41,218 bases of DNA. Origin: Bacillota bacterium (lineage in GTDB: Bacteria > Bacillota > Desulfotomaculia > Desulfotomaculales > Desulfallaceae). The translations under genes and the position numbers were made by a program. This document shows, in pieces, positions 1 to 41,218 of this stretch. How positions within the stretch are numbered: the first letter of the stretch is position 1; the number at the start of each line of letters is the position of its first letter. The stretch is from the NCBI GenBank assembly GCA_022360435.1, contig JAKSCU010000364.1, positions 1 to 41,218 on the forward strand, given 5' to 3'. The notes beneath the pieces are model-generated. The model was not told the DNA's origin. It was given only the letters and a program-made list of their open reading frames with translations, and searched no databases.

Positions 1-7
1 AGGTTTC

Positions 8-850
8 TTGCATGAAGACGAGGCGGCACAAAGAATAGCCCGGGCGGTGGCCGATAGTAATATCGCCTTCACCGAGCCCAAGGAAGGAAAAGTCAACCTG
101 GTTTCCACCACCCGGGGGTTGCTGAAAATCAACGCGGAGGCGGTTAACGAAATCAACAGTGTGGAGCAGGTAATGCTGGCTTCGCTGCACACCAACCAGG
201 TGGTGCAAAACAACATGGTGGTGGCCGGCACGAGGGTTATACCCCTGGTGATAGATGAAAAAATTATTCTGGATGTCGAAAACAGGTCGGCCCGGTTGGG
301 CCCCGTGGTGCAGGTAAAACCTCTGTCAGTTATGCGGGTGGGCATGGTTGTAACCGGCAGCGAGGTTTACAAAGGGCGTATCGAGGACAAATTCGGACCG
401 GTGGTCAAGGGAAAAATTGAAAATCTCGGCAGTTATGTTTTCAAAAAAATTAACGTCACCGACGATACCGGGATGATTGTCGACGCCATCCGGACATTGC
501 TGCTGGAAAAAGCCGACCTGATCGTCATCACCGGCGGCATGTCCGTAGATCCCGACGACCTTACCCCCGCCGGCGTTGTGGCCGCAGGCGGGCGTATTGT
601 ATCCTACGGCGCGCCCACCCTGCCGGGAGCCATGTTTATGATGGCTTATATCGGTGAAACGCCGGTCATGGGCTTGCCCGGCTGCGTCATGTTCGCCAAA
701 AGCACCGTTTTTGACCTGATCCTGCCGCGGGTTATGGCCGGAGAGACCGTCGAACGTCGCGACATAGTGGCCCTGGGGCATGGCGGTTTTTGCCTGTCAT
801 GCCCCACCTGCCGGTTCCCCGCCTGTTCTTTCGGTAAAACGTCGCTGTAG
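8..850 (+). CDS. molybdopterin-binding protein (MoeA/MogA-like domain), probably 5'-truncated by the window edge
   Basis: VGMVVTGSEVYKGRIEDKFGPVV...DLIVITGGMSVDPDDLTPAGV...GLPGCVMFAKSTVFDLILPR is typical of the molybdopterin-binding (MoCF) domain. Confidence 0.85.
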   Translation: MHEDEAAQRIARAVADSNIAFTEPKEGKVNLVSTTRGLLKINAEAVNEINSVEQVMLASLHTNQVVQNNMVVAGTRVIPLVIDEKIILDVENRSARLGPVVQVKPLSVMRVGMVVTGSEVYKGRIEDKFGPVVKGKIENLGSYVFKKINVTDDTGMIVDAIRTLLLEKADLIVITGGMSVDPDDLTPAGVVAAGGRIVSYGAPTLPGAMFMMAYIGETPVMGLPGCVMFAKSTVFDLILPRVMAGETVERRDIVALGHGGFCLSCPTCRFPACSFGKTSL

Positions 851-860
851 AACCGGTTAA

Positions 861-1487
861 TTGCATATTATGTCCAATGACACGAATATAAAAGAATTAT
901 ACCTGGCCCGGCACGGGGAGATTGCCACAGGCGGTGTCAAGCGGTTCATAGGCGGCATTGACCCGCCATTGAACGAGACCGGCCAAAAGCAGGCGGCTAT
1001 GCTGGGGGATTCACTTTCAGACGTGCGGTTCGACGCCGTTTTTTGCAGTCATTTGGCCAGATCCGTTTCCACCGCCCGGGTTGTCTGCCAAAAACAGAAA
1101 GTTTGGCCCATTGTAAACAGCCAATTGGGTGAAATTCATCTGGGGGTCTGGGAAGGCAAGTCCTTTGACCAAATCCGTTCCCTTTACCCGGCGGAATTTA
1201 ACCGGCGCGGGGCCGATATTGTCAATCACCGCCCTCCCGGCGGAGAAAGTTTTGCCCAATGCGCCGTCAGAGTTGTTGCCGCCCTGAACGACATCTTGAA
1301 CGGGCCGGTGGGCCGGGTGCTTATCATCGGCCACGCCGGCGTAAATCGGATTATTATCTGCCACCTGCTGGGTGTTCCCCTGGCCAACCTGTTTAAAATA
1401 CGGCAGGACTACGGGTGCCTGAATATTTTTGTTACGGACGGGTTCGGCCCGCAACTGGTAACATTAAACAAATGTTTGGACAAGTAA
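861..1487 (+). CDS. histidine phosphatase family protein (alpha-ribazole phosphatase/CobC-like)
   Basis: LYLARHGEIATGGVKRFIGGIDPPLNETGQKQA RHG motif and GHAGVNR second catalytic His. Confidence 0.85.
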   Translation: MHIMSNDTNIKELYLARHGEIATGGVKRFIGGIDPPLNETGQKQAAMLGDSLSDVRFDAVFCSHLARSVSTARVVCQKQKVWPIVNSQLGEIHLGVWEGKSFDQIRSLYPAEFNRRGADIVNHRPPGGESFAQCAVRVVAALNDILNGPVGRVLIIGHAGVNRIIICHLLGVPLANLFKIRQDYGCLNIFVTDGFGPQLVTLNKCLDK

Positions 1488-1493
1488 GGCGCA

Positions 1494-1543
1494 GCGTCAA
1501 AAAGCGCGTTCATTCACTCCCTGGAGCGTGCGCTTTTTGACGC
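1494..1543. repeat. dispersed repeat family, copy A1 (hairpin I only)
   Basis: gcgtcaaaaagcgcgttcattcactccctggagcgtgcgctttttgacgc; inverted repeat with the family loop. Confidence 0.7.
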
Positions 1544-1562
1544 TCGTCAAGGTACACCTTCC

Positions 1563-1660
1563 AAAAGTATAAAAAAAGTGCACTCTTTTTTAGTTCCCTC
1601 TGCGTGCACTTTTTGATACTTTTTTCCTTTACCCTTGCCATATATATGGCAAGGTATATT
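1563..1660 (+). repeat. dispersed two-hairpin repeat, copy A2
   Basis: AAAAGTATAAAAAAAGTGCACTC...AGTTCCCTCTGCGTGCACTTTTTGATACTTTTTTCCTTTACCCTTGCCATATATATGGCAAGGTATATT. Confidence 0.9.
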
Positions 1661-1678
1661 GTTCAAAAGTATAAAAAA

Positions 1679-1785
1679 TTACTCCGAGTCCACACGCCTA
1701 AAACAAATGTCATGGGGTGTGAACCGACAGGGCGGGCAGGGAAACCGGCACGCCTCCCATTATTGGAAAGGAGTGAGCCAACAAG
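1679..1785 (+). ncRNA. candidate Moco/Tuco-riboswitch-like structured leader
   Basis: ACTCCGAG ... AACCGAC ... GGCGGGCAGGGAAACCGGCACGCC TCCC ... GGAAAGGAGTGAGCC; 5' ACTCC pairs with 3' GGAGT and an internal hairpin has a GAAA loop. Resembles the Moco RNA motif from memory; not verified. Confidence 0.5.
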
Positions 1786-1857
1786 TGTTTACAGCGGTTT
1801 GCCATTTCCCGCAGCCGGTTGCCTGGAAAATTGTCGGGGTTGGGGGAGGTGGTTTGG

Positions 1858-2286
1858 TTGACAAAGCCGACAGGCAATTTTCTGGTCTCTTTCAAACCCG
1901 GCGTGGTCACCGGAATATATAACGAAAGTGAGACAAAGCTTCGTAATTTGTGCGCCAAATTCAGCGGATTTGACTGTAAGGTTTTTGATGCTTACCAGAT
2001 GTATGCCAAATTTGCCGACGATGGTCTTCTGGTCAGGGTGGAACAGAGAAATACTTTTGGCTTTGGCGCTGTCTACTTTTTTTATCCCGCGGCGGAAAAC
2101 GAAAATGAAATAAGAAAAAAAATTGTTAACAGCATTTTGTATGAAATCAAAGATAATCCCAAAACAATTACCAACGGTTATATTGTCTTATGTGACGACA
2201 AGGGAAATTTTAAGCTTGTTTGCTCCAAAAAAAGAACCAAGGCTTCACGCTACACGGTACCTGGAACACAAAAAGCGGAAGATTAA
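1858..2286 (+). CDS. hypothetical protein (~142 aa) downstream of the candidate riboswitch
   Basis: Open frame with possible RBS GGGGGAGGTG before TTG at 1858 (ORF track start 1819). Confidence 0.5.
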   Translation: MTKPTGNFLVSFKPGVVTGIYNESETKLRNLCAKFSGFDCKVFDAYQMYAKFADDGLLVRVEQRNTFGFGAVYFFYPAAENENEIRKKIVNSILYEIKDNPKTITNGYIVLCDDKGNFKLVCSKKRTKASRYTVPGTQKAED

Positions 2287-2329
2287 CCCTCATTCAGGAC
2301 ACACCATATAAATCAAACCGTTGCACGTA

Positions 2330-3595
2330 TTATTCTCGCAACCTGGCGCGAACCCGGCGCGCCCAAACCGCACCCAGTTCGGTGGTCACCTCCACCCCTT
2401 CCGGGCCGTGTTTTTCTTCCAACACCCGGCCGTTTTCATAGATCAACGGCAGCACGGCGCTCCTGTTGTAGGGCACAAAGAAAGTTTCCGTGACCCGGCC
2501 GGCGGCCAGTAACCCGGACAACCGTTGCAGCATTTGGCTCAGACCTGCTCCGTTCAGCGCCGACACCGCCACCTCCCCGGGAAGATTAGGCGGCGGCAAT
2601 ACGTTGTTCGTGTCGTCCAACCGGTCCACCTTGTTAAAAACCGTCAGGCGCGGTTTGCCTCCGGCTTCCAGGGATTTTAACACCTCTTCCACGGCTCGCA
2701 TCTGCTCTTTCATCCGGGGGTGGGAAGCGTCCACAACATGTACGATTAAGTCGGCCTCCGCCACTTCCTCCAGAGTGGCCCGGAAAGCCGCCACCAGGTG
2801 GTGGGGCAGGTTGCGGATAAAGCCGACGGTGTCGGTGAGCAGCGCGGTATCCCCGCTGGGCAGATCAACTCGCCTAGTGGTGGGGTCCAGGGTGGCAAAC
2901 AATTTGTCCTCGGCCAAAACGCCGGCCCCGGTGAGTTTATTCAGCAACGTGGACTTGCCGGCGTTGGTGTAGCCCACCAGGACGGCCAGCGGGAAAGGCA
3001 CGGTTTGCCGTCCCCGGCGCAGCAGTGTCCTGTGCCGACGCACTTCCTCAATCTCCTTTTGCAAATCCGCAATCCGTTTCCTGATCCGCCGGCGATCCAC
3101 CTCCAGCCTGGTTTCACCCGGCCCGCGAGTGCCGATACCGCCGCCCAGGCGGGAAAGCTGGGTGCCCAGGCCGGTAAGGCGGGGCAGCAGGTACTGTAGC
3201 TGGGCCAGTTCCACCTGCAGTTTGCCCTCCCGGGTACCGGCCCGGCGGGCGAATATATCCAGGTTTAGCTGGGTGCGGTCCACCACCCGGACGCCGACAG
3301 CCTCCTCCAGGTTCCGCTGCTGGGCGGGCTGCAGTTCGCGATCCACAATCAACAAGTCCGCTCCCCGGGAACCGGCCAATTCGGCCAGCTCCCGCACCCT
3401 GCCCCGCCCCAGGTAGGTGGCGGAGTCGGGACGCCGGCGGCGCTGCACGTTGCTGTCCACCACCTCGGCGCCGGCGGTTTCAGCCAAACCGGCCAGTTCA
3501 AGCAAGGACTCTTCAACATCCTCGCTTTCCATTGCCGGCAGCTCCAGGGCCGTCAATATCACCTTCTCTTTACTATCATCTTTGATTTGGTGCAA
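2330..3595 (-). CDS. hflX: GTPase HflX
   Basis: LGRGRVRELAEL..., LGGGIGTRGPGETRLEVDRRRIRKRI, GYTNAGKSTLLNKLTGA G1 motif. Confidence 0.96.
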   Translation of the reverse strand: MHQIKDDSKEKVILTALELPAMESEDVEESLLELAGLAETAGAEVVDSNVQRRRRPDSATYLGRGRVRELAELAGSRGADLLIVDRELQPAQQRNLEEAVGVRVVDRTQLNLDIFARRAGTREGKLQVELAQLQYLLPRLTGLGTQLSRLGGGIGTRGPGETRLEVDRRRIRKRIADLQKEIEEVRRHRTLLRRGRQTVPFPLAVLVGYTNAGKSTLLNKLTGAGVLAEDKLFATLDPTTRRVDLPSGDTALLTDTVGFIRNLPHHLVAAFRATLEEVAEADLIVHVVDASHPRMKEQMRAVEEVLKSLEAGGKPRLTVFNKVDRLDDTNNVLPPPNLPGEVAVSALNGAGLSQMLQRLSGLLAAGRVTETFFVPYNRSAVLPLIYENGRVLEEKHGPEGVEVTTELGAVWARRVRARLRE

Positions 3596-3708
3596 AGCGT
3601 TTCCTCCAAAATATTTTTATTGAACTTTAAATTACCACATGTCCGCCCGGTCATCAAATTGAACTCCCGCCCGTAATATATATAAATTGAATTCCGGGAG
3701 GTCCGCGG

Positions 3709-4659
3709 GTGGGCAAGAGTTTGGCGGTATTACTGTTTAGTGTTATTATTTTTTTGTTCCAGGCCGGCGCGGCCCTGGCCGAGCCTCAAATCAAAATTAA
3801 TAAGACAACCAACCAATTACAATTCCAGCGGGACGGCACAATCATCAAAACATTTCCCGTAGCCACCGGAAAGCTTCCCTCTTACACCCCCGAAGGAACC
3901 TTCACCGTGGTGACAAAACTGGTCAACCCCTATTACTCCAAACTTGGCATCCCGGGCGGCAGCCCCCAAAACCCGCTGGGGGCGCGCTGGCTGGGGCTGG
4001 ACATCGGCGGCGGCGGAATATACGGCATCCACGGCACCAACAACCCCGCGTCTATCGGCACTTATGCCTCGGCGGGGTGTATCCGTATGTACAATAAAGA
4101 CGTTATCTGGTTGTACGACCACACATCACCGGGCACCCTGGTGAGAATTATCAGCACCCCGGCGGCACCCCAAGCCGCACCCCAAACGCGGCCGGTGGTA
4201 ATAGCGGCTGAAGGGCGCCGGGTGACCGTCGATACACCCGGTTTGAGCGACGGCGACTATTCGCCCCTGCTGCCGCTGCGCACCGTGTTTGAACTATTGG
4301 GGTATACCGTCCGGTGGGACGGCGCCGCTTCCTCGGTCCACCTGTCAAGCAACGCCAAAAAAATATCCGTCTCCTGCGCCGACGGAATGGTAACAACAGC
4401 CAACAGGGCATTCAAGCTCGCCGGCATAACAACGGTCCCGGGCGCCGTCCACGGGCCGCTTTCCCTCTGGCGGCATATGCTGCCTGCACATCAAATAAGC
4501 TGGGACCCTGTAACCGGTGTCGTTACCTTTATTCGGCAAACCGGTGCAGCCCCGCTTCCCGGGCCGACTTCACCGCCTCCCGGCACTCCCGACCGGTCAC
4601 CCGGCGGCTCAGTTCCGGGTGTTTTAAAGCCCGGTGGGCCGGGTGATACTGGGCCATAA
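3709..4659 (+). CDS. L,D-transpeptidase (YkuD) with C-terminal stalk (copper-amine-oxidase-N-like) domain, secreted
   Basis: Signal peptide; GIHGTNNPASIGTYASAGCIRMYNKDV catalytic HGT..SxGCIRM; C-terminal LLPLRTVFELLGYTVRWDG. Confidence 0.92.
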   Translation: MGKSLAVLLFSVIIFLFQAGAALAEPQIKINKTTNQLQFQRDGTIIKTFPVATGKLPSYTPEGTFTVVTKLVNPYYSKLGIPGGSPQNPLGARWLGLDIGGGGIYGIHGTNNPASIGTYASAGCIRMYNKDVIWLYDHTSPGTLVRIISTPAAPQAAPQTRPVVIAAEGRRVTVDTPGLSDGDYSPLLPLRTVFELLGYTVRWDGAASSVHLSSNAKKISVSCADGMVTTANRAFKLAGITTVPGAVHGPLSLWRHMLPAHQISWDPVTGVVTFIRQTGAAPLPGPTSPPPGTPDRSPGGSVPGVLKPGGPGDTGP

Positions 4660-5422
4660 CATTGACAAAGGTGTCCGGTGATACTTCCTCGGCCAGAAAA
4701 CGCATCACTTCAGCGGTACCGGCCAGCCCGCCGGGCATTACCAGATGGCGGACCAGCAGGCCCCGCACCGCCAGCCCCCGGTCATCCAATTGCAAATCTC
4801 CCACCTGCCGGTGCATTTCCCTTACCGCCGGGCGCACCGCCGAAAAATAGCGGGGCGCGCCGGTGTAATTTGCGGCGGTTTGGTCGGCGCCGAATTTAAT
4901 ATCCGGCATGTAAATATCCACCAGCCCCTCCAACAACCGCAACATTGGCACGGCGTCGTAACCGCCGGTGTTGTACACGATGGGAACCCGCAGCCCGCCC
5001 TCCAGGGCCGGTGCCAGAGCTTGCAAAATCTGCGGCACATAATGGCTGGGAGATACCAGGTTGACATTGTGACAACCCAGGCGCTGCATTTCAAGCATAA
5101 TCCCCGCCAGTTCCCCGGCTGACACCTCTTCACCTTCCCCGCCGTGGCTTATTTCGTAATTTTGGCAAAACTCACAAGCCAGGTTGCAGTAACCAAAAAA
5201 GATGGTACCCGAGCCCCGGATGCCGGTCAATACCCTCTCCTCTCCGGTATGCCTGCCGTAGCTGCTAATCACGGCCCGCCCCCCGGCCCGGCAGAAACCG
5301 GTCTCCCCCGCCAACCGGTTCACGCCGCAACCGTGCGGGCATATGGCGCACTTCCCCAGCATGTCCCGGGCCTTTTCGGCCCGCCGGTTTATTTCGTCCC
5401 TGTTCAGCTCCTGAAACGGCAT
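4529..5422 (-). CDS. radical SAM protein, PflA-like
   Basis: FFGYCNLACEFCQNYEISHGG CxxxCxxC motif; additional Cys-rich CAICPHGCGVNRLAGETGFCRAG; start chosen at MPFQELNRDE (ORF open to 5545). Confidence 0.9.
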   Translation of the reverse strand: MPFQELNRDEINRRAEKARDMLGKCAICPHGCGVNRLAGETGFCRAGGRAVISSYGRHTGEERVLTGIRGSGTIFFGYCNLACEFCQNYEISHGGEGEEVSAGELAGIMLEMQRLGCHNVNLVSPSHYVPQILQALAPALEGGLRVPIVYNTGGYDAVPMLRLLEGLVDIYMPDIKFGADQTAANYTGAPRYFSAVRPAVREMHRQVGDLQLDDRGLAVRGLLVRHLVMPGGLAGTAEVMRFLAEEVSPDTFVNVMAQYHPAHRALKHPELSRRVTGRECREAVKSAREAGLHRFAE

Positions 5423-5535
5423 ATTTACACCACCCGACATAAATGTCCATACCTTCCAACAGGAAACTTTTTTAGACAGCCTTTGCAGGAAAACCGCCTG
5501 CCGGAGCGAATTACTAAGCATCCGGCCGGTGGCAG

Positions 5536-6675
5536 GTGACAGCAATGATTGACGCGATAATGTTGGATAAAATTATTAACGAAATAATCTACCATATTGA
5601 GAAATCTCAGGAACAAATTTATACCATTGTAGAAAATACGCAAAAGGAACACAAGAAAATTCAAACCGAACTTGACGATATAAAAAAGTCGGTAACCCAC
5701 GTGATTCAGCAGGTCGACAGATTAAGCATCAGGGAGAAAAAGGCGCGCACTCAACTGGCCAAGGTCAGCAGGGAATTCAACCGCTATTCTGAAGATGATA
5801 TCAAGAAAGCTTACGAAAAGGCCCAAAAACTGCAGTTGGAACTGGCCACCCTGCGGGGCCGGGAACAATTGCTGAGGTACAAACGGGACAGTCTGGAACA
5901 AAGCCTGCGCAACATGCAAGACATGCTGGAAAAGGCTGAGAACATGATGTCCCACCTGGGAGTGGTATTAAAATATCTTGGCAATAACATGGAGGAATTA
6001 TTTTCAAAACTAAAGGAAATCAAACAAATTCACCAAATGGGTATTAGTATTATAAAGGCCCAGGAAGAAGAACGCAAGCGGGTGGCCCGGGAGATCCATG
6101 ACGGCCCGGCTCAGTTGCTGGCCAACATCGTCATACGGACCGAATATATAATTAAACTGATGGTAGTGCAGCCTGAAGACGTCAAGAATGAACTGACCGG
6201 GCTGCGGGAACTGGTCAGGCAGAGCCTGCAGGATGTGCGCAAGATTATATTCGACCTGAGACCCATGGTATTGGATGACCTGGGGCTGAAGCCGGCGCTG
6301 CACCGCTATGTGGAAGATTACAAAAAACACTACAAAATAAACGCGGAGTTTGTTTTTTCCGGTAAACATGAGCGGTTGTCCCCCCCGGTGGAGGTGGCTT
6401 TGTTCCGCATCATCCAGGAAGCTTTAAACAATGCGCAAAAACACTCGGAAGCAGAGCATGTCCTGGTTGAAATGGAGCAGTTAAGCAACAGGATCGTCGT
6501 TTTAATCAAGGACAACGGCAGGGGGTTTAATCCCGAAACCATAGAAAAGACCAAAAGCCGCAAATGTTACGGTTTGATTAATATGCGCGAACGGGCCCAA
6601 ATACTGCACGGGGAATTCAATATTGTCAGCACGCCCGGCAAGGGTACGGTGATTGCCATCGTTGTTCCAACCTAA
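5536..6675 (+). CDS. degS: sensor histidine kinase DegS-type
   Basis: Coiled-coil sensor, EEERKRVAREIHDGPAQLLANIVIR H-box, HATPase C-terminus. Confidence 0.9.
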   Translation: MTAMIDAIMLDKIINEIIYHIEKSQEQIYTIVENTQKEHKKIQTELDDIKKSVTHVIQQVDRLSIREKKARTQLAKVSREFNRYSEDDIKKAYEKAQKLQLELATLRGREQLLRYKRDSLEQSLRNMQDMLEKAENMMSHLGVVLKYLGNNMEELFSKLKEIKQIHQMGISIIKAQEEERKRVAREIHDGPAQLLANIVIRTEYIIKLMVVQPEDVKNELTGLRELVRQSLQDVRKIIFDLRPMVLDDLGLKPALHRYVEDYKKHYKINAEFVFSGKHERLSPPVEVALFRIIQEALNNAQKHSEAEHVLVEMEQLSNRIVVLIKDNGRGFNPETIEKTKSRKCYGLINMRERAQILHGEFNIVSTPGKGTVIAIVVPT

Positions 6676-6704
6676 CCCTTTCCGGAGATAGGAGGGATTA
6701 CTGG

Positions 6705-7358
6705 TTGGATAAACTGATTTCGGTGCTCATCGTGGACGACCATGCCCTCGTCAGGGAAGGTATCAGGAAAATATTATCACTGGAACCCAAATTCGATATC
6801 CTGCCGGAAGCGGGCGGCGGAAACCAGGCTGTGGATCTGTGCCGGAAACTAAAACCCGACATTGTTTTGTTGGATATCAACCTGCCCGATATTACGGGCA
6901 TAGAGGTATGCAAGATAATAAAAGAAGAATGCCCGGAAACCGCCGTTGTCGCTCTGACCATCCACGATCAGGAAGAATATATAATTGAAATGATTCGCAA
7001 CGGCATTGCGGCCTACCTGCTTAAGGATGTCAGCCCGGATCAATTAATCAGCACCATTTTGCAAGTGGCCGAAGGCAAATCTTTTATTTCCCCGTCCTTG
7101 ACGGACAAAATTTTCAAGCAAATCAACAGATTATCCGCCAAGCCCTCGGATAACAAACCCTTGGGCTTAACCGACAGGGAAATGGAAGTGCTGTGCCTGG
7201 TGGCCAACGGCGACTCCAACCGGACCATCGCCAACAAGCTCTTTATCAGCGAAAAAACGGTAAAAAACCACCTAACCAACATTTTTCAAAAACTGAACGT
7301 TGCCGACCGCACTCAGGCGGCGCTTTGGGCCATCAAGGAAAAAATCGTAGACATATAA
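6705..7358 (+). CDS. degU: NarL/LuxR-family response regulator DegU-type
   Basis: Receiver VLIVDDHALVREGIRKIL; HTH LTDREMEVLCLVANGDSNRTIANKLFISEKTVKNHLTNIFQKL. Confidence 0.9.
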   Translation: MDKLISVLIVDDHALVREGIRKILSLEPKFDILPEAGGGNQAVDLCRKLKPDIVLLDINLPDITGIEVCKIIKEECPETAVVALTIHDQEEYIIEMIRNGIAAYLLKDVSPDQLISTILQVAEGKSFISPSLTDKIFKQINRLSAKPSDNKPLGLTDREMEVLCLVANGDSNRTIANKLFISEKTVKNHLTNIFQKLNVADRTQAALWAIKEKIVDI

Positions 7359-7388
7359 AAACCCTTCCCTTATCGGAGAGGGTTTTGC
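7357..7388 (+). terminator. intrinsic terminator after degU
   Basis: aaaacccttcccttatcggagagggttttgc stem-loop with T-run. Confidence 0.7.
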
Positions 7389-7429
7389 ATTTTCAGGAAA
7401 TATATTACCAAGGCCATGAGACCGGAAAA

Positions 7430-8530
7430 CTACACGTTAAACCGAACATTCAGTATGTCCCCGTCCTTGACAACGTAGTCTTTGCCCTCCAACCGGGCCC
7501 ACCCTTTTTCCTTGACCTTGTTCATGTTGCCCGTCTCCGCCAAATCGGCGTAAGTCACCACCTCAGCCCGGATAAACCCGCGCTCCAGGTCGGAGTGGAT
7601 CTTGCCGGCGGCGCTCCTGGCGTCCAGCCCGGCGGGGATGGTCCAGGCCCGCACCTCGTCCTCACCCACGGTAAAGAAAGAAAGCAGCCCCAGCGTGTCG
7701 TAAGCCGCCCGGGCCAGCCGGTCGATGCCGGATTGGGCCAGGCCCAGATCTTCCATGAACTCCTTACGGTCTTCAGCGGGCAGGCAACTGATTTCCATTT
7801 CACTTTGCCCGCACACCTCAAGCAGCATAATCCCTTTGCGGCCGGCAAAATCCCGCACCTGCTCCCTCCCGGGGTAAACGCCGGACCTGAGTTGGTCCTC
7901 GTCAATATTGATCACCAGGATCACGGGCTTGTCGGTGAGGAAGCTGTAATTAACCAGCAGTGCCCTCTCGTCTTCCGTAAGCTCGGAACCGTGCACGGTG
8001 ACCTCGTTTTCCAACGCCGCCAGGCAATTACGCAGCACGGCCAGTTCCTCGGCCTGCTCTTTTTTTATTTTTTTACCTTCCTCAATGCGCATAATCCGTT
8101 TTTCCACCAGGTCGATATCCGCCAACAACAATTCAAGGTGGATGGTCTCCAGGTCCCGCACCGGATCCACGCTGCCGTCCACATGGGGCACGTCGGGGTT
8201 GCTGAAAGCCCGTACCACGTGCACCAGCAAATCGGCGTTGCGAATGCCGTCCAGAAAGCGGTTGCCAACCCCCTTGCCTTCGCTGGCCCCGCGCACCAGG
8301 CCGGGCACGTCGCTGAACTGGATCCGGGCGCAGGTGGTTTTCCGAGGTTTGTACAGCCCGGACAAAAAATCGACTCTAGGATCAGGTACACTGGCCATGG
8401 CCGTGTTGGTGTCGGTTTTACCCGTCAAGTAATTGGATGTCTCCTGCCGGGAACCGGTTACCAGGTTGAAAAAGGTGGTCTTACCCACCATAGGCAGGCC
8501 TATGACAGCAGAAACTAACATTATGTTCAC
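7430..8530 (-). CDS. ychF: redox-regulated ATPase YchF (Obg-like)
   Basis: SAVIGLPMVGKTTFFNLVTG; FSDVPGLVRGASEGKGVGNRFLDGIRNADLLVHVVRAF; C-terminal TGS-like ...GKDYVVKDGDILNVRFNV. Confidence 0.96.
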   Translation of the reverse strand: MNIMLVSAVIGLPMVGKTTFFNLVTGSRQETSNYLTGKTDTNTAMASVPDPRVDFLSGLYKPRKTTCARIQFSDVPGLVRGASEGKGVGNRFLDGIRNADLLVHVVRAFSNPDVPHVDGSVDPVRDLETIHLELLLADIDLVEKRIMRIEEGKKIKKEQAEELAVLRNCLAALENEVTVHGSELTEDERALLVNYSFLTDKPVILVINIDEDQLRSGVYPGREQVRDFAGRKGIMLLEVCGQSEMEISCLPAEDRKEFMEDLGLAQSGIDRLARAAYDTLGLLSFFTVGEDEVRAWTIPAGLDARSAAGKIHSDLERGFIRAEVVTYADLAETGNMNKVKEKGWARLEGKDYVVKDGDILNVRFNV

Positions 8531-8673
8531 CCCTTGTGACAGTTGACTTAGCGGGGATTATTGTATCATGCGCATAGATAAAAATAAACCCCCCAAGCCG
8601 ATGTGCTTTGCTGTCTTGACAGATGGGTAGGTGGCCATAGTTGTCCTGTTTGCCGTTAAGCGTTTAGAACATT

Positions 8674-9135
8674 TTATGTAGATACTAACCTCTTTTTAAA
8701 GTAAACCCTTTCAAATCCATTTTCTACTTTATGGGTATATTCAGAGTATCCAAGCTTATGATAAAGCTTTATATTTTCGGTCATTTTTATATTTGTGTAA
8801 AGCCAAATTTCATGGTAATTATTTTCAGAAGAATATTGTTCGGCAAAGGCAATTAACTGTTTCCCAAAACCTTTGCCTTGGAATTCTGGAAGGATGACCA
8901 CATTGTCAAGCAACATATAACCATCAAATTTCTTTAGTACCAAAGCACCTACGATTTCCCTGCAAAATTCCCCGCAGAAAACATTTCCATCTATGATAAG
9001 GGGTAAATAATCATCAAGCATAGGGCCAGGTTTTTTCCCTATTCTAACAATGTATTTTTGATAGGACTTTTTAATACATTTGACAACCGTCGCTTCATCG
9101 GAAGGTTTTGCTTTTCTTATTTTTAATATTTCCAT
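8674..9135 (-). CDS. GNAT family N-acetyltransferase
   Basis: LDNVVILPEFQGKGFGKQLIAFAEQYS acetyl-CoA loop; IKLYHKLGYSEYTHKV. Confidence 0.9.
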   Translation of the reverse strand: MEILKIRKAKPSDEATVVKCIKKSYQKYIVRIGKKPGPMLDDYLPLIIDGNVFCGEFCREIVGALVLKKFDGYMLLDNVVILPEFQGKGFGKQLIAFAEQYSSENNYHEIWLYTNIKMTENIKLYHKLGYSEYTHKVENGFERVYFKKRLVST

Positions 9136-9343
9136 GTTTAAGTATACCTTCTTGTACCCATAATCCAGCGGCCCGCATCCAGGCGTGCGGCCATTAAACC
9201 GGCTTCTTTCGCCCTTTCAAGCCGTCACTCCTTCCTCAGTATAAATACAAAACTGCAGATTGCCGTGGAAACATTCCATTCCGTTTTCGGCCATAGTGGA
9301 AATTCTGGTTTCCGCTGATGCCTGCTGAAGAGCATAATATGTA

Positions 9344-9383
9344 GTCAGAGGGGACGGTTCCGTGACTCTCCGTCCCCTCTGAC
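9344..9383. repeat. REP-like palindrome (GGGGACGGTTC family)
   Basis: GTCAGAGGGGACGG ttccgtgactct CCGTCCCCTCTGAC perfect 14-nt inverted repeat. Confidence 0.85.
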
Positions 9384-9392
9384 TCTCTGACT

Positions 9393-9767
9393 CTAAAAAG
9401 TTGTGATGTATACTTTATTACCTTCTTTGCAGCCTCTGAGCAATTCACAATGCCTTAAAACAGAGAATTGTGTTTCCATTTCCCACTGGGACAAACCAAA
9501 GGCTTTCATGAATTCAGCACTTTCAACCTTCTCTTTTTCCTTTACGTACTCATAAATTTTCTTTTGAAGAGCAGTCAGACCGCTTGTTCCTGTTTGCCCC
9601 AATTGCCGGCGCGTATTACGCGCCGATGAAACTGATAGAGGGTCGCAGGATACGGGGCGTTGCATGGCTGTTATATAGCAGTCCTCACACAGCGTTCTAC
9701 CGTAAAAACTATACTTGTCATCTGCTTCTAATGCGTTTTCACATCTGTCACACTTCAAAGTAATCAC
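9393..9767 (-). CDS. small protein with LIM/treble-clef-like zinc site and C-terminal winged-helix-like region
   Basis: CDRCENALEADDKYSFYGRTLCEDCY; LTALQKKIYEYVKEKEKVESAEFMKAFGLSQWEMETQFSVLRHCELLRGCKEGNKVYI. Confidence 0.65.
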   Translation of the reverse strand: MITLKCDRCENALEADDKYSFYGRTLCEDCYITAMQRPVSCDPLSVSSARNTRRQLGQTGTSGLTALQKKIYEYVKEKEKVESAEFMKAFGLSQWEMETQFSVLRHCELLRGCKEGNKVYITTF

Positions 9768-10046
9768 CTCCTATCTTGAGCATCGCTTACCCTAACCAAC
9801 AAGAGCGCACTTCTTAACGCGGTCAATTAATCTTGCTAAATCGCCCTTGAAACCCCTGGTTTTACACTCCGTTCGGAAAGAGCCAACCTGGCGTCAGCAG
9901 TAAATTTTATTTTTGGCGGGCATATCCCGCAACAAAACTTTTTATCCGAAAATTATAGCTTATATGTCCATAATAAACAAATTAGCTAGACGACGTCAAC
10001 TAGAAGAAATATATCTTTTTTCTACCTAACATAACCTTTTGGGGAG

Positions 10047-10125
10047 GAGTCAAAGGGACGGCTCTGTTGACTCATTCCGGTTTTTTTCAGACAAAAGTGA
10101 GTCAGTGGAACCGTCCCCTCTAACT
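10047..10125. repeat. REP-like palindrome (GGGACGGTTC family), imperfect long inverted repeat
   Basis: GAGTCAAAGGGACGGCTCTGTTGACTCA ... TGAGTCAGTGGAACCGTCCCCTCTAACTC. Confidence 0.8.
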
Positions 10126-10496
10126 CGGAAACTTTGGTGTGCCAGGCTTCCGGGATGTAAAGCCCGGACCAGGAAGTCGGGTTCACAACCGATTCGATTT
10201 CCAGGCTGACCGATCGTTTTCTGAGATGGAGGCGATATTCTCCCCGATCATCTGCATGGCTTGTGGCCACTACTCTCACCAAATAAGTTCCGCTCATATT
10301 TAGGTAAGCTAAGTTACCTTGCTTGCCCTATATAAAAAGGAGCATCCGTTGCTGCTCGCCGGTTTGCTCCGTTTAAGATGAAGGTAGCGGTATATTGGGT
10401 AATGCATATACATATAAGTTGGCCGCAGTTCGCCGTAACCTTTCTTTTCCTGCTTGGTTTACTATACGGTTAGATTATTTATGCATATGATAATCA

Positions 10497-11336
10497 CTAA
10501 CATCCCTGATTTTTCCATTTTAATTCATACAGGTCATTGCGCATCTGGGCCAATAAAGGCAGCCTGGCCCTTACTTCTTCAATTTTGGCCGGATCAACCG
10601 CGGCCAAAATGATATTCTCATCGGTGCCCGCTTCACAAATCACCCCGCCCCAAGGATCGACCAGCATGGAATGGCCATAGATCACGTACCGCGCATTTTC
10701 ATCCCGGGCCGGCGAAGCCGCCGCCACGTAAACCTGGTTGTCCACGGCGCGCATACGCATGGAGAGTTCCCAGTGGACCGGGCCGGTTACCATGTTAAAG
10801 GCGGCCGGAACTATAATCACCTGGGCCCCGGCCATGGCCATAAGGCGGGCCAGTTCGGGGAAACGCACGTCAAAGCAAATGCACACCCCCAGTTTACAAA
10901 ATCCTCCGTCCACTACAGTAAGTCCCGCGCCGGGACCCAGGGTGCTGGATTCTCTTACACGCAGGCCCGGCAAATCCACGTCAAACAGGTGCACCTTCCT
11001 GTGCCGTCCCAAAAGTTGGCCTCCCGGTCCAAATACAAATGATGTGTTATAGACCAGATCCCCGTCCCGCTCGGGAATGGAGCCGCCCACCAGCACAACC
11101 CCGCAGCCGGCGGCTACCCGGCTTAAGGCACGCATCGTTTCACCGTCCGGATAGGTTTCGGCATAAGAGGGAAATAGTTCGGTCACGTAAGGACAGTTGA
11201 ACATTTCCGGCAGCACCACCACCCGCGCGCCCATGGCCGCTGCTTCCCGCACCATTTTTTCAGCCCGGGTGATGTTTGCCGCCTTGTCATCCGTAACCCT
11301 TAACTGGCACACCGCCAGGTTGAACTTTGTGCTCAC
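10497..11336 (-). CDS. carbon-nitrogen hydrolase family protein (omega-amidase/nitrilase-like)
   Basis: VVLPEMFNCPY, RKVHLFDVDLPG, GVCICFDVRFPELARLMAMAGAQVIIVPAAFN; Glu-Lys-Cys triad. Confidence 0.93.
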   Translation of the reverse strand: MSTKFNLAVCQLRVTDDKAANITRAEKMVREAAAMGARVVVLPEMFNCPYVTELFPSYAETYPDGETMRALSRVAAGCGVVLVGGSIPERDGDLVYNTSFVFGPGGQLLGRHRKVHLFDVDLPGLRVRESSTLGPGAGLTVVDGGFCKLGVCICFDVRFPELARLMAMAGAQVIIVPAAFNMVTGPVHWELSMRMRAVDNQVYVAAASPARDENARYVIYGHSMLVDPWGGVICEAGTDENIILAAVDPAKIEEVRARLPLLAQMRNDLYELKWKNQGC

Positions 11337-11438
11337 TATCTCACCACCGGTTTAAACAATATCTCTGACCCGCTATCGACCAACGCGGCAGCAGGCCATT
11401 AAACAGCCAGACCCCCGCCGGGGCAGGGGTCTTGGAAA

Positions 11439-11660
11439 TTATACCTGTACGACTTCTTTCACCTCGGGTATGGCCTGTTTAATTGTCCGCTCAATTCCCT
11501 GTTTTAGAGTGTATGTGGACATTGGGCAACTGCCGCAGGCGCCCGTCAATTTTACTTTAACCACCCCGTCGGGCGTAACATCAATCAACTCAACGTCACC
11601 GCCGTCACGCTGCAGCGCCGGGCGCACCTTGTCCAAAGCGGTTTGAACCTTTTCGCGCAT
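11439..11660 (-). CDS. NifU-like C-terminal domain Fe-S scaffold protein
   Basis: [17 protein letters not shown]...[22 protein letters not shown]. Confidence 0.95.
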
Positions 11661-11770
11661 GGTTCCGACCTCCTTTCTGGTCTTATTATGACAGTAAACT
11701 ACCGGCGCTATGTGGCCGGGTCAAAAAGAACCATTCCTATTTTACCTTTATTTTCACAGTGTGGCAATAG

Positions 11771-11797
11771 AAAACCCCGGACAGGCCCGGGGCTTTG
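11771..11797 (-). terminator. intrinsic terminator for the sigma/anti-sigma operon
   Basis: Minus strand caaagccccgggcctgtccggggtttt. Confidence 0.6.
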
Positions 11798-11893
11798 ATA
11801 TAATGTCGTTTTTATATTGTAAGCGGCCCCGGCCGGTTGCAATTGCGTCCGGTTTCATCCTATCAATCCAAACCGCGCCGGAGGTGATACAAC

Positions 11894-13117
11894 TCATCTG
11901 CTTTCAAAATATACTCTTATTGTCGCCCTGGTGGTTGCCCCGGGATCTTTGGCGTTTAAAGCCGCCAATTTTTCCCGCAGGTCCCTAAGTTGCCGCCCCA
12001 CGTTTTCCAGTTCTTCTTCCGCCGCCCTGCCGCCGTTGTCGTCAACCTGGCGGGCAAGCTCTCCCTGCCTGGACGTCAGCAAGTCTATTGCCTTTTGGAG
12101 TTGCTTGGCGCTGGGCGGATTCTCCTGTATTAAAAAGCGCTCCGAAACTCGACCCAGCTTCTCTATTTGGTCTAAGAATTTTTCCGCGTTTGTAACCGGC
12201 ACCTGCAGGATCAATTCTTTTCCGGGTATGACCTGCTGTTCCACCACCCCCCCGTACTCCATGAGGGTTTCTATAACCCGTTGCTCCGCCTCTTTTCCAT
12301 CGCCAACTCCCAGGGTTATGGCATACACCATGGCCGGGCCGGGCTCCGTACCGGCGCTTTTTCCGAGGTCTGGGGGAGCAGCATTGGAATCCGCCTCTTC
12401 TTCCGGCGTCATGCCTACAAAAAATTCGGATTCACCGTTTCCCCCCATAATACTTACCGAATCTTCTTCCTTTTGTTGCGTCGAATCGGCAGTTTCATCT
12501 TCAGCTTTGGCGTCCGAAAAATATCCAACGCCGGTGGCCGGCGTCTGCTCGGCCTCGCCACCCGTGTCTTCCGATGGGCGCTGCGCTTCCCGGGAGGCTG
12601 CGGGTTCAAGGGAGCCAGCGTAACCACTTTCCACGGTGTCCCTGCCGCCGGTCCAGGCCATGGGCATTTGTTCGGAAGCCGGTCCACGGTTTTCATTCTC
12701 CCGATGGGCAACTTGTTTTTGCATTATTTCGGATTCACCGGCGGTTTTTGGCTGGGAAACCGGACCAAAGGGTAACCCGCCTTTTCCATCGTTCCAGAGC
12801 GCCGTTACCCCAACGGTCAGGAAGACAACCGCGGCTGCCAACATGCCTAACCACCGGCCTTTGAAAAACCCGGCGGTTGGGGTTTTTGATTCGGGTTCCG
12901 CAGCCCGCAGGCGCTGGCGCAGGCTTTCGCCAAACCCGGGCGGCGGCGCCACCTCCGGCAGTTCCCTGATCAATCCCACAACGGCACACAAGTCGTCGTA
13001 CTCCATCCTGCATTGGGCGCAGGATTCCATGTGCTCTTCAACACGGGAAGCATAGGAAGAATCCAGCATGCCGTCAATATAAGCCGATAATGTTTCGCTA
13101 ATGTCATGGCATTGCAT
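11894..13117 (-). CDS. anti-sigma factor with zf-HC2 domain and DUF4349-like C-terminal region
   Basis: CHDISETLSAYIDGMLDSSYASRVEEHMESCAQC; C-terminal coiled coil; start overlaps sigma gene end. Confidence 0.85.
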   Translation of the reverse strand: MQCHDISETLSAYIDGMLDSSYASRVEEHMESCAQCRMEYDDLCAVVGLIRELPEVAPPPGFGESLRQRLRAAEPESKTPTAGFFKGRWLGMLAAAVVFLTVGVTALWNDGKGGLPFGPVSQPKTAGESEIMQKQVAHRENENRGPASEQMPMAWTGGRDTVESGYAGSLEPAASREAQRPSEDTGGEAEQTPATGVGYFSDAKAEDETADSTQQKEEDSVSIMGGNGESEFFVGMTPEEEADSNAAPPDLGKSAGTEPGPAMVYAITLGVGDGKEAEQRVIETLMEYGGVVEQQVIPGKELILQVPVTNAEKFLDQIEKLGRVSERFLIQENPPSAKQLQKAIDLLTSRQGELARQVDDNGGRAAEEELENVGRQLRDLREKLAALNAKDPGATTRATIRVYFESR

Positions 13118-13727
13118 TTTGCTTCCCTCCTTTGTCGTTCAGACGACCGACCGAGCTGAAAAGTTCCCCTTTCTCCTTCATCTTTTCCTTTAATGCGTTT
13201 CGGGCCCTGCTAATACGGGATTTCACCGTGCCCAGCGAACAGTCCAAGATACCGGCAATTTCCTCGTAGCTCAGGTCCTGTATCTCTCGCAGCACCAATA
13301 TGAGCCTGTGGTCGGGGGAAAGTTCGTCCAGACACCCCTGCACCTGGCGCTGTGTTTCGTGCCGCTGCGCCGTCTCCTCGGGAGAATCCTGGGCGGCGGC
13401 TGCGGGTACTTTGGTCGGTGAAGTGGTCATTAACTCGTCCATGGAAACACTGCGCCTTCTCTGCCTCTTCCTCAGTTCATCCCGGCAAGCGTTGGCGGCA
13501 ACGCGATACAACCAGGTAGAAAATGAAGAATCGCCCCGAAAACTGGGCAGTGATTGGTACATGCGGATAAAAGTATCCTGCGCCAAATCGCCGGCGTCGG
13601 CGTGGTTGCCCATGAACCGGTATGACACACTGTAAATCTTGGCCTCGTAACGGCGGACCAGTTGATCAAAGGCGTCCATATCGCCTTGTTGTGCTCGTTC
13701 TACCAAATCCTCATCGGAAAAATGCAA
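13104..13727 (-). CDS. ECF RNA polymerase sigma factor (SigW-like)
   Basis: RRYEAKIYSVSYRFMGNHADAGDLAQDTFIRMYQSLPSF region 2; LSYEEIAGILDCSLGTVKSRISRARNAL region 4; likely TTG start at 13727 after GGGAGAGGAT. Confidence 0.92.
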   Translation of the reverse strand: MHFSDEDLVERAQQGDMDAFDQLVRRYEAKIYSVSYRFMGNHADAGDLAQDTFIRMYQSLPSFRGDSSFSTWLYRVAANACRDELRKRQRRRSVSMDELMTTSPTKVPAAAAQDSPEETAQRHETQRQVQGCLDELSPDHRLILVLREIQDLSYEEIAGILDCSLGTVKSRISRARNALKEKMKEKGELFSSVGRLNDKGGKQNAMP

Positions 13728-13745
13728 AACAATCCTCTCCCATGT

Positions 13746-13774
13746 AAAAAGCCGGGGCAAAAATGTCCCGGCTT
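13746..13774 (-). promoter_or_regulatory. terminator-like hairpin in the leader of the ECF sigma operon
   Basis: Minus strand AAGCCGGGACATTTTTGCCCCGGCTTTTT. Confidence 0.6.
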
Positions 13775-13844
13775 ATAAATTCGACAAGGCTGTATATACT
13801 TCCTGCAACCCGCTTCCAGCGGTCATCGAGGCCATTTGTTGCCG

Positions 13845-13873
13845 TTGACAATGGATTCCCCCCATGTTACAAT
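13845..13873 (+). promoter_or_regulatory. sigma-A promoter for tRNA-Leu
   Basis: TTGACA - 17 nt - TACAAT, 34 nt upstream of the tRNA. Confidence 0.85.
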
Positions 13874-13907
13874 TTGATTTGCGGGTGCGCAAATTTTATC
13901 AATATCG

Positions 13908-13992
13908 GCCGAAGTGGCGGAACTGGCAGACGCACACGACTCAAAATCGTGCGCCTTCGGGCATGTGGGTTCGACTCCCACCTTCGGCACCA
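13908..13992 (+). tRNA. tRNA-Leu (anticodon CAA)
   Basis: gccgaagtggcggaactggcagacgcacacgactcaaaatcgtgcgccttcgggcatgtgggttcgactcccaccttcggcacca; GCCGAAG/CTTCGGC acceptor, CACGA-CTCAAAA-TCGTG anticodon arm, encoded CCA. Confidence 0.97.
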
Positions 13993-14095
13993 TTCCCTTT
14001 TAAGCCGCTAATGTCAGGTGTTAAACCTTCTAACCGGCCATAACTCTAACGAATTGCTAACCAACACAATATGGTGACAATGAGATATTTCTTGT

Positions 14096-14126
14096 AAAAA
14101 AACCACCTGGAAAGGTGGTTTTTTTA
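14096..14126 (+). terminator. intrinsic terminator
   Basis: aaaaaaaccacctggaaaggtggttttttta. Confidence 0.75.
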
Positions 14127-14222
14127 TTCGTTCAGCACTATAAAAAAGGCATTGATCTCTTAGTGCCTTAATTTATTGATCCATCTTTGCCATCACAAAC
14201 TTTTTTATAACTTTCTCATTTT

Positions 14223-14507
14223 TTATTTCAGCGTAACCTGTACCTCTTTGTCGAGGGAGCGGGCAACCTTAGACAGAAAGTCCAATGATGGATTGTACGT
14301 TCCGCTTTCCAGGCGGCTAATATTGGATTTCTGAGTCCCAACCCGAAGCGCCAATTCTTCTTGGGTAATATTTTGGCTGGTGCGTGCTTCAATGATTTGC
14401 GAAATCACATCATAGCGCGGTTTCAGCTTTTCGTATTCCGCTTTGAATTCTTCGTCCTTCATCAAAAGCTCTTTCACTTCGTAAAACTTTGCTCCCGCCT
14501 TACTCAT
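14223..14507 (-). CDS. XRE-family antitoxin, HigA-like
   Basis: ISQIIEARTSQNITQEELALRVGTQKSNISRLESGTYNPSLDFLSKVARSLDKEVQVTL; start MSKAGAK at 14507 overlaps toxin end. Confidence 0.88.
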   Translation of the reverse strand: MSKAGAKFYEVKELLMKDEEFKAEYEKLKPRYDVISQIIEARTSQNITQEELALRVGTQKSNISRLESGTYNPSLDFLSKVARSLDKEVQVTLK

Positions 14508-14856
14508 TGTCACACCTTCTTTCATAATCTTCTTTATAACGCAGTGCCCGTTCAATCTCTCTTGGCGAAGTTTTTTGAGTTTTTTTGGTGAAACCATGAA
14601 GCAGCACAAATGTCTTCTGGTGGTAAGTGAAATAGAAAATCCTGCTGATATCCGAGGCGAACTTGATTCTCAATTCAAAAAGGCCTTTGCCTTTTACGGG
14701 CTTGACATATGGTTCCCTTAATTCAGGTCCATGCTTTTCCAGCAGTTCTATTTCGCTAAAGGCTTTCGCCCGCATTTTTGCTTCCAACGACAGTAGAAAA
14801 TCCAGTACGGGAATATCTCCGTTTTCCTTTTTATAGTATTCTACCTGCCAATCCAT
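14500..14856 (-). CDS. RelE/HigB-like toxin (phage-derived Gp49-like family)
   Basis: FLLSLEAKMRAKAFSEIELLEKHGPELREPYVKPVKGKGLFELRIKFASDISRIFYFTYHQKTFVLLHGFTKKTQKTSPREIERAL. Confidence 0.92.
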   Translation of the reverse strand: MDWQVEYYKKENGDIPVLDFLLSLEAKMRAKAFSEIELLEKHGPELREPYVKPVKGKGLFELRIKFASDISRIFYFTYHQKTFVLLHGFTKKTQKTSPREIERALRYKEDYERRCDNE

Positions 14857-14883
14857 GATACACCTCTAATTTTAGTATATGCC

Positions 14884-15351
14884 TCACCTCATCATTATGT
14901 TATCATATATGATAACATAAATCAAGAAATTTGTATTAGTCGATGGTGCTTTTAAACAGGTGCAGCTTGGTGGATGTATCCCTTGCCGGAATGGAGAAGG
15001 AAAAAAGCGCTTGTCGCTGCCGCTTGCGTCCCCCATATGTCCCTGCCTGTTTATAGCTTCCAGCCTTATTTTATAAGCAAGCTTTTTCATCGGTAAAATG
15101 CTTTCCCTTTGCAGGTTGCTGTCAACCATGATAATTGTCGCGGCATCGTCATCCATTTCACGGACAATGCAGGGCATGGTGTCCATGCCCGCAAGTTCGC
15201 TTGCCTTTTTTCGCCGGTGTCCGGCAATCATTTCATGGCCGCCGTTCGCTTTGGGCCGGGCAAGTCCGGGGACTAAAACGCCGTGTTGTTTTACACTGTC
15301 CGCCATTTCCAGCATGGCCTCATCCGATTTCACCTTAAATTGTTTTTTCAA
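14884..15351 (-). pseudogene. truncated ParB/Spo0J-like nuclease-domain protein
   Basis: MLEMADSVKQHGVLVPGLARPK..GGHEMIAGHRRKKASELAGMDTMPCIVREMDDDAATIIMVDSNLQRESILPMKKLAYKIRLEAINRQG then unrelated low-complexity tail; HTH and C-terminus missing. Confidence 0.75.
14895..14920. promoter_or_regulatory. perfect 26-bp palindrome, candidate TA operator
   Basis: TTATGTTATCATATATGATAACATAA, 38 bp upstream of toxin start. Confidence 0.75.
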
Positions 15352-15387
15352 TTAAAGAGGTGTCTTCGATGAATGATCATAATCAAA

Positions 15388-15978
15388 CTAAGAAAAAAGT
15401 AACTTAACTTTTATTTTAAGCTCTTCTGCTGTTATTGCCATTCTATACAAATCAGATGCTTCCATTTTGATACTTGGTTCATATTTTTTATATAGTCTAA
15501 TCCATAATTTATCAACGTCTTCATCTGTTAAGTCATTTTTATTTAATTCAAGGAGAAAATTTACATTTATATTAATAAAATTTTCAAAATTAGTACTGCA
15601 AAGAACAAACCCCTTACCATCAATAGAACCAGGCGTTATCCAAATTACGGGGTATTCCCCTTTATTATCTTTAACACCAGTATAAAATGCATATGTTTCA
15701 CTATCAACTCCAGTTGACGCAAAAACAATTACGTCCTTTAGCCAATTGCGAAAAAATTCAGTACTGGAAATAACAGAACCGTCACCAAATAATGGCTCTA
15801 TCCATAAACAATTCCCGATATTAAACTGTACTCCATTTCCATATTTTATAAGCCATGATTTAAAAGAAGGAGGTAATTCCGAACCCAATTGCCTTTCAGC
15901 TTGTTTTATTAACTCATGATTTAAATTTCCTAATTTAATGTTCTTATTTGTTAAAGGGAAATCAATTTTAAAGGTCAT
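15388..15978 (-). CDS. SMI1/KNR4 (SUKH) family protein, orphan immunity-like
   Basis: LIKQAERQLGSELPPSFKSWLIKYGNG...; DSETYAFYTGVKDNKGEYPVIWITPG. Confidence 0.8.
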   Translation of the reverse strand: MTFKIDFPLTNKNIKLGNLNHELIKQAERQLGSELPPSFKSWLIKYGNGVQFNIGNCLWIEPLFGDGSVISSTEFFRNWLKDVIVFASTGVDSETYAFYTGVKDNKGEYPVIWITPGSIDGKGFVLCSTNFENFININVNFLLELNKNDLTDEDVDKLWIRLYKKYEPSIKMEASDLYRMAITAEELKIKVKLLFS

Positions 15979-16212
15979 TTTTTATCCTCCATTGTAATTT
16001 TAAATACAATGTTCTTGGTAAAATTATAAGATCCTATTTTTTAAAGATTTAAGAGTTGCGCAAGCAATACTCTTTTTAACGTATTAATTAACGTTACTGA
16101 AGCGACACCTTTAAAGAGTTTTAGCAAGCTATTAAATCAAGGCTCATGTGGGATTCTCGTAAATGTACTGACGGAATAAATTATGGTAACTAAGGGTTTA
16201 CACGAAATCAAC

Positions 16213-17097
16213 TTATTTTATATTATTAAATAAGCTCAATTGGATGCTGGCTACTTTTTGGTGATAGGAAGGCATTTTGGTGGAGATGTTGTGGTGTTTA
16301 CACCATTGATGGAATAAATTTTTGAGTTTGGTATAATTGTTGACGCCACAGGAGTACCTGTTTTTGAATCTTTTTTCATATTTCTCTCGTAAACCCGGAA
16401 AATTTTCATCTAATTTATCGTAATAATACAGTTTTTGCCTATCTCTCAGGGTCATGCCAAAGCTTGGTATGATAAAGGATGCTCCATAGTAGGCTGATTT
16501 TTTTACTATGTTTTTTATATTTTCCTCGTTGTCTTCTATAAATGGCAGCAATGGCATCATTACAACGCCTGTATTAATGCCTAATGATGATAATATGCCC
16601 ATGGCTTTTAATCTTTCTGAAGGAAGCGGTGCGTGGGGTTCTATTTTTTTTGCCAGTTCATCATCAGTTGTGGTAATGGTAAAGGCAATACAGGCATAAA
16701 CCTCATTAATCTTTTGTAGAAGTTTTATGTCTCTAAGTATCAGGTTGCTCTTGGTGCAAATATTCACCGGATATCTATAATGACTTATGATTTCCAAGCA
16801 TTTGCCTGTCAAGTTATATTCTTTTTCCAGGGGCATATAGGGATCACTCATTGCACCTGTTCCTATGGTGCCTCTTTTTCTTTTCCGCGCTAATTCTTTT
16901 TGTAGGAGTTCCGGTGCGTTGACTTTGACGATAATATCATTAAAGTTCTCTATTCTATAGCGCTCACTTCTGGAATCGCAGTAAATACACTGATATTGAC
17001 AGCCTCTATAGATGTTCACACCATATTCCATACCAAACCAACCGGAAGGGTGTTTGTTTTTATTTAAAATACTTTTAGCTTGTACCTCTTGAATCAT
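16213..17097 (-). CDS. SPL-family radical SAM protein (spore photoproduct lyase-related)
   Basis: NIYRGCQYQCIYCDSRSERY CxxxCxxC; GTGAMSDPYMPLEKEYNLTGKCLEII. Confidence 0.88.
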   Translation of the reverse strand: MIQEVQAKSILNKNKHPSGWFGMEYGVNIYRGCQYQCIYCDSRSERYRIENFNDIIVKVNAPELLQKELARKRKRGTIGTGAMSDPYMPLEKEYNLTGKCLEIISHYRYPVNICTKSNLILRDIKLLQKINEVYACIAFTITTTDDELAKKIEPHAPLPSERLKAMGILSSLGINTGVVMMPLLPFIEDNEENIKNIVKKSAYYGASFIIPSFGMTLRDRQKLYYYDKLDENFPGLREKYEKRFKNRYSCGVNNYTKLKNLFHQWCKHHNISTKMPSYHQKVASIQLSLFNNIK

Positions 17098-17425
17098 TTT
17101 AGTGACTCCTAGCGGTTGGCAAATGATTTATGTTTATTTTAGGATATTGGGTTTAAGGTGTCAATTTTGTTAAATTCAAGTTCGAAGATTGCCACGTAGG
17201 CTGCGTCAAAACAAACCTACATTAATAATTATGCATTTATAGTAAACCATTACTATCAAATATATATAGACATTGTTGTCATTTCCCTGTTTCAGGATTA
17301 CAAGCTAGCTTGAAGGATGAGAACAAAATTAACCTGTAAGACAAAACTGCGTAGTCAGATTTTTTTTTATATTTAAACTTTTATTTACAGGGGTTTTAGT
17401 TTTATTGTAGAAATGAAACTATATA

Positions 17426-17442
17426 ATGAAATATCATTTCAT
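17426..17442. promoter_or_regulatory. candidate IclR-family operator upstream of panB
   Basis: ATGAAAT-ATC-ATTTCAT inverted repeat 27 bp upstream of the TTG start, flanked by additional TGAAAC half-sites. Confidence 0.5.
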
Positions 17443-17468
17443 ATATTGAAACGCAAGGAGGTTGTTGT

Positions 17469-18335
17469 TTGGACAAGAAAAAACCCACCGTGCTCACCCT
17501 CAAGCAAATGAAGCGTGAAGGCCAAAAAATCACCATGACCACGGCATACGACTATGGCATGATGTCCCAAGTGGCTAAAAGCGACATTGACATAGTCCTG
17601 GTGGGAGATTCCGCCGCCATGACCATGCTGGGGTACGAAAGCACCGTACCCATCGACCTGGAAACAATGCTCGTATTTTGCCAGGGTGTTGCCAGAGCCG
17701 GCAAGCACACCTTTCTGGTGGGCGACATGCCCTTCATGTCTTACGAAGTGAGCGTTGAAAAAGCGGTGGCCAACGCGGGCCGGATTATGAAGGAAGGCTT
17801 TATGGACAGCGTCAAGTTGGAAGGCGGCGAGCGCGTAGCCGACACGGTGGCCGCCATTGTAAGGGCGGGCATCCCGGTGATGGGTCACATCGGCCTGACC
17901 CCCCAAAGCGCCTCGCAACTGGGCGGCTTCACCGTCCAGGGGAAAGACCTGCAAAGCGCCAAGCAAATAGTCAAGGACGCCCTGGCCTTGGAAAAAGCGG
18001 GGGTATTCGCCATTATTATGGAGGTCGTCCCGGCACCGGTGGCCAAACTGGTCACCGAACTGGTGCAGGTTCCCATCATCGGTATCGGCGGGGGGAAACA
18101 CTGCGACGGGCAAGTGATGGTGCTGCACGACATGCTGGGCCTTTTTGACAAGTTTTCGCCCCGGTTTGTTAAGCGGTACGCTCATTTGGGCGCAGAAATG
18201 CAAAAAGCGCTGAACCAATTCGCCTCGGAAGTGCGCGAAGGCCGTTTTCCCAGTCAGGAACACTCTTTTTCCATGCCTGATGAGGTTGCCGGCCAACTTG
18301 TGGCCGGGCTGAAAGAGGATGGTGTCCTGAAGTGA
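17469..18335 (+). CDS. panB: 3-methyl-2-oxobutanoate hydroxymethyltransferase
   Basis: KITMTTAYDYGMMSQVAKSDIDIVLVGDSAAMTMLGYESTVPIDLETM; GHIGLTPQS; IPIIGIGGGKHCDGQVMVLHDMLGL. Confidence 0.96.
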   Translation: MDKKKPTVLTLKQMKREGQKITMTTAYDYGMMSQVAKSDIDIVLVGDSAAMTMLGYESTVPIDLETMLVFCQGVARAGKHTFLVGDMPFMSYEVSVEKAVANAGRIMKEGFMDSVKLEGGERVADTVAAIVRAGIPVMGHIGLTPQSASQLGGFTVQGKDLQSAKQIVKDALALEKAGVFAIIMEVVPAPVAKLVTELVQVPIIGIGGGKHCDGQVMVLHDMLGLFDKFSPRFVKRYAHLGAEMQKALNQFASEVREGRFPSQEHSFSMPDEVAGQLVAGLKEDGVLK

Positions 18336-19261
18336 AAATCGGCATTATCGGCGCCGGCGCGATGGGTTCGCTTTTCGGGGCCCGCCTCGCCGACGGCGAC
18401 AACCAAGTCACCTTGATCGACGTTTGGCGCGAGCACGTGAGGAAAATTAATGCCGAAGGGCTGCGGTTGGTGGGAGAAAACGGCGAAAAAATTTATCATC
18501 TCCGGGCGGTGGAATCCCCCCGGTCCCTGGGCACCCAAGATTTGGTGATCATTTTTGTCAAATCATATCACACCACAGCCGCGCTAAAAAACGCCGCAAA
18601 TTTATTGGGCCCCAACACCGCCGTGCTCACCTTGCAAAACGGCCTGGGCAATGCCGAGCTCATATCGGAGGTGGCCGGCGGCGCCGCGGTTTATGCAGGC
18701 ACAACGTCACACGGCGCCCATGTGCTGGGACCGGCCCTGGTGCGGCACGCCGGGGAGGGCGAAACAGTCATCGGGCGTTTCGGAGGCCCTAACGACCGGC
18801 GGGCGGGCGAAATAGCCGCCGCACTCACCCGCTGCAGCTTGGTCACCAGGGTGACCGACAACATAGACGGCTTAATCTGGGACAAGCTGCTGGTCAACGT
18901 GGGCATCAACGCCTTGACGGCTATTTGCGCCATTCCCAACGGGGGTCTGGTGGATTTGAAAAGCGCCGGCCTGTTGATGGAAAAGCTGGTGGCCGAGGCC
19001 GAGGGCGTTGCCCGGGCCAAGGGGATAAAACTGCCCGGCGACAACCCCCGGGCCAAGGCGCGGGAAGTGGCGGCGGCAACCGGAGAAAACCGATCTTCCA
19101 TGCTGCAAGACATGGAAAACCGACGTCGGACCGAGATCGATTTTATAAACGGGGCCATAGTTAAGGAAGGCGCGAAAGTCAATGTCGCCACACCCTGCAA
19201 TGAAATGGTGGCCTTGTTAATCAAAACCCTGGAAGAAAAGAGGTCCAAGGGCATTGCTTAA
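18332..19261 (+). CDS. panE: 2-dehydropantoate 2-reductase (ketopantoate reductase)
   Basis: KIGIIGAGAMGSLFGARLADGDNQVTLIDVWREHV; LTLQNGLGN; LLVNVGINALTAICAIPNG. Confidence 0.94.
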   Translation: MKIGIIGAGAMGSLFGARLADGDNQVTLIDVWREHVRKINAEGLRLVGENGEKIYHLRAVESPRSLGTQDLVIIFVKSYHTTAALKNAANLLGPNTAVLTLQNGLGNAELISEVAGGAAVYAGTTSHGAHVLGPALVRHAGEGETVIGRFGGPNDRRAGEIAAALTRCSLVTRVTDNIDGLIWDKLLVNVGINALTAICAIPNGGLVDLKSAGLLMEKLVAEAEGVARAKGIKLPGDNPRAKAREVAAATGENRSSMLQDMENRRRTEIDFINGAIVKEGAKVNVATPCNEMVALLIKTLEEKRSKGIA

Positions 19262-20000
19262 AGTGGCCAACAACACCCTGGAACTGTTGGAGTATATTTG
19301 TTCCAGCCGGAAAAAGGATTTCTCGTTGAGCGAGCTCAGCAGCGCCTTCCAGGTCAACAAATCCACCATGCACAGGATGTTGAGGGTGCTAACCGAACGC
19401 GGTTACCTGCGTCAAGAGCCCAAAACCGGCCGTTACCTGCTTAACTGGAAATTGCTTGAGCTGGGCGCCCAGGTTAACGCCAAGCTGGGGCTGCTGGAGA
19501 CGGTTTCACCATACATGGAGCAACTGGCCAGGGAAACAGGAGAAACTGTCAATCTGGCGGTATTGTACGATAAAAAGGTGGTTTACATTCATAAAGTGGA
19601 GAGTACCCACTTTTTAAGGACGGATTTAAGGGTGGGCATCACTGTTCCGGCATATTGCAGCGCCCTGGGCAAAGCCATTCTGGCGTGGCACACCGAGGAA
19701 CAGTTGGCCAAAATTTTGAGCGCCGAAAATCTTGTGCCTTTCACACCGCAGACCATAACCGATCCGGACCTTTTTAAGAAAGAATTAACCGCGGTTAAAA
19801 AAAGAGGGTATGCGGTGGATATAGAGGAATACATCCCGGGGATAATTTGTGTGGCCGCTCCCATTCTCAATAGGCAGGGGAAAGCAATTGCCGCCATCAG
19901 TATTGCCGGGCCGGGCTTAAGAATATCGGAAGAAAAAGTGGCGGCCGTGGGGGAACTGGTGCGCGTAAAAACCAAAGAAATTTCCAGCCGGTGCGGCTGA
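19254..20000 (+). CDS. IclR family transcriptional regulator
   Basis: N-terminal wHTH FSLSELSSAFQVNKSTMHRMLRVLTERGYLRQEPKTGRYLL; C-terminal IclR effector domain. Confidence 0.96.
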   Translation: MLKVANNTLELLEYICSSRKKDFSLSELSSAFQVNKSTMHRMLRVLTERGYLRQEPKTGRYLLNWKLLELGAQVNAKLGLLETVSPYMEQLARETGETVNLAVLYDKKVVYIHKVESTHFLRTDLRVGITVPAYCSALGKAILAWHTEEQLAKILSAENLVPFTPQTITDPDLFKKELTAVKKRGYAVDIEEYIPGIICVAAPILNRQGKAIAAISIAGPGLRISEEKVAAVGELVRVKTKEISSRCG

Positions 20001-20010
20001 ACAATTCAAT

Positions 20011-20140
20011 AAAAAAAGCGCACTAATTCAGCTCCCTTGGCGTGCGCTTTTTACTACTTTTATCCTGGAATCCGGCATAAATGGGGACATTCCTCGAAGA
20101 GGTGTGTCCCCCGACCCCTAATGGCCGTGGGTATACTTTT
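20011..20140 (+). repeat. dispersed two-hairpin repeat, copy B, interrupted by a GGGGACA palindrome
   Basis: AAAAAAAGCGCACTAATTCAGCTCCCTTGGCGTGCGCTTTTTACTACTTTTATCCTGGAATCCGGCATAAAT[ggggacattcctcgaagaggtgtgtcccccgacccc]TAATGGCCGTGGGTATACTTTT. Confidence 0.85.
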
Positions 20141-20174
20141 ATAACAGCAAAATCAAAAGGAAGGTGAATTAGTT

Positions 20175-21200
20175 ATGCTTAAACGCCAAACTTACCGGGT
20201 CCTTTGTTTAATACTTTTCGTTACATTGGTCGCCGCCGGGTGCGGCGGCGGCGACGGCAATAATCAGGGCGGCCAGGATTCAGATAAACCCGTGCTGCTG
20301 CAAGCCGGGCATGCGGTGGCCGAAGCCCACCCCTACCACCTGGGATTGTTAAAGTTCAAGGAGATTGTCGAAACAAACACAGACGGGCAAGTGACAGTGG
20401 AGATTTTCCCCAATGGAACACTGGGTTCCGAGCGCGACATGGTTGAGGGCCTGCAAATGGGCAGCATCGACGTGTTGGTCACTTCAACGGGGCCGGTCAT
20501 CAACTTTATTCCCGAAATGGGCTTGGTGGATTTGCCGTTTCTTTTTAGCAGCTCGGAACATGCCTACCAGGTGCTGGACGGTGAAGTGGGCCGGGAGTTG
20601 CTGCAAAAGTTCGATGCCATTGGCATAAAAGGCCTGGCCTTTTGGGAAAACGGCTTTCGCCACCTGACCAACTCGGTGCGGCCGGTGACATCGGTGGAGG
20701 ATATCCAAGGGCTCAATATAAGGACCATGGAAAACGAAGTCCACCAGGCGGCGTTTAAGGTCCTGGGCGCAAGCCCCACCCCCATGGCCTGGGGAGAAGT
20801 ATTCACTTCACTGCAGCAGGGAACCATCGACGGCCAGGAAAACCCGGTGCCCATTATTTACACCATGAACATTTACGAAGTGCAGAAATACCTGGCGCTG
20901 ACCGGACACTTCTATTCCCCGGCCCTGTTGCTGTTCTCCCAAAAAGCCTTTGACGAGCTGACCCCCGGGCAGCAAGAGATATGCCGGGCCGCGGCGCTGG
21001 AAGCGGCGGCCTACGAGCGCGAGAAGATTAATGAGCAAACCGAAGAGCAACTGGCCCTGCTAGAAGAAAAAGGAATGGTAATAACCAAGCCGGACGTGCA
21101 GGCTCTGCGGGAAGCCACCGGTGCGGTTTACGAGCAATACCGGGACAAATTCGGCCCGGACAGAATTGAAAAAATACTGGCCGCCGATCCCAACAAGTAA
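20175..21200 (+). CDS. dctP: TRAP transporter substrate-binding protein DctP, lipoprotein
   Basis: Lipobox VAAGCGG; TVEIFPNGTLGSERDMVEGLQMGSID; FRHLTNSVRPV..EDIQGLNIRTMEN. Confidence 0.96.
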   Translation: MLKRQTYRVLCLILFVTLVAAGCGGGDGNNQGGQDSDKPVLLQAGHAVAEAHPYHLGLLKFKEIVETNTDGQVTVEIFPNGTLGSERDMVEGLQMGSIDVLVTSTGPVINFIPEMGLVDLPFLFSSSEHAYQVLDGEVGRELLQKFDAIGIKGLAFWENGFRHLTNSVRPVTSVEDIQGLNIRTMENEVHQAAFKVLGASPTPMAWGEVFTSLQQGTIDGQENPVPIIYTMNIYEVQKYLALTGHFYSPALLLFSQKAFDELTPGQQEICRAAALEAAAYEREKINEQTEEQLALLEEKGMVITKPDVQALREATGAVYEQYRDKFGPDRIEKILAADPNK

Positions 21201-21221
21201 CCCCTGCAAACAGTTGTTTGT

Positions 21222-21266
21222 TTGAAAAGGGCGGCGCTCAATTAAGCGCGCCGCCCGGGTTTTTCA
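21222..21266 (+). terminator. terminator-like GC hairpin between dctP and dctQ
   Basis: gggcggcgctcaattaagcgcgccgcccgggttttt. Confidence 0.65.
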
Positions 21267-21291
21267 AGCAAGCAGGCAAGGAGGAAGACAA

Positions 21292-21756
21292 GTGCAGCTT
21301 CTCGACCGGTTTTGCAAGTCGGTTATATTCACGCTCTTTTTTTTAATGGTGGTAACCACGTTTTTGCAAATTATTTTTCGCTATGTATTTTCCGCCCCCC
21401 TAACCTGGTCGGAAGAACTATCCAGGTATTGCCTGGTGTGGCTGACCTTTGTCGGCGCCGCCGTGGGTCTAAGGGCGAAAATTCACGTGGCGGTGGAGGC
21501 CGTCACCAGGCTTTTACCCGCGGGGCTTAAACTGCTGATAATACGGTTTAACTATTTAATAATCACTGTTTTTGCCGCCGTCCTGGTAAAACACGGGTTT
21601 GAGTTGAGCCTTTTCAACATGAATCAGCTTTCCCCGGCCATGCATATTCCCATCGGGCTTGTCTATGCCGCCGTGCCGGTGGGAGGATTGCTCATTTTCA
21701 TATTCGCCGTGGAAAAACTTGTTTCACCCGGGGAAGAGGGAGGGGCAACCAATTGA
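21292..21756 (+). CDS. dctQ: TRAP transporter small permease DctQ
   Basis: FLQIIFRYVFSAPLTWSEELSRYCLVWLTFVGAAVGLRAKIHVAVE. Confidence 0.95.
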   Translation: MQLLDRFCKSVIFTLFFLMVVTTFLQIIFRYVFSAPLTWSEELSRYCLVWLTFVGAAVGLRAKIHVAVEAVTRLLPAGLKLLIIRFNYLIITVFAAVLVKHGFELSLFNMNQLSPAMHIPIGLVYAAVPVGGLLIFIFAVEKLVSPGEEGGATN

Positions 21757-23015
21757 CGGCGGTAGTTCTCATAGCCACCTTGTTCGGGTTACTGCTGATA
21801 GGCGCGCCCATCGCCTTTTCCCTGGGCGTGAGCTCCCTGGTCGCGCTGGTTACTACAGGCGACCTGCCCCTTTCCATAATACCGCAGCGCCTGTTTACTT
21901 CCACCGATTCTTTTGTGCTGTTGGCGGTGCCGTTTTTCGTGCTGGCGGGGGAACTAATGCAAAACGGGGGCATATCCCGCCGGCTGGTCAACTTCGCCGG
22001 CAACCTGCTGGGCTGGATCAGCGGGGGACTGGCCCTGGTAAGCATAGCCTCGTCGGCGTTCTTCGCCGCCATATCGGGCTCCTCGGCGGCAACCACCGCC
22101 GCCATCGGCAGCATTATGTACCCGGAAATGCTGAAAAGGCACTACAAACCTGATTTCGCGGCCGCCGTGCAGGCGGTGGGCGGCACCCTGGGAGTGATCA
22201 TTCCGCCCAGCATCCCCTTGATTATTTACGGCGTAATAACGGGCACTTCGGTGGGCGACCTGTTCCTGGCCGGTATCGTGCCCGGTATTTTGGGCGCTCT
22301 GGCCTACATGGCCGTGGCCTGGAACATATCCCGAAAACAAGGGCACCAGCTGGAGGCGCGCGGCAGCTTCACACAAACCTGGCAATCATTCCTGGACGCC
22401 TTTTGGGGATTGCTGATGCCGGTTATAATACTGGGGGGCATTTACGGCGGCGTTTTCACCCCCACCGAGGCCGCGGTGGTAGCCGTGGTTTACGCCACTT
22501 TGGTGGGCGCTTTAATTTACAAGGAACTGAATTTTAAGAATTTTTACCAAATATTTGTCAAGGCCGGCTTAACCAGCGCCATGATTATGCTGCTCATTGC
22601 CGCCGCCTCGGTTTTTACCTGGATTATGACCATAAACAGTATCCCCCAGGTCATTGGCCATACCGTCCTTTCCCTGACCGAAAACAAGATTGTTCTTTTA
22701 TTGCTGGTCAATTTAGTATTCCTGGTGGTGGGCATGTTCCTGGACACAGTGGCCATCATGTTATTGTTGACTCCCATTTTCTTCCCCATCGCCACTCAAC
22801 TGGGCATGGACCCGGTACATTTCGGCATTATGGCCGTATTCAACCTGGCCGTGGGCCAAATGACCCCGCCATTTGGGGTCTGCCTGTTTGTTTCCTCCGG
22901 CATCACCAGGGTGCGGGTGGAAAAGTTGTTTCGCAGCGTGCTGCCCTTTTTACTGGCGGCCCTATTGCTAATACTACTGGTGACTTACGTGCCGGCGCTA
23001 AGCTTGAGGTTTTAG
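21753..23015 (+). CDS. dctM: TRAP transporter large permease DctM
   Basis: LLAVPFFVLAGELMQNGGISRRLVNFA; SGSSAATTAAIGSIMYPEM; IIPPSIPLIIYGVITGTSVGDLFLAGIVPG. Confidence 0.97.
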   Translation: MTAVVLIATLFGLLLIGAPIAFSLGVSSLVALVTTGDLPLSIIPQRLFTSTDSFVLLAVPFFVLAGELMQNGGISRRLVNFAGNLLGWISGGLALVSIASSAFFAAISGSSAATTAAIGSIMYPEMLKRHYKPDFAAAVQAVGGTLGVIIPPSIPLIIYGVITGTSVGDLFLAGIVPGILGALAYMAVAWNISRKQGHQLEARGSFTQTWQSFLDAFWGLLMPVIILGGIYGGVFTPTEAAVVAVVYATLVGALIYKELNFKNFYQIFVKAGLTSAMIMLLIAAASVFTWIMTINSIPQVIGHTVLSLTENKIVLLLLVNLVFLVVGMFLDTVAIMLLLTPIFFPIATQLGMDPVHFGIMAVFNLAVGQMTPPFGVCLFVSSGITRVRVEKLFRSVLPFLLAALLLILLVTYVPALSLRF

Positions 23016-23153
23016 GCCGGATATATTTTTAAACTGATCCGCTGTTTTTTTCACAGGAAAACGCCCCCGGGTATTTGCCAACCACAGCAATATCCGGGGG
23101 CGCCACCACGCACCGCCGTTGTGACGGAAATGAGCTTATTGAGATTTAGCAAC

Positions 23154-23363
23154 CTATTTAAACTTATAGTTTAAATAGGTAAGAAAAACAAGAATCAAAA
23201 TGGCAAGCCAGAAGAGAAACTCCGAGAGTCCACTGGTCAGAAAATATGTTGCAATGAGTAAAAAAAAAGCAATTTTAGTTAAAAGCTTTTTTAGTTGATT
23301 TAAATTGGAGTTGACCGACAGCCATTCCCAAATTTTCAGTTTTATATCATCAAAACTTAGCAT
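23154..23363 (-). CDS. small hypothetical membrane protein
   Basis: 69 aa with two hydrophobic segments. Confidence 0.45.
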   Translation of the reverse strand: MLSFDDIKLKIWEWLSVNSNLNQLKKLLTKIAFFLLIATYFLTSGLSEFLFWLAILILVFLTYLNYKFK

Positions 23364-23455
23364 TTTGCCATTTTTCTCCTTGCTAAAAATGCCTTAAAAT
23401 ATAGCGTCTCTTATTTATACTACTGTCAAGTTGGATAAAAGTGAAGAGCCATTAT

Positions 23456-24370
23456 TTAAGTCATAACTCGGCTCAGAACAAAGGATACGGTAACGAGACT
23501 CAGCGCGGTGGTGGCAAAAGTTACCGTGGAAACCAGCTCGGGCCTGTTATCAAATTGCACCGCCAAAAGCGTGGTGGTGGCTGCTGTCGGAGTGGCCGCG
23601 CACACCAACAATACTTTGCCGGCCAGCGTTTCCAAGGGAAAAAACAACTTTAACACCAACAAGCCGGCAAGGGGGTAAACAGCCAGCTTTAAAAAAGTGG
23701 CCAGCGAAACAAAACCCCAGGATTTATGCAGTTTAATCCGGGAAAGGCTTAGGCCCAAAAGCAGCAGCAGGGTGGGTATAGCCGCGCCTCCCAAAAGTGT
23801 TATGGCCCGGTCCAGAACCAAAGGCGGCTGGACTTCCAGCAAACGGAGCACCAGCCCCAACACAACTGCTATAAACCCGGGAATACGTAAAATATTCAGT
23901 AGAGCCTCCTTGATGCCCTGCTGGGCCGACGAGGCAAAATAAACACCGGCTGAATTCATGAGAATTACCTGGGTGGCCATAAATACCACACCAACGGTCA
24001 CACCGGGCTCTCCGAAAGAAAAAAGCAGTATGGGGAGGCCATAATTGCCGGAATTGGGAAAGCCGCTGGATAAAATCAAAGCATTGGCGGTTTTTTCATC
24101 AAACTTCATAAACCTGGCAATAACCTTCAGCAACGCAATAAAAACAATAAATAAAACTACGGCAAACCAGAATACTTTAAGCAATATAAAAGAATCCAGG
24201 GTTGATTTAACCATGGCATTAAAATAAAGGGCAGGATTAAATACATACAGGCAGACTGTTGCCAGAGAGCTGCCATTAAGCTTTAACACCCGGCCCAATA
24301 TAAATCCCACCGCCATTACGGCAAACACCGGCAAAACCACGTTAATCAGCTTTATAATTAGCATGCGCAT
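23456..24370 (-). CDS. AEC (auxin efflux carrier) family transporter
   Basis: VLPVFAVMAVGFILGRVLKLNGSSLATVCLYVFNPALYF; LSSGFPNSGNYGLPILLFSFGEPGV. Confidence 0.93.
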   Translation of the reverse strand: MRMLIIKLINVVLPVFAVMAVGFILGRVLKLNGSSLATVCLYVFNPALYFNAMVKSTLDSFILLKVFWFAVVLFIVFIALLKVIARFMKFDEKTANALILSSGFPNSGNYGLPILLFSFGEPGVTVGVVFMATQVILMNSAGVYFASSAQQGIKEALLNILRIPGFIAVVLGLVLRLLEVQPPLVLDRAITLLGGAAIPTLLLLLGLSLSRIKLHKSWGFVSLATFLKLAVYPLAGLLVLKLFFPLETLAGKVLLVCAATPTAATTTLLAVQFDNRPELVSTVTFATTALSLVTVSFVLSRVMT

Positions 24371-24491
24371 TCATCTCCCGCAAACCAACGGCGAGAGCCC
24401 GCGTGCGGTTGGACTCCCGTCTGTGAACATACCCTCAAGTTTCCTTGATGTATACCGGGTTTGCTAAACCGCCGTCATTTAAACAGCCGTT

Positions 24492-24582
24492 ATAAAAAAA
24501 CGCGCTCATTCGGTTTTCTCCGGCGCGCGCTTTTTGATACTTTTCTCCTCGAATCCGGCCATTAAATATGGCCGGAGGTATT
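24492..24582 (+). repeat. dispersed two-hairpin repeat, copy C
   Basis: TAAAAAAACGCGCTCATTCGGTTTTCTCCGGCGCGCGCTTTTTGATACTTTTCTCCTCGAATCCGGCCATTAAATATGGCCGGAGGTATTC. Confidence 0.9.
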
Positions 24583-24607
24583 CAAACCCGAATACGCTCA
24601 GGCATCG

Positions 24608-25594
24608 TTACGGACTGAGCACAACTTTGATAGCCGCGTCGTCCTTGTCGACCAGTTCAAAGGCTTCCTTGAGCTGGTGGAGTTTAAAATGGTTGGTTAT
24701 TAACGGGCGTATGTCCACCAGACCCTGCAGTACGGGACGCAAAGCCTCCGGAGCCCATATGTAACGCTGCTGGAACGTATGGTGCACCAGGCAAGTGTTA
24801 ATGAACTCAATACCGTCGTCATGCCACTTACTGATATTAAGCGTGACCGGGGTTGTAATCCAGCTGTACCAAACAAATTTTCCATTGCGCCTGACCATGT
24901 CGGTACACATGTTAATTGACTGTTCGGTACCGGCCGCCTCTATAACCACGTCCGCCCCTTTGCCGCTGGTTAAACTCGCCACAACCTCAACGGCGTTCTC
25001 CCGGGCGGCGTTTACGACCACGTCGGCGCCCAGTTTTTCGGCCAGCTTCAGTTTACCTTCCAACACATCCACCACCACCACCTTTTCAGCCCCTTTTTTC
25101 TTGACGCACTGGGCGATAACCTGGCCGGCAAAACCGGCGCCCATCACCACCACCGTGTCTCCCAACTGCACTCCCGAGTTCAAGCCGGAGTACATGGCGC
25201 AGGCTATGGGTTCGCCCAGCGAGGCCAAATCCATGTCCATCCCCTCGGGCACGGGCTGCAATTCCCAAACTTTGGCTTTGAAAAACCGGGCCAAATTATT
25301 ATTCCAACCAAAGGCCATTACCTTGTCGCCCGGTTTATATTCCCGCACCCTGGCGCCCACTTCCACCACGGTGCCGCCGCTTTCATGCCCCAGGTAAAAT
25401 GGAAATCCGGGTTCCTGCCGAAACTCGGACGTTTTGGCGGGCAGCAGACCCCGGTAAAAATTTTTGTCGGAACCACAAACGCCCATCAGGTGGTTTTGCA
25501 CAATCACCTCGTCGTCGCCACAGGCCAACCGGCGCTCCACAAGGTCAATGTGATAAGGACTCTGAAGCACCGCCGCTAAGGTTGCAACAGCCAT
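24608..25594 (-). CDS. zinc-type alcohol/polyol dehydrogenase (MDR superfamily)
   Basis: NHLMGVCGSDKNFYRG; LGHESGGTVVEVGARVREYKPGDKVMAFG; VVVMGAGFAGQVIAQCVKKKGAEKVVVVDV. Confidence 0.92.
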   Translation of the reverse strand: MAVATLAAVLQSPYHIDLVERRLACGDDEVIVQNHLMGVCGSDKNFYRGLLPAKTSEFRQEPGFPFYLGHESGGTVVEVGARVREYKPGDKVMAFGWNNNLARFFKAKVWELQPVPEGMDMDLASLGEPIACAMYSGLNSGVQLGDTVVVMGAGFAGQVIAQCVKKKGAEKVVVVDVLEGKLKLAEKLGADVVVNAARENAVEVVASLTSGKGADVVIEAAGTEQSINMCTDMVRRNGKFVWYSWITTPVTLNISKWHDDGIEFINTCLVHHTFQQRYIWAPEALRPVLQGLVDIRPLITNHFKLHQLKEAFELVDKDDAAIKVVLSP

Positions 25595-25595
25595 T

Positions 25596-26741
25596 TTACT
25601 CCCTCCCCAAATTGATGCTTATTTTTAAAATCCTAAAACTCCGCTCTACGGCGTCGGCCGTCAGAGCCCGCGCTTTTTGCATGGCTTCGGCGTCGCTGAT
25701 AGGCCCCGGCGCTATGGTGATTATGGAATCGATACCCATATCGTAAAGTTTTTCCGCTCCGGGACCGACGCTCCCCGCCACCGCCAGCACCGGCAGTCCG
25801 CGGCGGCGCGCCCGGCCGGCCACGCCGGTCGGCACTTTGCCGTAGGCCGATTGAGCATCGACACGGCCTTCTCCGGTAATCACCAGGTCGACTTGGGCCA
25901 TAAGCCGGTCAATTTTAATGGCGTCCAGCACCAGTTCAACGCCCGGCGCCAGCTCCGCGCCGGTGAAAGCCACCAACCCGGCGCCCAATCCTCCCGCCGC
26001 CCCGCTGCCGGGAATCCCCGCCACGTCAATCCCCAGTTGTTTTTTAATTTCTGCGCCGAAATGCTCCAGCCGGCGGTCAAGAATATCTACCATTTCCGGC
26101 GTGGCGCCCTTTTGCGGGCCGTATACCGCAGCTGCGCCCGCCGGCCCGCACAGCGGGTTTCGCACGTCACAGGCAACCTTGATATTAACTTCTTTCAGCC
26201 TGGAATCCAGATCCGAGACGTCAATTAGACGCAATTTGTCCAAACCGGCGCCGCCAAATCCCAGTTCTTTCCCGGCGCCGTCCAAAAGGCGCGCACCCAG
26301 GGCCTGCGCCATACCGGCCCCGCCATCGTTGGTGGCGCTGCCCCCAATGCCTATGATGATGGCGGTTGCGCCGCTGTCAAGGGCGGCCTTGATTAGTTCC
26401 CCCGTGCCATAAGTGGTGGTCCACCTGGGATCGCGCCTGTTGGCCGGAACCAGGGTCAGGCCCGAAGCCGAGGCCATCTCCAGCACAGCGGTGCCGTCCG
26501 GCAGCATGCCGAACTCGGCCGGCACGGGGGAACCCAGCGGCCCCGTCACTTGGACCGGCACCATCTTGCCGCCGGTGGCGGACACCATAGCTCTTGCCGT
26601 CCCCTCACCACCGTCGCCAACCGGCACCGCCGTTATTTGAGCGTCGGGATAAACCCTCCTGATCCCGGCGGCGACCGCTTCGGCCGCCGCCATGCTGCTA
26701 AGGCTGCCTTTGAAAGAATCCGTAGCAATCAATATTTTCAT
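25596..26741 (-). CDS. glycerate kinase (GlxK/GarK type)
   Basis: MKILIATDSFKGSLSSMAAAEAVAAGIRRVYPDAQI; IGIGGSATNDGGAGMAQALGARLLD; ATG at 26741. Confidence 0.96.
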   Translation of the reverse strand: MKILIATDSFKGSLSSMAAAEAVAAGIRRVYPDAQITAVPVGDGGEGTARAMVSATGGKMVPVQVTGPLGSPVPAEFGMLPDGTAVLEMASASGLTLVPANRRDPRWTTTYGTGELIKAALDSGATAIIIGIGGSATNDGGAGMAQALGARLLDGAGKELGFGGAGLDKLRLIDVSDLDSRLKEVNIKVACDVRNPLCGPAGAAAVYGPQKGATPEMVDILDRRLEHFGAEIKKQLGIDVAGIPGSGAAGGLGAGLVAFTGAELAPGVELVLDAIKIDRLMAQVDLVITGEGRVDAQSAYGKVPTGVAGRARRRGLPVLAVAGSVGPGAEKLYDMGIDSIITIAPGPISDAEAMQKARALTADAVERSFRILKISINLGRE

Positions 26742-26766
26742 GTCGCACCACCAATTTGCTGGGAAA

Positions 26767-27459
26767 TTAATCCGGGCTGATAAAATATTTTTTACTGGGC
26801 CTGCCCACAACCCCGTAATCCAATTCCACCGCCACTTTGTTGCTGGCCAACAGGTACTCCAGGTAACGCCAAACCGTGATTTTGGACATGGACAACCTGT
26901 CGGCTATCTCCTGGCAGGACAAGGGGCTGTTTTGTTTGAGCAAAAAGCCCACAATATGATTCAGAGTCAAATAGTGCACGCCTTTGGGCAATTGGTCATG
27001 AGTTTTACATCGGTTGGGAGCCCGTAAACCATTGTTCATTTTGTCAATTTCTTCCTGGGTGAATTCTTGTTTCCTACTCAATATCGACCGTAATTTTAAA
27101 TAATTGCGCAGAGACTTTTCCAGCCGCTCAAGGTTAAAAGGTTTAATAATATAATCGATGGCGCCGTAACGCAATGTCTCGTAAATGGTGTTTGCATCCT
27201 TGGCGGCGGTAATCAATATTACGTCGCAGGGCAGCCCCTCCTCCCTGATGGATTGCATAAGTTTCAAACCGCTGTTGCCGGGCAGGTAAATATCCAGCAG
27301 CACCAGATCGGGCCGCAGTCTTTTAATTTCCGCCAACCCGGATTTTTCATTGTAGCTGATGCCAACCAACTTAAAAGGAGGTATCTTTTCCGTCATACGC
27401 CTGTTGATGTCCGCTACCATCGGGTCGTCTTCCACGATGTACACTCGAACACTTCGCAC
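26767..27459 (-). CDS. CitB/DcuR-family response regulator
   Basis: VYIVEDDPMVADINRRMTEKIPPF...DLVLLDIYLPGNSGLKLMQSI; C-terminal HTH LSCQEIADRLSMSKITVWRYLEYLLASNKV. Confidence 0.94.
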   Translation of the reverse strand: MRSVRVYIVEDDPMVADINRRMTEKIPPFKLVGISYNEKSGLAEIKRLRPDLVLLDIYLPGNSGLKLMQSIREEGLPCDVILITAAKDANTIYETLRYGAIDYIIKPFNLERLEKSLRNYLKLRSILSRKQEFTQEEIDKMNNGLRAPNRCKTHDQLPKGVHYLTLNHIVGFLLKQNSPLSCQEIADRLSMSKITVWRYLEYLLASNKVAVELDYGVVGRPSKKYFISPD

Positions 27460-27472
27460 CGGCTTTTCCCCC

Positions 27473-29059
27473 TTACTGGCTGTTCAAAAGGTTTGGAATC
27501 CAGATGGTGAAAGTGGTTCCCCCCGAGCCTGTTTCCACACTGATAGTCCCCTGGCTCAACTTGATCCTTTTGTAAAGATTGTTTAAACCGTACCCCATTC
27601 CGGTTTGCTTAGTGGTAAAACCAGGGTCGAAAATCCTGTCTTTAATATGCTCATCAATCCCCTGCCCGTAATCTTTAACCCAAATGTTGATCCAGCGCTG
27701 GTCTTGATAAATGGCAACCTCGACTTGCTTGCGCCCCGGCGGCATGTCTTTGACGGCTTGCAAAGCGTTGTCCACCAGGTTGCCCAGCACAACGGTAAAA
27801 AAGTTCTCTTCAAAATGGTCGGGCAGGTAGCGCAGCCGGCTGTTTCCATCCACGTGAAAGCCGATGTGCATTTCCTTGGCCTCACTGGCCTTACCCACCA
27901 AAAGACCCACTACGGCGGGGTTCTTGATGTTATCTATGATGAAACTGATTAAAGCCTGGTCCCGGTTGGTGAGGTTGGTGATAAATTTTTGCGCCTCGTC
28001 ATAATCACCGAGCTGAATCAGGCCTGAAACAATATGCATCTGGTTCATAAACTCGTGGGTTTTGGCCCGCAGCGCGTTGACCACTTTTTTGACCCCTGTT
28101 AATTCCTGGGCTAAACGGTTAACTTCCGTCAGGTCCCGAAAAGTGGAAATAGCGCCAACAACTTCCCCGGCCACTATCATGGGCACCCGGTTGGTCAAAA
28201 CAGTGGTGTTGTTCATGATCATCGGCTGGTCATACTCGGCCTGGCGCGTTTCCATAACCAGCGGCAGCCTTGAGTTGGGCAGCACATCCGTAATGTTGCG
28301 GCCGATGATTACAGTTTCCGGACTAAACAGCTTTTGAGCCGTTTGATTGATCACGGTGACCCTGTTGTTTACGTCAATGGCGATGATGCCCTCGCGCACC
28401 GACTGCAGCATTGATTCTCTTTCTTCAAGCAATGTCGCTATCTCCCGCGGTTCCATGCCAAACATGGAACGCTTGATGCTGAACGCCAGCAACCAGGAAA
28501 AGATAACCATGGAAACAAAGCCGAAGGGAATGACGATATAAAAAATGCCAAACACCTTGGACATAATTACTTTGATGTTGGGTTCGAAAAAGCCCACCGC
28601 CACGGCGCCCACTTGTCTCTGGCGCAGGTCGTAAATGGGCACGAAGCCTCGAATGGAGGGACCGGATATGCCCACCGCCCTGGAAGTGTAGGTATGGCCC
28701 GCCAGGGCCGGCCCCTCATCGTCACCGGTGAAATGTTTGCCGATAAGTTCGGTATTGGGATGGGAATAACGAACACCCCCCATGTTCATATACACCACAA
28801 AAGCGGCATCGGTTTTACGCACTATTTCGGAAGCAATCACCTGTAATTTGTCGGCCGGGTTATCGTCGGCATACGCCCGCCTGGCGTCGAGGCGGGCCGA
28901 GGCCAGATGGGCGATATCCTTGGCATGGTTTTCCATTTGCCCTTGCATGCTTTCCCGAATGGAGTAATAAAAGATAAGCATGCTTACGTTAAGGGTTAGC
29001 ATGCCGATGGTAAGGGTGAAAATAAAAACCTTAACCTGCAGGGAAATGTTTTTCCACAA
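27473..29059 (-). CDS. CitA/DcuS-family sensor histidine kinase with periplasmic sensor and PAS
   Basis: Two TMs, AKTHEFMNQMHIVSGLIQLGDYDEA H-box, HATPase GIDEHIKDRIFDPGFTTKQTGMGYGLNNL. Confidence 0.94.
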   Translation of the reverse strand: MWKNISLQVKVFIFTLTIGMLTLNVSMLIFYYSIRESMQGQMENHAKDIAHLASARLDARRAYADDNPADKLQVIASEIVRKTDAAFVVYMNMGGVRYSHPNTELIGKHFTGDDEGPALAGHTYTSRAVGISGPSIRGFVPIYDLRQRQVGAVAVGFFEPNIKVIMSKVFGIFYIVIPFGFVSMVIFSWLLAFSIKRSMFGMEPREIATLLEERESMLQSVREGIIAIDVNNRVTVINQTAQKLFSPETVIIGRNITDVLPNSRLPLVMETRQAEYDQPMIMNNTTVLTNRVPMIVAGEVVGAISTFRDLTEVNRLAQELTGVKKVVNALRAKTHEFMNQMHIVSGLIQLGDYDEAQKFITNLTNRDQALISFIIDNIKNPAVVGLLVGKASEAKEMHIGFHVDGNSRLRYLPDHFEENFFTVVLGNLVDNALQAVKDMPPGRKQVEVAIYQDQRWINIWVKDYGQGIDEHIKDRIFDPGFTTKQTGMGYGLNNLYKRIKLSQGTISVETGSGGTTFTIWIPNLLNSQ

Positions 29060-29282
29060 GTCACCGGCGCCCCTTTCGATATTTCAGCTTTATGTTTAGC
29101 ATAACAAGTTTTTATTACGGCGACAACGAATTGGGCCATGTAATATATGAAATAAATTATAATTTTTTAAATTTATCAAAAAATTAAAGAATTAATACAG
29201 GTGGCTTTTTGCGGCGGTAAGAAACATTTAGGCCATAGAGGTGGCAACACCAAAGCACAATAAAGCCAAAGGAGGGAAAAAA

Positions 29283-30008
29283 ATGATTATCGATCCCGAG
29301 ACATGTATGGGTTGCCAGGCCTGTCAGATTTACTGCCCCATGGGCGCCATCGCGTACCTGCCGGACAGCGGAATCTGCCGGGTTAACCTGGACGAATGCG
29401 TGGAGTGCGGCATTTGCCTGAGGCCCGACCCCTGTCCCACCGACGCCCTGCAACAACAGGAACTGGACGAGATACGCGAACTGCGCCGGGCCTTTTCCAA
29501 CCCGCTGGTTCCCCACAAGAGCACCTCGGTTCCCGGCCGGGGCACCGAGGAAATAAAAACTAACGAAGTTACGGGGCGCTTTAAGCGGGGACACGCGGGT
29601 GTCGCCGTGGAATTGGGCCGGCCCGGCACGGGCACCAGATTTAAAGACGTGGAAACGGTGGCCATGGCCATCGCCAAATGCGGTGTCAGCTTTGAGCCCC
29701 ATAATCCCGTCACCGCCCTTATGACCGACGTCAAGACCGGTAAAATGAGGGATGACGTTTTAAACGAAAAAGTGCTTTCGGCTATTGTTGAAATGGTTGT
29801 AACGGCGGACAATCTGGCCGGCGTGCTCAAAGCCATAAAAAATGTGGCCGGCCAACTGGATACCGTTTTCAGCCTGGACCTGGCTTGCCGGGTCAACCCC
29901 GACAACTCCGCCCCGGTGGAAGAAATCGCCCGCAGCGTTGGGTTTATGCCTTCCATTAACGGCAAAACCAACGTCGGGTTGGGCAGACCGCTAGCAAAGG
30001 AGGATTAA
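29283..30008 (+). CDS. 4Fe-4S dicluster protein with uncharacterised C-terminal domain
   Basis: CMGCQACQIYCPMGAIAYLPDSGICRVNLDECVECGICLRPDPCPTDAL; RBS aaaggagggaaaaaa before ATG. Confidence 0.9.
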   Translation: MIIDPETCMGCQACQIYCPMGAIAYLPDSGICRVNLDECVECGICLRPDPCPTDALQQQELDEIRELRRAFSNPLVPHKSTSVPGRGTEEIKTNEVTGRFKRGHAGVAVELGRPGTGTRFKDVETVAMAIAKCGVSFEPHNPVTALMTDVKTGKMRDDVLNEKVLSAIVEMVVTADNLAGVLKAIKNVAGQLDTVFSLDLACRVNPDNSAPVEEIARSVGFMPSINGKTNVGLGRPLAKED

Positions 30009-30009
30009 C

Positions 30010-30645
30010 ATGACCCACACCCTGCACAGGCACGGCAGCGCCGAGAATTTGCAAAACGACTACATTGTGTTTGCCATTGCCGCTCAAACGGTGAACGCCA
30101 AGGGAAAAGCGCGCGTTTTCGCAGAGTTTTTTAAAATAATAGAAAAATACAACTATGCTTTTTGTGGCGACATGAAGACGGGTAACGAATACGCCGTGGG
30201 CAGAGAGGCCATCCGCCAGGGATTTAGGGACAATTCCATTGTGCACGCGGTTTTCACCGACAAAGAAGAAGTCGCCCGGGTACTCAAGGAACTGGCCGAA
30301 GCCGACCTGGGCCTCTCCATCGTGGTGTCCGGCATTCTGGAACACGCCGACGCCTGTTGCCGCAAAGCGGGTATACAAAGACACACCATTGAGTGGTCGT
30401 TGGGCATTCACGGCAACACCCAAAAGCTTCCCCAGGATAAAGAGACGCTGGAAATCAGCACCATGTGCGGCCACGGCATGGTCGCTTTTAGCCTGATTAA
30501 CCACATGGTTAAGGAAATCAGGGCGGGGCGCGTAACCACGGCGGAAGCCGCCAGGGAGTTGGCGGCCCAATGTCACTGCGGAGTGGTTAACCCGGAACGG
30601 ACCTCACAATTGCTTCAGGCTATGGTCACAGAATACAACAACTAA
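30010..30645 (+). CDS. uncharacterised Cys/His-rich protein coupled to the 4Fe-4S protein
   Basis: RBS aaaggagg, 1 nt gap; EHADACCRKAG, TMCGHGMVAFSLINHMV, AAQCHCGVVNPER. Confidence 0.85.
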   Translation: MTHTLHRHGSAENLQNDYIVFAIAAQTVNAKGKARVFAEFFKIIEKYNYAFCGDMKTGNEYAVGREAIRQGFRDNSIVHAVFTDKEEVARVLKELAEADLGLSIVVSGILEHADACCRKAGIQRHTIEWSLGIHGNTQKLPQDKETLEISTMCGHGMVAFSLINHMVKEIRAGRVTTAEAARELAAQCHCGVVNPERTSQLLQAMVTEYNN

Positions 30646-30733
30646 AAAAACGCGCTCATTCAGTTCCCTCTGCGCGCGCTTTTTGATACTTTTTTCCTTG
30701 GCCCTTGCCATATATATGTCAAGGTATACTTTC
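30642..30733 (+). repeat. dispersed two-hairpin repeat, copy D1
   Basis: TAAAAAAACGCGCTCATTCAGTTCCCTCTGCGCGCGCTTTTTGATACTTTTTTCCTTGGCCCTTGCCATATATATGTCAAGGTATACT. Confidence 0.9.
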
Positions 30734-30734
30734 C

Positions 30735-30846
30735 CAAAAGTATAAAAAAAACGCGCTCATTTAAGGCGCATTATGCATGACCGGCATAAAGTCAAGGGGA
30801 CACGCCCCGGCGGGGAATGTCCCCCACTTGTCACCTCGGGATACGC
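30735..30846 (+). repeat. dispersed repeat copy D2, degenerate and carrying a GGGGACA palindrome
   Basis: AAAAGTATAAAAAAAACGCGCTCATTTAAGGCGCATTATGCATGACCGGCATAAAGTCAA[ggggacacgccccggcggggaatgtccccc]ACTTGTCACCTCGGGATACGC. Confidence 0.7.
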
Positions 30847-30900
30847 TGTTAAATGTCTAAAAATAAATAAAATTCAAGTAAAACCAAGGAGGAAAATAAA

Positions 30901-31902
30901 ATGTTTAAAAAACACCTTTCTTTGGTATTAGCGGCTCTGGCCTTGTTGGCGGTTGGCTTGCTGGTCGCCGGGTGCGGAGGGGAAAAGGCCCCGGACAACG
31001 ACGCGGCCGCCGGCTACCCCGAACGACCGGTGGAAGTCATTGTGGGTTGGGGCGCCGGCGGCGGCACCGATACCTTTGCCCGGGCCATTACCAAACCGGC
31101 CTCGGAAATTTTGGGGCAGCCCATGCCGGTTAAAAATATGTCCGGCGCGTCCGGCGCCATCGCGGGAGATTATATCACCCAGCAACCGGCCGACGGTTAT
31201 ACCATGTGGGCCATGGGCTCCAACTACGCGGTAAACGTCGCCCTTAACCGGACACCCCACGACCTGAGCGCGTATACCCCCATCGCGCGGATACAACACG
31301 ATACCGCCATGCTCCAAGTGGCCGAAAACGGTGCATTTCAGACAATCGACGAGCTGGTGGAATATGCCAAAGCTAATCCCGGTAAAGTCAAAATGGGGGG
31401 CACCGGCGCCGCCAGCTTCGATGAGGTGGTAGTGGCCCTGTGGGAAGAAGCGGCGGGTGTGGATGTAAATTACGTGCCTTACGAAAAAGGCGGCGCCATG
31501 CACTCTGCTCTAATGGGCGGTCACGTCGACGTCATGTTTGAAGAACTTGGCTCCACGGCCAGCCTGGTGGAAGAGGGTTCGATCAAACCAATCCTGGCTT
31601 TTACCAACAAAAAGATCGAAAGTATGCCCGACCTGCCCATCTGTGCTGACAAGGGATGGGATGTGACCCTGGGCAACTGGCGCGGAATCATGGTCAAAAA
31701 AGGCACTCCGGAACCCGTGATCCAACAACTTCAGGATGTTCTCGAGCAGGCCTATAACGACTCGGGATACAAGGAGTTTGAAAAACAGGGGTACTTGAAC
31801 CTGCGGGCGGGCTATCAAAACAGCGATGATTTCGCCAAGCATATCCAGGAAAATATCGAGCAATACCGGAAAGCGCTGGTCAACCTGGGCTACGTTAAAT
31901 AG
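30901..31902 (+). CDS. tctC: tripartite tricarboxylate transporter substrate-binding protein (TctC/Bug), lipoprotein
   Basis: Lipobox LLVAGCGG; YPERPVEVIVGWGAGGGTDTFARAI. Confidence 0.96.
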   Translation: MFKKHLSLVLAALALLAVGLLVAGCGGEKAPDNDAAAGYPERPVEVIVGWGAGGGTDTFARAITKPASEILGQPMPVKNMSGASGAIAGDYITQQPADGYTMWAMGSNYAVNVALNRTPHDLSAYTPIARIQHDTAMLQVAENGAFQTIDELVEYAKANPGKVKMGGTGAASFDEVVVALWEEAAGVDVNYVPYEKGGAMHSALMGGHVDVMFEELGSTASLVEEGSIKPILAFTNKKIESMPDLPICADKGWDVTLGNWRGIMVKKGTPEPVIQQLQDVLEQAYNDSGYKEFEKQGYLNLRAGYQNSDDFAKHIQENIEQYRKALVNLGYVK

Positions 31903-31946
31903 AGCCACAGCCAAAGATTGTTTAATTTGTTAAACTGGCTGCGCCA

Positions 31947-32010
31947 CGGGGTCGGTTCCCAGTATTCCCTGCGGTAGATGCTTTGCGCCGCGGGAACACA
32001 GAACCGTCCC
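31947..32010. repeat. REP-like imperfect palindrome (GGGGACGGTTC family) between tctC and tctB
   Basis: CCACGGGGTCGGTTC ... GAACCGTCCCCCTGG. Confidence 0.65.
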
Positions 32011-32165
32011 CCTGGCTCCGCCGACTTTAGAATTTACTGTGGCAGCAGCGTCTCCTAAAAAACAAACTTGCGAAAGATGTTTGGTGTTATCAAGAGGACG
32101 CGCCGGAGTTTAGCGCCAAGAGCGAGCGATTCTTCAGAGCAATTTTCCGCGCAGGGGGTGAAATT

Positions 32166-32648
32166 ATGCTTGCCGAACTTGGACTGGGTATTTTTATCTT
32201 AGCCTTTTCAGGGATCATGTTTTACCAAACCACCCAGTTGGACTTTAACAGCAAAGTGGCCAGCATCGGGCCTGATTACTGGCCTCAAATCATTCTTGGC
32301 GGCATGTTGGCTTTGTCGGCGCTGTTGATTGTGGACACCGTCAGGCGTAAGGGGATTTTAGCGGGCGGCAAGCCCGCAGGGCGCCCCCCAAAAGCCCAAA
32401 ACCTCTGGTTCACACTGGCCTTGATGCTTATGTACACATATGCCATGCAATATTTGGGCTTTGTACTGGCCACGCTTTTGTTTTTACTGGCTGCAATGTG
32501 GATGCTGGAATTAAGGAAACCTAAAACCCTCGCGGCACTGGCCCTGGGCGTCACCACCGCGCTGGTGGTGCTGTTCCCCATTCTGATGATGATCCCACTG
32601 CCGCGTGGCACCGGATTATTTAGAACCATCAGCCTGCTGTTTTATTGA
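32166..32648 (+). CDS. tctB: tripartite tricarboxylate transporter TctB family protein
   Basis: Four-TM protein; FYQTTQLDFNSKVASIGPDYWPQIILGGMLALSALLI. Confidence 0.9.
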   Translation: MLAELGLGIFILAFSGIMFYQTTQLDFNSKVASIGPDYWPQIILGGMLALSALLIVDTVRRKGILAGGKPAGRPPKAQNLWFTLALMLMYTYAMQYLGFVLATLLFLLAAMWMLELRKPKTLAALALGVTTALVVLFPILMMIPLPRGTGLFRTISLLFY

Positions 32649-32666
32649 TCGGAAAGGGGGTGTTTT

Positions 32667-34157
32667 ATGTCCGACCTATTATACGCGGTAAACGCCATTG
32701 CTCAGCCGATGAATTTTTTGATCCTGGTGGCCGGAGTGACGCTGGGCCTGCTTAGCGGCGCAACCCCCGGCGTCAGCGGCACCATGATGGTGGTTTTGTT
32801 GATTCCGTTGACCTACTCCCTTGAACCGGACGCGGCTTTCCTGCTGCTTTGTTCCGTTTATTGCTCGGCGGTTTTCTCCGGGTCCATCAGCGCCATATTG
32901 TTTCGCACTCCCGGCGCGCCGGAAGCCGTGGCCACCTCTTTGGACGGCTATCCCATGGCCCAGGGGGGACAAGCCCCCCTGGCCCTGGGTATATCGGTAT
33001 TCAGCTCGGCCACCGGCGGCCTGGTGGGAACACTATTGCTGATGGCCATTGCCCCGCAGTTGGCCAAAGTGGCTCTAAAATTCGGCCCGCCGGAATACTT
33101 CGCCTTGGCCGTGCTGGGCTTGAGCGTAATAACCGTAATGGGAGCCAACAACTTAATCAAATCTTTCCTGGCCGCCGGCTTCGGCTTGTTTTTAGCCACC
33201 GTGGGCATAGACGCCATGACGGGCGTAGCCCGGTTTACTTTTGGCGTCACGGGGCTGATGGGCGGTATTGATTTCATCCCGGTCCTGATTGGCTTATTTG
33301 CCGTATCCGAGGTGTTGCGCCGTTTTATGGGCGATTTGACCGTGCGGGAAAAAATGGCCCGCGTCAGCTCCAGGCTGCCGGATTTAAAAATGATGCGTAC
33401 GCTTGCCGGCACCATCGCCAGGTCCTCCCTTATCGGCACCGCCATAGGCATACTGCCGGGTATCGGGGCCACCACGGCCTCCATAGTCAGTTACAGCGAG
33501 GCCATGCGCTGGTCCAAAACGCCCGAAAAATTCGGCACGGGACACTCCGAAGGCATTGCCGCTCCCGAATCAGCCAATAACGCCGCCGCCAACGGAGCCA
33601 TGGTGCCGCTGTTAGCTCTGGGCATACCGGGCAGCGCCACCACCGCGGTTATGCTCGGAGCGTTCATCCTGCACGGTGTCAAACCGGGACCCCTGATGTT
33701 TACGGAACAGTCGCATCTGGTACACACCATTTTTGCCGGGTTGTTTTTATGCAACTTTCTTATCTTGATTATATCCAAGCCTTTTATCAGCGCCTTTGCC
33801 AATATTATTAGAATTCCCTACTATTTCTTGGGGCCGGTGATTTTGCTGCTTTGCATCATAGGTTCCTTTGCCATCCGCAACAATGTGCTGGACATCTGGC
33901 TAACCATGCTTTTTGGTTTTGTGGGTTATGTAATGGAAAAACACCAATTCCCGCTGGCTCCGGTTATCCTGGGCTTGGTGTTGGGTGGACTGGCCGAGCA
34001 GGAGTTAAGGCGCTCGCTGATAGTTTCCGGCGGCGATTGGGGAGTATTTTTCCAAAGCCCCATTTCAGCCGTTTTACTGCTAGCCGCAGCTGTTTCCGTA
34101 GTTTTATCCTTAGTTAGTTTGCTGCGGAAAAAGAAACAAACCGCGGCGGACGCCTAA
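32667..34157 (+). CDS. tctA: tripartite tricarboxylate transporter permease TctA
   Basis: [94 protein letters not shown]. Confidence 0.97.
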
Positions 34158-34189
34158 ATCTAAAACATAAAAGAGGAGAGAATGGACAA

Positions 34190-35188
34190 ATGGCCAAAGT
34201 GTTTTATGACCGGGATGCCGACTTAAACTTGTTAAAAGAAAAAAAAATCGCGGTGCTGGGTTACGGCAGTCAGGGGCATGCCCAGGCATTAAACCTGAAG
34301 GACAGCGGGCTGGATGTTCTGGTGGGGCTGCGCCCGGACAGTCCCAGCCGGAAAAAGGCGGCGGAAGCCGGCTTGGAATCGCTACCAATACCTGAAGCTT
34401 GCGCGGCGGCCAACATTATTCAAGTGTTGCTACCCGACGAGTTGCAGGCCCAGGTGTACTCGGAGCATATAGCCCCCCACCTGGCCGCGGGTAAAGTGCT
34501 GATGTTTTCGCACGGTTTCAATATTCACTTCCACCAAATCGTGCCGCCCGCCCATATAGACGTGCTGATGGTGGCCCCCAAAAGTCCCGGTCACCTGGTG
34601 CGCAGAATGTATACCAATGGAATGGGTGTCCCCGCGCTGCTGGCGGTGCACCAGGATTTCACCGGCCAAGCCAGAGACTTGGGGCTGGCCTACGCCAAGG
34701 GCATAGGCTGCACCCAGGCGGGAGTTTTCGAAACCACTTTCAGGGAGGAAACTGAAACCGACCTGTTCGGGGAGCAGGCGGTGTTGTGCGGCGGCCTGAC
34801 CGAGTTGATTAAGGCCGGATTCGACACCCTGCTGGAAGCCGGGTACGCGCCGGAGATGGCTTATTTCGAATGCCTGCACGAAATAAAACTAATCATCGAT
34901 TTGATTTACGAGGGCGGGCTTAAGGCCATGCGCCACTCGGTAAGCAATACCTGCGAATATGGCGACTATACCCGCGGGCCCCGTATCGTCACCGGCGAGA
35001 CAAGGCTGGAGATGAAAAGGATCTTGCAGGAAATCCAGGCCGGCCGTTTCGCCAGGGAATGGCTGCTGGAAAATAAAGCCAACCGCCCGGTATTCAACGC
35101 CATTAAAAAAAGGGAAAGCGAGCTGTTGGTTGAAACTGTGGGTGAGGAAATCCGCAGCATGATGCCGTGGTTAACTAATAAAACTTGA
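34190..35188 (+). CDS. ilvC: ketol-acid reductoisomerase (class I)
   Basis: [104 protein letters not shown]. Confidence 0.97.
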
Positions 35189-35233
35189 TTTGCTCAAAAA
35201 TAGTTTAGGCTAAAGAGATTGTTTTAGGCCACA

Positions 35234-35266
35234 TAGCCGGTAAATGCCTGCGGCATTTACCGGCTA
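35234..35266. repeat. perfect 15-bp inverted repeat downstream of ilvC
   Basis: TAGCCGGTAAATGCC TGC GGCATTTACCGGCTA. Confidence 0.8.
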
Positions 35267-35439
35267 CCGGCAGCTTTTCCACCAAGCTAGCTTTTTTAAA
35301 TTCGTCTTTATTTTTTTATCAAAATCAATTTCCCACGTTGTTTTATTTAATGGCCAAATATGATAGTGTTATTTGGAGTCCACAATTCTGCTAATGGAAA
35401 ACCCCATATTTATGGCCATCTCTCCTTCCGCTTTTTTAT

Positions 35440-35607
35440 CTACTTTATATTTATTATCGTTAGATCCTCTCCGACCTCACCGATGACTGTAAACCCTTTA
35501 TCTTCCTAGACGTCTTTTTTCATAATGTGCTTCATTGTCGGGTCATCTTCAACAACCTTACGGATATTTTCACAATGAATCCCTCCTGCCCTGGGCGTCA
35601 CCGCCAT
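35440..35607 (-). pseudogene. possible decayed small gene with in-frame TAG
   Basis: MAVTPRAGGIHCENIRKVVEDDPTMKHIMKKDV*EDKGFTVIGEVGEDLTIINIK*. Confidence 0.25.
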
Positions 35608-35938
35608 GCTGGCGGTGCTGGGTGTCTATGTCCAACTTATATATAATTTAGTAAGGTGTCCCTTAAATTAACCCTCCCCCGTGAAATTTAATTCCCTTGC
35701 TTTTTTAAAAAAACAATCGTATCAAGACAAATAAAAACAGCTTGGACTCCTGCTCTTACAGGTAAATGTTAATTTTAGACCTGGTTTTAATGGCTATATA
35801 TTATATAGGCCGCATTGATACTTTCAGAGTATAAAGGTTTAATTTATGAGATGTCGAAAATTAGTAAGCAGCGATGACTGGAAAAGCTATTAATCATTGT
35901 TTCTCTTTTGCTGCCAGACATGGTAAAATGCATTAATA

Positions 35939-36982
35939 ATGGTGGGTGCCGACAAATTGATTGACTGGCATAATATACAATCAGTGGCGAATCAAGTGGG
36001 TATGGTTATAAACAGCAACCATAAGGGCAAGCAACTGGTATCGATGGCGTATAAAATAGCGCGCAAAAATATGAATGTGCTGGTTACGGGCGAAACCGGC
36101 ACCGGCAAGGAAGTTATGGCCAGATTTATCCACGCGGCCAGCAGCCGGGCCGACAGCATATTCATTCCGGTGAACTGCGGGGCTATTAACGAAAGCTTGT
36201 TGGAAAGTGAACTGTTCGGCCACGAAAAGGGGGCCTTTACGGGCGCTGTCAGCACCCGTAAAGGTATTTTTGAGTTGGCCCATAAAGGCACCCTGTTTCT
36301 GGACGAACTGGCGGACGCCGCCCGCACAACCCAGGTGAAGCTCCTCCGGGTCATTGAAACCGGCGAATTTCTGCGGGTGGGCGGCGAAAAGACAATTACC
36401 AGCAATGCAAGGATTATAGCCGCCACCAACGCCGATATAGAATCTCTGGTGCAAGACAAGAAATTTCGGGAAGACCTATTCTACCGGCTGGACGTGGTGC
36501 GCCTGGAGCTAATGCCTTTAAGACAGCGATTAGAGGACATACCGGCTCTTGTGCAACATTTTGCCGCCAAGTTCACGGGAGGCGGCCACACGCCCGCTTT
36601 TCCGGACAGCGTCCTCAACGCTTTAATGTCATATCCCTGGCACGGCAATATTCGGGAATTGCAAAACGTGGTGCAACAAATACTGGCCGGCGATATTAAA
36701 AAAACTGTGGCCTTAAAAGACCTGCCCCCGAAAGTTTTGAACCACGCCGCAAACTATAAAACTACTTCCACATCCTCGCCGGCCCCTGATATTTTCCGCC
36801 TCAATAGCGGCCTGACTATCAAAACAGGCCATGCCCCCACCATTTTCCTGCCCCGCAGCCTAAGAGAGGTGGAGCGGGAACATATCGAAAAAACATTGGC
36901 TTTTTTCGAAGGCAATGTATCCATGGCAGCCAGGGCTCTCGGCCTGAGCCGGGCCACCCTTTATCGCAAAATTAAACAATAA
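35939..36982 (+). CDS. sigma-54-dependent activator (AAA+ and Fis-type HTH, no evident N-terminal sensory domain)
   Basis: GETGTGKEVMARFIHAASSR; ESELFGHEKGAFTGAV; LFLDELADA; HGNIRELQNVV; HTH NVSMAARALGLSRATLYRKIK. Confidence 0.96.
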   Translation: MVGADKLIDWHNIQSVANQVGMVINSNHKGKQLVSMAYKIARKNMNVLVTGETGTGKEVMARFIHAASSRADSIFIPVNCGAINESLLESELFGHEKGAFTGAVSTRKGIFELAHKGTLFLDELADAARTTQVKLLRVIETGEFLRVGGEKTITSNARIIAATNADIESLVQDKKFREDLFYRLDVVRLELMPLRQRLEDIPALVQHFAAKFTGGGHTPAFPDSVLNALMSYPWHGNIRELQNVVQQILAGDIKKTVALKDLPPKVLNHAANYKTTSTSSPAPDIFRLNSGLTIKTGHAPTIFLPRSLREVEREHIEKTLAFFEGNVSMAARALGLSRATLYRKIKQ

Positions 36983-37202
36983 TCCCGCTGTTTTTTTGCA
37001 AAATGATACTTTTTTCGATATTTTTTGCTACATGTCTTATAATTCAACAGCCCGTGCCTCCGGTTTATCACGCGCCGCCATCTTTTTCGGAGTCTATACC
37101 CAAGCCACGCTTTCATTCGATTTCAGCAACGCGCGCCGCAGACAACGACCGGCCGCACTTTTGTTGTTGGCTCGGCGCTTTATGCCAAGCCTGGATTTTA
37201 AC

Positions 37203-37217
37203 TGGCACATTTATTGC
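37203..37217 (+). promoter_or_regulatory. sigma-54 (-24/-12) promoter for the chemoreceptor gene
   Basis: TGGCAC-ATTTA-TTGC with exact GG-N10-GC spacing, 105 bp upstream of the ATG at 37322. Confidence 0.8.
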
Positions 37218-37321
37218 GTTTCCAAATTATAGTTTGGTTATTGCCGAAGATTTGTATTTCTAGTAAAATACAACCCGCCATGCAGCTGTAAACAAATTAA
37301 AATCTAAAGGAGGAACAATCC

Positions 37322-38503
37322 ATGCTTCTTAGCAAACCGGCGGTAAACACACAGGCCAGCAAAAATACGGGCGATGGAGCCGATTTCGTGACAGCCCTGG
37401 CTTATTTTTCCCTCACCCACACCGAACTGATCTCTTTTTTGGCCATGCTCAAAGTGAAAGAAATCGGCCAGCAAGCCGCAGAACTGACCTCCACCAGCCA
37501 AAATATGGCCGCCATGTCCGAGCAGGTTTCAACATCCGTGCAGCAAATAAACGACGCTATTCAGGAAGTCACCTCGGGCGCCCAGGAAAGCACAAATAGG
37601 CTGACTGAACTGGGCGAATTGGGCCAGCGCACCGAATCAGTGCTCCACGACATGATTGGCAACACCGAGGAGCTTGGCGTCCAAGTTAAGCATATTGATG
37701 ACATTACCCAAAATGTTTCCGATATTGCCGACCAGACCAATCTACTGGCCCTTAACGCCGCCATAGAAGCCGCACGGGCCGGAGAAGCCGGCCGGGGTTT
37801 TAACGTGGTGGCGGAGGAAGTGCGCAAACTGGCCGGCCAAACCAAACAGGCCGTGGGCAACGTAAAGGAAATATCCGACCAGATGAACGCCAAATCTTCC
37901 GAGAGCGGCGCTAAAGTCATACAAGTAAAGAATACCTTCATTCAGTACCTGGAAAACACCGCGTCCGTCGGAAAAACCATCCGGGAAAGCTCCCACCACG
38001 TGGAGGAATGCGCCGGTATGGTTGAAAGTATCAACAGCGCCATGGAAGAGTACACCGCCACGGCGGAAGAGCTGTCCAGCGTGGCTGAAAATTTAACCAG
38101 CAACACGGTTTTTATCAGCGATGTTCTGAAAAACGAAGCCGGCTATCTGGGCCAAATTGTCGGCCCCAACCTGAAACTGTCGGACAGCCACACGATAATT
38201 AATATACTGGCCAAACGACTGGTGGATCACGCCGACTTTTTAAAAAAAGTAATGTCCGAGGCCGGCAGTGGAGTTAAAGTGAAAAATCACCACGAATGCG
38301 CCTTTGGCAAATGGTACGACCAAAATAAAAACCAGTACGGCCATTTGCAAGCTTTCCAGGACATCGACGCGCCGCACGAGCAGGTGCACGAGAGCGGCCA
38401 AAAGCTGGCCCGGAACTGCTCCTCCAACAATGTTGAGGAACTGATGCACGCCTCGGCCGGCATGCTTAAAGCTTTTATCAAGCTGCGCCAATCGATTACC
38501 TAA
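37322..38503 (+). CDS. soluble methyl-accepting chemotaxis-like protein with C-terminal CZB zinc-binding domain
   Basis: [41 protein letters not shown] signalling tip; DHADFLKKV...[13 protein letters not shown] motif; no clear TM segment. Confidence 0.93.
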
Positions 38504-38546
38504 CCTTGTCCATCGCCGGGCGCCATACAACGGGCTGCGCCGATAC

Positions 38547-38573
38547 GACCGGGAATTGTGTTTCCGGTCTTTT
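38547..38573 (+). terminator. intrinsic terminator after the chemoreceptor gene
   Basis: GACCGGGAATTGTGTTTCCGGTCTTTT. Confidence 0.65.
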
Positions 38574-38610
38574 GCTTTGCGCGCCCGGTAAACCCAACCT
38601 TATTTTCAAT

Positions 38611-38700
38611 CAAAAAAGCGCACTCATTCAGTTCCCCCTGTGTGCGCCTTTTTTGATACTTTTATCCTCTGCCCTTGCCATAAATATGGCCGGGGTATCC
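38611..38700 (+). repeat. dispersed two-hairpin repeat, copy E
   Basis: CAAAAAAGCGCACTCATTCAGTTCCCCCTGTGTGCGCCTTTTTTGATACTTTTATCCTCTGCCCTTGCCATAAATATGGCCGGGGTATCC. Confidence 0.9.
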
Positions 38701-38727
38701 GGTTTTGAAAAAGTTTTTCTTTTAAAC

Positions 38728-39462
38728 TCATGGTTGGTTGCCCAGCAGCTTTTCAGCCATGGCCTGGTTGGCCCGCTTCTCAAAAGCGTCATCCAGAGGT
38801 TCCAGCCGGTTGTCCAACCCCTTTCTTTGCAGCGACAGCGAGATTAGCAAATCGGTGAGCGCCGGGTTTTTGGGCAACAGCGGTCCGTGCAGGTAAGTGC
38901 CGAACACGTTTTTGTACCTGGCCCCCTCGGTGCCGTCTATTCCGTTGTTACCGCCGCCGCGCACCACCCGGCCCAGAGGCTGGACGCCGTTTAGGCGCGT
39001 TCTGCCGCCGTGGTTCTCAAAACCCACCAGCCGGGCTTTAATACCGTTCAATTCGGCCTCCACCACCACGTTACCGATAAGCCGGGCGTCGCCGGCCTCG
39101 GTATGGTGATCCATCAGCCCCAGGCCGCGAATCTTTGTTCCGTCGGGCAGGCGGTAATATTTGCCCAAAAGCTGGTAGCCCCCGCAAATAGCCAGCACCA
39201 CCAGCCCCTCTTCCACCGCCGCCCGCAGGTTGTCCACCCGCGCCGCCAGGTCTTGGGCCATGAGGTCCTGTTCCCGGTCCGAACCACCGCCGATAAATAA
39301 AAAATCGTAATCCTGACACTGCACTTTATCGCCCAGGTTTACTTCCATGACCCGAACCGGTATGCCCCGCCACCGGCAACGCTGGGTAAAGGCTATTATG
39401 TTGCCCCGATCTCCGTACAGGTTCAGCAAGTCAGGATACAGGTGACACACGGTAAGAGTCAT
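38728..39462 (-). CDS. gatD: lipid II isoglutaminyl synthase, glutamine amidotransferase subunit
   Basis: VCHLYPDLLNLYGDRGNIIAFTQRCRWRGIPV; LAICGGYQLLGKYYRLPDG; GFENHGGRT. Confidence 0.95.
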   Translation of the reverse strand: MTLTVCHLYPDLLNLYGDRGNIIAFTQRCRWRGIPVRVMEVNLGDKVQCQDYDFLFIGGGSDREQDLMAQDLAARVDNLRAAVEEGLVVLAICGGYQLLGKYYRLPDGTKIRGLGLMDHHTEAGDARLIGNVVVEAELNGIKARLVGFENHGGRTRLNGVQPLGRVVRGGGNNGIDGTEGARYKNVFGTYLHGPLLPKNPALTDLLISLSLQRKGLDNRLEPLDDAFEKRANQAMAEKLLGNQP

Positions 39463-40846
39463 GGTGCTTCAACCTTTCTGCCCGCCGGCTTAAAATTTTC
39501 TCCACCGGCCACAACGCGGTATAGGTGGCCAGGATACCCACCGCCCCGCCTTTCCCGTTCAGCACCGCATCCACCGCCCGCCGGTATTCCTTTTCCACAG
39601 CCACCAACCACACCGGCACTCCGGCGTACTTAAGGCGCAGGGCCATATCCTCGGCCCGCTGCCCCGAACACACAAACCGGCTGAACTTTTCCGGGTGCTG
39701 CGCCAGCACCTCGAAATCCACGTCCCACAGCCAAGAGATGTCCCTGCCGTCGGCGTCATTGTCATTGATGGCGATTAACACTTCCTGCCTCGATGATCCC
39801 GGGTCCCTTAAAAGCGCCGAAAGGGCCTGGTTGAAACCCGTGGGGTTCTTCACCAGGGTCAGGACCACGGGTTTGTCCTTATAACGGAAGGATTCCATCC
39901 GGCCCGTGGCCGGCAAGTATTTCTCCAGGCTGGCGGCGGCCGTTTGTGGAGCCACCCCCAGGGACAGCGAAGTGGTGAACGCCGCCAAGGCATTGTAAAG
40001 ATTATGTATTCCCCGCACCGGCAGGTTAACTTCCCAGTAGCCGCCGGGCCCCTTTACCGCCGCTTTGAGGCCGGTTTGGTCTTCGAACACCGACGAAGCC
40101 TCCAGGTCTGGTTTCGGGCGGGCAAATCCACACCCGGGACATGAATAATCCCCCAGTTGGCTGTAAATGTAAATCCCGTAACTTAAAGCTGTTCCGCATA
40201 AAGGGCAAAACTTGGCTTCCCTGCTGTATGAAGGGCCGGCGGACAGTTGGGGCGCCGGCCTAATACCGTAAAAAAGCGCCGGAAAACCCGTCTCGCCCGC
40301 CAGGCGGGCCACCAGCGGGTCGTCACCGTTCAGTATTAATTTTACACCGCCGGGCAGCTTGGGCAAGGCCGCCATAACCTTTTGGACAGTGGTGTCAAGC
40401 TCGCCGTACCGGTCCAACTGGTCCCGGAAAAAATTGGTTACAACCACCGTATCCGGCTTGATCCAGGTGGAAACCAACGGGAAAACCGCTTCGTCCACTT
40501 CCAGCACGGCGTAATCGCAGTTAATCCGGCCCGTAAAATTGCCCGCCCGGATAAAAGCCGTAGCCACTCCGGTCATCAGATTGGCGCCTTCCCGATTGAC
40601 CACAACCCTAAAACCGGCTTGTTCCAAAATACCCGCCAGCATGTTGTTGGTGGTGGTTTTGCCGTTGGTGCCGGTGACCATGACAACCCCTTTGCGGGCT
40701 TGTCCGCGGAAGCGGCTCAACAACCCCGGGCATATGCGCAGCGCCAGCTTGCCGGGCAGAGTAGACCCCCGGCCACGACCGGTAATGCGGCTCAGAAACA
40801 TAGCCAGCCTGGCCACTAAAATGGCCAGCATCAAGCGTAAATACAT
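39431..40846 (-). CDS. murT: lipid II isoglutaminyl synthase, Mur-ligase-like subunit
   Basis: VMVTGTNGKTTTNNMLAGIL; FCPLCGTALSYGIYIYSQLGDYSCPGCGFARPKPD zinc ribbon characteristic of MurT. Confidence 0.95.
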   Translation of the reverse strand: MYLRLMLAILVARLAMFLSRITGRGRGSTLPGKLALRICPGLLSRFRGQARKGVVMVTGTNGKTTTNNMLAGILEQAGFRVVVNREGANLMTGVATAFIRAGNFTGRINCDYAVLEVDEAVFPLVSTWIKPDTVVVTNFFRDQLDRYGELDTTVQKVMAALPKLPGGVKLILNGDDPLVARLAGETGFPALFYGIRPAPQLSAGPSYSREAKFCPLCGTALSYGIYIYSQLGDYSCPGCGFARPKPDLEASSVFEDQTGLKAAVKGPGGYWEVNLPVRGIHNLYNALAAFTTSLSLGVAPQTAAASLEKYLPATGRMESFRYKDKPVVLTLVKNPTGFNQALSALLRDPGSSRQEVLIAINDNDADGRDISWLWDVDFEVLAQHPEKFSRFVCSGQRAEDMALRLKYAGVPVWLVAVEKEYRRAVDAVLNGKGGAVGILATYTALWPVEKILSRRAERLKHHDSYRVSPVS

Positions 40847-40930
40847 AGTCTACCTCTACACTGATTTGCTTTGTTCCATTTTTTGCAAAGCATGCCTCCG
40901 GACATATTAACAGCCGGATTCGGGGTGGTA

Positions 40931-41027
40931 AGTATACCCTCGGCCATATTTATGGCCGAAATTAAGGACAAAAGTATCAAAAAGCGCACACAGGGGGAAC
41001 TGAATGAGTGCGCTTTTTTTACTTTTC
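40931..41027 (-). repeat. dispersed two-hairpin repeat, copy F (inverted)
   Basis: Minus strand AAAAGTAAAAAAAGCGCACTCATTCAGTTCCCCCTGTGTGCGCTTTTTGATACTTTTGTCCTTAATTTCGGCCATAAATATGGCCGAGGGTATACTTACC. Confidence 0.9.
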
Positions 41028-41189
41028 AGTCAATGGTTGATAATAAACAACCCCGTCCTGCTTGTAATTGCCGATTAGTTGTTTTGTCGTCATCAAATCC
41101 AGGTTGGCCTGGATTTCGGACAAGCCCAGGAAAATTTCCCAACCCCCGAGAGTCGGGTATATCTTGCGGCATAGCTGGTATGTGTTCAT
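41019..41189 (-). CDS. small hypothetical protein
   Basis: MNTYQLCRKIYPTLGGWEIFLGLSEIQANLDLMTTKQLIGNYKQDGVVYYQPLTEK; stop codon lies inside repeat copy F. Confidence 0.4.
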   Translation of the reverse strand: MNTYQLCRKIYPTLGGWEIFLGLSEIQANLDLMTTKQLIGNYKQDGVVYYQPLTEK

Positions 41190-41218
41190 TTCCTGACCTT
41201 TCAATATATCCAGAAACA

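Follow-up and report, generated by a model that had tools for sequence, protein, structure and literature searches.

Two linked genes for a ferredoxin-domain protein and a Cys/His protein without assigned family near organic-acid transporter genes in Bacillota

What is the role of two adjacent genes, one for an iron-sulfur protein and one for a Cys/His protein without assigned family, that lie between a divergent two-component system and the genes of an organic-acid transporter? The question arises from a stretch of 41,218 nucleotides (the window) of a Bacillota bacterium of the family Desulfallaceae (contig JAKSCU010000364.1, forward strand), in which an earlier note, made from the sequence alone, had suggested a redox enzyme acting on the imported acid. 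The two genes are referred to as P1 and P2, and the features of the window are as follows, with the evidence in brackets.

24608-25594, minus strand: zinc-dependent dehydrogenase (HMM; family recurs in 11/51 loci compared)
25596-26810, minus strand: glycerate kinase (HMM; family recurs in 5/51 loci)
26767-27459, minus strand: response regulator, divergent from the pair (HMM)
27473-29059, minus strand: CitA/DcuS-type sensor kinase, divergent from the pair (HMM)
29270-29275, plus strand: Shine-Dalgarno AGGAGG of P1 (sequence)
29283-30008, plus strand: P1, 241 aa, 2[4Fe-4S] ferredoxin domain and a domain of about 180 aa without assignment (ORF, Pfam, homologues)
29304-29336, plus strand: P1 cluster motif 1, C8-x2-C11-x2-C14-x3-C18 (Pfam, homologue alignment)
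29397-29438, plus strand: P1 cluster motif 2, C39-x2-C42-x2-C45-x5-C51-P (homologue alignment)
29463-30005, plus strand: P1 C-terminal domain, without Pfam, NCBIfam or PDB relative (alignment of homologues)
30010-30645, plus strand: P2, 211-aa Cys/His protein without family (ORF, homologue alignment)
30466-30474, plus strand: P2 C153-G154-H155 (57/57 homologues)
30571-30591, plus strand: P2 C188-x-C190-G191-x2-N194 (C188, C190 and N194 in 57/57)
30901-31902, 32166-32648 and 32667-34157, plus strand: TctC, TctB and TctA of a tripartite tricarboxylate transporter, spanning 30901-34157 (HMM)
34190-35188, plus strand: extra ketol-acid reductoisomerase (KARI, IlvC) (HMM)

The two proteins and their invariant residues

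The coordinates of both genes and the 1-nt gap between them proved exact. The P1 stop codon (TAA) occupies 30006-30008 and the P2 ATG at 30010 is preceded directly by the Shine-Dalgarno sequence AAGGAGG, while the P1 start was set at ATG 29283 rather than in the longer GTG frame at 29241 because of the Shine-Dalgarno at 29270-29275. Residues 1-60 of P1 form a ferredoxin domain recognized by several Pfam models above their curated cut-offs, including PF00037 (33.2 bits, cut-off 21.1) and PF13237 (30.5 bits, cut-off 25.5), so that the two ferredoxin clusters first read from their motifs are backed by Pfam, and all eight of their cysteines are essentially invariant among 56 P1 sequences. The C-x2-C-x2-C-x5-CP spacing singled out earlier is found in the window and its four cysteines are kept in 56/56 sequences, but the spacing of the last cysteine and the proline vary in some copies. 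Likeness to 2[4Fe-4S] ferredoxin proteins (Fer4, Fer4_10; RnfB, PorD, FwdF) covers P1 residues 1-60; unlike these, the window P1 has five residues before the last cysteine of motif 2 and carries a fused domain of ~180 aa that those families do not match. Invariant in this C-terminal domain among the 56 sequences are G85-R86-G87, E90, K92, N94, G112-R113, P142, E170, K228 and G234, of which the Arg, Lys and Glu residues are candidates for binding a carboxylate substrate.

Among 57 P2 sequences the N-terminus MTHxLHR is nearly invariant, as are M1, T2, H3, H6 and H125 individually, and R7, D17, C153-G154-H155, C188, C190 and N194 are present in all 57. The three motifs first taken as suggestive of metal or cofactor binding fared unequally: CGHGM is reduced to its CGH (57/57), with G156 in 37/57 and M157 in 45/57; CHCG keeps C188 and C190 (57/57) and G191 (55/57) but has H189 in only 13/57; and ACC is no feature of the family (C116 in 20/57, C117 in 41/57). 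C153, H155, C188 and C190, possibly together with H3, H6 and H125, may hold a metal or Fe-S centre.

Pfam, NCBIfam and PDB were searched with single sequences and with profiles and member scans built from 8 and from 56-57 homologues. P2 gave nothing above threshold in the three databases over the 57 members scanned, only scattered weak matches. For P1, the Pfam and NCBIfam matches listed for the window protein fall in the Fer4 region, family-wide Pfam matches outside Fer4-type models are weak, and the PDB matches listed cover residues 1-70 only, in agreement with the earlier description of a C-terminal domain without family. A known enzyme family, which the earlier note had named as evidence against its own reading, was found neither for this domain nor for P2. 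Among candidates for P2, XPA (E 0.013) was dismissed since a short 'tmCGH' stretch underlies the match, and DUF2099/methanogenesis marker 8 (PF09872) matched 1/57 members at E 0.021, below the cut-off; in the window genome PF09872 had no match over the cut-off and a weak match elsewhere than the pair. Genes of the arylmalonate decarboxylase/Asp-Glu racemase superfamily can occur near TTT genes; the listed matches of the 57 P2 members include no Pfam of this type. AlphaFold models from a three-sequence input (the window, L014 and L015) were of low confidence (pLDDT 59.5 for P2, 48.9 for P1), and Foldseek of the low-confidence P2 model against PDB returned no significant match (best E 0.025).

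The P2 residues bear on a first alternative, that the pair is a non-redox Fe-S lyase, dehydratase or epimerase of hydroxy acids, in which C153, C188 and C190 of P2 would hold a [4Fe-4S] cluster with an open iron site and the ferredoxin domain would only keep that cluster active. Aconitase-type enzymes use a [4Fe-4S] cluster with an open iron site on hydroxy acids, and P2 has exactly three invariant cysteines plus the invariant H155. The Fe-S hydro-lyase families (aconitase, class I fumarase/tartrate dehydratase, IlvD) are, however, absent among the Pfam and NCBIfam matches listed for P2, and with the gene neighbours discussed below we consider this alternative unlikely.

Linkage and co-variation of P1 and P2

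P2 homologues were found in 3/16 genomes of the window's family (none in the other three genomes of its genus), 7/113 genomes of the class, and, by profile search, 26/399 sampled genomes of the phylum, spread over 22 genera; a genome has at most seven copies. A single-sequence scan of genome contigs had recovered two loci only; the wider set comes from the profile search and comprises about 57 pairs, all from one phylum, aligned as 57 P2 and 56 P1 rows. No relative of the pair was found among the viral contigs or in the plasmid collection searched, and a literature search returned no description of it.

Every locus examined has both P1 and P2, next to each other, with 57 cases of P1 followed immediately by P2 and gaps that are mostly overlapping or near zero and mostly ≤20 nt. 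A lack of conserved linkage was the other outcome that would have told against the earlier reading, and linkage was complete. Chance is excluded, since many genera have homologous pairs and the two genes lie side by side at each locus, and the conserved adjacency together with co-variation across genomes marks P1-P2 as a two-gene functional unit. Pairwise identities of the P1 C-terminal domain and P2 correlate at r = 0.85, and those of the ferredoxin part with these two at 0.61 and 0.58, values that contain shared ancestry and are no proof of contact. As the first correlation exceeds those of the ferredoxin part, we infer from the sequences that the P1 C-terminal domain and P2 would form the functional core, with the ferredoxin domain as the wire. 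The two core parts have no detectable mutual homology (hhalign probability 0.8%).

The closest relative of the pair (77% and 75% identity) is at locus L010, in another family of the same order, which shares with the window ADH, glycerate kinase, response regulator, kinase, P1, P2, TctC, TctB and TctA; the whole cassette is therefore conserved or mobile. At L015 (81-856, the same as L100) both pair genes are truncated and a TctA fragment follows directly, which reflects either decay of this copy or faulty assembly of the metagenome-assembled genome.

Transporters, regulators and redox enzymes around the pair

The window neighbours are as first described, namely a divergent CitA-type kinase (sCache_3_2, PAS, SPOB_a and HATPase domains) and response regulator (receiver and HTH_11) on one side and TctC-TctB-TctA on the other; in the P2-tctC interval no plus-strand intrinsic terminator and no Rfam RNA were found. 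Neighbouring frames were clustered over 51 loci, with representatives of most families checked by HMM and the rest, read from sequence, serving as leads. TctCBA is the commonest partner, with TctA in 31/51 loci (each time on the strand of the pair and no more than 6 kb away), TctC in 29/51 and TctB-type proteins in 22/51; a TRAP permease is found in 8/51, TctA or TRAP in 35/51, and some loci have no recognized organic-acid transporter. TctA is encoded by 22/26 pair-bearing genomes vs 102/373 others (Fisher odds ratio 14.6, p ~8e-9), a p-value that overstates the evidence, as the genomes are related. The loci, too, are partly related and not statistically independent. On the P2 tree, transporter context changes state 12 times (shuffled mean 17), TRAP 7 times and AOR (aldehyde:ferredoxin oxidoreductase) 6 times, and because contexts change several times the association of the pair with transporters and AOR probably arose repeatedly. 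The recurrent linkage with TctCBA or TRAP that had been put forward for checking thus holds statistically and extends from TctCBA to TRAP.

The reading of the pair as an oxidoreductase is supported by the recurrence nearby of AOR (8/51 loci), CooF/AOR-type ferredoxins (8/51), FNOR (5/51), POR (4/51), zinc dehydrogenases and HIBADH (6/51), and of the glycerate kinase, PdxA (3/51), LarA (3/51), IlvD (4/51) and FAH hydrolase (5/51) families; PanB is found in 4/51 and KARI in 3/51. A non-redox enzyme would not be expected to have such dedicated electron-transfer partners (FNOR, CooF-like, AOR, POR) repeatedly beside it. The lyase alternative can point to neighbours that include dehydratases (IlvD/EDD), aconitase/LeuC-like proteins, LarA-family racemases and sugar-acid enzymes, which make hydroxy acids a plausible substrate class.

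In five loci (L085, L086, L091, L107 and L108) the pair has a CooF-type ferredoxin and an FNOR-type flavoprotein as neighbours. Proteins resembling CO dehydrogenase (CODH-like) were identified by HMM in three of them, and at the same position L108 has a frame of equal length:

L086, 6411-7976: CODH-like protein
L085, 7198-8715: CODH-like protein
L107, 11244-12515, minus strand: CODH-like protein

In at least three of the five loci these proteins match TIGR01702 over the N-terminal cluster region. In alignment with CODH, the L086 protein keeps the N-terminal cluster region and has A and N in place of the Cys of GCNN and TGC, and the L107 protein retains both cysteines. The two positions lost in L086 are active-site positions of the CODH C-cluster. 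The CODH-like proteins of the pair operons are possibly CODH-derived electron relays, and the ferredoxin-linked neighbours of the pair fit a redox role. Mini-CooS and CooF/FNOR sets have been described (PMC8776680, PMC11338639), and the sections of these two papers that were consulted do not mention the P1-P2 pair; the five loci likewise carry a CooF-type ferredoxin and FNOR, but P1 and P2 themselves are no parts of CODH.

A second alternative, that the pair is a maturation or electron-supply factor for tungsten or nickel enzymes (AOR, CODH-like, LarA) with no enzymatic activity of its own, draws on the loci with AOR (eight), with CooF-like/FNOR (five, mostly with a CODH-like protein) and with LarA-family proteins (three). 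As AOR, CODH-like and LarA proteins are not nearby in most loci, the window included, and TctCBA is found there instead, it is regarded as very improbable.

The catabolic neighbours vary widely among loci, which counts against an oxidoreductase. The single-contig genome G133 has three nearly identical P2 copies, of which one (L076) adjoins TRAP and AOR, one (L077) TctBA, FAH and ADH, and one (L078) no recognized transporter. Such varied neighbours and near-identical copies in different contexts are as compatible with a general accessory role as with a substrate-specific enzyme, and they are the main weakness of the oxidoreductase reading; further points against it are that the sequence searches, and the fold search with the P2 model, revealed no similarity to an enzyme, and that some loci are without a recognized organic-acid transporter. 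The varied neighbours and near-identical copies are also what a third alternative builds on, that P1-P2 is an accessory sensor of redox state or iron that controls the transporter or neighbouring enzymes, to which may be added that the weak P2 model resembles, non-significantly, small ferredoxin-like alpha/beta domains, a fold shared by ligand-sensing domains. Yet Pfam and NCBIfam found no DNA-binding, receiver or membrane domain in P1 or P2, the invariant charged residues resemble an active site, and the loci often have regulators of their own (two-component systems, sigma-54 activators and GntR, the last in 18/51 loci and commoner than the CitA-like kinase system in 5/51). A sensor is thus decidedly unlikely.

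Proposed function and substrates

Tentatively, and at somewhat less than even confidence, we favour P1-P2 as a two-subunit Fe-S oxidoreductase of a hitherto uncharacterized kind that acts on imported hydroxy- or oxo-acids, in line with the enzyme of imported acids proposed earlier. P1 and P2 would be the two subunits of a complex in the anaerobic catabolism of hydroxy- or oxo-carboxylic acids, which would enter by binding-protein-dependent secondary transporters (TctCBA in the window). The P1 C-terminal domain with P2 would be the catalytic unit and the N-terminal 2[4Fe-4S] domain of P1 the electron wire, with electrons presumably flowing between the catalytic site and the ferredoxin/NAD pool of the cell, in some loci via dedicated partners (CooF/CODH-like/FNOR, AOR or 2-oxoacid:ferredoxin oxidoreductase).

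Since the nearest plasmid relatives of the window TctA adjoin a 3-oxo-tetronate kinase and an aldolase, analogy suggests that this transporter imports hydroxy acids. TctCBA/TRAP-linked hydroxy-acid operons, e.g. for tetronate, have the same transporters as the pair loci, together with dehydrogenases, kinases and aldolases; the two nearest plasmid TctA relatives adjoin otnK, but those two operons are without the P1-P2 pair. The window KARI is 68% identical to another KARI in the genome (G000:C198), is matched by KARI near the pair in two other loci (L015 and L075), and may act on a catabolic 2-oxo or hydroxy acid. Upstream of the cassette, at 17469-23015, lies a single run of genes for PanB, ketopantoate reductase, an IclR-like regulator and a TRAP transporter; PanB is close to the pair in L008, L009 and L079 too. 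The glycerate kinase, zinc dehydrogenase, second KARI, PanB, ketopantoate reductase, TRAP transporter and TctA relatives point to small branched or polyhydroxy acids as candidate substrates in the window.

A bolder version, which we hold to be doubtful, makes P1-P2 the founder of a new class of anaerobic Fe-S oxidoreductases whose catalytic fold and metal site would both be new. The enzyme would pass electrons between ferredoxin and many different imported hydroxy- and oxo-acids, in some lineages by way of a CODH-derived protein without its former CO site that would act solely as an electron relay.

The invariant residues and the size of 1.4 kb make the pair easy to express and test. Present in about 6% of the sampled genomes of the phylum and without an entry in Pfam, NCBIfam or PDB, it represents a substantial part of anaerobic organic-acid metabolism still without assignment. 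Should the pair be an oxidoreductase, TTT and TRAP uptake, for which the substrates are mostly unknown, would be linked directly to electrons at the level of ferredoxin.
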